Source: an uncultured Gammaproteobacteria bacterium
GTDB taxonomy: Bacteria > Pseudomonadota > Gammaproteobacteria > Pseudomonadales > UBA5518
Length of the DNA: 64,000 bases
Direction of reading: 5' to 3'
Assembly: GCA_903928015.1 (NCBI GenBank)
Contig: CAIYPF010000030.1
Location: 1-64,000 of the forward strand
Positions 1 to 64,000 of this stretch are shown here, piece after piece. The notes beneath the pieces were generated by a model that did not search any database, had not been told where the DNA came from, and worked only from the letters and a program-made list of their open reading frames with translations. The translations under genes were made by a program, and so were the position numbers. Numbering within the stretch: position 1 is the stretch's first letter; each line of letters begins with the position of its first letter.

Positions 1-1638
1 CTGGGAGAGACGATTCCTCCCGAGTACGGCCTGATGATCCGGGAGGAACTCGCGCTTGGCGGCGCGTTGGCCCCTACCGGACCGGTTGAAGGCGTGCGTG
101 CGCCAGAGGGTTTTTCCGCGCTCGTGATCGGCGCGGGGATATCGGGAATATGCGCTGCGATCAAGCTCGCGGAGGCCGGGATCTCCTGCACGCTGATCGA
201 GCGCAACCGGCGCTCGGGCGGTGTCTGGCTCGAGAACCGCTATCCCGGCGCCGCCTGCGATGTCCCGAGCCATCTCTACTCATTCTCCTTCGCGCCCTTT
301 GACTGGACGCGTTTTTTCGCCAGCGGCGGCGAAATCCATGAATACCTCGAAAAAGTAGCCACAGACTTCGGCGTTGTGCCCAGGATCCGCTTCGGCTGCG
401 AGGCAACCCAAGCGCGTTATCTCGAGAGCAGCGCCCAGTGGGAGATCGATGTCAGGCAGGAAGACGGCAGAACCGGGTCCCTGCGCGCCAACATCCTGAT
501 CAGCGCAGTGGGCGCATTCAACAAGCCCCGGTATCCCGACGTGCCCGGCATCGACAGTTTCGTCGGCGTCAGCGCGCATACGGCGCGTTGGCCCGCAGAG
601 GGAATTGACCTCAAAGGCAAGCGCGTGGTGGTGGTCGGCAACGGCGCGAGCGCGATGCAGGTCGTGCCCGCCATCGTCGACGAGGTTCAATCGCTAACCG
701 TCATCCAGCGCTCGCCCCAATGGGCAGCACCCTTCCCCCGCTTCAAGGTCGACGTGCCGGAGCCATTGCAATGGTTGCTGCGCGAGGTCCCGCTCTACCG
801 TTTGTGGTACCGGCTGCGTCTGAGCTGGGCGTTCAACGACAAGCAGTACGCCTCGCTCCAGAAAGACCCGTCATGGGAACACCCCGAACGCTCGATAAAT
901 GCGCTGAACGATTCCCACCGTCGCGCGCTTACGGATTACATCCGCCGCGAACTCGGTGACAGGCAGGATCTCCTGCCCCAGGTCCTGCCGGGCTACCCGC
1001 CCTTTGGCAAGCGGATGCTCATGGACAACGGCTGGTTCCGTACCATGGCCCGGGAGAACGTGAGTCTCGTGACGGCCGCCGTGACCGAGGTGCTTCCTGA
1101 TCGCGTGCGCACCAGCGCAGGCACGGAGCACGAGGCCGACGTGCTGATCTGGGCCACGGGATTCGACGTCCTGAACTTCCTCGTGCCGATGCGTGTCTTC
1201 GGTCTCGGCGCGCGCGAACTCCACGACGACTGGAAGGGCGATGACGCACGCGCTTATCTGGGCACCGTCGCACCCGGCTTCCCCAACTTCTTCTGCCTTT
1301 ACGGACCGAATACGCAGTTCGGTCACGGCGGCAGCCTGATCACCGTGATGGAACGCCAGATGCACTACGTGATGTCTGTGCTCGGGCAGATGTTCGAGAA
1401 GGGTATCGCGGCAGTGGAAGTGAGGCAGGACGTACACGACGCCTACAACGCCACGGTGGATCGCCTCCACGAGGGCATGGTCTGGACCCATCAAGGGATG
1501 GAAACCTACTACCGCAATTCGCGTGGGCGCGTGGTTGTGAACAATCCGTTCCGCATGGTCGATTTCTGGCGGATGGTGGAGCGCGCGGATCTGGAGCAAT
1601 ACATCTCCACACCCGCAGCGGCGATCGGAGACAACTGA
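1..1638 (+). CDS. Flavin-containing monooxygenase, Baeyer-Villiger type (5' end outside window)
   Basis: Predicted FAD/NADPH monooxygenase that would insert oxygen next to a ketone carbonyl to give an ester or lactone. Numbering from the ATG at 34, an FAD Rossmann motif GAGISG lies at residues 33-38, the Baeyer-Villiger fingerprint FxGxxxHxxxWP at 176-187, and the NADPH motif GNGASA at 202-207. The reading frame is open from base 1 with no stop (it reads LGETIPPEYGL before the ATG), so the gene probably begins upstream; family members often carry such an N-terminal extension. Its stop is one base from the next ATG, so it heads the catabolic operon. Substrate cannot be deduced from sequence. 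A simple N-hydroxylating FMO is the alternative but fits the fingerprint less well. Confidence 0.88.
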   Translation: MGETIPPEYGLMIREELALGGALAPTGPVEGVRAPEGFSALVIGAGISGICAAIKLAEAGISCTLIERNRRSGGVWLENRYPGAACDVPSHLYSFSFAPFDWTRFFASGGEIHEYLEKVATDFGVVPRIRFGCEATQARYLESSAQWEIDVRQEDGRTGSLRANILISAVGAFNKPRYPDVPGIDSFVGVSAHTARWPAEGIDLKGKRVVVVGNGASAMQVVPAIVDEVQSLTVIQRSPQWAAPFPRFKVDVPEPLQWLLREVPLYRLWYRLRLSWAFNDKQYASLQKDPSWEHPERSINALNDSHRRALTDYIRRELGDRQDLLPQVLPGYPPFGKRMLMDNGWFRTMARENVSLVTAAVTEVLPDRVRTSAGTEHEADVLIWATGFDVLNFLVPMRVFGLGARELHDDWKGDDARAYLGTVAPGFPNFFCLYGPNTQFGHGGSLITVMERQMHYVMSVLGQMFEKGIAAVEVRQDVHDAYNATVDRLHEGMVWTHQGMETYYRNSRGRVVVNNPFRMVDFWRMVERADLEQYISTPAAAIGDN

Positions 1639-1639
1639 G

Positions 1640-2404
1640 ATGGCACCCGAAGTCACAGTGGAACAACGCGGTGCCACACTGGTTGTGACCATCGATCGCC
1701 CTGCCCGCCGCAATGCCGTGAACCAGTCGGTGGCACTGGCTGTTGCCGCCGCGATGGATCGGCTTGATGCAGACACATCGCTTCGTGTGGGCATCATCAC
1801 TGGCAGCGGTGGATGTTTCTGCGCCGGCATGGACCTGATCGCCTTCCTTCAAGGCGAACGCCCGGAAATCCCGGGACGCGGCTTCGCCGGTGTAACGGAG
1901 ACGCCACCGCGCAAACCACTCATCGCTGCCGTGGAAGGCTTCGCGCTCGCGGGTGGCTGCGAACTCGCGCTGGCCTGCGACCTGATCGTTGCCGCCGAGA
2001 ACGCGAGTTTCGGGTTGCCGGAGGTCACGCGCGGACTGGTGGCGGGCTCCGGCGGCCTGGTACGACTTCCTCGCAGGATCCCGCCTGCCATTGCGCTGGA
2101 GTACGCGTTGACCGGCGAACGCATGGACGCAAGGACGGCACATGGCTGGGGCCTGGTGAATCGCGTCACGGCCCCGGGCGCAGCCCTCGATGGCGCGCTG
2201 GCTCTGGCGCAAAGCATCATCAAAAACGGACCTCTCGCCGTCGAGATGACGAAACGCATCGTCGTCGAATCGCCTTCATGGGCATCGGACGAGACATGGA
2301 GCAGGCAGGCGCCGCTGGTCGAATCCGTGGTCGCCAGCGACGATGCACGTGAAGGTGCCCGTGCCTTCGCCGAGAAGCGCGCGCCACGCTGGAGCGGAAC
2401 ATGA
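1640..2404 (+). CDS. Enoyl-CoA hydratase/isomerase family protein
   Basis: Crotonase-fold protein of 254 residues, the usual family length. It would hydrate a trans-2-enoyl-CoA or isomerise a related acyl-CoA in a beta-oxidation-like pathway in the cytoplasm. The oxyanion-hole segment GFALAGGCELA and the SFGLPEV segment are clear, and both catalytic glutamates of hydratases appear present (Glu108 and Glu128), which favours a hydratase over a one-glutamate isomerase. The ATG follows the monooxygenase stop by one base, and the 3' end overlaps the next ATG by four bases (ATGA), so translation is probably coupled across the three genes. The natural acyl-CoA substrate is unknown. Confidence 0.9.
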   Translation: MAPEVTVEQRGATLVVTIDRPARRNAVNQSVALAVAAAMDRLDADTSLRVGIITGSGGCFCAGMDLIAFLQGERPEIPGRGFAGVTETPPRKPLIAAVEGFALAGGCELALACDLIVAAENASFGLPEVTRGLVAGSGGLVRLPRRIPPAIALEYALTGERMDARTAHGWGLVNRVTAPGAALDGALALAQSIIKNGPLAVEMTKRIVVESPSWASDETWSRQAPLVESVVASDDAREGARAFAEKRAPRWSGT

Positions 2405-3249
2405 GCGCGAATGGTGTAAGCGTGATCGGCGGCGGCACCATGGGCACGGGCATCGCCTACGTGTTCTCGCAGGCGGGTGCAGAGGTGACCGTTGTGGAAC
2501 CGGATGCCGCCCGCGCCGTCGCAATGCAGGCATCGCTCGGGCGTGCTGTAGCCTCTGGCATATCTCGCGGCAAGCTCGACTCCGGGCGCGGCGCTGCACT
2601 CCTCGACCGCATCCGTCGCGTCAGCGCCATCGAGGAGATGCCGGCGGGGCTTGCGCTCGCCATCGAAACGGTCTCGGAGCGCTTCGAGCTCAAATGCGAT
2701 GTGCTGCGACGCATAGCCGCGCGCCATCCTGCGCTGATAGCCACCAACACGAGCGCACTCTCGATCGACCGGCTCGCGGTCGCGGTGAGCGATCCCGCAC
2801 GCTTTCTGGGTATGCATTTTTTCAACCCGGTCTGGTCGATTCGTCTGGTCGAGATCGTGCGCGGCGCGGCCACCTCCGCAGAGGCGTTGCAGCAAGCGCG
2901 TGATTTCGCCGCGCGGATAGGCAAGGAATCACTGGTGGTCCGCGACGTTCCGGGTTTCGCCACGAGCCGACTGGATCTTGCCGCCAGTCTGGAGGCGATG
3001 CGCATGCTCGAGAGTGGCGTGGCCAGCGCGGAAGACATCGATCGCGCGGCAACGCTGGCCTACCACCATCCGGTGGGCCCGCTTCGACTGAGCGACATCG
3101 TCGGACTCGATGTGCGTCTGGATATCGCGCGCACGCTGGAGCAGACCCACGGGTCACGCTTCGCGCCACCGGCCATCCTGATCGGGAAAGTGGCGCGCGG
3201 AGAACTGGGCCAGAAATCCGGACAGGGATTTTTCAGCTGGAACGATTGA
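2401..3249 (+). CDS. 3-hydroxyacyl-CoA dehydrogenase, NAD-dependent
   Basis: Single-function 3-hydroxyacyl-CoA dehydrogenase of 282 residues, like the HbdA/PaaH type, oxidising 3-hydroxyacyl-CoA to 3-ketoacyl-CoA. The NAD-binding loop GGGTMGTG is at the N-terminus. The segment LGMHFFNPV contains the catalytic His (His139), with the partner Glu about twelve residues later (Glu151). The C-terminal helical dimerisation domain ends in GQKSGQGFFSW, typical of the family. The start overlaps the hydratase stop in ATGA. It supplies the step after the hydratase; no thiolase is present in the window to complete the cycle. Confidence 0.92.
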   Translation: MSANGVSVIGGGTMGTGIAYVFSQAGAEVTVVEPDAARAVAMQASLGRAVASGISRGKLDSGRGAALLDRIRRVSAIEEMPAGLALAIETVSERFELKCDVLRRIAARHPALIATNTSALSIDRLAVAVSDPARFLGMHFFNPVWSIRLVEIVRGAATSAEALQQARDFAARIGKESLVVRDVPGFATSRLDLAASLEAMRMLESGVASAEDIDRAATLAYHHPVGPLRLSDIVGLDVRLDIARTLEQTHGSRFAPPAILIGKVARGELGQKSGQGFFSWND

Positions 3250-3295
3250 TCCCGCACGACGGGAAGCAAGACAACGGAGCAGAAAAGAAATCACG

Positions 3296-4474
3296 ATGAC
3301 AGCCGAACAGATGTTTTTTTCGGGCCTGGTAGACACCGCAGACCACCACCCTGACCTGCGCGCCAGCGTCAGCAAGCTGGCGGCAGGTTTCGGGCGTCGC
3401 TATTTCCAGGACGTGGTGGCCCGCGGAGAGCAGCCGGTCGCACTCTGGGAAGCTCTTGCGCAAGCGGGTTTCCTCGGAACGCTCATTCCTGAGGAATACG
3501 GCGGCAGTGGCGGCGGACTCGCGGAACTGAACATCATCATCGAGGAAACCGCTGCCCAGGGCTGTCCGCTGCTTGCACTGGTGATCCAGTCGATTGTTGC
3601 GCCCATCATCGCCACCCACGGCTCCGGGAAACTGAAATCCGAGTGGCTCCCGGGCCTCGCCAATGGCAGCCGCAAGATGGCCTTCGGCATCACGGAACCC
3701 GATGCGGGCTCCAACACGCACCGCATCACTACCACCGCCACCCGAACCGGCAGTGGCTGGGTGCTGAACGGCACCAAGTACTGGACCTCGAACATCGACC
3801 AGTCGGACGCTGTACTGGTGGTGGCGCGCGACGGCGAGCCCGATGCCCGCGGCCGCGCCCCCCTTTCGCTGTTCGTGGTGCCCACCAGCACGCCCGGGAT
3901 CACCATGCACCCTATCGAGGTGGCGCTGCGCTCGACAGAAAAGCAGTTCACGGTGTTCTACGACAACGTCGAGATCGGCGAAGACGCCATCATCGGCGCG
4001 CGTGGTGAGGGCCTGAAGCAGGTGTTCGCCGGACTGAATCCCGAGCGTGTCTGCGCCGCGGCAATCAACAACGGTATCGCGCGTTTCGCACTGGTCAAGG
4101 CATCACGCTTCGCCAATGACCGCACGGTCTGGAATACGCCTATCGGAGCCCACCAAGGTGTGGCCCATCCACTCGCCGAGGCCTACATCGGCGTGCAGAG
4201 CGCACGTCTTCTGACCTCACGCGCCGCGCAGATCAGCGACGATGGCGGTGACGCAGCCGAAGCAGCCAACATGGCGAAATTCCTTGCTGCCGAGACATCG
4301 CTCAAGGCGCTGGATCAGGCAATGCAGGTGCACGGCGGCAACGGGCTGGCGATAGAGTACGGACTTGCGGATTTGTGGTTCATCGCGCGCCTGCACCGTA
4401 CAGCGCCCGTCAGCCGCGAGATGATCCTCAACCACATCGCAATGCACAGCATGGGGTTGCCGCGCAGCTATTGA
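3296..4474 (+). CDS. Acyl-CoA dehydrogenase family protein
   Basis: FAD-dependent acyl-CoA dehydrogenase of 392 residues. The flavin-contact block FGITEPDAGSNT, a GTKYWTSN segment and the C-terminal block QVHGGNGLAIEYGLADLWF are recognisable; the Glu in IEYG sits where the catalytic base of the family is expected. It would desaturate an acyl-CoA and pass electrons to ETF. The ATG at 3296 lies 46 bases after the dehydrogenase stop, so it is very likely in the same transcript. Substrate chain or ring system cannot be told; the less canonical C-terminal block suggests a branched or cyclic acyl-CoA specialist rather than a straight-chain FadE (inference). Confidence 0.9.
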   Translation: MTAEQMFFSGLVDTADHHPDLRASVSKLAAGFGRRYFQDVVARGEQPVALWEALAQAGFLGTLIPEEYGGSGGGLAELNIIIEETAAQGCPLLALVIQSIVAPIIATHGSGKLKSEWLPGLANGSRKMAFGITEPDAGSNTHRITTTATRTGSGWVLNGTKYWTSNIDQSDAVLVVARDGEPDARGRAPLSLFVVPTSTPGITMHPIEVALRSTEKQFTVFYDNVEIGEDAIIGARGEGLKQVFAGLNPERVCAAAINNGIARFALVKASRFANDRTVWNTPIGAHQGVAHPLAEAYIGVQSARLLTSRAAQISDDGGDAAEAANMAKFLAAETSLKALDQAMQVHGGNGLAIEYGLADLWFIARLHRTAPVSREMILNHIAMHSMGLPRSY

Positions 4475-4510
4475 GCGCGGGGCTCGGAACACCTTCAGGC
4501 ACGGGGGCAC

Positions 4511-6034
4511 GTGATGGAATTCAGCCTTGCCGACCTCATCCGCGAGCACGCGGCACGGCAGCCTGATGCTCCCTGCCTGAGCTTCGACGGCGACACCATC
4601 AGCTTCGGCGAGGTGCATGCGCGCAGCTCGCGGATTGCCAATGCCCTTCGCTCGGGCGGATTGCGCGCGGGAGACCGCGTGGCCGTCATCGCGCGCAACT
4701 GCCCCGCCTTTTACGAACTGGCGCTGGGTTGCGCAAAGGCAGGCACGGTGCTGGTTGCGCTGAACTGGAGGCTGTCGGCGCGCGAAGTCCGGGGCATCCT
4801 GGAGGACGCCTCACCGGGCCTTGTGATCGCTGGCAACGAGCAACGAGCCCTGCTGCCCGAGTCCTGCCCTCCCCTGATCGAACTCGACACGGAATATGCG
4901 CCGTGGCGGGACGAAGCGAGCCCTGTGGACCCTCGACACAGTTGCAACGCCGACGAGACGGTCGCGATGCTGTACACCTCGGGGACCACCGGGCTGCCCA
5001 AGGGCGTGATGATCTCGCACCGAAACCTGCAGTTCAGCGCTCGTATGGCGCGCGATGTGTGGGGCTTCAGCGCACAGAGCGTGAATCTCGTGGGAATGCC
5101 GCTGTTCCACATCGGGGGGCTGGGCTACGGGATGATGGCGCTCAGCCAGGGCGGGCACACGGTGCTGCTGCAGGCCCCTGTCGCCGAGCCCATCCTCGAG
5201 GCCGTGCGCCGATACCGGGTCACTCACGCTTTCTTCGTACCCACGGTCATCCAGTCCCTGGTGAACGTGCCGGGCGTTGACGACATGAATCTCTCCAGTC
5301 TGGAACGCATGATCTATGGCGCCTCGCCGATCAGCGAGACGCTGCTCCTGCGTGCAATGGCAGTCTTCGGCTGCAGCTTCAGCCATGCCTACGGGCTCAC
5401 CGAAACCAGCGGCACCGTAGTGACGCTGGCGCCGGATGACCATGATCCGGGCGGAGCGCATGCAGGGCGCCTGAGTTCCTGCGGCAAACCTGTACCCTGG
5501 GTGGAGCTCGGTCTCTTTGACCCGCACACAGGAGAGCGCGTAGCGCAGGGCGACGTCGGCGAGATCCGCGTACGCTCCGGAATGGTGATGCGCGGCTATT
5601 GGAACAAGCCCGAAGCGACAGCGGACGCGGTGGATACCGAAGGCTGGCTGCATACGGGTGACGCCGCAAGCCAGGATGCCGATGGCTACATCTACATCCG
5701 CGACCGTTTCAAGGACATGATCGTGTCGGGGGCGGAAAACGTGTATCCCACCGAAGTGGAGAACGTGATCTACGAACACCCCGCTGTGGCCGAAACCGCC
5801 GTGATCGGCGTGCCTGACGAACGCTGGGGAGAGACCGTGAAGGCGGTCGTCGTCACCAGGCCCGGAACACATGTCGAACCTGCCGAACTGATCGCGTTCA
5901 CGCGCGCGCGCCTCGCGCATTACAAATGCCCCACCAGCGTCTCGTTCCTCGACGCCCTGCCGCGCAGCGCATCGGGCAAGATCCTGAAGCGCGAGCTGCG
6001 ACTGAAGGACTGGCGCGCGGAAAAAACCGGATGA
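4511..6034 (+). CDS. AMP-dependent acyl-CoA synthetase (fatty-acid/aryl-CoA ligase type)
   Basis: ANL-superfamily ligase of 507 residues that activates a carboxylic acid to its CoA ester with ATP. Visible motifs are the P-loop LYTSGTTGLPKGV (about residues 154-166), the adenylate motif YGLTETSG, the hinge region WLHTGDAASQDADGY with RDRFKDMIVSGAEN, and the C-terminal catalytic lysine in SASGKILKREL. GTG at 4511 is directly followed by ATG at 4514 and either could start translation. The stop overlaps the next gene in ATGA. Together with the preceding genes it would let the cell take an acid made by ring opening into CoA-dependent degradation. Confidence 0.92.
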   Translation: MMEFSLADLIREHAARQPDAPCLSFDGDTISFGEVHARSSRIANALRSGGLRAGDRVAVIARNCPAFYELALGCAKAGTVLVALNWRLSAREVRGILEDASPGLVIAGNEQRALLPESCPPLIELDTEYAPWRDEASPVDPRHSCNADETVAMLYTSGTTGLPKGVMISHRNLQFSARMARDVWGFSAQSVNLVGMPLFHIGGLGYGMMALSQGGHTVLLQAPVAEPILEAVRRYRVTHAFFVPTVIQSLVNVPGVDDMNLSSLERMIYGASPISETLLLRAMAVFGCSFSHAYGLTETSGTVVTLAPDDHDPGGAHAGRLSSCGKPVPWVELGLFDPHTGERVAQGDVGEIRVRSGMVMRGYWNKPEATADAVDTEGWLHTGDAASQDADGYIYIRDRFKDMIVSGAENVYPTEVENVIYEHPAVAETAVIGVPDERWGETVKAVVVTRPGTHVEPAELIAFTRARLAHYKCPTSVSFLDALPRSASGKILKRELRLKDWRAEKTG

Positions 6035-6864
6035 GCACCTGCATCGAAGGAATCCATCCGCTGGCACGACTGCTCCGCGGCTTCGCTGTCGAATTCCTCA
6101 CCTGCCACGACCCGGCGGCGGCAGAGCGGATCATGACGCCAGACTACCGGCTGCACATCGGCGGAGTGGTCTTTGACGGAAGAGACACCGAATACCTTCC
6201 CGCCACACGCGCGCAGCTCGAGCAATTCCCCGGGCTGTGCGTGACAGTGCACGACGTCATCCTCGGAGAGAACGCCTGCGCCATGCGTTTCACGGAGCAC
6301 GGCGCTTCGCTGCGTGACGGCGGCAGGCTGGCGAGCTGGCGCGGCATCACGATGTTCCGTACCGATGGAGAACGGCTGCAACGTGGATGGGCGGAAGAAG
6401 ACTACCTTGCTCGCAAACGCCAGCTCTCTGGCGGCAGTTTCGATGCAGTGGAGCCGCCACACCCGGCGCCCTGGGACCAGTTGCCCGCCGCAGCAGACGC
6501 AGGGGCGGAGGCTGTCGCCACCGCATGGATAAGCGGCACGAGAGCAGTGGCGGATCACCCACTGGAATCCAGACCCGACGCGCCGGAACCGCCAGCGTCG
6601 GTGCTGATCGATGCTTCGGATACGGTCGTGGACATGCTCTTCAGCGCAGGATCACGCGTGGCCTTCCACGCCACGCACCACGGTGTGTATCGGGGAGGAT
6701 TCCCCGACATACCCGCAGAACGTATCGGAACCCATGCCAGCCTGCGCATCGCCGGGATGCTCGATACCCGGGACGGAGAAGTGGTGGAGGCACGGATTTT
6801 CGCCGACAAACTCGGTCTGTACCGCGCGCTGCGGCAGCGCAGCATCTCAGCGACACACCCATGA
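6031..6864 (+). CDS. Tandem NTF2-like/SnoaL-like domain protein
   Basis: 277-residue protein that appears to hold two NTF2-like (SnoaL/polyketide-cyclase fold) units. The first, about residues 1-140, has the pattern of an N-terminal helix pair, PDYRLHIGGVVFDGRD and strand-rich sequence. The second, about 150-270, includes VAFHATHHGVYRGGFP followed by a long strand ending near EARIFADKLGLY. ATG at 6031 overlaps the synthetase TGA, so this start is strongly preferred. NTF2-like proteins act as small ketosteroid-isomerase-like enzymes, cyclases or binding proteins; none of these roles can be assigned here. Operon position suggests a part in the same degradative route. Confidence 0.7.
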   Translation: MSTCIEGIHPLARLLRGFAVEFLTCHDPAAAERIMTPDYRLHIGGVVFDGRDTEYLPATRAQLEQFPGLCVTVHDVILGENACAMRFTEHGASLRDGGRLASWRGITMFRTDGERLQRGWAEEDYLARKRQLSGGSFDAVEPPHPAPWDQLPAAADAGAEAVATAWISGTRAVADHPLESRPDAPEPPASVLIDASDTVVDMLFSAGSRVAFHATHHGVYRGGFPDIPAERIGTHASLRIAGMLDTRDGEVVEARIFADKLGLYRALRQRSISATHP

Positions 6865-6903
6865 GGCTTCTCCGGCGCGGAACTGCCCTGCTATCCTTCG
6901 CAA

Positions 6904-7662
6904 TTGGCCCAAGACAAGGCGCGATCTAGCGTGGAAAAAGATCCTACCAGTGGCATTGGCAAGCGCCGTGCAGCCGCAAAGCAGGATGGCGCGGCCGCCT
7001 ACCAGCAACGCCGCAAGGAAATCGCTATCGCAGCCGCGCGCGTCTTCAACCAGCGCGGCTTGCAAGGCACCACCATCAGCGCGGTCGCCGATGAGCTCAG
7101 CATCGATCGCGCCTCGCTCTATTACTACATCTCCTGCAAGGAGGAACTCTTCGACGAGGTCATCCGCGAAGCCTCGGAAGAGAACGTCGCCATCGCGCGG
7201 CGGATACAGGCAAGCAACGAGAGCCCGCGCGACAAACTCCGCGCGCTGATCTCCGGCCTCATGGAGAGCTACGGCAAGCACTACCCGCTGCTGTACATCT
7301 ACATTCGCGAGAACCTGAGCCACGTGGGCGCAAAACGCAGCAAGTGGGCTCGGCAGATGAAGAAGATCAACCGCGACTACGATGACGCAGTGATCTCCAT
7401 CATCGAAGAGGGCTACGCTGACGGGAGCTTCAGGAACCTCGGCTCGGCGAAGATCGTCGCCTACGGGATTCTCGGCATGATCAACTGGAGCAACCGCTGG
7501 TTCCGTCCGGCGGAGTACACCGAGACGGCACTGGAAGTCGGCCAGACCTACGCAGATCTGATCATCGGTGGGCTGGATTCGGGGAAGGCGGTAACGGCGC
7601 GCAAAGCCTCGGCCGCTGCAGCCAAAAGCAAGCCCGCCTCCCGCGGCAAGGCCAAGCCCTAG
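6904..7662 (+). CDS. TetR/AcrR family transcriptional regulator
   Basis: DNA-binding repressor candidate for the catabolic operon. The N-terminal TetR helix-turn-helix is clear: AARVFNQRGLQGTTISAVAD then LSIDRASLYYYISCKEELF. The C-terminal ligand domain is the acyl-CoA-regulator-like all-helical type, followed by a Lys/Ala-rich tail (about residues 225-252) that looks disordered. The start is uncertain: TTG at 6904 or GTG at 6931, neither with a convincing ribosome-binding site. It runs in the same direction as the upstream genes and ends tail-to-tail with the GST gene; both stop codons share the tetranucleotide CTAG at 7659-7662. Confidence 0.88.
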   Translation: MAQDKARSSVEKDPTSGIGKRRAAAKQDGAAAYQQRRKEIAIAAARVFNQRGLQGTTISAVADELSIDRASLYYYISCKEELFDEVIREASEENVAIARRIQASNESPRDKLRALISGLMESYGKHYPLLYIYIRENLSHVGAKRSKWARQMKKINRDYDDAVISIIEEGYADGSFRNLGSAKIVAYGILGMINWSNRWFRPAEYTETALEVGQTYADLIIGGLDSGKAVTARKASAAAAKSKPASRGKAKP

Positions 7663-8339
7663 GCTTTTCCGATCACCTGCGCGAAGTTGATCTCCACCAT
7701 CTCGCGGCGCGCGGCAAGGAAGGAAGGTCTCGCCTCGAGCCCTGCAACGTAGGCATCAAGGCACGGGTGCAGCCTGCGCCAGCCCTGCTCCAGTTTCAGC
7801 ACCGAACCCAGCACCGGAATCGCATCGATCAGGAAATCGAGGTGACCGAGCACGGACCCAACCTCGAGATCCGCGAGGCTGAGCGCCTCACCCACCGCAA
7901 ATGGCTGGCCGTCGATTTGCCTGCCTATCTCTGCAATGCCGCCGGAAATCTTGCGCGTGTGGCGAGCGATCCAGTTAGTGCTCTGGCACTGCTCGGGACG
8001 GGCCAGTTCGAAGTTGATGCGCACGATGGCGTCCATCACGCCCACCGCCAGCACACGGAAGAACGAGACTTTGAGCCGCTCCTCCGGAGAGACCGGCATC
8101 AGCGATGGTTGCGGAAATCTGTGCTCCAGCCACTCGAGGATGTAGGAGGACTCGTAGACCGTCTCACCCTCGGGCGTGACCAGGATCGGCAGTTGCTCCA
8201 GCGGGTTGAACGCAGGGACCGCGGTATCTGCGTGCCAGGGAATATCCCACTGCACCTCGAAGGGAATGCCCTTCTCGAGCATGGCGATCGCCACCTTGCG
8301 TCCGAAGGGGCTGGGGCGCGCGTTTATCAGTTTCATCAT
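7659..8339 (-). CDS. Glutathione S-transferase family protein
   Basis: 226-residue GST with an N-terminal thioredoxin-fold domain (RPSPFGRKVAIAMLEKGI, then NPLEQLPIL with the cis-proline and YESSYILEWLE that binds glutathione) and an all-helical C-terminal domain containing LSLADLEVGSVLGHLDF. The SPFGRK segment places a serine at the usual catalytic position, as in zeta/beta-like bacterial enzymes. It could conjugate or isomerise a reactive intermediate of the neighbouring pathway (inference). Two adjacent ATG codons give the start. It lies 21 bases downstream of the SDR gene start-to-stop order on the same strand, so the two are likely co-transcribed. Confidence 0.9.
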   Translation of the reverse strand: MMKLINARPSPFGRKVAIAMLEKGIPFEVQWDIPWHADTAVPAFNPLEQLPILVTPEGETVYESSYILEWLEHRFPQPSLMPVSPEERLKVSFFRVLAVGVMDAIVRINFELARPEQCQSTNWIARHTRKISGGIAEIGRQIDGQPFAVGEALSLADLEVGSVLGHLDFLIDAIPVLGSVLKLEQGWRRLHPCLDAYVAGLEARPSFLAARREMVEINFAQVIGKA

Positions 8340-8360
8340 GTCGAGGGCTCGCTGGAGTCG

Positions 8361-9101
8361 TCAGAGCGCCGTGTATCCACCATCGATCAGGATCTCGGTG
8401 CCGGTAATGAACGAGGACTCGTCGCTCGCCAGGAACAGGGCCAGATCGGCGATTTCACGCGGATGCCCGATGCGCTTCACCGGGTTTGCAGCGATCACCG
8501 CATCGATGTATTCCTTGGGCATGCCCGCCACCATGTTGGTGTCGATGGAGCCCGGGCAAAAGCAGTTCACGCGGATGCCCTTGTCTGCGTACTCCACCGC
8601 AGTGGTCTTGGTCATCATGCGCACCGCGCCTTTGGAGGCGCAGTAACCGACCATCTGCGGGAACGCCACCACTGCGGCCATGGATGCGGTATTCACGATG
8701 GAGCCACCGCCACCGGCGAGCATGATCGGGATCGCGTGGCGCATGCCGAGGTAGACGCCCCTGGCATTCACCGCCATCACCCTGTCGAACACCTCGTCGT
8801 CATAATCGCCCGTGGGTGCCATCCCGCCCTGGATACCCGCATTGTTGCAGAGGACGTGCAGGCCACCGAATCGCGACACGGCAAGATCAAGCATGGCCTT
8901 GACCTCGGCGCTCTTCGAGACGTCGAGCTGGAACGGCACACAGCAGGCACCGGCAGACGCAGCTACTTCGTTCTGCTTGCCGGAGATATCGGCCGCCACC
9001 ACCATCGCGCCCTCGCGCACAAAGCGCTCGACAATCGCCTTGCCCATGCCGGCGCCCGCGCCGGTCACCACTGCCACCTTGCCTTCGAGTCTTCCGGTCA
9101 T
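8361..9101 (-). CDS. SDR family oxidoreductase
   Basis: Classical short-chain dehydrogenase/reductase of 246 residues from the ATG at 9101 (sequence MTGRLEGKVAVVTGAG). Cofactor motif TGAGAGMG, the NNAG motif in VLCNNAGIQGG, active-site Ser in NTASMAA and YCASK with the catalytic Tyr and Lys are all present, and it ends with the usual DGGYTAL. The Asp after the second strand (VVAADISGK) favours NAD(H). An open frame continues upstream to 9266 but looks non-coding and overlaps the next gene. It likely oxidises a secondary alcohol in the same route as the adjacent genes. Confidence 0.92.
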   Translation of the reverse strand: MTGRLEGKVAVVTGAGAGMGKAIVERFVREGAMVVAADISGKQNEVAASAGACCVPFQLDVSKSAEVKAMLDLAVSRFGGLHVLCNNAGIQGGMAPTGDYDDEVFDRVMAVNARGVYLGMRHAIPIMLAGGGGSIVNTASMAAVVAFPQMVGYCASKGAVRMMTKTTAVEYADKGIRVNCFCPGSIDTNMVAGMPKEYIDAVIAANPVKRIGHPREIADLALFLASDESSFITGTEILIDGGYTAL

Positions 9102-9156
9102 CGTCTGGTCGCTCCGAATGTTGTAAGGAACAATCCCGCACCTGTGGTGCCCTGCC

Positions 9157-11010
9157 TCAGTCGCCCGGGTGCAGCCGCACCAGCATGTTGTTGGCGCTCT
9201 CCGACCCCCAGACCCCGGGATCACGCTTGCCGACGGGCAGGCTCGAATACGTGGTCCAGACATCACCGCTTGCAGGGTCTATCTCGATCATCCGGATGAA
9301 GCTCTCGCGCCGGGGCAAGGGGTACTGGGTCCACTTCTCCGAGGCGATGTCGAAACGGTAGATACGATCGGAATTGGATGTGGCTGCCCAGATGGCGTTG
9401 CGTTTCTTGTCGAGGGTGACGCCGTAGGGCGCAGCGCCCGGGTCGGGGATGCTGTAGCGCTGGATTTCCGTGCCGTTCAGCGAGTCGAATTTCACCAACT
9501 GCCCCGCTCCAAAGAGCGGAATCCAGAGGATGCCGTCTTCCTGGATGGCAAGGCGGCGCGGACCACTTCCGCGTTCGAAGGGCACGATGCGCTCGGGCAC
9601 GTTGGCGGTGGCGTCGTAGCTGCCGACGAAGCCGTAGAGCTGCGCCCACCACACGCGGTTTCGCGGTGCGTCGAAGGCGGCGCCATAAAGCAGCGAGTGG
9701 AAATGCGACTCTCCGCCGGAGAGCGGCATCCGGTGCGTCTCCACGGAACCCGTGTCGACGTTGATGCCCCAGAGTTCGTTCATGCCCATGTCGGTGATGT
9801 AGATGCGCCGACTTGCATCAGGCTGCACATGACGGTCCGAGTTGTAGGCAAAGTCGTGCGTGACACCGAAGGTCTTCCCGGGCGGCGGCGCATAGAGCCG
9901 CCATTCGTGGGTGCGTGTGTTGAAACGCCCGATGTGGAAACTGTTCTCGAGAGCGATCCAGAGATTGCCCTCGGCGTCGGAATTCATGGTGTGCGGCCCC
10001 TGAGGGCCATCGCCCGGGACGTCGTACCACTCGACCGAGCCATCCGCGGGATTCAGCCCGCCCACGCGGTCCTTGTCGGTCTCGATGAACCAGACCCGGT
10101 CCGAGCCCGGAGCGATGGCGATCTCGCGTGTCCAGCCGAAGGTGGGCAGCACGTACTCCTGGACCGTGGTCGAGGCACCGGGTCCGTAAGTGCCAAGACG
10201 CTCCAGGTCGTCGTAACCCTTGTAGGTGGAGGAATCCACCGGGTAGTTCTTCGCCAGCTCGGGAATGATCACTTCCATGTCGCGCGGCGAAAACAGGCTG
10301 GTATCAGGCTGCAGCAAGGCGTTGTAGGCGGGACTGCCTTCCTTGAGACCCCAACGCAACTCCTGCTTCTCACCGAGGCGAAGCGTCACCCAGCGCATGT
10401 ACTGCACGGCGCTCTTCCATGCCTCGATGCGCGGATGCACGGGATCAGGACCCTTTTGCATGGCAACGCTACGGCGACCGTCGTAGGCGAGATCCTTCAC
10501 CGCGCGGTCAAGCCAGGCCTCGGTGCGCCGCTCGACCGGAAGGTCTTTCATCTTTGCCGCGAACTTGCGCACCCGCTCGGCGCCCAACTGGTGGCAGTTC
10601 GAGCAGTGCAAGGTGCTCATGTGATAGGCAAGCGAGTTTGTGTCGCCCTGCAGCCAGGCCGAGGGCGGCACCTGATCCGCAGTGTTGCTGATCTTTTTCA
10701 TGACAAGCGAGAGTTCTGCGCGCCCGGCAGATGCATCGAGCTTCCTGGCGCTTTCCGACCAGCCGATGCGGAAGGCGTCGATTGCGAGTCCGTCGGCGCC
10801 GGGGGCATTCACGGTCGCCGAAAAGCCACCGTCTTCGCCGGAAAACACGGAGGTCGAATACGGCATCAGGTTCTCGCCGCTGATCCGCACCCGCACATGC
10901 GCGAGCGCCCGGCCACCGGCATCGCTGACGTGTCCGGAAACCGTGAGTGCGCCATGAGAGAACGCCGAGAACAGGGACAGGAGCGCCGCGGCGGCAACCG
11001 GAATCCTCAT
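9157..11010 (-). CDS. Exported cytochrome c / Vgb-like beta-propeller protein with N-terminal carboxypeptidase-regulatory-like domain
   Basis: 617-residue protein with a Sec signal peptide (cleavage expected near residue 20, FSHG-ALTV), so it should act in the periplasm. Order of parts: a carboxypeptidase-regulatory-like beta sandwich (about 22-105), a short segment with one haem-c motif CSNCH at 136-140, and from about 270 a six-bladed-propeller-like region resembling streptogramin lyase (Vgb), with repeated pieces such as PRRLAIQEDGILWIPLFG and NAIWAATSNSDRIYRF. Similar proteins are annotated as carboxypeptidase regulatory-like or Vgb family proteins of unknown function. True Vgb lyase activity is not implied. 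Its start faces the amidase gene divergently. Confidence 0.75.
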   Translation of the reverse strand: MRIPVAAAALLSLFSAFSHGALTVSGHVSDAGGRALAHVRVRISGENLMPYSTSVFSGEDGGFSATVNAPGADGLAIDAFRIGWSESARKLDASAGRAELSLVMKKISNTADQVPPSAWLQGDTNSLAYHMSTLHCSNCHQLGAERVRKFAAKMKDLPVERRTEAWLDRAVKDLAYDGRRSVAMQKGPDPVHPRIEAWKSAVQYMRWVTLRLGEKQELRWGLKEGSPAYNALLQPDTSLFSPRDMEVIIPELAKNYPVDSSTYKGYDDLERLGTYGPGASTTVQEYVLPTFGWTREIAIAPGSDRVWFIETDKDRVGGLNPADGSVEWYDVPGDGPQGPHTMNSDAEGNLWIALENSFHIGRFNTRTHEWRLYAPPPGKTFGVTHDFAYNSDRHVQPDASRRIYITDMGMNELWGINVDTGSVETHRMPLSGGESHFHSLLYGAAFDAPRNRVWWAQLYGFVGSYDATANVPERIVPFERGSGPRRLAIQEDGILWIPLFGAGQLVKFDSLNGTEIQRYSIPDPGAAPYGVTLDKKRNAIWAATSNSDRIYRFDIASEKWTQYPLPRRESFIRMIEIDPASGDVWTTYSSLPVGKRDPGVWGSESANNMLVRLHPGD

Positions 11011-11213
11011 GGATCAGTCCTCGGGAGGGCCGGGTACGGCACGGAGCCAGTCCACAGCTGTGTTGATTTCGGCGAATGCTATCAACGCACCTGTTGCAGT
11101 GTCAACTCGCCCGGGGCGGCCGGCTGTTGCGTGCGGCGGGACCGGCGTCGTTCAATACATCGCAATACGGGCCCGCGGCGCCCACCGAATCCCGCCACCC
11201 GGAGAGCATCCCC

Positions 11214-11984
11214 ATGACGGATTTGCGCACAGTCCTCGTCCAGGCCAACCAGATCTGGGAAAACAAGACGGCCAACCTCCGCCACTACGAAGAACTTCTC
11301 GCGGACACGCGCGACGTGGACCTGATCGTACTGCCGGAGATGTTCCACACCGCTTTCTCGATGAGCGCCACCGAACTGGCCGAGGACGGCAACGGCCCAG
11401 GAATCGCTTGGCTGAAGCAACAGGCGGCGGCGCGCAATTGCGCGCTCTACACCTCGCTGATCGCCATCGAGGACGGCAAGTACCTGAACCGCGGCGTCTT
11501 CGTGCAACCCGATGGCAGCGTCCACACCTACGACAAGCGCAAATGCTTCACGCTGGCAGGCGAGGATCGGACCTACACCGCAGGCACACGGGAAGTGATC
11601 GTGGAGTTCCGCGGCTGGAAGCTGCAGTTGCAGATCTGCTACGACCTTCGTTTTCCGGAGATCGTCCGCAACCGTCTGGACTCCGACGGCACGCCCGCCT
11701 ACGACGCCATCCTCTACGTGGCGAACTGGCCGCAGCGCCGAAGCCTGCACTGGCAGACACTCTTGCGCGCCCGGGCCATCGAGAACCAGTGCTACGTGAT
11801 CGGCGTGAACCGCGTGGGAGAAGACGGCAAAGGACTGGTGTACTCGGGTGACTCCGCCTGCATCGACCTGCTGGGCAACGAAAGCGCCTGCCCCGCCAGC
11901 CAGGAAACCGTGCAAGCGGTCACGCTCTCACGCAGCGAACTCGACACCACGCGCGCGGCGATACCGTTCCTCAAGGATCGCTGA
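11214..11984 (+). CDS. Carbon-nitrogen hydrolase, omega-amidase-like (YafV/Nit2 type)
   Basis: 256-residue nitrilase-superfamily amidase from the ATG at 11214, preceded by GGAGAG. The catalytic triad is visible: Glu42 in VLPEMFHT, Lys108 in YDKRK and Cys142 in QICYDLRFPE. The segments YVANWPQRR and GVNRVGEDGKGLVYSG match the E. coli YafV/omega-amidase subgroup, which hydrolyses 2-oxoglutaramate and 2-oxosuccinamate left by glutamine or methionine-salvage transamination. It stands alone, and its 3' end overlaps the convergent monooxygenase gene by 14 bases. Confidence 0.87.
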   Translation: MTDLRTVLVQANQIWENKTANLRHYEELLADTRDVDLIVLPEMFHTAFSMSATELAEDGNGPGIAWLKQQAAARNCALYTSLIAIEDGKYLNRGVFVQPDGSVHTYDKRKCFTLAGEDRTYTAGTREVIVEFRGWKLQLQICYDLRFPEIVRNRLDSDGTPAYDAILYVANWPQRRSLHWQTLLRARAIENQCYVIGVNRVGEDGKGLVYSGDSACIDLLGNESACPASQETVQAVTLSRSELDTTRAAIPFLKDR

Positions 11985-13503
11985 GCGAGCCCGCACGCCC
12001 GAACGCCATGTCCTCGTCGACCCGATCGGCCATCAGGCTGTCGAGAGCATCGGCAAAATAGTTCTGCCGCACGATCCACGGCCGCCTGCTGGCGGACTTC
12101 GGCAAGGCGTGCGGGTTGCGCAGCACATAGCCCGCCTGCAGGTCCCACAGGGGTTTTTCGGTGACCGGCGCATTACCGATGTGCGGAGAGGCTCTGGTGT
12201 AGTCCTTGGAGCGCATGTAGCGGATCAGCCGCGCGGCGGCGCGGGCCGTCATGTCGGCGCGCAAGGTCCAGGAGGCATTGGTGTAGCCGATGCACCAGAT
12301 GAGGTTCGGTACGTCCTCGAGCATGAAGGACTTGTAGGAGAATCGCTCCTGCGGTTTGACCTCGGTGCCGTCGATGCTGACCCGCACGCCGCCAAGGGCA
12401 CGCAATCGCAGCCCCGTGGCGGTAACGATCACATCCGCATCCAGACGTGAACCGGACGTGAGAGCGATGCCGCCAGCGTCGATGTGGTCGACATGGTCCG
12501 TCACCATTTCGACACGTCCTGCGGAAATGGCGGCAAAGAGATCGCCATCGGCCACGAGGCAGAGCCGCTGGTCCCAGGGGTTGTAGCGGGGCTTGAAGTG
12601 CAGATCCACCGGATATTCCGGCGGCAACAGCGACACGTTCTGCGTGCGCAGGATGCGCTTCGTCAGCGCCGGCGCGGATCGGGCCAGGGTCCAGAACAAG
12701 GCCTCGAAGGTAGACGCCAGGAAGCGCGCGATCCGGTGCGTGGCATTCACAGGCAGGAAGCCGCGCAGGAATTCCACGAGCGGATTCACCCGGGCACCGG
12801 CGAACAGATAACCCGGTGAGCGCTGCAGCATGGTCACCTTGGCCGCCGTCCGTGCCAGCGCCGGCACGAGTGACACCGCTGTCGCCCCGCTGCCGATCAC
12901 AACGATTTTCTTGCCCGAGCAGGCCAGATCCTCCGGCCAGTGCTGCGGGTGCACCACCGTGCCCGCAAAACTCCCGATGCCCGGAAATTCGGGCGTGTAG
13001 CCCGCGTCGTAGTCGTAGTAACCGGAGCCGAAAAACACAAAGCGCGCGCGATGGACCGTGTCGCAGCCGTCCTCGCTGGCACGCACCGTCCACATGTCGG
13101 TGCCGGAATCCCAGTCGGCCGAGTGGACCTGCGTGCGGAAGCGGATGTGCTCGAAGATGCCGTGCTTGCGGGCGGTGTTCTCGAGATAGTCGCGGATGTC
13201 GGCGCCGTCGGCCACCTCTTCCTCGCGGGTCCACGGCTCCCACGGAAAGCTGAGCGCGAAGATGGAGGAATCCGAGCGCACGCCCGGGTAACGGAACAGG
13301 TCCCAGGTGCCGCCCACGCGATCACGTCGCTCGAGTATGCGGTAACGGATGCCGGGGTTGCCTTGGCTGATGCGGAAGGCCGCGCCAATGCCGGAGAAGC
13401 CGGCACCCACGATGATGAGATCGTAGTCGCAGCCGTCATCGCCTGCGGATTGCGTCTCAGCGGCGCAGGGGCTGCTCATCGTGACGGTCTCTGGTGGGGG
13501 CAT
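11971..13503 (-). CDS. Flavin-containing monooxygenase, Baeyer-Villiger type (second copy family)
   Basis: 510-residue FAD/NADPH monooxygenase related to but clearly diverged from the one at the window start. FAD motif GAGFSG at residues 33-38, fingerprint FAGTVVHPQHWP at 179-190 matching FxGxxxHxxxWP, and a second Rossmann motif GSGATA. The early part, RYPGVRSDSSIFALSFPW, is typical of the ethionamide-activating EtaA-like group of Baeyer-Villiger enzymes. ATG codons at 13503 and 13479 are both possible, and neither has an obvious ribosome-binding site. Its 3' end overlaps the convergent amidase gene by 14 bases. Confidence 0.87.
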   Translation of the reverse strand: MPPPETVTMSSPCAAETQSAGDDGCDYDLIIVGAGFSGIGAAFRISQGNPGIRYRILERRDRVGGTWDLFRYPGVRSDSSIFALSFPWEPWTREEEVADGADIRDYLENTARKHGIFEHIRFRTQVHSADWDSGTDMWTVRASEDGCDTVHRARFVFFGSGYYDYDAGYTPEFPGIGSFAGTVVHPQHWPEDLACSGKKIVVIGSGATAVSLVPALARTAAKVTMLQRSPGYLFAGARVNPLVEFLRGFLPVNATHRIARFLASTFEALFWTLARSAPALTKRILRTQNVSLLPPEYPVDLHFKPRYNPWDQRLCLVADGDLFAAISAGRVEMVTDHVDHIDAGGIALTSGSRLDADVIVTATGLRLRALGGVRVSIDGTEVKPQERFSYKSFMLEDVPNLIWCIGYTNASWTLRADMTARAAARLIRYMRSKDYTRASPHIGNAPVTEKPLWDLQAGYVLRNPHALPKSASRRPWIVRQNYFADALDSLMADRVDEDMAFGRAGSLSDP

Positions 13504-13699
13504 AGTGTTGCGAACGCTGGCTGCGCGGCCGGGAAGCTGAGCCTTCAGCAGTCACCGGTAAAGCCATTCTGACGTGCGCATAGCGCCAGGGAGCATAAGG
13601 CCGGCACACACCCGAAACCAAGCCGCCCGGGATGCGAGGGCCTTGACCCGGCCCGCGACACAGAGCACGGCGCCACATGGCGCGGCAACCCGGCACAGG

Positions 13700-14350
13700 C
13701 TAGGACCGAAAGGGTTTTGCCTTGCCGGCTCTGGGCGTGGGCTGGGGCTCGGCAGGCGCGGCGTCGCCCGGAAAGCTGCGGTTCGCGTACCAGCCCTGGA
13801 AGGGGCTGTCCCCGCCCTGCCCCGCCACCGCTGCGTTGCGGGTCATGCGGGATGCCCAATAGCTCTTCTGCAGGGCAGGATCGTCGCTGATCGGCTTCAG
13901 CACGGGCTCACACCGCTCGACGAGGCCACGCGCCACAGGAAAGAAACTGCAGAACGGCTCGCCTTTCTCGAACGTGATCGTGATGTCGGCCCGCGTGATC
14001 TGCCAGTTCATCGAAAAGGTGAAGGGCATCCAGTCGGCCTCGATCAGCGCGCTCATGGGCTGTATCGCGTCCTTGAAACGGTTCACCGGGCCGCTCACCC
14101 ACAGATCGTGACCGGGCGGCGGGCGGATGATCAGCAGCGGGTTGAAGGTCAGGATGCCGCTGCCGAACTGGCTCTCGGCAAAGCCTGCCGGAAAGCTCTC
14201 TTCGGCAGCCCCGGAAGACGCCGCAGTTCCACCGTCGCCAAGCAGGAAAGCGAGGTAGTCCGCGCCAGAGCGCGAGGGCTGCAGCGGGGCATCGGACCGC
14301 TGAATACGACATCCTGGTTTGCGGTGAAACCGTGACCCGCCAGCGTCCAC
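13700..14350 (-). pseudogene. DUF6065-family gene lacking its 5' part
   Basis: The frame up to about 14260 encodes a region I recognise as DUF6065-like: SQFGSGILTFNP, PPPGHDLWVSGPVNRFKD, EADWMPFTFSMNWQITR and FEKGEPFCSFFPV, ending in a proline-rich tail. Family members usually have a further N-terminal portion, which is absent. Upstream the frame runs into the 3' part of the RHS gene, which is read in another frame; the ATG at 14350 is inside RHS coding sequence and is an unlikely start. I therefore read it as a remnant joined to the RHS gene at about 14260-14310 by deletion or recombination. Function of DUF6065 is unknown. Confidence 0.6.
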
Positions 14351-15867
14351 GTAACAACGGTGGAGGTGGCTGTCTTGGCGTTTACCGTGGCGCTCCGGCC
14401 ACGATCCAGATACGCGATCTTGTCGGTCAGATTGCCGTAGGCATCGTAGGTGAAGCGGGTGGTGTCGCCGCCTGCGTCCACCTGCAGGATCAGGTTCTGT
14501 TTGGCGTCGTAGAAGAAGCGCGTGACACCACCCTCGGGGGCCGTGATGGTGCTGATCCTGTTGAACGCGGTGTAGGTGAAGACGGTAACGTTGCCGCTGT
14601 TGTCCGTGCTGGTCAGCAGGTTGCCGCGCCCGTCATAGCTGAGCCTGCGAGTGAACATCGCCAGCAACGCGGCCTTGTTGGCCCCGCTCAGGTTCGCCAG
14701 GTTGCGGGCGAAACCCAGAGATTCGCGAAGGTTCTTGTAGTAATCGCTATCGCTGTTGGCAGCGCCCCAACCGTTTCGGTCCGTCACCGACGTCAGATTG
14801 TCCTTGGCGTCGTAGCCGTAGCTGGTCTCGAAACCGGCCGCATCGATCACCTTGGTGATGTAACCGCTCGCGTTGCATTCGTAGGTCGTGACGTTGCCAA
14901 GAGCGTCCCGCACGGTGGTGCGCACGCCCTTGTAATCGTGATCCGTGAGGTTGAACGCGTAACTGAACGTGGTGACGTTGCCCATGGCGTCCGTCATCTT
15001 CGTCAGCACCGGCGTGCTCGAAGACGAGTCACCGGACCAGTTCACCCTGGTGTACTCGAAGCGGATCTCCCGCACGGTCGCGTCGTTCGACTGCGTCGGC
15101 AGGACGATGCGATTCAGGTAGCCATCTTCCGTGTAGAAGTACTTGGTGACGTGCCCGTAGCGGTCCTGCACCTCGGAGAGGCGGTTGCCCGTCGTGTACC
15201 GGTAGGTAACCAGTGTCACGCCCGTCTCGTCGACGATCGAGGACAGTTTGCTTCTCGTGTACTTGTAGGTAAGCGTATGCCCCGTGTCATCCGCCACCTT
15301 CACCAGGCGGCCCGAGGAATAGGTGAACGTCATCGACACGTCGTTGGTGTCGGTCCATTTGCTGAGATCACCCGAGGTATTGAAAGTGAGCGTGCTCTGG
15401 TCTGCCCGCGTGACCACAAAACCGGTGATCTTGCCCGAGACAACTGTGGGTTTGAGCGTCTCGTAGGCGCCGTCTCCCTGCGTGGTGACGTAGAGGCCGC
15501 TCGCGGGATCGAGCCTGAACAGGTAGACGGAGCCGTCCCCATAGCGGACTTCGTAGGCCTTGCCGCTGTCCCCCTCGCTGATTGTCTTGAGCCGGATGCC
15601 GGTGTTGGCAGCCCAGCGCCCGTCTGTGAAATTGCTCGCGTCGCTGGACCCCGCCCGCGAGTTGTAGGTACGCAGGAACTGGTAGTCCTCGCCACGACTG
15701 GGCAGGAATGTGTCCTGATGGCTGTAGATCAGGTTCCCGTTCGCCACGTTGACGAAGATCTGATCACCGTTGTCGGTGGTGGCTGTGCTCGGCTGGTCGT
15801 TGCGACCGAGCAGGTTCCGCGTGGTGTTCTGCAGGCCGGTCTCGGCACCACCGATCAGAATCGTCAT
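14149..15867 (-). CDS. Truncated RHS/YD-repeat protein
   Basis: 572 codons from the ATG at 15867, which has a good ribosome-binding site (AAAGGA). The protein begins MTILIGGAETGL and carries about ten YD/RHS-type repeats, for example YDAKDNLTSVTDRNG, YDGRGNLLTSTDNSGN and YDAYGNLTDKIAYLDRG. There is no signal peptide. Intact RHS proteins are normally two or three times longer, with a closed beta cocoon, an autocleavage motif and a variable toxin tail; all of that is missing. After VFSGP (about 14305) the reading becomes low-complexity Arg/Ala/Ser sequence, which is the out-of-frame reading of the DUF6065 remnant. The product is probably non-functional. Confidence 0.7.
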   Translation of the reverse strand: MTILIGGAETGLQNTTRNLLGRNDQPSTATTDNGDQIFVNVANGNLIYSHQDTFLPSRGEDYQFLRTYNSRAGSSDASNFTDGRWAANTGIRLKTISEGDSGKAYEVRYGDGSVYLFRLDPASGLYVTTQGDGAYETLKPTVVSGKITGFVVTRADQSTLTFNTSGDLSKWTDTNDVSMTFTYSSGRLVKVADDTGHTLTYKYTRSKLSSIVDETGVTLVTYRYTTGNRLSEVQDRYGHVTKYFYTEDGYLNRIVLPTQSNDATVREIRFEYTRVNWSGDSSSSTPVLTKMTDAMGNVTTFSYAFNLTDHDYKGVRTTVRDALGNVTTYECNASGYITKVIDAAGFETSYGYDAKDNLTSVTDRNGWGAANSDSDYYKNLRESLGFARNLANLSGANKAALLAMFTRRLSYDGRGNLLTSTDNSGNVTVFTYTAFNRISTITAPEGGVTRFFYDAKQNLILQVDAGGDTTRFTYDAYGNLTDKIAYLDRGRSATVNAKTATSTVVTWTLAGHGFTANQDVVFSGPMPRCSPRALARTTSLSCLATVELRRLPGLPKRAFRQALPRASSAAAS

Positions 15868-16226
15868 GAGAAATCCTTTTTCAGGATGGGTTTTTACGCA
15901 GACAAAGCAATACAACCGCGAGGCGTGCGCAATCATCGAGCCATCTCCTCTACCTCACTGTTTGAATTGGCTTTTATTGCGAACACAGCCCTGCCTTCGG
16001 CCAGCGCTGTAAAGAAACTCGACAGTGGCAGAAACTGCAGGGGAAAAGAGGCCAGAAGCCGCCTTTCCGGCAGCTGAAAACGAGGCGACGAGACCGAACG
16101 GAGACGGGGTGGGAGCTGTTATCGGAACCCTTGCCCCCACGTTCCACGGGTCAGAAGCACCTTACCCCAATCGGAGGGATTTGTGATTTCCCCAAAGGGC
16201 AAAGCCGCGGGAAGAATGTCTGCCGC
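15868..16226. other. Intergenic region upstream of the RHS gene
   Basis: About 360 bases with no convincing gene on either strand. The half next to the RHS start is noticeably more AT-rich than its surroundings and should contain the RHS promoter on the minus strand, but I could not settle a -35/-10 pair. The half next to 16226 holds only the 3' flank of the oxidase gene; a short hairpin (16220-16234) overlaps that gene's stop codon and lacks a T-run. Confidence 0.5.
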
Positions 16227-17654
16227 TCAGGCAGGCCTGAGGATCTTGCCCGGATTCATGATGTCCTGCGGATCGAGAGCGTGCTTCAATGCCCGCATCA
16301 CGGCCATAGCCCCCTCCCCTGCCTCGGCCACCAGAAAATCCATCTTGTGAAGCCCCACTCCGTGCTCGCCCGTGCACGTGCCGTCGAGACGCAGCGCGCG
16401 CTCAACCAACGCATGGTTGAGTGCTTCCGCAGCCTCACGCTCGGCAGCATCCGTCGGATCGATCAGATAGCCGAAATGGAAATTGCCGTCACCGACGTGA
16501 CCGACAAGGAAATAGGGAATCCCGCTCGCCTCGGCTTCGTCCACGGACTCCAGCAGACAGTCCGCCAAGCGGCTGATGGGGACGCAGACGTCGGTCGTGA
16601 TCGCGCGACACCCCGGCCGCGATTGCACGCCAGCGAAATAGGCGTTGTGACGCGCAGTCCAGAGGCGCGTCCGCTCCTCGGGTGTGGATGCCCACTCGAA
16701 ATCCTGACCGCCCATCTCGTGCGCGATCTGCTGCACCGTCTTCGCCTGCTCTTCGACACCTGCGGGCGAACCGTGGAACTCCATCAGCAACAAGGGCTCC
16801 TCGCGGAGGCTTAGACCCGAATGCCTGTTCACTGCACGCACCGCATGGCGATCGATCAACTCCACCCGCGCGATGGGAACACCGAGCTGTATGGTCTGGA
16901 TGGTGCTCCGCACAGCCGCCTCAAGCGTGGGGAAGGAGCAGATCGCGGCCGAAATCGCTTCGGGCAGCGGATAGACGCGAAGTGTGATCTCGGTGATCAC
17001 ACCAAGCGTGCCCTCGCTGCCCACGAACAGCCGTGTGAGGTCGTAGCCCGCGCTGGATTTGCGCGCCCGGCTGCCGGTACGGATCACCTCGGCAGATGCC
17101 GTGACCACTTCCAATGCCAGTACGTTCTCGCGCATCGTCCCGTAGCGCACGGCATTGGTGCCACTCGCGCGCGTGGCCGTCATCCCGCCGATGGAGGCCA
17201 CAGCCCCCGGATCGATGGGAAAAAACAGCCCGTGGCTTCGCAACTCCTCGTTCACTTGCTTGCGGGTGACGCCCGGCTGCACCGTGACGGTGAGATCCTC
17301 GGCATTGACGGCAAGCACACGGTTCATGCCGTTCATGTCGATGCTGATGCCGCCTTGCACGGCCAGCACATGCCCCTCCAGCGATGAACCCACGCCAAAG
17401 GGAATGATCGGCACTGCGTACATCGCGGCAAGTCGCACCACCTCTGCCACATCGTCGGTGCTCTCGACGAACACCACTGCCGCCGGGGGCGGCACATCGA
17501 AGGAGGACTCGTCACGGCCGTGCTGCTCTCGGACGGCAAGACCCGTTGCGCAGCGCGCGCCAAAACGGGCCTGCAGGGCTGCCATCAGCGCGGCCGGCAC
17601 GTCGCGCGGAGCAATGTCGGGCAACAACTGCGGCGATAGTTTGGGAACAGTCAT
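16227..17654 (-). CDS. FAD-linked oxidase (D-lactate/glycolate dehydrogenase GlcD-like)
   Basis: 475-residue flavoenzyme of the VAO/PCMH family. The FAD-binding part (about residues 40-220) includes GVGSSLEGHVLAVQGG and TVQPGVTRKQVNEELR, followed by DPGAVASIGGMTATRASGTNAVRYG. The C-terminal cap has the D-lactate dehydrogenase hallmark VGHVGDGNFHF and the closing CTGEHGVGLHK. It would oxidise a D-2-hydroxyacid such as D-lactate and reduce cytochrome c or quinone. ATG at 17654 follows a GAGGACC ribosome-binding site. The FAH-family gene lies 97 bases upstream on the same strand, so co-transcription is likely. Confidence 0.9.
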   Translation of the reverse strand: MTVPKLSPQLLPDIAPRDVPAALMAALQARFGARCATGLAVREQHGRDESSFDVPPPAAVVFVESTDDVAEVVRLAAMYAVPIIPFGVGSSLEGHVLAVQGGISIDMNGMNRVLAVNAEDLTVTVQPGVTRKQVNEELRSHGLFFPIDPGAVASIGGMTATRASGTNAVRYGTMRENVLALEVVTASAEVIRTGSRARKSSAGYDLTRLFVGSEGTLGVITEITLRVYPLPEAISAAICSFPTLEAAVRSTIQTIQLGVPIARVELIDRHAVRAVNRHSGLSLREEPLLLMEFHGSPAGVEEQAKTVQQIAHEMGGQDFEWASTPEERTRLWTARHNAYFAGVQSRPGCRAITTDVCVPISRLADCLLESVDEAEASGIPYFLVGHVGDGNFHFGYLIDPTDAAEREAAEALNHALVERALRLDGTCTGEHGVGLHKMDFLVAEAGEGAMAVMRALKHALDPQDIMNPGKILRPA

Positions 17655-17751
17655 GCTGAGGTCCTCTTCGGGTGCAGCAGGTGTGCCGCGGCAACCGCTT
17701 CGCACTGTGATTGCGCGTGTCGGGCAGCGCAACAGGCCCGTCCCGCACCGG

Positions 17752-18588
17752 TCATGACACGCGTTGTCGCTGACGCCCCAAGGGGCCGCCGTCCAGGCTC
17801 ATCACGTCTCCGCGCTTGAGAAACACAGGAGGCTTCATGCCCATGCCAACGCCCGCAGGCGTTCCGGTGATCACCACATCTCCCGGCAGCAGCGTCATGA
17901 ACTCGCTGAGATACGAGACGAGCCGCGCCACCGGGAAAATCATGTTGCCCGTATGGCCCTGCTGGCGGACTTCACCGTTGACCGCGAGCGACAAGGGAAT
18001 GGACTGGGGATCCGGGAGTTCGTCTGCGGTCACGAGCCAGGGGCCCAGCGGCCCGAATCCGTCGAAACTCTTGCCCTTGCACCACTGCCCGCCACGGCGG
18101 ATCTGCCAGTCACGCTCCGACACATCGTTGGCGAGGCAATAGCCCGCCACGTGGGATAGCGCCCGCTCCGGAGGCACGCGCCGCGCCACAGTCCCGATGA
18201 CAACCGCGAGTTCCACCTCCCAGTCACCCGCGACGGAGCCTTCAGGGAGTTGCACCTCATCGTCGGGGCCGGCGATCGACGTGATGGCTTTGGTGAAGAC
18301 GACCGGCTCTTCCGGAATCGCCATGCCCGATTCTGCAGCATGGTCGCGGTAGTTGAGGCCGATAGCCATGAACTGACGGATTCCCGCAACCGGCGCGCCG
18401 ATGCGCACTCCGGCCGGCACCACAGGTAACGCGGCGAGATCGACGCGAGCGAGTTCCGCCAGGCGCGCGGGGCACAGCCACTCCGGCGTGATATCCGGCA
18501 ACACGGAAGACAGATCCCGCATGACGCCGGATGAATCCAGCGCCCCGGGACGCTCCTCACCAATCGCCCCGTATCGCAGCAATCTCAT
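17752..18588 (-). CDS. Fumarylacetoacetate hydrolase (FAH) family protein
   Basis: 278-residue FAH-fold enzyme. Seen: FMAIGLNYRDHAAESG at the start of the core, FTKAITSIAGPDDEV, the metal-binding DWEVELAVVIG, NDVSERDWQ, KSFDGFGPLGPWLV and the closing GDVVITGTPAGVG. The family hydrolyses or decarboxylates 2,4-dioxo- or 2-oxo-3-ene acids with Mg2+ or Mn2+ in aromatic, sugar-acid or oxaloacetate metabolism; the exact substrate is open. The start codon overlaps the stop of the pseudouridine synthase gene in ATGA, so the two are translationally coupled. Confidence 0.9.
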   Translation of the reverse strand: MRLLRYGAIGEERPGALDSSGVMRDLSSVLPDITPEWLCPARLAELARVDLAALPVVPAGVRIGAPVAGIRQFMAIGLNYRDHAAESGMAIPEEPVVFTKAITSIAGPDDEVQLPEGSVAGDWEVELAVVIGTVARRVPPERALSHVAGYCLANDVSERDWQIRRGGQWCKGKSFDGFGPLGPWLVTADELPDPQSIPLSLAVNGEVRQQGHTGNMIFPVARLVSYLSEFMTLLPGDVVITGTPAGVGMGMKPPVFLKRGDVMSLDGGPLGRQRQRVS

Positions 18589-19310
18589 GAGCCAGGTTCC
18601 CTGTCAGCATTCCGATGGTCGCGCAGGCAAGACACCTCCGCGGGAAGCAGCGCGCGATACTGCCCCGGCGCCAGCGATTCGTCCAACGCCACCGCGCCGA
18701 TGGACAATCGGTGCAGCGCGAGCACAGGGTTTCCGAAACTGCCGAACATGCGCTTCACCTGGTGATAGCGGCCCTCGTGAAGGGTGAGCAGCGCAAGCCG
18801 TGGCGCCAACACCTCGAGCGCCGCTGGCTGCGTCCGAAGGCCCTCGTAGCGGAAATAGATCCCCTCGCGGAAGCGCTCGGCGTACTCCTGCGTGATCCCG
18901 TCGCGCGTCTCGACGCGGTAGGTCTTCGGCATCCCGGACCCGGGCGACATGATCGCGCTCGACCAACTGCTGTCGTTCGTCAGGAGCATCAGGCCGGTGG
19001 TATTGAAATCGAGCCGGCCGACAAGATGAAGCTCGCTCTTCGAGGGCAGATCGATCAGATCCAGCACCGAGGGGTGCTTGCCGTCGCGCGTGGCACTGAC
19101 ACAGCCACGCGGTTTGTGGAGCATCAGGTAGACCGGCTCGCGAGCCTGCAGGACATCGTCATCGAACTCGATGCGACAGAAGCGGCTGACCTGCTGGCGG
19201 GAATCCGTTGCCGGCGTTCCGTTCAGGCGGACACGCCGCTCTGCAAGGAGCATGCGGACGCTGCGCGCCGAGCAACCGAGACGGGATTCGAGATAGCGAT
19301 CAAGACGCAT
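18585..19310 (-). CDS. rsuA: Pseudouridine synthase, RsuA family (16S rRNA Psi516 type)
   Basis: 241 residues from the ATG at 19310 (MRLDRYLESRLG). An N-terminal S4 RNA-binding domain (residues 1-60) is followed by the RsuA/RluB catalytic domain with VGRLDFNTTGLMLLTND, whose Asp101 is the catalytic aspartate, and by the family's TLHEGRYHQVKRMF near the C-terminus. Overall length and motifs fit RsuA, which makes pseudouridine 516 in 16S rRNA; the paralogues RluB/RluE/RluF are the alternatives. The gene is first in a minus-strand unit with the FAH and oxidase genes and overlaps the FAH start by four bases. Confidence 0.85.
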   Translation of the reverse strand: MRLDRYLESRLGCSARSVRMLLAERRVRLNGTPATDSRQQVSRFCRIEFDDDVLQAREPVYLMLHKPRGCVSATRDGKHPSVLDLIDLPSKSELHLVGRLDFNTTGLMLLTNDSSWSSAIMSPGSGMPKTYRVETRDGITQEYAERFREGIYFRYEGLRTQPAALEVLAPRLALLTLHEGRYHQVKRMFGSFGNPVLALHRLSIGAVALDESLAPGQYRALLPAEVSCLRDHRNADREPGS

Positions 19311-19386
19311 GGTACGGAACTCGAGAGCGGTCCTGTTACGCGTATGCCTGGCGAAGGGATGTGTCCGATCCCGCCGCACTCAAGAA

Positions 19387-19412
19387 CGAAAAAGGGCCCC
19401 GATGGGGCCCTT
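19387..19412 (-). terminator. Rho-independent terminator after tRNA-Ser
   Basis: Nine-base-pair GC-rich stem (19392-19400 pairing with 19404-19412) with a three-base loop. It is followed on the minus strand by five T residues. It sits directly after the tRNA-Ser gene and before rsuA. Confidence 0.85.
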
Positions 19413-19419
19413 CGTCGTT

Positions 19420-19510
19420 TGGTGGTGAGGGAGGGATTCGAACCCTCGATACGCTATTAACGTATACACACTTTCCAGGCGTGCTCCTTCAACCGCTCGG
19501 ACACCTCACC
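19420..19510 (-). tRNA. tRNA-Ser (anticodon GGA)
   Basis: Complete class II tRNA read on the minus strand: seven-base acceptor GGTGAGG/CCTCACC, D-arm, anticodon loop CTGGAAA with anticodon GGA, a long variable arm typical of serine tRNAs, T-arm GGTTCGAATCC, and an encoded CCA. The discriminator base reads as A, where bacterial serine tRNAs normally have G. Decodes UCC and UCU. Confidence 0.95.
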
Positions 19511-19585
19511 GGGGGCTGGAAAATGAGTCGCGTACTCTACTGGGGCGCGCTGCCTCTTACAAGCAAAACGGAAGTGCGCCAAGCC

Positions 19586-20434
19586 CTACTGGCGGACCAG
19601 ACGCACCACGGCAGGCATGATCTTTCCGGTGGAACGAAACGGGTTTATGTCGATGCCCCCACGGCGCAGGAAACGCGCGCTGACACTCAGCTCACGCGGT
19701 CTGCAACGCTCCATCAGGTCGAGGAAGATTTTCTCGACGCAGTATTCGTGAAACCCCGGGTGATCACGGTACGACACCAGATACCGCAGCAAGTCCTCGT
19801 GCTCGATGCGAGGGCCCGTGTAGCTGATCTGAACGCTCGCCATGTCCGGCTGCCCTGTCACGGGGCACAGCGACCGGAACAGGTTGGTGTGCACTGTTTC
19901 GGTGACCATGCGACCGGTTTCGATGCGCTCCAGCAGGGCCGCGTCAGGGTGATACACGGGCGAGGCGATGCGGATGCTGTCGAGGGATTCGCCCATCAGA
20001 CCGGAGACTCCCGCCTGCGTGACCTGGTTCAGCGAGAGCAGGTCAACGACGACCTGCGCGCCGACCGTGACGGAGAGGTCGGATTCAAGCGTCCGGACCA
20101 CGTCATAGGCACTGGCAAAAGGCGTCTGCGCGAAGGATCCCAGATAGAGCTTGAGCGACTTGGATTCGACGATGGCGCGGGACTCGCAGGGAACGCGGAC
20201 CTGCAGCACCCCTACCTCCGGCTTGCCGTCACGATCGAGCCAGGTGAGCTCCCAGGCAGTCCAGAGATCGGCTCCGAAGAAGGGCAGTTCTTCCGCCCGC
20301 ACACCGAGTTGCGCACGGACACGGCTGCGGTCTATCGGAAACAGCAGCGACGGCGTGTATTGCGAGACAGCGGCAGAGCGCTTGCCGAGCGCGGTATCCG
20401 AGAAATCATCGTGGTTCATGGTGGTTGCCGACAT
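19586..20434 (-). CDS. queF: NADPH-dependent 7-cyano-7-deazaguanine (preQ0) reductase
   Basis: Two-domain QueF of 282 residues, the same length as the E. coli enzyme. It reduces the nitrile of preQ0 to preQ1 in queuosine biosynthesis. The NADPH motif ESKSLK lies in PCESRAIVESKSLKLYLGSF. From the ATG at 20434 the nucleophile in SLCPVTGQPD is Cys190 and the acid is Asp197, exactly the E. coli numbering, which supports this start over the ATG five codons downstream. The gene stands between tRNA-Ser and an ABC exporter, both on the same strand. Confidence 0.96.
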   Translation of the reverse strand: MSATTMNHDDFSDTALGKRSAAVSQYTPSLLFPIDRSRVRAQLGVRAEELPFFGADLWTAWELTWLDRDGKPEVGVLQVRVPCESRAIVESKSLKLYLGSFAQTPFASAYDVVRTLESDLSVTVGAQVVVDLLSLNQVTQAGVSGLMGESLDSIRIASPVYHPDAALLERIETGRMVTETVHTNLFRSLCPVTGQPDMASVQISYTGPRIEHEDLLRYLVSYRDHPGFHEYCVEKIFLDLMERCRPRELSVSARFLRRGGIDINPFRSTGKIMPAVVRLVRQ

Positions 20435-20519
20435 CCGCGATAAATGGCTCCGGACGCAGTGTAGATGATGAGTCTGCCGGCGACGTGCGCCCAGTGATGC
20501 AGATCATGCAACACAGTCG

Positions 20520-21293
20520 TCATTGCCGGAGTCGCTTGCCCGTCTCCAGCAGATGCAGGCAATAGCCCCAGGCCGCCACGATGAACAGTCCGATCATTCC
20601 CAGCGCGAAGCCTACGTGGATGTCGGAGATGCCGAGCAGGCCGTAGCGGAAGGCGTTGACCATGTAGAGGATCGGGTTCAGGTGCGCGACTTCGCGCCAG
20701 AACGGGGGCAGCAGGTCCATCGAGTAGAACACGCCACCGAGATAGGTGAGCGGCGTGAGCACGAAGGTGGGAATGATCGAGATATCGTCGAAATTGTTCG
20801 CAAAGACCGCGTTTATCAGCCCCGCCAGCGAGAACAGCACCGAGGTCAGAAATACCACCAGCACCGTCAGTCCGATGTCCTGCACGTGCATCCGCGTGAA
20901 GAACAGCGAGAGGACGGTCACGATGAGGCCGACGCACAATCCGCGCGCCACGCCGCCGGCCGTGAATCCGAGCAGGATGACCCAGTTGGGTGTGGGCGAG
21001 ACCAGCAGCTCCTCGATGTGATGCTGGAACTTGGCGCCGAAGAACGAGGACACCACGTTCGCGTAGCTGTTGTTGATCACCGCCATCATGATCAGTCCGG
21101 GCACCACGAACTGGATGTAGTCGAAGCCGCCCATAGCACCGATACGCGAGCCGATCAGCTTCCCGAAAATCACGAAGTAGAGCACCACCGTGATGGCGGG
21201 AGGCAGCAGCGTCTGGGCCCAGATGCGAGTGAACCGGCGCACCTCCTTGACGAGGATGGTGAGGAAGGCAGTGAGAATCTCCCGGGGAGTCAT
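20520..21293 (-). CDS. ABC-2 type transporter permease (YadH-like)
   Basis: 257-residue inner-membrane permease with about six hydrophobic segments, for example ITVVLYFVIFGKLIG, FVVPGLIMMAVINNSYANVV, LCVGLIVTVLSLFF and a C-terminal GMIGLFIVAAWGYCL. The ABC-2 core pattern with VLTPLTYLGGVFYSMDLLP is clear and matches E. coli YadH and the multidrug/polysaccharide exporter permeases. Its ATG overlaps the stop of the ATPase gene by four bases, so the pair forms one exporter. Substrate unknown. Confidence 0.92.
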   Translation of the reverse strand: MTPREILTAFLTILVKEVRRFTRIWAQTLLPPAITVVLYFVIFGKLIGSRIGAMGGFDYIQFVVPGLIMMAVINNSYANVVSSFFGAKFQHHIEELLVSPTPNWVILLGFTAGGVARGLCVGLIVTVLSLFFTRMHVQDIGLTVLVVFLTSVLFSLAGLINAVFANNFDDISIIPTFVLTPLTYLGGVFYSMDLLPPFWREVAHLNPILYMVNAFRYGLLGISDIHVGFALGMIGLFIVAAWGYCLHLLETGKRLRQ

Positions 21294-22222
21294 GCCGCCA
21301 CCTCCGCCTTGTTCTTGTGCAACAGACCGACGAACAGCTCCTCGAGGCGATTGGTCTTGTTGCGCATGCTGACCACGGGCAGGCCCGCAGCCGACAACAG
21401 TGCGAACACCTCGTTCAGCGACTGCCCCTTCTGCACCGTCACCTCCAGGGTGCGCACATCGACGACTCGCGTGGCATACCCATCCAGGGCGAATCCCTCG
21501 CCAACGTCGGCGCCAAGATCAAGCACGAAGGTCTCGACCTGCATGCGGCGCAGCAGTTGTTTCACCCCGGTGTTCTCGATGATGCGTCCGCCATCGATGA
21601 TCGCGATATTGCGGCAGAGGCTCTCGGCCTCCTCCAGATAGTGGGTGGTGAGGATGATCGTGGTGCCGGCGGCATTGAGTTCCTGCAGGAAGGACCACAT
21701 CGAGCGGCGGAGTTCGATATCAACGCCTGCAGTGGGCTCGTCGAGTATCAGGAGCCGGGGTTCGTGCACCAGCGCCCGCGCGATCATCAGGCGCCGCTTC
21801 ATGCCACCCGAGAGTGTGCGTGCGGCACTGGCCCGCTTGTCCCAGAGTTCAAGGCGGTGCAGGTATTTCTCCGCGCGCTCGCGCGCCAGCGTGAGTGGCA
21901 GTCCGTAGTAGCCCGCCTGCGTGGCGAGGATGTCGCCCACCTTCTCGAAATTGTTGAAGTTGAATTCCTGCGGCACCACGCCGATATGCCGCTTGGCCCC
22001 CGGGAAATCCCGGTCGATGTCCGTGCCGAAGACCGAGACGCTGCCACCGCTCTTGCGCACCAGCGAACAGATGATGCCGATGGTGGTGGACTTGCCGGCT
22101 CCGTTAGGGCCAAGCATCGCGAAAAAGTCGCCCTCCTCCACGTCGAGATCGATGCCCTTCAGGGCCGAGAAACCGTTGGAGTAGGTCTTGGACAGTTGCC
22201 GGATCGAAAGGGCAAGGTTCAT
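21290..22222 (-). CDS. ABC transporter ATP-binding protein (YadG-like)
   Basis: 310 residues from the ATG at 22222 (MNLALSIRQLSKTY). Walker A GPNGAGKST, signature LSGGMKRRLMIARAL, Walker B LLILDEPTAGVD and the H-loop TTHYLEEAE are all present. A C-terminal extension of about 80 residues fits the YadG/DrrA-type ATPases that pair with ABC-2 permeases. It powers the permease encoded next, with which it overlaps in ATGA. Sequence upstream of 22222 in the same frame looks non-coding. Confidence 0.93.
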   Translation of the reverse strand: MNLALSIRQLSKTYSNGFSALKGIDLDVEEGDFFAMLGPNGAGKSTTIGIICSLVRKSGGSVSVFGTDIDRDFPGAKRHIGVVPQEFNFNNFEKVGDILATQAGYYGLPLTLARERAEKYLHRLELWDKRASAARTLSGGMKRRLMIARALVHEPRLLILDEPTAGVDIELRRSMWSFLQELNAAGTTIILTTHYLEEAESLCRNIAIIDGGRIIENTGVKQLLRRMQVETFVLDLGADVGEGFALDGYATRVVDVRTLEVTVQKGQSLNEVFALLSAAGLPVVSMRNKTNRLEELFVGLLHKNKAEVAA

Positions 22223-22383
22223 CGAGGGTTGCTGCTCCGGAACGCAAACGATGGCAATGGTATCCGCCCCCCGGGCGCAGATGCACAAGTTCGTTCCGGT
22301 GCGGCGGCAAAATGCCGCTGCGGGCACTGACTATCGATCAGGACGACAGGCGCCTGGAGGTGGTTCAGGACACATCAGAAACA

Positions 22384-22428
22384 AAAAACCCCGGAACACC
22401 CACTGGCGTGAGCGCATACCGGGGTTTT
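22384..22428 (-). terminator. Rho-independent terminator of the RNA-binding protein gene
   Basis: Inverted repeat with arms 22384-22394 and 22418-22428 (AAAACCCCGG and its complement). On the minus strand it ends in a run of T residues, 30-75 bases after the RRM gene stop. Confidence 0.85.
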
Positions 22429-22459
22429 CAGCAGGGCCGCCACAGGCGACCCACAGGGA

Positions 22460-22738
22460 TCAGAAGCGGCGGCGCGGACCGTTGTTGTCGCGCGGCTTGC
22501 GCTCTTCGGCCTGGTTCACACGGATGGTGCGACCGCTCAGGTTGCGGCCATTCATGGCCTGGATGGCTTCTTCCGCCTCAGCGTTGTTTGCCATCTCGAC
22601 GAAGCCGAAGCCCTTGGAGCGCCCGGTCTCGCGGTCCATGATCACCGTTGCACGGGTCACTTTGCCGAAAGCCTCGAAGGCGTCGAGGAGTTCCTGGTCG
22701 TTGGTGGTGTAGGCAAGATTGCCGACATAGATATTCAT
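22460..22738 (-). CDS. RRM-domain RNA-binding protein
   Basis: 92-residue protein made of a single RNA recognition motif. RNP2 is IYVGNL at residues 3-8 and RNP1 is KGFGFVEM at about 42-49, followed by a short basic Arg/Pro tail (KPRDNNGPRRRF). Bacterial RRM proteins of this size resemble the cold-responsive Rbp family of cyanobacteria and occur in many gammaproteobacteria without a settled role. It is monocistronic, with its own terminator. Confidence 0.93.
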   Translation of the reverse strand: MNIYVGNLAYTTNDQELLDAFEAFGKVTRATVIMDRETGRSKGFGFVEMANNAEAEEAIQAMNGRNLSGRTIRVNQAEERKPRDNNGPRRRF

Positions 22739-22858
22739 TCAATCACCGTCTCGAAACGTGCCGTGCGGGCATGGAGACACTACCTAATATGCACGGGCAC
22801 GGGATATCGGATAGTGCTTGCGGCCACGCCCGGGGGCTGAGCCGGTATCGCGCGAAGA

Positions 22859-22934
22859 TGGCGTCCCCTAGGGGATTCGAACCCCTGTTACCGCCGTGAA
22901 AGGGCGATGTCCTAGGCCTCTAGACGAAGGGGAC
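22859..22934 (-). tRNA. tRNA-Glu (anticodon TTC)
   Basis: 76-base tRNA on the minus strand with encoded CCA. Acceptor GTCCCCT pairs with AGGGGAC, anticodon loop CTTTCAC holds TTC, and the T-arm GGTTCGAATCC is canonical. The discriminator base is G. Confidence 0.96.
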
Positions 22935-23023
22935 GGCGCTTCCGCGAAGCCGCGCATTCTAGGGAGGGGCCTGTAGAGCGTCAAGCAAGGCGCGAAAACA
23001 ATTTCTGCCCTGCGGTGACTCTC

Positions 23024-23431
23024 TCATCCGGCCTCGTCGGTCGCCCCCTCCTCGAGATCGAGGGATGCGGAGTTTATGCAGTAGCGAAGGCCGGTAGGCC
23101 TGGGGCCATCGGGGAACACATGACCCAGATGAGAGCCGCACTGACGGCACGTGACTTCCGTGCGGAGCATCCCGTGACTGCTGTCGGTTTCCGTGGCGAC
23201 GCCCTCCTCGGAGACCGGCGCATAGAAACTCGGCCAGCCCGAACCGCTGTCGTACTTGGTGGCGGAGTCGAACAGTGCTTCGCCACAGCAGGCGCATCTG
23301 TAGGTACCGGGGGTCTTGGTATCCCAGTACTTGCCCGTGAAGGCCCTCTCGGTGCCCTTCTGGCGGCAGACGTAAAACTGCTCTGGCGAGAGCTTGTCGC
23401 GCCACTGTTCGTCGGATCCCGATCCACTCAT
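23024..23431 (-). CDS. msrB: Peptide-methionine (R)-S-oxide reductase
   Basis: 135 residues from the ATG at 23431, preceded by GGAGGTCGAT. MsrB repairs methionine-R-sulfoxide in proteins with thioredoxin. Two zinc CxxC motifs are present ([11 protein letters not shown] and [12 protein letters not shown]), as are GSGWPSF and the nucleophile Cys in [10 protein letters not shown] second ATG 18 bases upstream is less well placed. It is divergent from alaA across a short promoter region. Confidence 0.96.
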
Positions 23432-23463
23432 ATCGACCTCCCCATACAAAAAACGGCCCGCGG

Positions 23464-23492
23464 TTCCGGAGCCTTCAAGCCGTCACTATACT
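23464..23492 (+). promoter_or_regulatory. Possible sigma-70 promoter of alaA
   Basis: TATACT at 23487-23492 is a good -10 element 30 bases before the alaA ATG. The hexamer 17 bases upstream (TTCCGG) is a poor -35 match. Confidence 0.35.
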
Positions 23493-23521
23493 GAGCGGCC
23501 ACTCCGGAGACACCCCGCCCG

Positions 23522-24736
23522 ATGCGCGACTACCTCAAGTCCCACAAACTCGCCAACGTCTGCTACGACATCCGTGGGCCGGTCCACGAGCGCGCGTCCG
23601 TGATGGAGGAAGAGGGCCACCGCATCCTCAAGCTGAACATCGGCAACCCCACGCCTTTCGGCTTCGACGCTCCGGAAGAAATCCTGGTCGACGTCATCCA
23701 TCACATCCCGGAATCGCAGGGCTACTGCGACTCCAAAGGCCTCTATTCGGCGCGCAAGGCGGTGATGCAGTACGCCCAGCAGCGCAGCATCGCGGGCGTC
23801 GAGGTGAACGATGTTTACCTCGGCAACGGCGTGAGCGAACTGATCGTCATGGTGATGCAGGCCCTCGCAAACGACGGCGACGAGATCCTCATTCCCGCGC
23901 CGGATTACCCGCTGTGGACGGCTGCCACCACGCTGGCGGGGGGCTCCGCCGTGCACTACCGCTGCGACGAGCAGTCGGACTGGTACCCGGATCTTGCCGA
24001 CATCCGTTCGAAGATCACCGACAGGACGCGCGCCATCCTGGTCATCAACCCCAACAACCCCACGGGCGCGGTCTACCCTCGCGAGATTCTCGAGGGCATC
24101 GTGCAGATCGCGCTGGAACACGGCCTCGTGATCCTCGCAGACGAGATCTACGACAAGATCCTCTACGACGATGCCGAGCACACCTGCCTCGCGAGCATTT
24201 CGCCCGAACCGCTATGCCTTACGTTCAACGGACTGTCAAAGACCTACAGGCTCGCAGGTTTCCGCTCGGGGTGGCTGATCGTTTCGGGCGCGAAGCACAA
24301 GGCGCGGGATTTCATCGAAGGGCTGGATATCCTCGCCTCGATGCGCCTGTGCGCCAACGTGCCCGCGCAGCACGCGATCCAGACCTCGCTTGGCGGACGC
24401 CAGAGCATCAACGACCTCATCCTCCCGGGCGGCCGCCTGCTCGAGCAGCGCGACCGCGCATGGGAACTGCTCAACCAGATCCCTGGCGTGAGTTGCGTAA
24501 AACCCCGTGGCGCGATCTATCTCTTTCCGCGCCTCGACCCCAAGGTCCACCGCATCAACGACGACGAGAAACTGGTCTACGACCTGCTGACGCAGGAAAA
24601 AATGCTTCTGGTACAGGGCACGGCCTTCAACTGGCCGGAACCGGATCATCTGCGAGTGGTGTTCCTGCCGCGGCCTGAACAGATCGAGGATGCCATCGGA
24701 CGCCTTGGACGCTTTTTGAAGACCTACAGCCAGTAA
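23522..24736 (+). CDS. alaA: Alanine/pyruvate transaminase AlaA-type aminotransferase
   Basis: 404-residue fold-type I PLP aminotransferase, nearly identical in length and block pattern to E. coli AlaA: NVCYDIRGPV, LKLNIGNPTPFGFDAPEEI, PESQGYCDSKGLYSARKA, INPNNPTGAVY, DEIYDKILYDD and RLCANVPAQHAIQT. The PLP-binding Lys is in NGLSKTYRLAGFRSGW. It makes alanine from pyruvate and glutamate. Start ATG at 23522; convergent with pdxB at only 15 bases. Confidence 0.95.
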   Translation: MRDYLKSHKLANVCYDIRGPVHERASVMEEEGHRILKLNIGNPTPFGFDAPEEILVDVIHHIPESQGYCDSKGLYSARKAVMQYAQQRSIAGVEVNDVYLGNGVSELIVMVMQALANDGDEILIPAPDYPLWTAATTLAGGSAVHYRCDEQSDWYPDLADIRSKITDRTRAILVINPNNPTGAVYPREILEGIVQIALEHGLVILADEIYDKILYDDAEHTCLASISPEPLCLTFNGLSKTYRLAGFRSGWLIVSGAKHKARDFIEGLDILASMRLCANVPAQHAIQTSLGGRQSINDLILPGGRLLEQRDRAWELLNQIPGVSCVKPRGAIYLFPRLDPKVHRINDDEKLVYDLLTQEKMLLVQGTAFNWPEPDHLRVVFLPRPEQIEDAIGRLGRFLKTYSQ

Positions 24737-24751
24737 GCCGAAGGCGGGCAC

Positions 24752-25852
24752 TCAGCCTGAAAAGCCCAGCGCCCTCAACTGACGGCCCAACTCACCGGTG
24801 ACGCCGCTGCAAGACCACGCGCTGAACTCCCGACGCTGCGGGTAGTCCTTGCGCAGCCGGTCGAATGAGGCTCCACGCTCGGCGGGTTGTGCCACGAGGG
24901 ATGCACGCAGCCGGGCATCGTCGGAGCGAAGGTCGTAGCAAGAGAGCACGGCCTCCTGCCAAGTGGAGACTGCGGGCACATGGCCCGCAGGCGCCAGCAC
25001 TGCTGCAGCAGACCGGGCACTCAGGTCACCGGTGCAAAACTCCAGCGCCGCGTACATCACCTCCAGCGCACCGCGGCGCTTGCCATCCGCGGCATAGCCC
25101 GCGATATGCGGCGTGCCGATCAGGCAGCGCGCCAGCAGTTGCGTGTCGTACTGCGGCTCCGTCTCCCACACATCCAGTACCGCTCGCATCTGCGGGCGTT
25201 CGCTCAGGCAGCGCAGCAAGGCCGCGTTGCAGACTACCGGCCCCCGCGCGGCATTGATGAGCAGCACATCATCCCGCAACTGCATCAGGCGCTCGTGATC
25301 GAACAGATGCCACGTGGGATGGAGGCCATCGTGCGTGAGTGGCACATGCAAACTGATCACGTCGCAGTCGAGTACGCGCTCCAGCGGGCCGTTTCCCGGG
25401 ATGTCCGCGCGGAAAGGATCGCAGGCCACACATTCCACGCCGAAGGCCCGCAGACGCCGCAGCAGGCGCGAACCGACTTCGCCGCAACCGACCACGCCCA
25501 CGCGCCGCGCGTCGAGCCCGTCGCCGCCGGGAAACGCCAATGCCAGCGCGGAGATGACGTAATCCACGACCGAATCCGCGTTGGAGCCCGGCGCCGAAAC
25601 AAAGCGTATGCCCTGCCCTGCCAGCGCCCGCGCGTCGACATGGTCCACGCCCGCAGTAGCCGTGCCTACGAAGCGAAGCCGGCTGCCGGACACAAGGGCT
25701 TCGTCGACACGTGTCACCGAACGAACCAGAAGCACATCGGCATCCTTGACGGCGGCGGCATTGATGGCGCGCCCGGGCATCAGGTGCAGTTCTCCCAGGG
25801 GTGCAAGCAACTCGGCTGCGCAAGGAATGTTCTCGTCGACAATCAGCTTCAC
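24752..25852 (-). CDS. pdxB: Erythronate-4-phosphate dehydrogenase
   Basis: 366-residue D-2-hydroxyacid dehydrogenase family member catalysing the second step of the deoxyxylulose-5-phosphate-independent branch of pyridoxal phosphate synthesis. MKLIVDENIPCA at the start, the NAD motif GVVGCGEVGSRLLRRL, INAARGPVV with the substrate Arg, and the late GTPHIAGYAADGK with the catalytic His are all PdxB-like, as is the C-terminal dimerisation domain (about 290-366). Its ATG overlaps the exonuclease stop in ATGA, so it is the last gene of a six-gene coupled operon. Confidence 0.95.
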   Translation of the reverse strand: MKLIVDENIPCAAELLAPLGELHLMPGRAINAAAVKDADVLLVRSVTRVDEALVSGSRLRFVGTATAGVDHVDARALAGQGIRFVSAPGSNADSVVDYVISALALAFPGGDGLDARRVGVVGCGEVGSRLLRRLRAFGVECVACDPFRADIPGNGPLERVLDCDVISLHVPLTHDGLHPTWHLFDHERLMQLRDDVLLINAARGPVVCNAALLRCLSERPQMRAVLDVWETEPQYDTQLLARCLIGTPHIAGYAADGKRRGALEVMYAALEFCTGDLSARSAAAVLAPAGHVPAVSTWQEAVLSCYDLRSDDARLRASLVAQPAERGASFDRLRKDYPQRREFSAWSCSGVTGELGRQLRALGFSG

Positions 25853-26742
25853 GCGCCGCCCCCCGCAACCTGTCGCAGCCGCTGCCTGAGACGCTCGCCG
25901 AAACCCATTTCCTGCCCGAAGGCCTCCAGACGATCGGCTTCCACGACAGCGCGATCAAAGCGGGGCGCCTCTGCGAGCGCATCCGCGGCCAACGCGGTCA
26001 ACTGCCGCGCCACGCGCAATTGCGATGCATGCGCCTCCAGGGCTGCCACGATGCGAGCGGATCCACGCCGCCGCGAGGCGGCTATGGCCGGCAAGGAAGA
26101 AAGAATGTCCTCGACGTCATCGTAATCGGCGAGCAGATCGATGGCCGTGCGCTCACCGATACCCGGCACGCCGGGGATGTCGTCGATCTTGTCGCCCGTC
26201 AGCGCCAGACGCGCGGCCAATTGCTCGGGACGGATGCCGTGGCGCTCGATCCATGCTGCACGATCCTGCGCCTCGGCCTTCGGGAAATCCCATAGCCTGT
26301 CATCGGGATCGCTCAGCAGTTGGCCCAGATCCTTGTCACGACTCAGAACCACGCAACGATGGCCCGAAGACCTGGCATGGGCCGCCGCACTGGCGAGAAG
26401 GTCATCGGCTTCGTAGAGAGGGCTGGCAGCGCAGGCAATGCCCATCAGTTCCGCGAATTCGCGGCAGGCCGACAACTGGAACGCGAGCGCGGGATCGGGC
26501 AATGCACGGCTCTGTTTGTAACCGGGATGTATCCCGTGCCTGAAGCAGGTGCCGAGACTCTCGTCAAAGGCCGCAAAGAAGCGGCCATCCGGGGCATGTT
26601 CGAGCAGGCCGGCAACAAAACCTGCAAAACCGACGACCGCGTTGGTAGACAGGCCGGAGGCAGAGATCCAACTGTCAGGCAGCGCGAAAAAGGCGCGAAA
26701 AACATAGATCGAGGCATCGATCAGATGGACCGCCGGCCTCAT
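25849..26742 (-). CDS. 5'-3' exonuclease / flap endonuclease (Xni-like)
   Basis: 297 residues from the ATG at 26742, which overlaps the epmC stop in ATGA; an ATG three codons earlier is possible. This is the stand-alone form of the Pol I 5'-nuclease domain. Metal-binding acidic clusters appear in LIDASIYVFRAFF, YEADDLLAS and SRDKDLGQLL, followed by the helix-3-turn-helix GDKIDDIPGVPGIGERTAIDLL. It probably processes flaps in DNA replication or repair. E. coli Xni is about 250 residues and lacks part of the active site; this one retains the acidic positions I can see. Confidence 0.88.
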   Translation of the reverse strand: MRPAVHLIDASIYVFRAFFALPDSWISASGLSTNAVVGFAGFVAGLLEHAPDGRFFAAFDESLGTCFRHGIHPGYKQSRALPDPALAFQLSACREFAELMGIACAASPLYEADDLLASAAAHARSSGHRCVVLSRDKDLGQLLSDPDDRLWDFPKAEAQDRAAWIERHGIRPEQLAARLALTGDKIDDIPGVPGIGERTAIDLLADYDDVEDILSSLPAIAASRRRGSARIVAALEAHASQLRVARQLTALAADALAEAPRFDRAVVEADRLEAFGQEMGFGERLRQRLRQVAGGGA

Positions 26743-27320
26743 GCCAGCCACGCCGGATCGAGGCGGAAATCAGCCTCGTGGAGTTCCCGGCCCAGACCGG
26801 AGTGATCGGCAAGTGCGGATAGAAATCGCCCCGCCCTCACGGGGAGCCCTTCCCGACAGAGCTGATGCGCCTCGCACAGGATCGAGCGTGCGAAACCATG
26901 GCTGTCGGCTGGCGCACCGTCGAGATTGTCGATGCTGGGACGGAAAGGAATGCCGCAGGCACGGCTGAAAACCCACTCCAAGGCTTGTGGTCGCGCCTCG
27001 ACACGCTCGAACTGCGCCTGACGCCCGGTTGAGCGGCCATCGGGTGAATACCAGTAGCCGTAGTCCATCAGCAAACGACGCTGGGAACCGGCAATGCACC
27101 AGTGCGCCACTTCATGGAGAGCGCTGGATGCGTAGTCGTGCCGGAACACGACGCGATGCCACGGACAGTGCGGATCAGCGGGCAAGTACACAGGCTCATC
27201 GCCCCCGTGGACGAGCCGAGTGTTCTCCGTCGGGAGGAACACGCGGTCGAAGATCCTGCAGAGGGCAAGGTGGTCCATCGCACCAGCCACCGCCGGACCG
27301 GGAGCGGAAGGCGCATTCAT
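26739..27320 (-). CDS. epmC: Elongation factor P hydroxylase EpmC
   Basis: 193-residue YfcM/EpmC family protein, which hydroxylates the beta-lysylated lysine of elongation factor P. The match to E. coli EpmC is strong along the length: NTRLVHGGDEPVYLPAD, the metal site HEVAHWCIAG, DYGYWYSPDGR, QFERVEARPQALEW and DNLDGAP. Partner genes efp, epmA and epmB are not in the window. Both its ends overlap neighbours by four bases (tusA upstream, exonuclease downstream). Confidence 0.95.
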   Translation of the reverse strand: MNAPSAPGPAVAGAMDHLALCRIFDRVFLPTENTRLVHGGDEPVYLPADPHCPWHRVVFRHDYASSALHEVAHWCIAGSQRRLLMDYGYWYSPDGRSTGRQAQFERVEARPQALEWVFSRACGIPFRPSIDNLDGAPADSHGFARSILCEAHQLCREGLPVRAGRFLSALADHSGLGRELHEADFRLDPAWLA

Positions 27321-27565
27321 GCGGCGGCTTTCTTGCGGATCCGGAAGCGGAACACACCGTCCACTTCTTCGCTCTCCAGCAGACCATGCCCCAGGAACTC
27401 GCAGAAACGGGCGATATCCCGCTGCGTGGAGGGATCGGTGGCGAGCACCAGCACCTCGTCTCCGGGGCGCATATCGCGGACGCGGTTATGGAGCATCATC
27501 ACGGGCTCGGGGCACCACAGGCCACGAGCGTCGAGCTCCCCGGGCACAAAAGAATCATCTGTCAT
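27317..27565 (-). CDS. tusA: TusA-family sulfurtransferase
   Basis: 82-residue TusA/SirA protein. The active Cys lies in ELDARGLWCPEPVM, the family signature. TusA carries persulfide sulfur from IscS to TusBCD for 2-thiouridine in tRNA and to other acceptors. Both ends overlap neighbours in ATGA. A general sulfur carrier of the same family is the alternative, since TusBCDE are not seen here. Confidence 0.93.
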   Translation of the reverse strand: MTDDSFVPGELDARGLWCPEPVMMLHNRVRDMRPGDEVLVLATDPSTQRDIARFCEFLGHGLLESEEVDGVFRFRIRKKAAA

Positions 27566-27795
27566 TGGAGCTGCGCCAGATTTTCGCGCCGCAGCAACTG
27601 GCAGCTCGAGGAGTCGTGATCGAAGAACAGCAGCAACTCGCCACGCTCGAGTTGCCGCTGCACCTGAGCAACCTTGGTCGCGAGCGCTACCTCGCGCTCG
27701 CCGTACTCGGTGCCTTCGCGGGTCACGAATTCCTCGATCACGCCCTGCAACGCATCCTCGCTGAGTTCCCGCCAGGGGATCTCGACCGCGTTCAC
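27562..27795 (-). CDS. YheU family protein (UPF0270)
   Basis: 77-residue protein with the YheU pattern: IPWRELSEDALQGVIEEFVTREGT, then YGEREVALATKVAQVQRQLERGELLLFF. E. coli YheU is similar in size and its function is not known. It lies between the exported methyltransferase and tusA with four-base overlaps at both ends. Confidence 0.9.
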   Translation of the reverse strand: MNAVEIPWRELSEDALQGVIEEFVTREGTEYGEREVALATKVAQVQRQLERGELLLFFDHDSSSCQLLRRENLAQLQ

Positions 27796-28631
27796 TGCGC
27801 AGGCTTGCGGAACCGCAGCGTCATGCGATCGGACTCGCCGATCGCGATGTACTTCGCACGGTCCTTGTCACCCAACGCGAGTCCGGGCGGCAGCGTCCAG
27901 ACGCCTTCGGGGTAGTCGTGGGTGTCGGCAGGGTTGGCGTTGATCTCGCTCTTGGCCTCGAGCACGAAGCCCGCCTTGGTAGCAGCATCGACAACAAAGG
28001 ACTCAGGCACGTATCCGTTCTTGTAGATCTCCTCGCGCGTCACGGGAAGCGGGGTGCGGTGCTCCTCCACGCCCAGCACCCCACCCGGTTTCAGGGCGCG
28101 GAATGCCGCGGCAAAGACTTTCTCCTCGTTCTTGTCTCCGCTCACCCAGTTGTGGACATTACGGAAGGTCAGGACCATGTCCGCGGTGCCCGGCGCCGCG
28201 ATGGCGAGCTGGTCGGGCGCAAGGAAATCGGTGACGTCAACGCGGTCGTACACGGCGGGCGAGCCGGCCATCTTCGCGTTGAATGCCGCGCGGCTCTTGC
28301 GGTAGTAGGCGCCATCTTCGCCAGGCACGTCGCCCGGGTAGGCCGCAACGATCAGCTTGCCCTTCTCGCGCAGGTAGGGGGCGAGGATCTCGGTGAACCA
28401 GCCGCCACCGGGAGACAGCTCCACTACCGTCATGGTGGGCTGGATACCGAAGAAAGCGAGCATTTCGCCAGGGTGACGGAAGCCGTCACGGGCGCGATTC
28501 TCGGCGCTGCGCTGGGGGCCGTCGATCGCGGCGGCGAGATCCGCAGGCACTGCTGCGAAGGCGGTGAGGGAAACCAGACAACTCGCGGCAACAGCTGCAA
28601 CACGGGCACGGAAAAGGGATATCGCGGTCAT
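27792..28631 (-). CDS. Exported class I SAM-dependent methyltransferase-like protein (COG4798 type)
   Basis: 279 residues. An N-terminal hydrophobic segment followed by FAAVPADL looks like a Sec signal peptide (cleavage near 26). The mature part has a Rossmann methyltransferase pattern with VVELSPGGGWFTEIL as the SAM-binding loop, VLTFRNVHNW and GGVLGVEEHR. Family members are annotated as predicted methyltransferases; how a SAM enzyme would work in the periplasm is unclear. It is first in the coupled operon, its stop overlapping yheU in ATGA. Confidence 0.85.
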   Translation of the reverse strand: MTAISLFRARVAAVAASCLVSLTAFAAVPADLAAAIDGPQRSAENRARDGFRHPGEMLAFFGIQPTMTVVELSPGGGWFTEILAPYLREKGKLIVAAYPGDVPGEDGAYYRKSRAAFNAKMAGSPAVYDRVDVTDFLAPDQLAIAAPGTADMVLTFRNVHNWVSGDKNEEKVFAAAFRALKPGGVLGVEEHRTPLPVTREEIYKNGYVPESFVVDAATKAGFVLEAKSEINANPADTHDYPEGVWTLPPGLALGDKDRAKYIAIGESDRMTLRFRKPAQ

Positions 28632-28699
28632 GGGAAGCTCCTTGCTGGGGTGGGTCGGCGATAGTATACGGGCGCACTCGGGCAGCTGGAGCAGTGTGG

Positions 28700-29227
28700 A
28701 TGCATAGCTATCGCCTCATCTCGTTCATCGCCGACGACCGCCCGGGGCTGGTCGAGGAGATGTCCGATGTGGTCAACGCCCACGGTGGCAACTGGCTCGA
28801 GAGCCGGATGAGCCAGCTCGCGGGGAAATTCGCGGGCATCGTCAGGCTGTCGGTGCGGCCTGAGCGTCTGGCGGAGCTGGAGCTTGCCCTGGCCGGGCTG
28901 GAACGGGTCGGGCTGACACTGAGGTTCGAGTCGGCAGCGCAACGCCCGCATACAGCATCCGGAAGCCAGCATCACCTGGAGATACTGGGCTACGACAGGC
29001 CGGGCATACTCCACGAATTCGCGGCCGCGCTGGCCAACCGGCGCATCAACGTCGCCGACCTGCGCAGCGAGATCCGCAATGCTCGAGGCAACCCCGACCC
29101 CCTGTTCCATGCCAGCGCGGAAATCGAACTGCCTGCGGAACTCGATATGGGCGAACTGCGCAGCGCGCTTGAAGGGCTGGCGAACGAACTCGGGATCGAA
29201 TACTCCCTGACGGCCTCGCGGTCCTGA
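28700..29227 (+). CDS. ACT-domain protein, GcvR-like
   Basis: 175 residues from the ATG at 28700, which has GGAG eight bases upstream; GTG at 28694 is less well spaced. Two ACT domains: the first begins HSYRLISFIADDRPGLVEEM, the second HLEILGYDRPGILHEFAAAL. This is the layout of GcvR, the glycine-cleavage-system repressor accessory protein, and its relatives that sense amino acids. No gcv genes are in the window. It is divergent from the exported methyltransferase and convergent with the zinc-ribbon gene. Confidence 0.85.
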   Translation: MHSYRLISFIADDRPGLVEEMSDVVNAHGGNWLESRMSQLAGKFAGIVRLSVRPERLAELELALAGLERVGLTLRFESAAQRPHTASGSQHHLEILGYDRPGILHEFAAALANRRINVADLRSEIRNARGNPDPLFHASAEIELPAELDMGELRSALEGLANELGIEYSLTASRS

Positions 29228-29234
29228 GCGCCGA

Positions 29235-29717
29235 TCAGCTGCGCTCCACGACTGCAAGGAGCAGGCGCCCCCCATTGAACTCGGCCGTATAAACCGGGAC
29301 GTCAGGGCGATGGAGGTCCGCCTCGAATTGTTCGAGCAGCGCCGACTGCCATTGCGGCACCGATTCCCCCTCCTGCCCGCCCCGCCCACCAAGCAGCCCG
29401 GCAAGGGACCGGAACACCAGGCTCACCTCGCCCGCACCGCGATCGGTGATCGCGCAGTAGAGGGCGAGGTCGTCTTCCGGCAGGCTGGCACCGAGCGCGC
29501 GCAGCGCCGCCGACTGCAAGCGCTCTCCGGGCTGCACCAGTACCGTTCGCAACACGGCGGTTCCGCTGCCGCAGCCCGCCAGGCAGCCCGCACGGACGCG
29601 CGGGTTCTGGTACTCGACATGACCGCAGGCCGGACACTGCAGACGGGGGCGATCCTCTCCCTCCGGCACGCCGGGCACGAGCGGCGAAGCACAGCGTCGG
29701 CAGAACCCGGGACTCAT
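29235..29717 (-). CDS. Zinc-ribbon protein resembling the Nudix N-terminal domain
   Basis: 160 residues from the ATG at 29717, which overlaps the MFS gene stop in ATGA. The N-terminus has a four-cysteine zinc ribbon: FCRRCASPL then QCPACGHVEYQNPRV, the pattern seen in front of many Nudix hydrolases. The rest contains no Nudix box, but carries strand-rich sequence such as LALYCAITDRGAGEVSLVFRSL. It may be a degenerate Nudix relative that has kept the fold without catalysis, or an unrelated protein with the same ribbon. Last gene of the prmB-aroC-MFS run. Confidence 0.7.
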   Translation of the reverse strand: MSPGFCRRCASPLVPGVPEGEDRPRLQCPACGHVEYQNPRVRAGCLAGCGSGTAVLRTVLVQPGERLQSAALRALGASLPEDDLALYCAITDRGAGEVSLVFRSLAGLLGGRGGQEGESVPQWQSALLEQFEADLHRPDVPVYTAEFNGGRLLLAVVERS

Positions 29718-30901
29718 GCGGCGGCACCGGAACGGGCGGGGACGCTGCCTGCGTCCGGCCCATGCAGACCCATACGCAGCACCACAGCGCCCGCCACGGC
29801 AGCAAGTGCGGCAAGCAGGAAAACCAGATGCTGGCTGCGATCCCACAGCCAGCCGCTGCCAAGTGCGCCCAACGCACCGCCGGCCCCGAAACTGATGGCA
29901 CTGTACAAGGCCTGACCCTGCCCCTGATCCGCGTAACCGAAGTGGCGCCGCACGAACTCGATACCCGCGGCGTGGAAACTGCCGAAGGTGGCCGCGTGCA
30001 GGCATTGCGCCAACACAAGCACGAGCACCGAGCCCGCGCCGAAACCGATCATCAGCCAACGCAAAGCCGCCAGCAACATGCTTGCGACCAGCACCTCACG
30101 CAGGCTGAACCTCTGCAGAAGGCGATGTGCCATCGCGAAAAGCAGCACCTCGGCAACCACACCCAACGCCCAGAGAAAGCCGATCGTGGTGCTGCCATAG
30201 CCCTCGCGATAGAGCAGGAGGCTGAAGAAACCGTAGTAAGGGGCGTGGGAGAACTGCAGCAGGAACGAAGCCGCGAGAAAACTCCAGAGCACACGACTGC
30301 TCAGGGCCGAACGGATACCGCCGGATCTCTGCTGCCTTGCCGCAGGAGCAGCATCGCGCACCGCCAGGCTGCCGGCCACGAGCAGCACGAGCGGCACCAT
30401 CATCACCAGCGGAAAGCACGCGATCCCGGCCCGCTCGAACACCATTCCGCCCAGCACCACCAGCACCACGAAACTGATCGAGCCCCACAAACGGACCTGC
30501 CCGTAGCGATGCACCTCGCTGCCCATCGCCGCCAGCGTAATCACCTCGTACTGCGCGAGGATCGCATTCCAGAAAAACGTGTGCAGCGCGATGCAGACCG
30601 CCACCCAGCCGAGGCCCTCACCGGCGGGAAGAAGCGCGAAACAGAGCGCCGCCATGAGTGCGCCGAAGCGGATGATCCAGAGTCGCCGTCCGCTGCGATC
30701 GGCAACCCAGCCCCAGAGGTTGGGGGCCACGATCCGCGTGCCGGCAGTCACGGCAAGCACCACGCCGATGGCAGTGGCGCTCAGGCCCGCAGATTCGAGG
30801 TATAGGCTCCAGTAGGGAACCATCACGCCCAGGCAGGCGAAGTACAGGAAGTAGAACGAGGAGAGCCGCCAGTAGGGAAACGCGGCAGAGAGCCCGCTCA
30901 T
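29714..30901 (-). CDS. MFS transporter (HcaT/nucleoside-H+ symporter-like)
   Basis: 395-residue inner-membrane protein with about twelve hydrophobic segments. The early [26 protein letters not shown] and the loop [18 protein letters not shown] fit the MFS_1-like subgroup that includes E. coli HcaT. A gene of this type sits after aroC in pseudomonads, so the position is conserved, but the substrate is not established. It overlaps aroC upstream and the zinc-ribbon gene downstream by four bases each. Confidence 0.9.
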
Positions 30902-32010
30902 GCCTCGGGGGCAGGCGCTGCCGCATCAATCCGCGGCGTGGAGCAGTGGACGTCGGCATTCTGTGCACGGTGCCGCATCCAGTGGTCCATGAGCACCAGC
31001 GCAAGCATCGCCTCGGCGATGGGTGTGGCGCGGATGCCCACGCAGGGATCGTGGCGTCCGTGCGTGACAACCTCCAGCGCCGATCCCGAGGCGTCGATGC
31101 TGGGTCCGGGAAGGCGGATGCTGGACGTGGGCTTGATGGCGAGCGAGACCAGTATGTCCTGCCCGGTGGAGATGCCACCGACCACGCCGCCAGAGTTGTT
31201 CGCGAGAAAGCCCGCAGGAGACATGCCGTCCCGGTGCTCGCTGCCGCGCTGGGCGATGGCGGAGAATCCCGCACCGATCTCCACACCCTTCACCGCGTTG
31301 ATGCCCATCATGGCATGCGCGATATCGGCGTCGAGGCGGTCGAACACCGGCTCGCCGAGTCCCGGCGGCAATCCGCTGGCGACTACGTTGATCCGCGCAC
31401 CGATGGAGTCACCGCTCTTGATGAGCGCCTGCATGTACTCCTCGAGCTGCGGGACCAGCGCCGGATCCCCGCAGAAAAAGGGGTTCTGCTCCACGGCGCT
31501 CCAATCGACCAGCGGCGCCTCTATCGGCCCCAGTGCAGCGAGATAGCCCCGCACCTGCACGCCCAGACGCTCGCGGAGATACTTCTTGGCAATGGCGCCT
31601 GCGGCAACGCGCACCGCCGTCTCGCGCGCCGAGGAGCGGCCGCCACCGCGGTAGTCACGGAAGCCGTACTTCTGGGTGTAGGTGTAATCGGCGTGATTCG
31701 GACGGAAGGTGTCCTTGATCGCCGCGTAATCCTTGGAACGCTGGTCCGTGTTTTCGATCAGAAGCCCGATCGGAGCGCCGGTGGTTCGGCCCTCGAAGAC
31801 ACCCGAGAGAATGCGGACGGTGTCCTCTTCCCGGCGTTGCGTTGTGTAGCGTGACTGTCCCGGCTTGCGACGATCGAGGTCAGGCTGGAGGTCGTCTTCG
31901 GAAAGCGCGAGACCGGGGGGGCAGCCATCGACGATGCCGCCGATGGCCACACCATGGCTCTCACCGAAACTGGTCAGCGTGAAGAGTCTGCCGATGCTGT
32001 TGCCGGACAT
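30898..32010 (-). CDS. aroC: Chorismate synthase
   Basis: 370-residue AroC, converting 5-enolpyruvylshikimate-3-phosphate to chorismate with reduced FMN, the last shikimate step. [20 protein letters not shown], the RSGRSSAR-like block [18 protein letters not shown], and the signature [15 protein letters not shown] near the end are diagnostic. It follows prmB at 60 bases, a pairing common in gammaproteobacteria, and its stop overlaps the MFS start. Confidence 0.97.
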
Positions 32011-32070
32011 GGTGGCCGCGATATGACGGGAGTTGGCGGGATTATACGGGCTGGGGGCGCGGCTCGTCCC

Positions 32071-32979
32071 TCACTGCGGAAGGTCTGCAGCGCGTATCAG
32101 TGCAACACCGAGCCCGCCACGCTCGAACTCGGGCCACACCAGCGGCAGCCGCGGATAGGCAGCTTCCAGCGCCGCGGCGCTCGCGCCCACCTCCAGCACC
32201 AGCATGCCCTCTTCCGAGAGATGGGCCCGCGCCTCGCGGAGGATGCGACGAACCAGGTCGAGGCCGTCCTCGCCTGCGGCAAGCCCCAGCCGCGGCTCGT
32301 GCCGGAACTCCTCGGGCAGCGCCGCCATCTCGGCGGCATCGACATAGGGCGGATTGCAGAGGATGAGGTCGTAGCGCTCACCCTCGAGGCCTGCGAAGAG
32401 GTCGGACTCAAGCACCCGCGTCGTGGCGCCAACGCCGTGCCGCGTGACGTTGCGCCGTGCGACCGCGAGCGCGGCGGGGGGGATATCCGCAAGGTCCACG
32501 CGGACCCCATCGAAACGCATGCCCGCTGCTATGCCGATGCAGCCACTCCCGCAGCAGAGGTCGAGGATGCGCGAAGGCTCGTTACCGCCGAGCCACGGCT
32601 CGAAGCCGGCCTCGATCAGCTCGCCGATGGGCGAGCGCGGTACCAGCACGTTCTGGTCGACATCGAAGCGAAGCCCGGCGAAATGCGCCTCTCCCAGCAG
32701 GTAGGCCACCGGCACACGCTCTACCACACGGCGCTTGAGCAGCTGCGCAAGACGCTCGCGCTCGGGCGTGGCGATACGCGCGTCGAAGACCCACTCCGGG
32801 CTGTCGAAAGGCAGCGCCACGGCACTCAGCACGAGCCAGCGCGCCTCGTCCCATGCGTTGTCGGTGCCATGGCCGAAATGCAGGCCGGCGCGAAGGAACG
32901 TGCTGACGCTCCAGCGCAGGCAGTCCCTCAAGGTCTGCATTTCGCCCAGCGCCTGTTCAATGGTCTTGGGACTGATCAC
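32071..32979 (-). CDS. prmB: 50S ribosomal protein L3 N5-glutamine methyltransferase
   Basis: 302 residues from the GTG at 32979, which has a strong GGAGG six bases upstream; this start is preferred to an upstream ATG in the hydrolase. The enzyme methylates a glutamine of ribosomal protein L3. Seen: VPRSPIGELIE, the SAM motif ILDLCCGSGCIGIA, the glutamine-binding NPPY at 209-212, and LPEEFRHEPRLGLAAGEDGLD, which separates PrmB from PrmC. The first 23 bases overlap the end of the hydrolase gene. Confidence 0.94.
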   Translation of the reverse strand: MISPKTIEQALGEMQTLRDCLRWSVSTFLRAGLHFGHGTDNAWDEARWLVLSAVALPFDSPEWVFDARIATPERERLAQLLKRRVVERVPVAYLLGEAHFAGLRFDVDQNVLVPRSPIGELIEAGFEPWLGGNEPSRILDLCCGSGCIGIAAGMRFDGVRVDLADIPPAALAVARRNVTRHGVGATTRVLESDLFAGLEGERYDLILCNPPYVDAAEMAALPEEFRHEPRLGLAAGEDGLDLVRRILREARAHLSEEGMLVLEVGASAAALEAAYPRLPLVWPEFERGGLGVALIRAADLPQ

Positions 32980-33838
32980 GGTTCCTCCAGAAATCGAGTA
33001 TGCAGGCCGCGATGGCGGGCGCTGCATCCAGCATATGCCAATGATGGCTGCCCGGGATCTCGTCGATGGCAAGATCCGGGAACCAGTCGGTTACGCCCGG
33101 CATCTGCGAGAGCCGGGCACGGGTATCGCCCGCCAGAAGCAGCATGGCGGGAGCACCTATCGCGGCGAAGACCGCGCGGATGTGAGGCTCGGAAAACTTG
33201 ATCGCAGAGGCGTAGCGCAGGCGGGGGTCGGTGCGCCAGCGGAACCCGCCCTCGCAGGCCTCGAGACTGCGACCCACCAGCATCGTTACAGCGCGCCGAT
33301 CCGTGCCGCTCGCGCGGCAGCGGGCCTCGATGGCCTCGTCGACGCCCGGAAAAATCCGCGCAGCCCGTGGCGCGCGCTCGCCGTAATCGTGGGCAAATGC
33401 ACGCAGTTGCGTGACGGTCTCCGCAGGATCGAAGGCAGGCGCTGCGAGTCCGTCCAGCAGCACGAGGCTGCTCACGACGTCCGCCTCGATTGCAGCGAGC
33501 AGCGTGCCGATCGCCGCGCCACGCGAATGCCCCATCACGCGATAGCGAGACAGCCCCAGCTCGCGGACCAGGGCGATGAGATCGGGCAGATCGTCCCAGA
33601 TGTTGTAACTGCCCTCAGGGCCACGGTGCTCGCTCAATCCGTTGCCAGGGAGATCCGGCGCGATAACACGGCAGCCGTGCAGCAGCGGCGCCAGCGCATC
33701 GAAGGAGGCAGCGTTGTCGAGCCAGCCGTGCAGGGCAATCACCGGAACGTCTCCGGCGCTCCCCCACTCCCGCCACGCAATGCGCGCACCGCGAATCCAC
33801 GTCGCGTGCTCCCGCGGGACGCGCGCTGCTTCCGTCAC
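32957..33838 (-). CDS. Alpha/beta hydrolase
   Basis: 293 residues from the GTG at 33838, whose GTGA overlaps the alcohol dehydrogenase stop; another GTG at 33868 is possible. Alpha/beta-hydrolase fold with oxyanion segment LHGWLDNAASFD, nucleophile elbow MGHSRGAAIG and the catalytic His in IPGSHHWHM close to the C-terminus. Likely an esterase, lactonase or similar. Being coupled to an alcohol dehydrogenase and near a sulfotransferase, it could belong to an ester-processing module (inference). Confidence 0.87.
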   Translation of the reverse strand: MTEAARVPREHATWIRGARIAWREWGSAGDVPVIALHGWLDNAASFDALAPLLHGCRVIAPDLPGNGLSEHRGPEGSYNIWDDLPDLIALVRELGLSRYRVMGHSRGAAIGTLLAAIEADVVSSLVLLDGLAAPAFDPAETVTQLRAFAHDYGERAPRAARIFPGVDEAIEARCRASGTDRRAVTMLVGRSLEACEGGFRWRTDPRLRYASAIKFSEPHIRAVFAAIGAPAMLLLAGDTRARLSQMPGVTDWFPDLAIDEIPGSHHWHMLDAAPAIAACILDFWRNRDQSQDH

Positions 33839-35046
33839 GGAAGGAGCTTGCGCAGGATGGCTTCGCACTGGGCGTGGCTCATGAAGCGCGGAACCGGATA
33901 GAAGCCCTGCGCCTCGGCCATCGCGCGACGTGCCAGCTCGGGGATGTCCGCCTCGCGCAGGCTCGCGAGACGCTCGGGAATGCCAACGGTACGCGCGAGT
34001 TCGCGTACGCGTGCCATGAACGCGGTCGCCGCCTGCGACTCGGCCGTGGCGGCATCCGCAGCGCCGATCGCCCGCGCAAGTTCGGCGAGTTGCGCAGCCG
34101 CGGCCTGTGCGTAGAAGTCGAGGATGTGCGGCAGCACGATCGCGTTCGCGAGCCCGTGCGGGGTGTGGTAGAGCCCACCGAGATTGTGCGCTATGGCGTG
34201 CACATAGCCCACGCTCGCACGGCTGAACGCCATGCCAGCGTACGTGGCAGCGAGCGCCATGGCCTGGCGCGCCGCAAGATCATCTCCCGCGGCGCAGGCA
34301 CGCGGCAGATGCGTGAAGACCATCTGCGTGGCGGCAAGCGAGAGCGGCTGCGTTTTTTCGTCGGCGAACCGCGACACGAAGGATTCCACCGCATGCGTGA
34401 GCGCATCCATGCCGCTCGCCGCCGTCACTGCGGGCGGCAGGCCCAGCATCAGGCTGCCGTCGAGCGCGGCCATGCGCGGCACGAGCTTGCCATCGACAAC
34501 CGCGAGCTTGGCCTGTGCGACGGTATCGGTGATCACCGCCGCCACCGTGACCTCCGCACCGGTACCCGCCGTGGTCGGGATCGCGTACAGCGGCAGCGGG
34601 TCCTTCTTCACCTTGAAATTGCCCACCAATGCGGCCGGAGCCACGTTGTTGGTCATGCAGGCGGCGATGATCTTCGCCGCGTCCATGGGCGAACCACCGC
34701 CCACGGCAAGTACCGCCTCACTCCCCGACTGCCGTGCAAGCGCGATACCCGCCTCCACCTGCGCGTGTGTGGGATCAGGCTCCACTCCGTCGTAGACGGC
34801 GCAGTCGATGCCGCGCGCGCGCAGCGCCTCAAGGAGCGGCGCCACCACGCCAAGACGCACCAGCACTGCGTCCGTGACGACAAGAAGCCTGCGCGTGCCG
34901 ATATCCGCGAGCGTGTGGCACATCTGCACTGCCGAACCGGCGCCGGCGAACACCATCGGCGGACGGGCGCCGGGCAGGAGGCGAATCACCACCTTCAGCA
35001 GGGCGAGCTGGAGTTCGTGTAGCAAGTGCCTGAGGACATGTGGCAT
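33835..35046 (-). CDS. Iron-containing alcohol dehydrogenase
   Basis: 403-residue group III alcohol dehydrogenase. NAD-binding GGGSPMDAAKII, then TTAGTGAEVT, and metal ligands in GMDALTHAVE, YVHAIAHNLGG and HTPHGLANA. The family reduces aldehydes or oxidises alcohols, including lactaldehyde, 1,3-propanediol or butanol; no substrate can be fixed here. It follows the sulfotransferase gene at 60 bases on the same strand and overlaps the hydrolase start. Confidence 0.92.
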   Translation of the reverse strand: MPHVLRHLLHELQLALLKVVIRLLPGARPPMVFAGAGSAVQMCHTLADIGTRRLLVVTDAVLVRLGVVAPLLEALRARGIDCAVYDGVEPDPTHAQVEAGIALARQSGSEAVLAVGGGSPMDAAKIIAACMTNNVAPAALVGNFKVKKDPLPLYAIPTTAGTGAEVTVAAVITDTVAQAKLAVVDGKLVPRMAALDGSLMLGLPPAVTAASGMDALTHAVESFVSRFADEKTQPLSLAATQMVFTHLPRACAAGDDLAARQAMALAATYAGMAFSRASVGYVHAIAHNLGGLYHTPHGLANAIVLPHILDFYAQAAAAQLAELARAIGAADAATAESQAATAFMARVRELARTVGIPERLASLREADIPELARRAMAEAQGFYPVPRFMSHAQCEAILRKLLP

Positions 35047-35106
35047 GGCAGGGTCTCCGGCAAAGGGCCTTGGCCCTTGCGCTTGTGGAATGGACGGGCA
35101 GCGGAA

Positions 35107-36393
35107 TCAGATTTCGTCGGGCACGCCGAAGCGGCTCTGGTAACACCGGTACTTCTCGCGCTCGGCCACGGCGCGCGGGTCGGCCGCCGAAGTCTTGCGA
35201 TAGCTCGCCGTGCGCCCGAGCGTGCCGCGGTTACGCTCCTCGAGGAATGCACGCATGGCCTCGAATGCCGCCGCATCGGGGACGAGCCCGAGGTCGCGGT
35301 ACAGCGCCGCGATCGCCGGCATGGGGTCGTTCATGAAATCCGCGTACAGGATGTTGGCAAACTGCCCCTCGCACAGCGTGCCCTCCTCCATCCAGCGGAT
35401 GACGTCATCCCACTTGCGCACGCGCGTATCGACGTCGATCCACTCGGCGAATTCGTCCCCGGCGTACACGTGATCGGTACGCCACGAGAATATCGTGCCC
35501 TCGACGTTCACCACCGAATCGGCAGAGGCGATCGGGTCGCGGTGAGGGAACACGATCTTCGCGTCGGGATAGGCCTTCAGCAGTTGCGGGATGCGCGGCA
35601 TGTGGGTGGGGTTCTTCAGCAGCCAATGAGGCTTTCGGTACTTCCACTGCAGGAGCTTCAGGATCCGCTTGTGCCACCAGAAGTGGTAAGCCGGGTCCTG
35701 CTCCGCGAACCAGCGATCGTAGCTGCCCACCTGGAAACCGCAGCCCCAGACCTCCGAGAAAAACGCCGAGTACGTGAACTCGATGTCCTCCACCGGCAGC
35801 GCACCGCCCTGCGCGTGCATGTTTGCCCACTCCGGAGAGACTGCGTTCACGACGTCGATGCGCGCCTGTGCGCGGGCGATGCGCGGATCCGTGTCGTAGG
35901 TGGCTTCCTCTGGCGCGGGCCAGGGCCAGAGCGCCTCCCACATCCGCACAGAACGGAACTGCGGGTCACGGGAGAGGGTCTCGTGGAGGATAGTGGTGCC
36001 GGAACGCCCGAAGCCGAGAATGAACACGGGCTGCACGATGTCCTGCGCGTCGATCTCCGGGTGCCGCTTGTAGGCCTCGGTGATGTTGAGCCTGGCCTCG
36101 AGGTACACGAGCAGGTCGGAGCGCGTGAGGATGCGACCGAAGAAATTGAGACGCGCCTCTTCTTCCATCGCGCGGATCAGGCGACGGAAGTGCGGCAGCC
36201 ATTCGGTATCGCCGAAGTCGTCCAGACCGGTGTTTCTTCGGGCGGCGTCGAGCAGGGAGTGCTCGTCCAATGGCACCACGCCGGCCATGTCCATCGTGGC
36301 ACCGAGCGCGTTCACCTGTGCCAGCCACGCCGGGCGCGGCGGCATCTGCCAGAGCGTGCGGCGGTCGTCGTCGGCGCGGTTGCCATCACTCAT
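35107..36393 (-). CDS. Sulfotransferase family protein
   Basis: 428-residue protein of the bacterial sulfotransferase (Sulfotransfer_3-like) group. The 5'-phosphosulfate-binding loop is FILGFGRSGTTILHETL (residues 128-134 at its core). The 3'-phosphate region is seen in LLKNPTHMPRIPQLLKAYPDAKIVFPHRDP. An unusually long N-terminal part (about 115 residues) precedes the PAPS site. It would move sulfate from PAPS to a hydroxyl acceptor, possibly a sterol, lipid or glycan. It is 12 bases after the SDR gene, so they probably form one transcript. Confidence 0.88.
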   Translation of the reverse strand: MSDGNRADDDRRTLWQMPPRPAWLAQVNALGATMDMAGVVPLDEHSLLDAARRNTGLDDFGDTEWLPHFRRLIRAMEEEARLNFFGRILTRSDLLVYLEARLNITEAYKRHPEIDAQDIVQPVFILGFGRSGTTILHETLSRDPQFRSVRMWEALWPWPAPEEATYDTDPRIARAQARIDVVNAVSPEWANMHAQGGALPVEDIEFTYSAFFSEVWGCGFQVGSYDRWFAEQDPAYHFWWHKRILKLLQWKYRKPHWLLKNPTHMPRIPQLLKAYPDAKIVFPHRDPIASADSVVNVEGTIFSWRTDHVYAGDEFAEWIDVDTRVRKWDDVIRWMEEGTLCEGQFANILYADFMNDPMPAIAALYRDLGLVPDAAAFEAMRAFLEERNRGTLGRTASYRKTSAADPRAVAEREKYRCYQSRFGVPDEI

Positions 36394-36405
36394 CGCGAGC
36401 TCTCC

Positions 36406-37194
36406 TCAGCCTTTCTCGAACATGCGGCGGATCATGCCGTTCACCGGCGTCCAGCCCGCGTGGTGCAGGCCCGTGCCACCGTCGGCCACGATGTTCTGGC
36501 CGTTCACGTAGCGGGATTCACTGCTGGCGAGGAAGGTCGCGAGCGCGGCGATGTCGGCAACCTCGCCGGGCTCCCAGCCCGGATTCTCGGCCCGCACAGG
36601 ATCGAGCAAGCCGGGGGTATCAAGGAGGAACTGGGTCATGGGTGTGCGCACCACACCGGGCGAGATGCAATTGCAGCGGATGGCAGGGCCGTATTCGACC
36701 GCCACGCTGTGCGTGAGCGAGACCACGCCCGCTTTGCCTGCGCCGTAGACGGACTCGCCGACCGGGGGTCTCAGCGCGCTTTCACTGCCGATGTTGACGA
36801 TGACGCCGCCGCCCGCGCGCAGCATGTGCTGCAGGGTGGCGTGCGTGCAGTAGAGGTAGCTCGAGAGGTTGCTCGCGAGCACCTCGTCGATGGCCGCGGT
36901 GCTGTACTCGTGCAGCCTCACCAGCGGACCCGCTGCCGCGGCGTTGTTCACCAGCACGGAGATGCCACCGGCCTGATCGGCCACCGAGTCGACGGCCTGC
37001 GCCACTTCTGCGGCATGGGTGACATCCGCCACCACGAAGCGGCAACCCAGCCGCTTCGCGGTGGCCTCTGCGCCGGCGGCGTCACGGTCGAGGATCCAGA
37101 CCTCTGCTCCCTCCTCGACGAAACGCGCCGCAATTCCCGCTCCGATGCCGGCGGCACCGCCCGTGACGATCGCAACCTGATTCCCCAGCTTCAC
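36406..37194 (-). CDS. SDR family oxidoreductase
   Basis: Short-chain dehydrogenase of 262 residues from the GTG at 37194, chosen because AGGGGG lies seven bases upstream; TTG at 37200 would be too close. Motifs TGGAAGIG, NNAAAAG, active Ser in IGSESAL, YGAGK with catalytic Tyr/Lys, and DGGTGLHHAGW near the end. The LDRD after the second strand suggests NAD(H). It stands first in the SDR-sulfotransferase-ADH-hydrolase set and could make or remove the hydroxyl used by the sulfotransferase (inference). Confidence 0.9.
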   Translation of the reverse strand: MKLGNQVAIVTGGAAGIGAGIAARFVEEGAEVWILDRDAAGAEATAKRLGCRFVVADVTHAAEVAQAVDSVADQAGGISVLVNNAAAAGPLVRLHEYSTAAIDEVLASNLSSYLYCTHATLQHMLRAGGGVIVNIGSESALRPPVGESVYGAGKAGVVSLTHSVAVEYGPAIRCNCISPGVVRTPMTQFLLDTPGLLDPVRAENPGWEPGEVADIAALATFLASSESRYVNGQNIVADGGTGLHHAGWTPVNGMIRRMFEKG

Positions 37195-37271
37195 GCGCAA
37201 GCCCCCTTGCCTTCCGCCCGCTCGCTGGCGGGAACACGGCGGAGTATAGGGGGGAGGAACCGCCGTGGGGA

Positions 37272-39182
<1,911 letters not shown>

Positions 39183-39222
39183 GGCCGGAAGACTCCGAAA
39201 GAGGGGATGACGAGTCGCAAAG

Positions 39223-39248
39223 GTGGGGGCTGAACGCCCGGTTTCAAG
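39223..39248 (-). promoter_or_regulatory. Sigma-32 (heat-shock) promoter of htpG
   Basis: On the minus strand CTTGAAA (39242-39248) is followed after 12-13 bases by CCCCCAC (39223-39229). This fits the RpoH consensus CTTGAA, then CCCCAT. It sits 41 bases before the htpG ATG and right after the DUF2889 gene. Confidence 0.75.
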
Positions 39249-39256
39249 AGCAGGAC

Positions 39257-40066
39257 TCAGCCCGGCGCGAGCGCATCGACCCAGCGGAGCATGAGTTCGG
39301 GCGTGGCGCTGAAGTCCCGCCGGTTGGCCGGAAGGCTCCAGGCCTCTTCGACCACGCCGGGGCTGTAGGAATAGCAGGAGCCTGCGGGCATGGGGTGGTC
39401 GGCGGCGGGATGGCTGCCTGCGGCCACCATGTCGTAGATCCTCGCCAGCGACACGAAGTAGCCGCGCGCCAGCATCAGCGCGTGCTCGAGCTCCTCGCCC
39501 TCGAGGGTGGCAGAGGCCCAGCGGGTGAAACCGCCCAGCACCTGCTGGCCGGCAAAACGCACGGGCGCGCTGATGCGGCCGTGTTCTATGGTCCAGCGCA
39601 GTACTTCGGACCCGTCACGAAGGAGCACCGCCTCGGTGCGTCCTTCAACGGCATCGGGGATGCTGATTTCGTAACGCCGCGGCCCCCCGGCGCCGCGCGC
39701 CGCGTGGGCAATGGCCCAACCCGCGAGATCGAAGAGGTGCGTGCAGTTGGCGCGGGGATCGGCGTGGCGTTTGAGCTCGAGGCTGGCCTGCGAGAGGCTC
39801 GCGCCGACCAGCGCGACGATGGGCCTTACGGCACCACTGCAGGTGGAGAGCGGATGCCGCTCCGCGTGGGCGTTTACCGAGGTGACACGAAGGCCGTCGT
39901 GGCCGATGCGAATGGAGAATGCGTGGGGGTCATCCTCGAGGGCTGCCACCACTGTTCGCGCATCCGGCGCGTCCAGAAGCACCACCCTGCGATAACAGCC
40001 ACTGCCGTAGTTCGGATCCAGCGGTGCCATGTCGGCGAACTCGGTCTCGCGTACGTCCATGCTCAT
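39257..40066 (-). CDS. DUF2889 domain-containing protein
   Basis: 269-residue protein of the DUF2889 family, recognised from [42 protein letters not shown] and [18 protein letters not shown]. No signal peptide or membrane segment is visible. Function is unknown. Family members are often found near fatty-acid or ketone catabolism genes, which would suit the metabolic style of this window (inference). It lies between sucCD and htpG on the same strand. Confidence 0.8.
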
Positions 40067-40084
40067 GCGGGTCCGTGTCCGGCG

Positions 40085-40114
40085 CTGCCGCGCACCGCGA
40101 AGGGAGCGCGGCAG
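40085..40114 (-). other. Hairpin downstream of sucD
   Basis: Perfect nine-base inverted repeat CTGCCGCGC (40085-40093) and its complement (40106-40114), starting 11 bases after the sucD stop. There is no T-run, so it may stabilise the 3' end of the sucCD mRNA rather than terminate by itself. Confidence 0.5.
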
Positions 40115-40124
40115 GGCCTGAGGC

Positions 40125-40997
40125 TTACCAGCCCGTCACGTCCTTCACGGCAGAGCCGATGTCGGCAAGGCTGCGCACGGTGCGCACGCCGGCTGCTTCC
40201 AGCGCAGCGAACTTCTCGTCTGCCGTGCCTTTGCCGCCCGAGATGATCGCGCCCGCATGCCCCATGCGCTTGCCCTTGGGCGCCGTGACACCGGCGATGT
40301 AGGACACGACCGGCTTGGTGACATTGGCCTTGATGAAGGCCGCCGCCTCTTCCTCGGCGCTGCCGCCGATCTCGCCGATCATCACGATCGCCTCGGTGCC
40401 CGGGTCGTCCTGGAACATGCGCAGGATGTCGATGAAGTTGGATCCGGGGATCGGGTCACCGCCGATGCCCACGCAGCTCGACTGCCCGAAGCCCGCGTCG
40501 GTAGTCTGCTTGACCGCCTCATAGGTGAGCGTACCGGAGCGCGAAACGATGCCCACACGGCCGGGCTTGTGGATGTTGCCCGGCATGATGCCGATCTTGC
40601 ACTCGCCAGGAGTGATCACGCCCGGGCAGTTCGGCCCGATCAGGCGCACGCCGAGTTCGTCGCACTTCACTTTCACATCGAGCATGTCGAGCGTGGGCAC
40701 ACCCTCGGTGATGCACACGATCAGGCGCAGGCCCGCGTTGGCTGCCTCGAGGATGGAGTCCTTGCAGAAGGGAGCCGGCACGTAGATGACAGAGGCATCT
40801 GCGCCGGTGGCCTCGACGGCGTCACGGACCGTGTCGAAAACCGGCAGGCCGAGGTGGATCTGGCCGCCCTTGCCCGGGGTTACGCCACCCACCATCTGGG
40901 TGCCGTACTCGATCGCCTGCTTGGAGTGGGAAGTGCCCTGTGAGCCGGTGAAGCCCTGGCAAATGACCTTGGTGTCCTTGTTGACCAGAATGCTCAT
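40125..40997 (-). CDS. sucD: Succinate-CoA ligase (ADP-forming) subunit alpha
   Basis: 290-residue SucD of the TCA cycle. [18 protein letters not shown] and [14 protein letters not shown] form the CoA-binding domain, and the phosphorylated histidine lies in the C-terminal [19 protein letters not shown]. It pairs with SucC to make ATP (or GTP) from succinyl-CoA. The gene begins five bases after sucC, as in most bacteria. It is on the same strand as the sdh-suc genes but more than 6 kb away from them. Confidence 0.98.
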
Positions 40998-41002
40998 CGT
41001 GC

Positions 41003-42166
41003 TTACCCCTTCGCTGCCTTGACCACGGACTGTGCTGCCTCGGTGAGGCTGTCGGCCGCGATGATGTTGAGTCCGCTGTCGGCCAGCATCTTGCGGCCGA
41101 GCGGTGCGTTGTTGCCCTCGAGACGGACGACCACCGGCACCTTCACGCCGACTTCGGCGACGGCACCGATGATGCCCTCGGCGATGAGATCGCAGCGGAC
41201 GATGCCGCCGAAGATGTTCACCAGCACGGCGCGCACGGCGCTGTCGGAGAGGATGATCTTGAAGGCCTCGGAGACACGCTCCTTGGTGGCGCCACCGCCT
41301 ACGTCGAGGAAGTTGGCCGGACGGCCGCCGTGCAGGTTCACGATGTCCATCGTGCCCATCGCAAGACCGGCGCCGTTGACCATGCAGCCGATGTCACCGT
41401 CGAGGGCGACATAGTTGATCTCCCACTGCGCGGCGTGCACCTCGCGGGCATCCTCCTGCGTGGGGTCGTGCATTTCGCGCAAGGCCTTCTGGCGGTAAAG
41501 GGCGTTGCTGTCGAGGTTGATCTTCGCATCGAGGCAGTGGAGGTTGCCTGCGGTCGTGATAACCAGCGGGTTGACCTCGAGAAGAGCAAGGTCCTTCTCT
41601 TTGAACAGCTTGGCGAGCTTCAGGAAGATGTCGACGAACTGCGCGATCTGCGGGCCCTTCAGGCCCAGCTTGAACGCGAGCTCGCGGCCCTGATAGGGCT
41701 GGGCGCCGGTGAGGGGATCAATGGCGGCCTTGAAGATCTTCTCGGGAGTCTCGTGGGCGACTTTCTCGATCTCCACGCCACCTTCTCTGGAGGCCATGAA
41801 CACGATGCGGCGCGAACCACGGTCGACCACAGCGCCGAGATAAAGCTCCGAGGCGATGTCGGTGCAGGTTTCGACCAGGATCTTCGAGACCGGCTGGCCC
41901 TTCTCGTCGGTCTGGTAGGTGACCAGGTTGCGTCCCAGCCAGTGGGATGCGAAGGCGCGGATCTCGTCCTTGCTCTTCAGGAGCTTGACGCCGCCGGCCT
42001 TGCCGCGACCGCCAGCGTGCACCTGGGCTTTGACGACCCACATATCACCGCCAATGGCATCGGCAGCGTCTGCCGCCTGGTCGGGGGTATCAACAGCAAA
42101 ACCCTTGGATACGGGAAGCCCGTACTCGGCAAACAGCTGCTTGCCTTGGTACTCATGCAAATTCAT
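41003..42166 (-). CDS. sucC: Succinate-CoA ligase (ADP-forming) subunit beta
   Basis: 387-residue SucC with an N-terminal ATP-grasp fold. Seen: [61 protein letters not shown] and the C-terminal [14 protein letters not shown]. Forms the alpha2beta2 or alpha-beta ligase with SucD. Divergent from the permease-kinase gene. Confidence 0.98.
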
Positions 42167-42480
42167 GGTGTGGTGGTCCTGCGTACGTCTGGGATGGGGC
42201 TACGCCGGGCCGGGCCACAAGCGGGCCGGCCCCGAAGCGGCGGCCATTATGGCCAAAAAGCACTGCCCGTCATACCCCAAACGGGGGAGGCCCCAGGCAA
42301 GACCGGCAAGGCCCGCCCGCAGGGGACGATTCCTGTGACGCCGCACGCAGACTGACTTATAGTCGGAGCCGGGACGAAGCTGCCGCCCCGTGGACTTCTC
42401 ACTCCCCTGTGCATGGGCATCCGCATCAGCGCTGCCCCCGCAGACGGCCAGCCGATACCGCCACTTCCCGGAGAGTCCAG
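42167..42480. other. Divergent intergenic region, sucC / permease-kinase
   Basis: 314 bases with no convincing gene. It should hold the sucCD promoter (minus strand) and the promoter of the permease-kinase (plus strand; a candidate is listed separately). The sucC-proximal half has very GC-rich inverted sequence around CGGGCCGGCC (near 42215-42235). Confidence 0.5.
42335..42363 (+). promoter_or_regulatory. Candidate sigma-70 promoter of the permease-kinase gene
   Basis: GTGACG (42335-42340), a 17-base spacer and TATAGT (42358-42363). It would leave a leader of about 110 bases before the ATG at 42481. Confidence 0.45.
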
Positions 42481-45400
42481 ATGTACGAAAGCGGCGACGT
42501 GGCATCCCCGGATGACGCCCCTCACCCACACAGCCTCGGGTGGCTAGGCACCACAGCCCTCGCGATGGGCGGCGCCAACCAGAGCGTGTTCCTGATCGGC
42601 GCCCTTCTGGTCGGACAGGGCACCTTTCCGGGCCAGGGCAGCGCTGCGGTGGCACTGCTCGTTGTCGGCGTGCTGCTCGGTTGCGCGGCGGTGCCGGGGT
42701 GGATCGAACTCCTCCTCATGTACCCGAAGCGTGTCGGTGGCATATCGGCCACCTGCGCTGAGGCATTCCGCCCCTACAGCCCTATCCTCGCCAACCTCGC
42801 GGGCAGTTGCTATTGGTGGGGCTGGGTGCCCACCTCCGGCTTGTGCGCATTGATGGCTGCGACCGCAATCCAGGCCTGGTACTGGCCAGCCCTGCCCGTG
42901 ATGCCGACAGCAATGGGCATCGTCGTACTGTTCACCTGCATCAACCTCCTCGGTGTCAAATGGGCAGCGCGCGTCGCCATCCCGATGGCGACGCTGTCGA
43001 CGGCGCTGGCGGTGATCTCCGGCCTCGGACCTGTCGCTGCAGGTGAAGTCGACTGGCAGCAAGCCACCAACCTGCATCTCCAGACGCCATTCGAGGGATG
43101 GTTCGGGAGCATGACCAGCGTGATGGCCGGGCTCTTCCTGATCGGCTTCATCGCACCCGCCTTCGAAACCGCGGCATGCCACGTGGGAGAGATGCGCGAC
43201 CCGGAGAAAAACCTGCCGCGAACCATGTTCGCGAGCGCGCTGATCGCCTGCCTGTTTTTCATCCCGCTGCCGATCATCTGGCTGGGCGTACTCGGACCAG
43301 AGAGTCTCTCCCGCGACCTCGCCCAGGAACTCGGCCCGGTGTTCGCGCCGGTTTTCGGCCAGACGGCCAAGGCCGTCGCCGTGTGGTTCATGCTGATGAA
43401 CCTCTTCCTCTGCAGCCTGCAACCGCTGGCGGGAGCACCGCGGACCTTGTCGCAGCTTGGCGAGGACGGTCTGATCCCCCGCGCCTTCGCGCGGCGCTCG
43501 GCGCGCACGGACGTACCGTGGGTAGCCACTCTGTTCACGGCGGCATTCGCCCTCTTCTTCCTGTACCTGCGCGACCCGGTGTGGCTGATCGCGGCCACCA
43601 ATTTCACCTACGTCTTCGGCGGGCTCGTGATGCCGTCGATCGCCGTGTGGTTGCTGCGAAGGGATGCCCCGGATGCACACAGGCCTTGGCGCGCGCCGCG
43701 CGGTGCCATAGGACTCGGTGTGGCTGCCGCCTCGGTCTGGGCCACAACCGCGCTGCTCGGCTTCCAGCAGTTCGGCCTGAAGACGGTGATCATCGGCCTG
43801 GTCTTCGCCTACTCGGGATCAATCCTCTACGTATGGCGACGCTGCGAAGACAAACTGCGCGCGGGCGAACCAATCCGGTTCCGGTCGCTGCACATCAAGC
43901 TCACCGGCGCGATGCTGCTCGTGCTGCTGCTGGACGCTACAGGCTACTATCTGGCCGTGAGCAATCTGCCCCAGACACCCAGCGCGCTGCTGACAGCGCT
44001 GGAGGACATCTTTGTAGTCGTGGCGGTGCTCACCGTCGTGGTGGGTCTGGTACTGCCGGGCATGATCGCTTTCTCGGCGCAGGAGGTGTCCGCCGCCGCG
44101 CGTCAACTCGCAGACGGCACCTTGCACGATTTCTCCAGAGCAATGCGGGCACTGGCAGAGGGCAACCTCGAACAGGCGAGCGCCAAGGTCGGGATCACGC
44201 CGGTACGCGCGACGAGCAGCGACGAACTCGGCGAGATGGCATCGAGCTTCAACCGGCTGCAGTCGGAGGTTGCCACCGCAGCCACTGCCCTTGACGGTGC
44301 GCGACATGGACTCGCTGCGGCACGGGACTCACTGGTGCAGGCCAAGGAATTCGCCGAGGAAGCCAACGCGGCGAAGTCCACGTTCCTCGCGAACATGAGC
44401 CACGAACTGCGCACACCCATGAACGGGATTCTGGGATCCTCCGAACTCCTGATCGGCACTGATCTCTCTCCCGAGCAAAAGGAGCTGGCAGACATCGGGC
44501 GCAAGTCAGCCGTGCAGCTGCTGGGGCTGATCGACGACATCCTCGATATCTCGAAAATCGAAGCCGGCAAGCTGCGGCTGCTCAGGATGCCGCTGGATCC
44601 TGCGGCATTGCTCACGGATATCACGACCATACTCGAGCCGCAGGCGAAGGCAGCACAGCTGGAACTGCACCCCCGCATCGCTGCGAATGTCGCACCGATG
44701 GTGCTGGGAGATGCGGGCCGGATACGGCAGATCCTTCTCAACCTCGCCGGAAACGCCATCAAGTTCACCCAGGCGGGTAGCGTGAGCGTGGAACTGTCGC
44801 AACTCGATGCGGTGCCGGTAGACGGGAAGCTGCGACTGCGGTTCAGCGTCACCGACACCGGCATCGGCATCCACGAACGTGACATGCCTGCGCTGTTCCA
44901 GCCGTTCTCGCAGGTCGACAGCTCGTCGTCGAAGCGCTTCAGCGGCACAGGGCTCGGTCTGGCGATCTGCAAACGGCTGGTCGAAATGATGGACGGAGAG
45001 ATCGGAGTGGAGAGCGAACCGGGCAAGGGCTCGACCTTCTGGTTCACGCTCCCCATGTCCCCGTGCGCTGCGCCCACCGCCGGACAATCCGGGATCGATG
45101 GCCACGTATCCTTGCCGCTCGAGTGGCTGAGCGGTCGGTTGCTCCTCGTGGAAGACAATCCCGCCAACCAGCTCGTTATCCGCTCCATGCTGCGCACCAT
45201 CGGCATCGAAGCCGACCTCGCAGAGGACGGCGCCAAGGCGCTGGAGGTACTTTCCGGCAAGCACTACGCAGTGGTGCTGATGGATTGCCAGATGCCCGTG
45301 ATGAACGGCTACGACGCCACCCGTGCGATCCGCCAGCTCGACCCCCAGGGCAAGGAACTCCGGATCATCGCGCTCACGGCCAACGCGCTTGCGGGCGACC

Positions 45401-45501
45401 GGGAGAAATGCCTCGCCTCCGGCATGGACGACTACCTCGCCAAGCCGGTGAGCATCCTGCAGTTGCGCGAGGCCTTGGGGCGGTCGGTCGAAAAAGCCTG
45501 A
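42481..45501 (+). CDS. APC-family permease fused to a hybrid sensor histidine kinase
   Basis: 1006 residues from the ATG at 42481 (GGAGAG upstream). Residues about 15-440 form a polytopic amino-acid/polyamine/organocation permease-like domain of about twelve helices, with APC features [13 protein letters not shown], a helix pair before [17 protein letters not shown], and [20 protein letters not shown]. Two or three further helices (about 455-535) lead to a HAMP-like region ([14 protein letters not shown]). A full hybrid kinase follows: HisKA with His641 in [11 protein letters not shown], ATPase with N758 in [10 protein letters not shown] and [10 protein letters not shown], and a C-terminal receiver with Asp935 in [14 protein letters not shown] and the acidic pair at 891-892. 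Layout parallels CbrA (SLC5 transporter plus kinase), but the transporter family differs. It likely senses or carries a nutrient, perhaps an amino acid. No Hpt or partner regulator is adjacent. Confidence 0.88.
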
Positions 45502-45583
45502 TCCGCAGCGCGATCACGGGACACCCACCAACCGGCGCGTTAGCTGCGCGCGGTTGGCGGAGGCCCGTCTGCGTGCCTCCCGG

Positions 45584-46396
45584 TCACAGCGTCACGGTAA
45601 CGCGCAGGAATGTTGCGGGAATGACCGTTGCACCGGGGTTGCCGCTCCTGTTCTGACTGGCGAACAAGCCTTCCAGCTCTCTCCGCAAATCACCGGCTCG
45701 ACCGTCTTTTTCGGCCGCCTCGAAGGCATTCATGGTCGGCCCGTAGTAGTTCTGGAACGCATCCACCAGCACTGCGGGGTGCTGGGGGTGGCTGAAGGTA
45801 AACGTGTCCCTCGCAAATGAAATGTCCGCTTCCGCAGCACCTGCAGCGGTGAACCGCTCGAGCACATGGCTTTCGATACCCCACATCATCGGACTCAGGA
45901 AGCCTTCGGGTGGTGGCGGCGTGTAGGCAGAGCTGATTTTCAGGATTTGCGCCACCAGCGTGGGATCGCCCGGAATCCAGTTGCCCATGACGATGCGGCC
46001 GCCGGGGCGGGTTACCCGCACCATTTCCTTCGCGACATCAAACGGCCGTGGCGCGAACATGGCGCCGAAGACGGATACGACCAGATCAAACGAACCGGCT
46101 TCGAGCTCTCGGAGATCCGTGGCATCACCCTCCTGGAACCTGCAATTGGTGAGCTGCTCTTGCTCCGCTCGCTGCTGGCCGGCAGCGACCAGGTTGCTTG
46201 CGATGTCTACACCCAGCACGTCTGCGCCGAGTCGCGCCGCAGGCAGCGCGGTAGTACCGTCACCGCAGCCGAGATCCAGCACCTTCATGCCCTTGCGAAC
46301 GCCGAGACTCTCGACCAGTGCTGTGCCGCTATCGCGCATGGTCTGCGCAATGCGGGTGAAATCACCTTTTTCCCATAGCGCCTTGTTCGGGTTCAT
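45584..46396 (-). CDS. Class I SAM-dependent methyltransferase
   Basis: 270-residue cytoplasmic methyltransferase with SAM loop VLDLGCGDGTTALPAA, GVDIASNLV and the post-motif VTRPGGRIVMGNW, similar to UbiE/Methyltransf_11-type enzymes. Residues PPPPEGFLSPMMWG near 165 resemble a group of small-molecule methyltransferases of unknown substrate. ATG at 46396 is preceded by GGAGG. It is divergent from the winged-helix regulator across 150 bases, which suggests regulation by that protein (inference). Confidence 0.85.
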   Translation of the reverse strand: MNPNKALWEKGDFTRIAQTMRDSGTALVESLGVRKGMKVLDLGCGDGTTALPAARLGADVLGVDIASNLVAAGQQRAEQEQLTNCRFQEGDATDLRELEAGSFDLVVSVFGAMFAPRPFDVAKEMVRVTRPGGRIVMGNWIPGDPTLVAQILKISSAYTPPPPEGFLSPMMWGIESHVLERFTAAGAAEADISFARDTFTFSHPQHPAVLVDAFQNYYGPTMNAFEAAEKDGRAGDLRRELEGLFASQNRSGNPGATVIPATFLRVTVTL

Positions 46397-46546
46397 CCTC
46401 GATCTCCTCCCCTCACGGGGTTAACGGTTTCCGGTAGCGTGATTACGCAGGCCTATCGTTGCAGTGCGGCGTGCTCGCTGCTTGGAGAAGATGCGGAGCT
46501 TTCGTGGATTTTCCGTGGAACCCGCTCGCTCGTTTATGCTCTGGCC

Positions 46547-48118
46547 ATGATCTACCGATTCGAATCATTCGAACTCGACACGGACAAGGCCGAATTGCGC
46601 GCCAACGGCGCGCCCGTGGCGATCGAACCCCAGGTACTGGCGCTGATCGCCCTGCTGGCCGGGAACCGTGAAAGGCTGGTCTCACGCGAGGAGATCCTCG
46701 AAAAAATCTGGGAAGGCCGGGTGGTATCGGATACGGCGATCACGAGTCGCATCAAGTCTGCCCGCAAGGCCCTGGGCGATGACGGCACCCGGCAGAGGGT
46801 CATCCGCACGGTGAACAAGCTGGGACTTCGATTCCTGCCGGAGGTCACGCTTGTACACAGCGCCGGGACAAACGAGGTCGTGACCGTTGGCGCCCGGAGC
46901 CAGGCTGCCGCCCCACAGCCCTTGGCCGGAAGTCGCCCGTCGATCGCTGTGTTGCCCTTCCGCAGTCTGGGCGACGCCGCCGTCTCACTGACCATTGCCG
47001 AGGCCCTGCCGCACGAACTGATCGTCGAACTCTCGCGATTGCGCTGGCTGTTCGTGACGGCCCGCGGCTCCTCGTTCCGCCTGCGCGCATCCGAGACCGA
47101 CATGATCGATGTGGGGCAACTCCTCGGCGTGCGCTACTGCCTGAGCGGCACCGTGGAACTCGATGCGGGGACGCTGGGACTGAACGTGCAGCTGGCAGAC
47201 ACACGTGACGGCGCGCTCGTATGGGCCGACAGATTCAGCGGGAGCACGGAGGATGTACACCGCATACGCGCCGACATCAGGGCGCGGGTGCTTGGCGCGC
47301 TGGAGATACAGATTCCGATGCACGAGGCGGCGCTCGCAAGGCTGCGGGTGAGCGAGAATCTCGACGCCTGGTCCGCGTACCACCTCGGGCTGCAGCACAT
47401 GTACCGCTTCAACCGGCAGGACAATGCCGCCGCCTCTGTCTTGTTCAAGCAGGCCACGCGACTCGATCCCGGTTTCGCACGCGCCCACGCAGGCCTGTCC
47501 TTCGTGCACTTCCAGTCCGGATTCCTGCGCTACGACAACGACCTCCGCGGCCAGATCGAGGCAACCCGTCTGCACGCCTCCAGAGCGGTGGAACTCGACC
47601 CCATCGACCCTTTCGTCAACTACACGATGGGACGCAGTTTCTGGTTGAGGGGAGAACTGGAAGAGAGCCTCGGCTGGCTGGAACGGGCAACCGCTTTCAG
47701 CCCGAGCTATGCGCAGGGCCATTACGCCGCAGGCTGGGCGGAGTCGCTGGCAGGGCGCGGACTGCAGGGGCGCGAGAAAGTGGATCTGGCGATGCGGCTT
47801 AGCCCGCTGGACCCTCTGTTCTACGCGATGCTGGCCACGCGCGCGCTGAGCCACATCGCCGTGGCGGAATACATGGAGGCGGTACTCTGGGCCGAGCGAG
47901 CCGCACGCGCGCCAGGCGCCCATGTGCTGATCGTGATGATTGCCGGCGCGGCAAATGCGCTCGTTGGCAAGCTCACCGCTGCGCAGGCATGGGCTGACAT
48001 CGCGCGGGGGCGTAACAGCAATCTGGGCCGAGCCGATTTTTTCAAGTCGTTTCCGATGAAATCGGAGGAGATGCGCACGCGCGTGAACAGCGCGTTGGAG
48101 CTCTGCGGATTCACATGA
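46547..48118 (+). CDS. Winged-helix transcriptional regulator with TolB-like and TPR regions (CadC/HilA-like)
   Basis: 523 residues from the ATG at 46547. The N-terminus is an OmpR/CadC-type winged helix (about 1-95: MIYRFESFELD, REEILEKIWEGRVVSDTAITSRIKSARKALGDD). Next comes a TolB N-terminal-like segment beginning SIAVLPFRSLGD (about 130-260) and then TPR-like helical repeats (about 270-500: LFKQATRLDPGFARAHAGLSF, ASRAVELDPIDPFVNYTMGR). No membrane helix lies between the parts, so unlike CadC it should be cytoplasmic, as HilA is. Signal and targets unknown; the divergent methyltransferase gene is a natural candidate target. Confidence 0.85.
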   Translation: MIYRFESFELDTDKAELRANGAPVAIEPQVLALIALLAGNRERLVSREEILEKIWEGRVVSDTAITSRIKSARKALGDDGTRQRVIRTVNKLGLRFLPEVTLVHSAGTNEVVTVGARSQAAAPQPLAGSRPSIAVLPFRSLGDAAVSLTIAEALPHELIVELSRLRWLFVTARGSSFRLRASETDMIDVGQLLGVRYCLSGTVELDAGTLGLNVQLADTRDGALVWADRFSGSTEDVHRIRADIRARVLGALEIQIPMHEAALARLRVSENLDAWSAYHLGLQHMYRFNRQDNAAASVLFKQATRLDPGFARAHAGLSFVHFQSGFLRYDNDLRGQIEATRLHASRAVELDPIDPFVNYTMGRSFWLRGELEESLGWLERATAFSPSYAQGHYAAGWAESLAGRGLQGREKVDLAMRLSPLDPLFYAMLATRALSHIAVAEYMEAVLWAERAARAPGAHVLIVMIAGAANALVGKLTAAQAWADIARGRNSNLGRADFFKSFPMKSEEMRTRVNSALELCGFT

Positions 48119-48181
48119 GAAAGAGGTGCCTCCGGCCCCCGCACACGACGCGCGGGGAGCCGGAAGCGGCAAGGCAGGAGA

Positions 48182-48685
48182 TCAGCGCTCGAGCTCAGCC
48201 GTGATGGCCACGCGGCGGTTCTGCTGGCGACCTGCTGCAGTGTCGTTGGACGCTGCCGGCTCGGCTTCGCCACGGCCGGAGATCGAGATCTTCGAGCCAT
48301 CCAGACCTTGCGCGACCAGGTAGTCACGGACCGAGGCAGAGCGGCGCTCGGACAGGGACTGGTTGTAGGCGTCGCTGCCCTTGCTGTCCGTGTGGCCGAC
48401 GATGGTCATGGACTTGAGCGAAGAACCTTTGTACTTCTGCACCGTGGTGTCGAGCGCCGCAACGGCGTCGGGACGCAGGGTGGACTTGTCGAAGTCGAAG
48501 AGTGCATCGCCGCTCAGGGTGATGGTCTCGGGCGCCGGGGCAGGCGCGGGTGCCGGCTCGGCAGCGGGCGCAGCAGCTACAGGCTCGGCTGCCGGGGCCT
48601 CTTCGGGCTGGCAGGCGCAACCGGCGAGCAGTGCGATCGAGAGAGCGGCAACGGCGAGGGGAAGTTTCCTTGAGACAGCGATCAT
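48182..48685 (-). CDS. OmpA-family peptidoglycan-binding lipoprotein
   Basis: 167 residues. A type II signal with lipobox LLAGC (Cys23) is followed by a Pro/Ala/Glu-rich linker (about 25-52) and a C-terminal OmpA domain (about 55-165) with LFDFDKSTLRPDAV, TIVGHTDSKGSDAYNQSLSERRS and NRRVAITAEL. It should anchor in the outer membrane and bind peptidoglycan, like Pal or YiaD. The tol-pal genes are not near, so it is probably not Pal itself. The ribosome-binding site AAAAGGA precedes the ATG at 48685. Confidence 0.92.
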   Translation of the reverse strand: MIAVSRKLPLAVAALSIALLAGCACQPEEAPAAEPVAAAPAAEPAPAPAPAPETITLSGDALFDFDKSTLRPDAVAALDTTVQKYKGSSLKSMTIVGHTDSKGSDAYNQSLSERRSASVRDYLVAQGLDGSKISISGRGEAEPAASNDTAAGRQQNRRVAITAELER

Positions 48686-48704
48686 TGTGGTTTTTCCTTT
48701 TGAA

Positions 48705-48724
48705 GTTCAGGTTTCAGGTTTCAG
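48705..48724. repeat. Short heptamer direct repeat
   Basis: GTTCAG-GTTTCAG-GTTTCAG in the 5' leader of the lipoprotein gene. Nearly three copies of a seven-base unit lie about 20-40 bases upstream of its start. Confidence 0.7.
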
Positions 48725-48759
48725 GGGCTGCGCACACACCGCACCCGTGAGGGTACAGC

Positions 48760-50214
<1,455 letters not shown>

Positions 50215-50223
50215 CTACAGGCC

Positions 50224-51453
50224 TCAGACGTCCAGCAGGATGCGGGCAGGATCTTCGATCATGTCCTTCACCGCCACCAGGAACTGTACCGCGTCCTTGC
50301 CGTCGATCAGGCGGTGATCATAGGAAAGCGCGAGGTACATCATGGGACGGATCACGATCTGGCCGTTCTCGACCACGGGACGATCCTGGATTTTGTGCAT
50401 GCCAAGGATACCCGTCTGCGGCGGGTTCAGGATGGGCGTGGACATCAGCGAGCCGAAGACGCCGCCATTGGTGATGGTGAAGGTGCCGCCGAGCATGTCT
50501 TCTATGCCGAGCTTGCCATCCTTCGCCTTGATGCCGAACTCCCGGATCTTCTGTTCGACGTCGGCGATGCTCATGGTATCGGCATCACGCAGCACCGGAA
50601 CCACGAGGCCGCGGTCGCTGGAGACTGCAACGCCGATGTCCTGGTAGCCGTGGTAGACCACGTCACTGCCGTCGATGGACGCGTTGACCACCGGGAATCG
50701 TTTCAGCGCCTCGACGCTCGCGCGTACGAAGAAGCCCATGAATCCGAGACGGGTGCCGTTGTGGCGCTTCTCGAAGGCATCCTTGAACTTGGTGCGAAGG
50801 TCCATCACCGGCTGCATGTTCACCTCGTTGAAGGTGGTGAGCATGGCGGTGTTGCGGGAGGCATCGAGCAGGCGCTCGGCAACCCGGGCGCGCAGGCGCG
50901 TCATGGGTACACGGCGCTCGGGCCTGTCTCCCGAAGGCCGCGCCGCAAGCGCTGCCGCTGGAGTGGAGGGCATTGCCGAGGGCTGTGGCGCTTCGGCGGA
51001 GGTAACGGATGCGGCCGAGCTTGCCACTGCTGCGCGGGAAACGTGCGAGAGCACGTCTTCCTTGGTGACTCGCCCACCTTTGCCGCTGCCCTTCACGGCG
51101 GAGGCATCAACACCATGCTCGACTGCGAGCTGGCGGGCGGCAGGGCTCAGCAGTGCGTCGGTGCTGGCCTCTGCGGCGGGCGTGGCGGCTGCAGTGGGAC
51201 TCGAGGTTGCGGCGGCGCCAACCACGAAACGTCCTATCAGCTGCTGGCTCTGAACCGTGGATCCGGTATCGGCAAGGATCTCGGCAACCACGCCGTCATC
51301 TGGCGCGAGTACTTCCATCACGACCTTGTCGGTCTCGATGTCCACCAGAACTTCGTCGCGCTTGCAGGCTTCGCCAGGACCCCGGTGCCAGGTGGCGACC
51401 GTGCCTTCAGCGATGGACTCTGGGAACTGGGGGGCTTTGATATCGATGCTCAT
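50224..51453 (-). CDS. sucB: Dihydrolipoyllysine-residue succinyltransferase (E2 of 2-oxoglutarate dehydrogenase)
   Basis: 409 residues. Lipoyl domain (1-76) with the lipoyl lysine Lys43 in [11 protein letters not shown], an Ala-rich linker, an E3-binding domain with [15 protein letters not shown] and [13 protein letters not shown], a second Ala/Pro linker, and the catalytic domain ending [19 protein letters not shown] with the active His and Asp. The AAGLGVxxx pattern of SucB rather than AceF fits the single lipoyl domain. It lies between sucA and lpdA. Confidence 0.96.
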
Positions 51454-51500
51454 TCTGGGTCCTCGGATTCGATCCTTCGTTCAGGCATTCGGCCGGGCAG

Positions 51501-54329
51501 CTAGCCGATGCCGAGTGCGTCGCGCAGAAGTTTTTCCTGCTGCGCGAGGTGCAGGGCGTTGTAACCCGCCGCCGGTGCGGCAGAGGACTCGCGGCCCGCG
51601 TATTCGAGATAGAGGTCGCGGTTGTGATTGCGAACGACCTGCCGCATGCGGTGCTGGCTGGAGAACCACACGCCCTGGTTCTGCGGCTCCTCCTGGCACC
51701 AGGTGACCTCGAGGAGGTTCCGGTACGGCGAAATCAGATCCTGCAGCTCCTGCTGCGGGAACGGGTAGATCTGCTCGAGCCGCAGGATGGCCACGTGATC
51801 GAGGCCACGCTCGTTGCGCATGTCACGCAACTCGTAATACACCTTGCCGCTGCAGATAACGACACGGGTCACGCGGTCGACGTCCCGGGCGTCGACCTCG
51901 CCGATCACGTGGCGGAAGCCGCCGTTGGCGAGTTCCTCGAGGCTGGAGACCGCGTCCTTGTGTCGCAGCAGGCTCTTCGGCGTGAACACGATGAGCGGCT
52001 TGCGCAGCGGACGCACGACCTGCCTGCGCAGGAGGTGATAGATCTGGGCCGGCGTGGTGGGCACGCAGACCTGGATGTTGTGCTCGGCGCAGAGTTGCAG
52101 GAAACGCTCGAGCCGGCCCGAGGAGTGCTCGGGCCCCTGCCCTTCATAGCCATGCGGCAGCAGCAGTGTGAGCCCGCAGAGCCGTGACCACTTGATCTCT
52201 CCGCTGGTGAGGAACTGGTCGATGACGATCTGCGCACCGTTGGCGAAGTCACCGAACTGCGCCTCCCAGATGATCAGCGCGTTGGGCTTGGTGGTCGCAT
52301 AGCCGTACTCGAATCCGAGCACGGCGAGTTCCGACAGCAGGGAGTCGTAGATATGGAAACGCGGCTGCCCCTCGCGCAGGTTCTGCAGCGGCACCCAGGT
52401 GGAGCCGTCTTTCTGGCTGTGCAACACCGCATGACGGTGTGAGAAGGTGCCACGACCCACGTCCTGCCCGGTGAGGCGCACCGGGTAGCCCTCCTCCAGC
52501 AGGGACGCGTAGGCGAGCAATTCGGCGAAGCCCCAGTTGACGGGCGTTGCGGCCGTCGCCATCAGGCGGCGGTCCTCGTAGATTTTCTGGACCTGCCGCT
52601 GCAGCGGAAATCCATCAGGCACGCGGCACATACCGGCGCCGATGTCCTTCAGCCGTGCAAGCGGCAGCCGGGTATCTCCCTGCAGCGTGCTGGGATGCCC
52701 GATGTAGGGACGCCAGTCGACGAAGAGGGATGTGTTGGGCTGCACAACCACATTGCGCGCCACCTGCTGGCCGGATTCCAGCGCCCGGCGGAAGCCGTCG
52801 ATCTCGGCCTTGTCCTCTGCCGGGGTGATCGCGGCCTCGCGCAGCAACCGCTCGGCATAGAGCGCGCGGGTGGTCGGATGACTGCGGATCTTCTGGTACA
52901 TGAGCGGCTGCGTCGAGGCGGGCTCATCGGCCTCGTTGTGGCCGCGCCGGCGGTAGCAGACGAGGTCGATCACCACGTCGCGCCGGAACTGCTGACGGTA
53001 GTCCATCGCCATCTGCGTGACGAAGAGCACGGCCTCGGGATCATCACCGTTCACGTGGAAGATAGGCGCCTGAACCATCTTCGCGATATCGGTGCAGTAC
53101 TCGGTGGAGCGGGCATCGTCGCGGCGGCTGGTCGTGAAGCCGACCTGGTTGTTCAGCACGATGTGGACCGTCCCGCCCGTGCAGAATCCACGCGTCTGGG
53201 ACATCTGGAAAGTTTCCATCACCACGCCCTGACCCGCGAAGGCGGCGTCTCCGTGGATGATGACGGGGATGACCTGCTCTCGGGACTCGTTGCGCCGGCG
53301 ATCCTGGCGGGCGCGCACCGAGCCCTCGACCACCGGCGCCACGATCTCGAGGTGAGAGGGGTTGAACGCGAGCGCGATGTGCATCTCGCCGCCGGGCGTC
53401 ATGAGATTGGACGAGAAGCCCTGGTGGTACTTCACGTCGCCGGAGCCCTGATACGTGGCCTTGCCCTCGAATTCGTCGAAGAGGTCTGCCGGACTCTTGC
53501 CGAAAATGTTCACCAGGACCGCGAGACGTCCGCGGTGGGCCATGCCGACGACGATCTCCTTCGCGCCGTAGCCACCGCCGCGCTGCACCAGTTCGTCCAT
53601 CATCGGGATGAGGCTTTCACCGCCCTCGAGACCGAAGCGCTTGGCACCCGGGTAACGGGCGGCAAGGAACTGCTCCAGACCTTCGGCGGCACTCAGGCGC
53701 TCGAGCAGGCGGCGCTTCACCGCGACATCGAACTGCGGCTCGCCGCGCACACTCTCCATGCGGCGCGCGATCCAGGTGCGTTCCTCGGTGGAGACGATGT
53801 GGCCGAATTCTGCCCCGATGCTGCGGCTGTAGGTGTGCTCCAGCACTCCCACGATCTCCCGCAGCGTGGCCTCCGGCTTGCCGATCAGCAGGGAGCCCGT
53901 CTGGAACAGGGTGTCGTAGTCGGCTTCGGAGAGCCCGTAATACCCGAGCTCGAGATCAGGAACCCGCTCGCGCTGCTGCAGGCCGAGGGGATCGAGGCGA
54001 GCCTTCTGGTGACCGCGCAGCCGGTAGGCCGTGACGAGCTGGACGACCCGGACCTGCTTGCGCTCGTACTCGGTGCTGACACCCGCGGCGCCCGCCGGGG
54101 GACGCTGCTTCTGACGCCCGAGCAGAGCGAAATGTTCCTGTACCGTGGAATGCGGGATGTCGGTGTGTGTGCCGTTCACCTGCGGAAGGCGATCGAAGTA
54201 GTCGCGCCACTCGGCAGGGATCGAGTTCGGATCCCGCAGATACGACTCGTAGAGGGCCTCGACGTAGACCGCGTTGCCGCCCGAGATGTGCGAGCTGCGC
54301 CACAGCAACTCCATAATGCCTTGCTGCAT
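51501..54329 (-). CDS. sucA: 2-oxoglutarate dehydrogenase E1 component
   Basis: 942-residue ThDP enzyme that decarboxylates 2-oxoglutarate. The N-terminal E2-binding segment is ALYESYLRDPNSIPAEWRDYF. The ThDP core is seen in [35 protein letters not shown] and GGTVHIVLNNQVGFTTSR, and the transketolase-like half ends FPQQELQDLI and QEEPQNQGVWF. It is encoded 185 bases after sdhB, the usual sdhCDAB-sucAB order, and before sucB. The spacer has two small hairpins listed separately. Confidence 0.97.
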   Translation of the reverse strand: MQQGIMELLWRSSHISGGNAVYVEALYESYLRDPNSIPAEWRDYFDRLPQVNGTHTDIPHSTVQEHFALLGRQKQRPPAGAAGVSTEYERKQVRVVQLVTAYRLRGHQKARLDPLGLQQRERVPDLELGYYGLSEADYDTLFQTGSLLIGKPEATLREIVGVLEHTYSRSIGAEFGHIVSTEERTWIARRMESVRGEPQFDVAVKRRLLERLSAAEGLEQFLAARYPGAKRFGLEGGESLIPMMDELVQRGGGYGAKEIVVGMAHRGRLAVLVNIFGKSPADLFDEFEGKATYQGSGDVKYHQGFSSNLMTPGGEMHIALAFNPSHLEIVAPVVEGSVRARQDRRRNESREQVIPVIIHGDAAFAGQGVVMETFQMSQTRGFCTGGTVHIVLNNQVGFTTSRRDDARSTEYCTDIAKMVQAPIFHVNGDDPEAVLFVTQMAMDYRQQFRRDVVIDLVCYRRRGHNEADEPASTQPLMYQKIRSHPTTRALYAERLLREAAITPAEDKAEIDGFRRALESGQQVARNVVVQPNTSLFVDWRPYIGHPSTLQGDTRLPLARLKDIGAGMCRVPDGFPLQRQVQKIYEDRRLMATAATPVNWGFAELLAYASLLEEGYPVRLTGQDVGRGTFSHRHAVLHSQKDGSTWVPLQNLREGQPRFHIYDSLLSELAVLGFEYGYATTKPNALIIWEAQFGDFANGAQIVIDQFLTSGEIKWSRLCGLTLLLPHGYEGQGPEHSSGRLERFLQLCAEHNIQVCVPTTPAQIYHLLRRQVVRPLRKPLIVFTPKSLLRHKDAVSSLEELANGGFRHVIGEVDARDVDRVTRVVICSGKVYYELRDMRNERGLDHVAILRLEQIYPFPQQELQDLISPYRNLLEVTWCQEEPQNQGVWFSSQHRMRQVVRNHNRDLYLEYAGRESSAAPAAGYNALHLAQQEKLLRDALGIG

Positions 54330-54364
54330 GTATCCCTGCCTCGGTACCCCGGAAACGCACGGCC

Positions 54365-54492
54365 GCCGGAGAGCTCCGGCTCGCGTGGATTCTAGCCGCG
54401 CATCCGGGAAGTCGCACTACGAAAGGTGGAGAGAATGAACGAATGCAGCCTGAACACGGGAACGCCGCGGCGACGGGCGCTGTGAACGCCCG
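54365..54492 (-). other. sdhB-sucA spacer with two small hairpins
   Basis: Inverted repeats at 54474-54492 (CGGGCG with a seven-base loop) and at 54365-54380 (GCCGGA with a short loop), on the transcribed strand after the sdhB stop and before sucA. Neither has a T-run. They could be mRNA processing or attenuation elements, or chance in GC-rich DNA. Confidence 0.35.
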
Positions 54493-54514
54493 ACGCACGG
54501 CCCTGTCATCGCTC

Positions 54515-55219
54515 TCAGGTAGCCCGCTCGAGAAGCATGTTGCGGATGTGACCGATGGCCTGCGTGGGGTTCAGGCCCTTGGGGCAGACCTGCACGCAGT
54601 TCTGGATCCCGTGGCAGCGGAAAACGCTGTAGGGGTCGTCCAGTTCCGCGAGACGCTCCGGCGTGGCGGTATCACGACTGTCAGCGAGGAAGCGGTAAGC
54701 CTGCAGCAATCCCGAGGGGCCCACGAAACGGTCCGGGTTCCACCAGAACGAGGGACATGCAGTGGAACAGCAGGCACACAGTACGCACTCGTAGAGGCCG
54801 TCGAGCTTGGCCCGCTCCTCCGGCGACTGCAGACGCTCGATGGCGGGCGCTGGCTGGTCGTTGATCAGGTAGGGTTTAACCTTCTCGTACTGCTGGTAGA
54901 ACATCGTCATGTCCACCACCAGGTCACGGATGACGGGCAGGCCGGGCAGCGGACGCAGCACCAGACGATTCCCTTTCACCGTCTTCGAGAGCGGTGTGAT
55001 GCAACCCAAGCCGTTCTTGCCGTTCATGTTCAGGCCATCGGAGCCACACACGCCCTCGCGACAGGAGCGGCGATAGGTGAGCGAGGGATCCTCTGCCTTC
55101 AGCAGTTCGAGCACATCAAGGACCATCAGGTCCTTGCCGCCCGTATCCAGCTGGATGTCCTGCATCCAGGGCTTTTCATCGGTTTCGGGGTTGTAGCGAT
55201 AAACACTCACTTGCAACAT
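54515..55219 (-). CDS. sdhB: Succinate dehydrogenase iron-sulfur subunit
   Basis: 234-residue iron-sulfur protein of complex II. The 2Fe-2S cluster ligands are in RRSCREGVCGSDGLNMNG and the later GLGC, and the 4Fe-4S/3Fe-4S ligands in CVLCACCSTACPSFWW and CHGIQNCVQVCPKGLNP. It passes electrons from SdhA flavin to quinone. Encoded 13 bases after sdhA. Confidence 0.98.
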   Translation of the reverse strand: MLQVSVYRYNPETDEKPWMQDIQLDTGGKDLMVLDVLELLKAEDPSLTYRRSCREGVCGSDGLNMNGKNGLGCITPLSKTVKGNRLVLRPLPGLPVIRDLVVDMTMFYQQYEKVKPYLINDQPAPAIERLQSPEERAKLDGLYECVLCACCSTACPSFWWNPDRFVGPSGLLQAYRFLADSRDTATPERLAELDDPYSVFRCHGIQNCVQVCPKGLNPTQAIGHIRNMLLERAT

Positions 55220-55232
55220 GGGCTTGACCTGC

Positions 55233-57005
55233 TCAGTAGGTGCGCGTCTTGGGTTTGAAGGTGTCGACGGTCTTCGGGGTGAAGTTCACGCCGCGCTTGG
55301 CCACGCGCTTGTCCTCGGGGAAATACAGCGAGTGGCACAGCCAGTTGCTGTCATCGCGATCCGGAAAGTCCTCCCGCGCATGGGCGCCGCGGCTCTCGGT
55401 GCGGGCCTCTGCCGCTATGGCAGTCGACTCTGCCACCTCGAGGAGGTTCTGCAGTTCCAGTGCCTCGAGACGCGCCGTGTTGAAGGCGTTCGACTTGTCC
55501 TTCAGGTGGATGTTCTCGATACGCGGGCGCAGTTCCGCCAGGCTCTTCACGCCGTGCTGCATCTGCGGACCATTGCGGAACACGCCGAAGAAATTCTGCA
55601 TGATGGTCTGCAGTTCCTTGCGCAGGCCCGCCACGCCCTCGCCCTCCGTGGATGCGTTCAGTCGATTGAGGCGCTGCATGGCGCGGTCGACGTCGGTGTC
55701 GGACGGCTCACGGTTGTCGATGCCCTCGCGAAGGGCCTTCTCGATGAAGAGCCCTGACGCACGGCCGAACACGATCAGGTCGAGGAGCGAGTTGCCGCCG
55801 AGGCGGTTGGCGCCATGGACCGACACGCAAGCGACCTCACCACAGGCATAGAGGCCCGGAATGATGCGATCCACGCCGTTGGCATCCTGTGTGATGGCCT
55901 GGCCGTGAACGTTGGTCGGGATGCCGCCCATCATGTAATGGCATGTGGGCACGACCGGGATGGGCTCCTTGACCGGATCGACGTGGGCGAAGGTCTTGGA
56001 GAGCTCACAGATGCCGGGCAGGCGTGACTCGAGGACGTCCTCTCCGAGGTGGTCGAGTTTCAGCAGCACGTAGCTGCCGTCCGGTCCGCAGCCGCGGCCT
56101 TCGATGATCTCCTTGATCATCGAGCGCGCAACAACGTCACGACCGGCAAGGTCCTTGGCGTTGGGCGCGTAGCGCTCCATGAAGCGCTCGCCATTCTTGT
56201 TCAGCAGATAGCCACCCTCGCCCCTGCAACCTTCGGTGACGAGGGTGCCCGCGCCGGCGATGCCGGTGGGGTGGAACTGCCACATCTCGATGTCCTGCAC
56301 CGGAACCCCGGCACGCAACGCCATGCCGATGCCATCACCGGTGTTGATGTGGGCATTGGTGGTGGATGCGTAGATGCGCCCCGCCCCACCCGTTGCGAAG
56401 ACAGTGGCGCGCGATTTCACGAACACGGTCTCGCCGGTCTCGATGCAAATGGCGATAACGCCGACCGCTACGCCGTCCTGGTTCATCACCAGGTCGACCG
56501 CGAACCACTCGTTCAGGAAGACCGTCTGGTTCTTCAGGTTGGCCTGGTACAGGGTATGGAGCAGTGCGTGGCCGGTACGATCCGCGGCCGCACAGGTGCG
56601 CGCAGCCTGGCCGCCCTCGCCGTAGTTCTTGCTCTGGCCACCAAAGGGACGCTGGTAGATGCGACCGTTCTCGGTGCGCGAGAAGGGCAGCCCGAGGTGC
56701 TCCATCTCGAAGACCGCCTCGGGACCGACGGAGCACATGTACTCGATCGCGTCCTGGTCCCCGATGTAGTCGGAGCCCTTGACGGTGTCATACATGTGCC
56801 AACGCCAGTCGTCATCGGGGTCGGCGCTCGCGATGGCGCAGGTGATACCACCCTGCGCCGAAACCGTGTGCGAGCGGGTGGGGAACACCTTGGAGATCAC
56901 CGCAGTGCGGTAACCGGACTGCGAGAGTTGCAGCGCGGCACGCATGCCGGCACCGCCGCCACCCACGATCACGCCGTCAAAACTGATGGTACGGATTTTG
57001 GTCAT
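55233..57005 (-). CDS. sdhA: Succinate dehydrogenase flavoprotein subunit
   Basis: 590-residue catalytic subunit. FAD motif [17 protein letters not shown], the histidine for covalent FAD in [10 protein letters not shown], the second FAD block [17 protein letters not shown] and the substrate region [16 protein letters not shown] are all present. It oxidises succinate to fumarate. Starts three bases after the sdhD stop. Confidence 0.98.
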
Positions 57006-57008
57006 CGA

Positions 57009-57377
57009 TCAATTACCCCACAGGATCTGGACGCCCCAGACCAGGTACGCGAACAACACGATCGCGTAGCTGGCCTGGAAGAGGATGCGGATCATGTTGC
57101 CGCGCGGGCCGATCATCCGCACCGTGAGATAGTCGGTGCTGACGGACCACAGACCGATCCACGCGTGCGCAACGATGGACAACAGCGCCATGAGGCTGAA
57201 GACCTTCATGGGAGTGCTGCCCATGTAGCCGGCCCAGGTGGAGTAGTCGAGTTGCGGATGCAACACGAGGAAGCTGCCCACACAAAGGGTGTAGGTGAGC
57301 AGGATCAGCGCCGTGAAGCGCTGCAGCAGCCAGTCGGAGAGGCCGCTCCGTCCGAAGCTCGTTACCGTGGTTACCAT
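57009..57377 (-). CDS. sdhD: Succinate dehydrogenase membrane anchor subunit
   Basis: 122 residues from the ATG at 57377 (MVTTVTSFGRSGLSDWLLQR), preferred over an ATG two codons upstream because of spacing from GGGGG. Three membrane helices: LILLTYTLCVGSFLVL, VFSLMALLSIVAHAWIGLW and a C-terminal FQASYAIVLFAYLVWGV. The His in IVAHAWIG is expected to contact haem b. The start overlaps the sdhC stop by seven bases. Confidence 0.93.
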   Translation of the reverse strand: MVTTVTSFGRSGLSDWLLQRFTALILLTYTLCVGSFLVLHPQLDYSTWAGYMGSTPMKVFSLMALLSIVAHAWIGLWSVSTDYLTVRMIGPRGNMIRILFQASYAIVLFAYLVWGVQILWGN

Positions 57378-57745
57378 ACCCATACCCCCGCTGCAGCGAT
57401 CAGTACTGCCGAAACGACGAACGTGATGCGCGCGCCCTGGATACCACCTTCAAGGGTCTCGCCGATGCCGAGATCCATGAGGAGGTGCTTGGTTCCGGCC
57501 ACAGCATGGAAGATCAGGCCCGAGAGCACAGCCCACATGATCAGGCGGGCCACGGGACTGCCAAGCAGTTGCAGGGCACTGGCAAAGCCGGTCTCGCCTG
57601 CGAGCGAGAGGTCCAGCACGTAAAGCAGCACCCCAACGGCAGCCACCAGGAAGACACCCGAGATCCGGTGAAGGATCGAGGCCTTGGCGGTGACCGGCAG
57701 CGAGATGGTGCCGAGATCGAGGTTGACGGGACGGGTTTTGTTCAC
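57371..57745 (-). CDS. sdhC: Succinate dehydrogenase cytochrome b556 subunit
   Basis: 124 residues from the GTG at 57745 (product begins NKTRPVNLDL after the start), with GGAGG eleven bases upstream. The family motif SILHRISG and the haem-ligand region GLIFHAVAGTKHLLMDLG are present, with three membrane helices. Earlier in-frame ATG codons would add an unlikely leader. First gene of the sdhCDAB-sucAB-lpd transcript, divergent from gltA. Confidence 0.93.
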   Translation of the reverse strand: MNKTRPVNLDLGTISLPVTAKASILHRISGVFLVAAVGVLLYVLDLSLAGETGFASALQLLGSPVARLIMWAVLSGLIFHAVAGTKHLLMDLGIGETLEGGIQGARITFVVSAVLIAAAGVWVW

Positions 57746-57807
57746 GGCGACGGGAGCCTCCAGTGGGAGTGGGAAACGTAACTTCAGTTGCCCGAAAATC
57801 GGGCGGG

Positions 57808-57836
57808 AGTATAGGAAGACACCCCCCCGAACACAA
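57808..57836 (-). promoter_or_regulatory. Possible sigma-70 promoter of the sdh operon
   Basis: TATACT on the minus strand (57808-57813) about 60 bases before the sdhC start. Seventeen bases upstream is TGTGTT, a weak -35. A run of G residues fills part of the spacer. Confidence 0.35.
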
Positions 57837-57884
57837 ACTCCCGGGACCAACGCTTACCCTTTACGCAGACGAGCCCCGGTTGGT

Positions 57885-57913
57885 TTGACAATGCCTCCGG
57901 CGCGTCGATAAAG
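57885..57913 (+). promoter_or_regulatory. Sigma-70 promoter of gltA
   Basis: Consensus -35 TTGACA (57885-57890), 17-base spacer, then ATAAAG (57908-57913) as -10. It gives a leader of about 40 bases to the gltA ATG at 57960. Confidence 0.6.
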
Positions 57914-57959
57914 TCCCGCCTTGTCGAGTGCCCTCTACGGTTCGAGGAGTAATGCCGTA

Positions 57960-59252
57960 ATGACTGCCAGAAAAGCCACCCTCACCGTAGACGGAAACCC
58001 CGCCGCGCTGGAACTTCCGGTCCACTCCGGAACCATCGGCCCGGACGTGATTGACGTTCAGAGCCTCACGTCGAAGGGGTACTTCACCTTTGACCCCGGC
58101 TTCATGTCTACCGCCTCCTGCGAAAGCAAGATCACCTACATCGATGGCGACAAGGGCGTGCTGCTGCACCGCGGCTACCCCATCGAGCAACTCGCCGAAA
58201 AATCGGACTACCTCGAGGTCTGCTACCTCCTTCTTTACGGTGAACTGCCCACCACCACCGAGAAAGAGCGCTTCGTACGCACCGTGATGCGGCACACCAT
58301 GGTCCACGAGCAGCTGCAGTTCTTCTACCGCGGCTTTCGCCGTGACGCCCACCCCATGGCGATCATGTGCGGCGTCGTCGGCGCACTGTCGGCTTTCTAT
58401 CACGATGCGCTGAACATCACCGACGAAGCACACCGCGAGGTCGCCGCCTTCCGCCTTATCGCCAAGATGCCGACCATCGCAGCGATGAGCTACAAGTACT
58501 CGATCGGCATGCCGTTCATGTACCCGGACAATTCGCTGGATTACTCCTCGAACTTCCTGCACATGATGTTCGGCAATCCCTGCGAGAAGACGCAGATCAA
58601 CCCCGTGCTCGCCCGGGCCATGGACCGCATATTCCTCCTGCACGCCGACCACGAGCAGAACGCCTCCACCTCTGCGGTACGACTCACCGGATCCACCGGC
58701 GCCAACCCCTTTGCCTGCATCGCGGCAGGCATTGCGGCACTGTGGGGCCCCGCGCACGGCGGAGCCAACGAGGCAGTGCTGCACATGCTCGAGGAAATCG
58801 GCGACGAATCGCGCATTCCCGAGTTCATCGCCCGCGCCAAGGACAAGAACGACCCCTTCCGCCTGATGGGCTTCGGACACCGCGTCTACAAGAACTTCGA
58901 CCCCCGCGCCAAGGTCATGAAGCAGACCTGCGACGAGGTGCTGGCCGAACTCGGTCTCGAGAACGACCCGCTGCTGCGTATTGCCAAAGAGCTGGAACGG
59001 ATCGCGACGGAGGACGAGTACTTCGTCCAGAAGAAGCTCTACCCCAACGTGGACTTCTACTCGGGGATCATCCTGAAGGCGATTGGCATACCGAAGCAGA
59101 TGTACACGGTGATCTTTGCCACCGGCCGTACCATCGGCTGGATTGCACACTGGCACGAGATGATAAGCGCCAGCTACAAGATCGGCCGGCCGCGCCAGCT
59201 CTACACCGGGGCTCCCCAGCGCGACTTCACACCGATCGACCAGCGCGGCTGA
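57960..59252 (+). CDS. gltA: Citrate synthase (type II)
   Basis: 430 residues from the ATG at 57960, with GAGGAG about eleven bases upstream; an earlier in-frame TTG is unlikely. It condenses oxaloacetate and acetyl-CoA. Seen: [45 protein letters not shown] with an active His, [34 protein letters not shown] with His and Asp of the active site. Its length fits the NADH-sensitive hexameric type of Gram-negatives. Confidence 0.97.
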
Positions 59253-59260
59253 TCGGCCGC

Positions 59261-59280
59261 CCCCGGCGCCAGCGCCGGGG
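59261..59280. terminator. Hairpin between convergent gltA and phoU
   Basis: Eight-base perfect stem (59261-59268 with 59273-59280) and a four-base loop, placed between the two convergent stop codons. No T-run is visible, so it is a weak or bidirectional terminator at best. Confidence 0.5.
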
Positions 59281-59283
59281 GGT

Positions 59284-59985
59284 TCAGCTCCAGCTGCGCA
59301 CCGTGGACTCGATGCTCTCGAGTCCCTCGTGCCGCAGATCCTTTCCCTTGACCATGTAGAAGACGTACTCGGCGATGTTCCTCGAGTGGTCCCCTATGCG
59401 CTCCAGGGAACGCAGCGCCCACATGATGTTCATCACACGGGAGATCGAGCGCGGGTCTTCCATCATGTAGGTGACCAGCTCGCGGGTGGCGGACTTGTAC
59501 TCGCGATCGACCTCCTTGTCGCGCCGCACCACCGAGAGCGCTGCCTCGACGTCCTGACGGGTCATCGCATCCAGTGCATCGTGGAGCATCTCGCCCACGG
59601 CGGCGCCGATGTGGCGCAGCTCGTGATACCCCCTGGGCGAAGGTCCTTCCTCGGTCAGCTTGAGCGCCAGCTTGGCGATTTTCTTTGCTTCGTCACCGAC
59701 CCGCTCAAGATCCCGGACGGTCTTGATCAGGGCGAGCACAGTGCGCAGGTCCGAGGCGGCTGGCTGTCGTTTCACCAGAATGCGGGTGGCCTCATCGTCG
59801 ACCGCGACTTCCATGCGGTTGACCTCACGCTCACGTGCGAGGATTTCCTCGGCGCGCTGGCTGTCGGCATCGATGATCGCGTGGAGCGCATCCACGATCT
59901 GGCGCTCGACCAGACCTCCCATTGCGAGGACGTGCCCCTTGACGGCGCCGAGATCGGCATCGAATTGCTGGGAAATATGGTCCAT
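59284..59985 (-). CDS. phoU: Phosphate-specific transport regulator PhoU
   Basis: 233-residue all-helical protein with two PhoU repeats. Seen: QFDADLGAVKGHVLAMGGLVERQIVDAL and DLRTVLALIKTVRDLERVGDEAKKIAKLA in the first, and RSLERIGDHSRNIAEYVFYMVKG in the second, which carry the acidic metal-binding motifs. It dampens PhoR signalling when phosphate is plentiful. The pst transporter genes are not next to it here. Confidence 0.96.
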   Translation of the reverse strand: MDHISQQFDADLGAVKGHVLAMGGLVERQIVDALHAIIDADSQRAEEILAREREVNRMEVAVDDEATRILVKRQPAASDLRTVLALIKTVRDLERVGDEAKKIAKLALKLTEEGPSPRGYHELRHIGAAVGEMLHDALDAMTRQDVEAALSVVRRDKEVDREYKSATRELVTYMMEDPRSISRVMNIMWALRSLERIGDHSRNIAEYVFYMVKGKDLRHEGLESIESTVRSWS

Positions 59986-60031
59986 GCGGAACTCCTGCAG
60001 ACAGGGGGCGGGAGGCCATGGGCCTCCCGGT

Positions 60032-61363
60032 CTAGCCTACAGCAACTGCGGGTAACGCAGGATCCTCGACCAGGCGATCCAGAGGAAAAACACAACGGAA
60101 GGTGCTGCCGACCCCGTGACGACTCTCGACCTCCATTTCCCCGCCGAGCCGTATCAAAGCGTGCTTCACGATGGCGAGACCCAGACCGGTACCGCCCCTC
60201 TCGGCGGAGCGACTTTTTTCGACACGGTAGAAGCGTTCAGTGAGCCGCGGGATGTGCACGGGATCGATGCCTATACCGTCATCGACCACCTTGAACACCA
60301 CCACGCCATCGCCAAGGCGGAAACTGACGTCGATGGAACCCCCGGATTGCGAGTATTTGACCGCGTTGAAAATCAGGTTGGAGAAGATCGATTCGATTTC
60401 CACCCGGCTCGCCCGGAACCGGAGCGAGGAGTCGCAATCGAGCGTGATCGTGCGATCACCCGAGCAAGCGGCCAGAGCGTTCTCGCGGATGGACTCGAGC
60501 ATCGCGCAGACAGAGATCGCCTCCTCGCTGGACGAATCCGGTTCGTCGCTGTTCTCGAGTTGGGAGAGAAGCAGGAGGTCCTTCAGCAGGTTTTCCATGC
60601 GCACGGACTGCTGGCGCATATGGGATAGCACCTTGGCGATGACAGGCGAGTCACTGTCCAGAAGATCGGCAAGCGTGTCGACATAGCCCGCGATCACGGT
60701 GAGCGGGGTGCGCAACTCGTGCGAGATATTGCCAACGAAGTCCTGGCGGATGGTCTCGAGGCGTTTCAAGGCAGAGAGATCCCGGACGAACAACACCATG
60801 CTCGCCTCGCCAAAGCGAGCGGCCTGCACCTGCAACGTGAGGGCGCGGGCATCAGGCACCGTAAACTCGAATTCGCTTTCACTGTCGCCCGTGGCCAAGA
60901 ACTCCTGGAAACCGGGGTAACGCAGCAGGTTGCCGATGTGCTGGCCCTTGTCCTCCGGGTAGCGCAGTCCGAGCAGGCGACGCGCCCCCGGATTGCACCA
61001 CTCGATGGCACGGGAGGCATCGAGAATCACGATGCCGTCCTTCAGCGCCGAGAAAGACTCCCGGAGCAAGGCCACCCGGCCATCGCGCTCCTCGATATCT
61101 GCATGCAGGCGATTACGCGAGGTTTTCACGCGCCAGGCCACCGCTGCCAACGGCCCCCGGAGCAATGGCGGATCGAGGTAAGGGGACTCATCAGCGATCC
61201 ACCGCATAAGCAGGCGTAGCCGTCTGGCACATATGTAGAGGTAGATTCCGAAGGCCAGAGAGACACCGAACCAGGCGTTACCAAGCGGGAAACCGATGGA
61301 GGCGCCAGCGATGAGCAGGAGCAAGAGCAATGGGACATCGCTCGATAACTCCTCCAATGCCAT
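60032..61363 (-). CDS. phoR: Phosphate regulon sensor histidine kinase PhoR
   Basis: 443 residues from the ATG at 61363, one base after the phoB stop. Two N-terminal membrane helices with almost no periplasmic loop (VPLLLLLLIAGASIGFPL and WFGVSLAFGIYLYICAR) are typical of PhoR. Then come a linker, a PAS domain (about 95-200: GIVILDASRAIEWCNPGARRLLG), HisKA with NISHELRTPLTVIAGYV, and an ATPase domain with IFSNLIFNAVKYS and [14 protein letters not shown]. Confidence 0.95.
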   Translation of the reverse strand: MALEELSSDVPLLLLLLIAGASIGFPLGNAWFGVSLAFGIYLYICARRLRLLMRWIADESPYLDPPLLRGPLAAVAWRVKTSRNRLHADIEERDGRVALLRESFSALKDGIVILDASRAIEWCNPGARRLLGLRYPEDKGQHIGNLLRYPGFQEFLATGDSESEFEFTVPDARALTLQVQAARFGEASMVLFVRDLSALKRLETIRQDFVGNISHELRTPLTVIAGYVDTLADLLDSDSPVIAKVLSHMRQQSVRMENLLKDLLLLSQLENSDEPDSSSEEAISVCAMLESIRENALAACSGDRTITLDCDSSLRFRASRVEIESIFSNLIFNAVKYSQSGGSIDVSFRLGDGVVVFKVVDDGIGIDPVHIPRLTERFYRVEKSRSAERGGTGLGLAIVKHALIRLGGEMEVESRHGVGSTFRCVFPLDRLVEDPALPAVAVG

Positions 61364-61364
61364 A

Positions 61365-62084
61365 TCAGTCGCCGGTACTCTGTGCGGAGAACCGGTAACC
61401 GGTTCCCCGTACTGTCTGGATGTAAAGCCCGAAATCGAACTGACCTGCAGCCGCGGGCTCCAGTGCCTTGCGCAAGCGACGCACATGGACATCGACGGTA
61501 CGTTCGTCGATGTACACGTTGGCACCCCACACATGGTCGAGCAACTGCGAGCGGGAATACGCCCGCTCCGGGTGTGTCATGAAGAACTGCAGGAGCCGGA
61601 ACTCCGTGGGTCCCATGGTGAGAGGGCGGCCATCCGCGTACACGCGATGGGCCAGCGGATCGAGTTTCAGCCCGCCCACATCGACAACGCTCGCCTCTTC
61701 CGGCGCGGCAATGCGACGCAGCAGGGCCCGTATGCGGGCGATCAGTTCGCGCGGCGAGAAAGGCTTGGTGACATAGTCGTCAGCGCCACCTTCCAGGCCC
61801 TGCACCCGGTTTCCCTCCTCCACCCGCGCCGTGAGCATGATCACGGGCAGGTCTGCGGTCATCTCGTCCTTGCGCAGGCGGCGCAGCAATTCGAAGCCGT
61901 TGGTCTCGGGCATCATCCAGTCGAGAAGGACGATGTCGGGCTTGCCGTCCAGAATGATCCCGTGCGCCTCACGGGCGCTAGCCGCCTGCTGGACCCTGAA
62001 CCCGGCAAGTTCCAGCGACAACTGCACCATATCCCGAATGGACGACTCGTCATCCACGATCAGCACCGTCTGCTTGTCGTTCAT
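61365..62084 (-). CDS. phoB: Phosphate regulon response regulator PhoB
   Basis: 239 residues from the ATG at 62084 (MNDKQTVLIVDDE), with GAGAG upstream; an ATG four codons earlier at 62096 is the alternative. Receiver domain with phosphorylation Asp in VLLDWMMPETNG and Lys in DYVTKPFSPRELIAR, then an OmpR-type winged helix (GPTEFRLLQFFMTHPERAYSRSQLLDHVWGANVYIDERTVDVHVRRLRKAL). It activates phosphate-starvation genes. Confidence 0.96.
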   Translation of the reverse strand: MNDKQTVLIVDDESSIRDMVQLSLELAGFRVQQAASAREAHGIILDGKPDIVLLDWMMPETNGFELLRRLRKDEMTADLPVIMLTARVEEGNRVQGLEGGADDYVTKPFSPRELIARIRALLRRIAAPEEASVVDVGGLKLDPLAHRVYADGRPLTMGPTEFRLLQFFMTHPERAYSRSQLLDHVWGANVYIDERTVDVHVRRLRKALEPAAAGQFDFGLYIQTVRGTGYRFSAQSTGD

Positions 62085-62128
62085 CGACGCTCTCATGACG
62101 CACCGCTCTTTTGGGTTGACGGCATTGA

Positions 62129-62146
62129 AAGACAGAATTGTGACGT
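62129..62146 (-). promoter_or_regulatory. Candidate Pho box upstream of phoB
   Basis: On the minus strand ACGTCAC, then AATT, then CTGTCTT. This resembles two seven-base PhoB half-sites with a four-base spacer, matching about 13 of 18 consensus positions. It sits 45 bases before phoB, where autoregulation by PhoB would be expected. Confidence 0.5.
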
Positions 62147-62155
62147 TTCGGTTAA

Positions 62156-64000
62156 TTATTGATCGCCACGTGACAATAGATAAAGACGATGGGGCGGGCT
62201 ACCACCACGGAAGTCCGGATCGATGCTCGCCTCCGTCATGTCGCGGACACTCAGGTCAGAGAGAGAGGCTTCGTCCAGTCGGAAGCTGCGGCGGTTGGTC
62301 GAAAAGAAGAGGCTGCCGCCAGGGGCGAGCTGCAGCATGGCTCCGCGGATCAAGGACACATGATCCCGCTGCACATCCAGCGTGGCTTCCATGCGCGCGG
62401 AATTGGAGAAAGACGGTGGGTCCAGGAAGGCCAGATCCCATTCGCCGCGGGGCTCCGAGAGCCACTGCAGGCAATCGGCCCTGACACAGGTGTGCCGCGG
62501 CGGCTCGAGGCCATTCAGCGCGAGATTCTGCTCCGCCCAGTCGAGATAGGTGGCCGACATGTCCACGCTGGTGGTCGAGCGCGCACCACCGAGGCCCGCG
62601 AAGACGCTGACGGCCGCCGTGTAGGCAAAGAGGTTGAGGAAATGCTTGCCGTCCGCGGCCTCGGCAACCATTCGCCTGAGGGGGCGATGGTCGAGGAAGA
62701 GCCCCGTGTCGAGGTAATCGTGGAGGTTCACCAGCAGTCGCGCCTCGCCCTCGCGCACCTCCAGCATCTGGCGCTGCGCGCCAAGCCGGTTGTACTGCTC
62801 GCGCCCTCGCTGGCGGGAGCGGGTCTTGAGGACGATCCTTCCGGGAGGCGTCTCCAGGGCTACCGATACGGCCGCCATTACCTCCTGCAGCCTCTCCCGG
62901 GCGCGCGCCGGGTCTATGGTCGCCGGTGGCGCGTACTCGGCCACATGCAGCCATTCGCCGTAGCGATCGATCGCCACGGCATACTCGGGCATATCGGCGT
63001 CATAGATGCGATAGCACTCGGGAGAGCGGGACGAGAGCCATCCGCGCAACCGCCTGAGGTTCTTGCGCAGGCGGTTGGCCAGCATTTCCGCGCCGGGGCT
63101 CAGTTCGGTTGTCGTGACCGGGGAAGGACTGCCCGGGCCCGCTGACGATACGTCCCGTCCCGCTCGAGCCTGCTCACGCCGGGCCGAGCGCCCCTCGCCT
63201 GCGGGCTCACGCACCAGCAGGCTGCAATCGATGGGGCCGTTGCGAATGCGGTATTGACGGGCTCCGCGCAAACCGAGGCTCTCGACGATCGGCGCGTCCG
63301 GGGCGAGTATCGCCACCCGCCAGTCGGCGAACTCCTCGCGGCACACCTGTCCCAGACGTTCGTAGAGCCGGACCAAAGCGGCCTCGGAGGCTGCACCCAT
63401 GCGCTCGCCATAGGGGGGGTTGCACACCAGCAGCCCCCGCTCGACGCCGCGAAGCATGTCCGGGCGCCCCGCGTCTGCAAGATCGGCGACGCCGAACTGC
63501 AACTGCTCCCCGAAGCCCGCGCGCAGCGCATTGCCGCGCGCACTCTCGATCACCCTGGCATCACGATCCGCGCCCGCCAGGGTAGGCAGCCGCGGAGTGC
63601 CCTCGAGTCTGGCGGCACGGGCCTCTTCCCGCAGCCGCGCCAGCAACACATGGTCATGCCCCGCCCAGTGTGGCGAGCCACACTCGCGGCGCTCACCAGG
63701 GGCCGCTCCGGCTGCCATCAAGGCCGCCTCTATCAGGAAAGTGCCTGAGCCGCAGAGGGGATCGAAGAGCGCGCCACCCTCCGCGCAGAGCGCGGGCCAG
63801 CCGGCTCGCAGCAGCACGGCGGCGGCAAGGTTTTCCCGCAACGGTGCGGCACCCGAGGAGCTACGGTACCCACGACGGTGTGCGGGCCCCGAAATGTCGA
63901 TACCCAGGCTCAGGCGGTCACGGTGAAGGCGCGCCACCAACCGGAGCCCGGGCGCATCGAGATCCACCCCGGGTCGCGAGCCCCGCAGGGCCCTCAGCCG
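62156..64000 (-). CDS. rlmL: Bifunctional 23S rRNA methyltransferase RlmKL (5' end outside window)
   Basis: The reading frame is open to the window edge, and the visible 615 or so codons cover most of RlmKL, which is about 700 residues. The N-terminal THUMP part is missing from view. The RlmL domain shows LFDPLCGSGTFLIEAALMAAG and LLVCNPPYGERMG (m2G2445). The RlmK domain follows (m7G2069) with FLNLFAYTAAVSVFAGLGGA, SVDMSATYLDWAEQNLALNG and DLAFLDPPSFSNSARM. A GTG at 63967 is internal, not a start. Confidence 0.95.
   Translation of the reverse strand, partial: RLRALRGSRPGVDLDAPGLRLVARLHRDRLSLGIDISGPAHRRGYRSSSGAAPLRENLAAAVLLRAGWPALCAEGGALFDPLCGSGTFLIEAALMAAGAAPGERRECGSPHWAGHDHVLLARLREEARAARLEGTPRLPTLAGADRDARVIESARGNALRAGFGEQLQFGVADLADAGRPDMLRGVERGLLVCNPPYGERMGAASEAALVRLYERLGQVCREEFADWRVAILAPDAPIVESLGLRGARQYRIRNGPIDCSLLVREPAGEGRSARREQARAGRDVSSAGPGSPSPVTTTELSPGAEMLANRLRKNLRRLRGWLSSRSPECYRIYDADMPEYAVAIDRYGEWLHVAEYAPPATIDPARARERLQEVMAAVSVALETPPGRIVLKTRSRQRGREQYNRLGAQRQMLEVREGEARLLVNLHDYLDTGLFLDHRPLRRMVAEAADGKHFLNLFAYTAAVSVFAGLGGARSTTSVDMSATYLDWAEQNLALNGLEPPRHTCVRADCLQWLSEPRGEWDLAFLDPPSFSNSARMEATLDVQRDHVSLIRGAMLQLAPGGSLFFSTNRRSFRLDEASLSDLSVRDMTEASIDPDFRGGSPPHRLYLLSRGDQ

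Follow-up and report, generated by a model that had tools for sequence, protein, structure and literature searches.

An APC-family permease that seems to have become a modular receptor for histidine kinases and c-di-GMP enzymes

Introduction

Transporter domains fused to histidine kinases could signal through binding or through flux, and which of the two applies is open even for CbrA, which transports histidine and whose kinase trigger is unsettled (PMC13022988). A related question is raised by a gene in the stretch of DNA analyzed here (the window), which comprises 64,000 nucleotides of contig CAIYPF010000030.1 from an uncultured gammaproteobacterium. The gene joins an APC-family permease domain to a hybrid histidine kinase. 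Is the product a carrier that signals, a receptor that has given up carrying, or an assembly join of two genes? Our analysis indicates that the fusion is genuine and that its N-terminal part recurs on several kinds of signaling protein. The permease apparently now serves as a modular receptor.

Results and discussion

Anatomy of the fusion protein

The gene (42481-45501, + strand) is a single intact open reading frame of 1006 codons with no internal stops. An RBS-like GGAGAG at 42470-42475, 5 nucleotides ahead of the ATG, is shared with a congener. The encoded domains are, in order, an APC-family permease, two extra membrane helices, HAMP, HisKA, HATPase and a receiver. Pfam models match at residues 19-414 (AA_permease_2, PF13520; E 3e-33, 115.8 bits against a cut-off of 27), 548-596 (HAMP; 44122-44268), 631-696 (HisKA; 44371-44568), 743-860 (HATPase_c; 44707-45060) and 888-999 (Response_reg; 45142-45477), and all five matches exceed the curated cut-offs.

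An earlier interpretation made from the letters alone, here called the sequence-only reading, had described a complete hybrid histidine kinase within one gene, and this description is borne out. The phosphoacceptor His641, Asn758 (N758) of the N box and the receiver phospho-Asp, Asp935, are found where that reading had placed them, and the catalytic domain carries DTGIGI at 792 and GTGLGL at 822. The reading had also counted roughly twelve helices. A 12-helix core is indeed present (TM1-12, residues 19-455; 42535-43845), as indicated by Pfam, an AlphaFold2 model and PDB matches, but two further helices between permease and HAMP (about 470-494 and 502-530) had been overlooked, which brings the total to 14. 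TM13 and TM14 (residues 470-530; 43888-44070), recognized by hydropathy and conservation, form a conserved connector to the cytoplasmic HAMP domain.

The head has a predicted SLC7/APC fold

We use "head" for the permease, the two added helices and HAMP together, about 585 residues. AlphaFold2 models of the head have a mean pLDDT of 79.5 when built with 14 sequences and 80.3 with 21. They predict a LeuT-type fold with a break in the TM1 helix at residue 33. With the first of these two nearly identical models, Foldseek and VIA-align group the head with SLC7/APC structures, the Z scores being 38.8 for y+LAT1, 36.9 for LAT1 and 36.5 for AdiC; with SLC7A10 included, the range is 36-39 over 414-429 residues. 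Sequence-level alignment partners are y+LAT2, xCT, y+LAT1 and a bacterial CAT homologue. By its predicted fold, the head belongs to the APC family.

The Pfam scan of the window protein gave no SSF/SLC5 match and no Amt match. It also gave no STAC match, HAMP being found instead, although Pfam may hold no STAC model. An SLC5 identity, the finding that could have overturned the earlier assignment to APC, is ruled out by the AA_permease_2 match, the lack of an SSF match and the SLC7/APC fold matches. In the model, TM13 corresponds to residues 470-494, and TM14 lies in a helix (502-559) that runs unbroken into the first HAMP helix, the confidence for TM13-14 being moderate (pLDDT about 60-72). The second HAMP helix is predicted to continue into a coiled coil before HisKA.

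The fusion is genuine

Because the window genome is a draft of 220 contigs, a permease gene and a kinase gene might have been joined artificially during sequencing or assembly, a risk that the sequence-only reading had recognized. We regard such a join as scarcely credible. A congener (G005) has the same gene with the identical join at the same locus, split over two contigs, with 88% identity in the permease and 79% in the remainder. The same fusion occurs in 21 other full-length proteins. Near-full-length relatives are found not only in many MAGs but also in an isolate, Roseiarcus fermentans DSM 24875, and Paraburkholderia sp. PREW-6R has a 62%-identical head on a plasmid whose sequence is complete. 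These independent occurrences refute an artifact and uphold the reading of a single-gene fusion.

Purifying selection acts along the entire protein, the junction included. Between the congeners, dN/dS is 0.06 for the permease, 0.04 for TM13-14, 0.16 for the kinase and 0.16 for the receiver; these are simple NG86 counts with synonymous sites near saturation, and only the contrast among them is trustworthy.

One head, many outputs

About 25 other genomes carry relatives, and isolates of Paraburkholderia and Roseiarcus are among them. The sequence-only reading had envisaged other genomes with the same fusion, which do exist, but it had missed the modular use of the head on GGDEF-EAL proteins. Among 22 full-length members the head spans 582-586 residues. 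The attached outputs are histidine kinases (HK) without a labeled receiver, with a receiver (HK-REC) or with more than one, HK-REC-Hpt (L113, L158), PAS-HK (L035), a HisKA_3 kinase (L038), GGDEF-EAL (L033, L037, L164, L165, L166) and PAS-GGDEF-EAL (L034). Three members (L026, L028, L029) are labeled HK by their match alone, without a Pfam scan, and a receiver-like motif is present in L028 and L029. By a simple pattern check of the six GGDEF-EAL members, GGDEF is intact in five of six and EAL likewise in five of six. The head is thus a portable module, found on c-di-GMP enzymes as well as on kinases.

In a maximum-likelihood tree of the heads, kinase and c-di-GMP outputs are interleaved. Four changes of output are required, and at least two of them are forced by well-supported branches. 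The two actinobacterial heads are sisters (support 100/98), yet one is attached to a kinase and the other to GGDEF-EAL. The 14 kinase members share a mean identity of 67% in the head versus 45% in the kinase, and the two sets of distances are uncorrelated (Spearman 0.12, p 0.24). Many family kinases score against unrelated kinases of the window genome about as well as against most of their family mates. Because the head tree is interleaved and kinase distance does not follow head distance, there has apparently been more than one exchange of outputs, kinases included.

The family is uncommon and patchily distributed. Searches with a family profile at a strict limit (E 1e-60), which distant relatives would escape, found it in three of 369 genomes of the class and in one of 398 genomes of the phylum, namely that of the window itself. 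It occurs in seven of 36 genomes of the order of one carrier (G145) and in seven of 298 genomes of the family of Roseiarcus. The phylum names of several MAGs are those given in their records. No stand-alone head without an output was seen, the wide profile searches reaching to E 1e-60, and uncut full-length family proteins have 874-1212 residues. Ordinary permeases come no closer than 18-32% identity, in frames of at most 569 residues. A search of the open-access literature, subscription papers being outside its scope, found no earlier description of the family.

Two loci show irregularities of their own. In one (L036 9323-9407; G803:C366, C85), the permease frame enters unrelated sequence at a contig end and the remainder lies on another contig; this end is probably an assembly chimera. 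In another (L160; G823:C28:16013-17325), the head is broken across two frames by a frameshift or a sequencing error.

Conserved helices and lost transport motifs

TM1, TM3 and TM6 are ligand-site helices of LeuT-fold transporters. The same helices concentrate the invariant positions of the family, with 52% of TM6, 42% of TM3 and 38% of TM1, followed by TM14 (37%) and TM13 (32%); TM4 and TM5 have 0-7%. An Asp-Glu pair in HAMP (residues 581-582) is also invariant.

Stand-alone SLC7/APC transporters carry a GxG motif in TM1, where the substrate carboxylate is bound. In a multiple alignment at 20-30% identity, as distinct from a structure-based residue comparison, the intact ordinary APC permeases used as comparators have GGG, GTG or GAG at this position, and the family has N-Q-S (once N-Q-A, once N-Q-M). 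In the window protein this break is N33-Q34-S35 (42577-42585), and N33 and Q34 are invariant in the family. The coupling residue of TM5, Lys or Glu in the comparators, is Ser in the family and Ala in one member. In TM6, E229 retains the acidic side chain of the GFE/GFD position. GxG and the TM5 Lys/Glu are not universal to the APC family, and their loss therefore bears on transport and not on fold membership. The TM1 and TM5 changes suggest an altered ligand or altered coupling and fit a loss of transport. Since GxG in TM1 and the Lys of TM5 are replaced throughout the family, these proteins probably have little or no net transport. The ligand may be something other than a plain alpha-amino acid.

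Genomic context

The gene lies between sucC and an ompA-lpd-sucB-sucA-sdh block. Upstream are the conserved neighbors sucD (40125-40997) and sucC (41003-42166), both on the - strand, which serve as context only. The intergenic region (42167-42480) is shared with the divergent sucC and contains a promoter-like stretch at 42335-42363 (+), identified by consensus match only. The surrounding suc/sdh TCA cluster is conserved, and the fusion gene is an insertion within it. In two congeners (G003, G004), sucC is next to ompA or lpd and the fusion gene is missing at the site. A third (G001) retains a deletion remnant in which the kinase from residue ~802 onward is joined to ~120 bp of the sucC upstream region (L128, G001:C156 1-501), and a second contig of this genome (G001:C437:6-374) encodes residues 883-1005, the C-terminal receiver. 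Its absence or deletion in congeners shows that the genus can do without the gene, and where it lies says nothing firm about the ligand. For the same reasons, regulation of the TCA genes is not claimed.

Between the fusion gene and ompA, the window has a methyltransferase gene and a gene for a Trans_reg_C and TPR regulator (45584-48118), both absent from this place in G005 and G004. Among the loci read, neighbors differ and no conserved operon names a ligand. An actinobacterial GGDEF-EAL member has apparent lipB and 2-oxoacid dehydrogenase E2 neighbors (L037 3-422 and 9544-10365; names read from sequence). Two distant members thus lie near 2-oxoglutarate dehydrogenase-type genes, possibly by coincidence. 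At another locus (L163 1576-3799), genes for a DAACS-type symporter and, judged by eye, a periplasmic amino-acid-binding-like protein converge on the fusion gene and directly adjoin it, which hints weakly at a carboxylate or amino acid ligand.

Phosphorelay partners

A protein that ends in a receiver had been expected to need a separate Hpt and response regulator, neither of them adjacent. Both are indeed lacking beside the gene: the 16 Hpt matches of the genome all fall outside the window, and the response regulator closest to the fusion gene (61365-62096) comes with a PAS kinase of its own. The window genome also encodes stand-alone REC-Hpt proteins. The regulator gene at 46439-48118 (Trans_reg_C and TPR) was rejected as a receiver-type partner, since it has no receiver domain and is absent beside the fusion gene in G005. 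The sequence-only reading had missed what relatives show in this respect: L113 and L158 carry an Hpt of their own, and L035 and L113 have adjacent response regulators. In L035, response regulators flank the fusion gene on both sides. In L113, from Paraburkholderia, the fusion gene already includes an Hpt, and its end is overlapped or followed by genes of the REC-EAL and REC-only types (12404-14537); this locus is a candidate complete phosphorelay to c-di-GMP turnover. In Paraburkholderia sp. PREW-6R, the REC-EAL gene beside the fusion gene is the predicted partner. Together with the GGDEF-EAL members, these partners hint that c-di-GMP is a recurrent output.

A proposed receptor made from a permease

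Our preferred interpretation, which we consider moderately probable, is that an APC-type (LeuT-fold) permease has been repurposed as the sensing part of a ligand-gated membrane receptor. We infer that a small ligand would bind a central site between TM1, TM3 and TM6. The resulting opening or closing motion would be relayed through TM12, TM13 and TM14, the last being continuous with the first HAMP helix in the model. HAMP would turn this motion into a coiled-coil change that sets kinase activity, or GGDEF-EAL activity in relatives. In the window protein, phosphate would then pass from His641 to Asp935 and on to an Hpt and a regulator encoded elsewhere. Ligand binding, the direction of the response and the loss of transport all belong to this proposal; the order of domains, the predicted fold, the constant length of the head, the exchanged outputs and the pattern of conservation are observed. 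More tentatively, and with somewhat less than even confidence, we propose that the APC, two-helix and HAMP head represents a new class of modular bacterial sensory domain, which has given up transport, uses its Asn-Gln site to bind something other than a plain alpha-amino acid, and has been moved across several phyla by recombination among histidine kinases and c-di-GMP enzymes.

The sequence-only reading had suggested sensing by carrying. A true transceptor of this kind would carry its substrate through the APC domain, with kinase activity set by the transport cycle or by binding during it, as proposed for CbrA; in our judgment this is unlikely, though it deserves weight. The 12-helix core is complete, TM1, TM3 and TM6 are conserved, E229 keeps the acidic TM6 position, and the SLC5 domain of CbrA carries histidine, which shows that fusion need not abolish transport (PMC13022988, PMC7096432). 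Yet GxG and the TM5 Lys/Glu are replaced in every aligned member. Other LeuT-fold carriers use other coupling residues, so this replacement is not decisive, but it makes sensing by carrying doubtful and seems no less compatible with a receptor than with a carrier. The receptor interpretation must itself accommodate motif losses read at low identity, dN/dS values near saturation, modest TM13-14 confidence, and a gene that is not essential, given that a sister species has deleted most of it and two others lack it at the site. That the head instead senses a partner or a membrane state (for example, proton motive force or another protein) and has no ligand of its own would agree with the lack of a known ligand and of a conserved neighbor gene among the loci read. 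This is quite improbable, as the scaffold helices TM4 and TM5 show little invariance, which gathers instead in the helices presumed to bind a ligand.

Comparison with known systems

Yeast Ssy1 is a non-transporting amino acid sensor of the APC family. It resembles the proposed receptor in its use of an APC-type permease, but it is eukaryotic and signals via associated proteins, with no fused kinase. Yeast transceptors have been reviewed (PMC5890159). Stand-alone SLC7/APC transporters such as y+LAT1, AdiC, BasC and GkApcT share the fold and Pfam family of the head, but they are at most about 30% identical to it and have no HAMP or output domain. TorS and BarA share the kinase-receiver half but have a different sensing half, and the window protein scores far below their equivalog cut-offs.

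Closer in plan are the SLC5-STAC sensor kinases CbrA, CrbS (MxtR) and RpuS (PMC13022988, PMC7918813, PMC9100948), which have a LeuT-fold transporter domain N-terminal to the histidine kinase and, in CrbS, a receiver at the end as well. They differ in having an SLC5 head of 13 helices and STAC, whereas the head described here is APC/SLC7-like, adds two helices and HAMP, and also serves GGDEF-EAL outputs. By analogy, the closest precedent for the receptor model is the ammonium sensor kinase Ks-Amt5, a transporter domain that has become a receptor fused to a histidine kinase, with transport lost and a binding site gained (PMC5764959). Its Amt/Rh fold, its lack of HAMP and receiver, and its ligand class set it apart. 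The window protein may work in the manner of CbrA or Ks-Amt5 without being of either type, as it lacks their SLC5 and Amt features and has HAMP where CbrA has STAC.

HAMP is a well-understood connector, and a near-constant head on kinases, HisKA_3 kinases and GGDEF-EAL proteins can be studied apart from its output, with the natural swaps as controls. If the receptor model is correct, SLC7/APC proteins would join the transporter folds recruited as bacterial receptors, in this case with a direct link to c-di-GMP.
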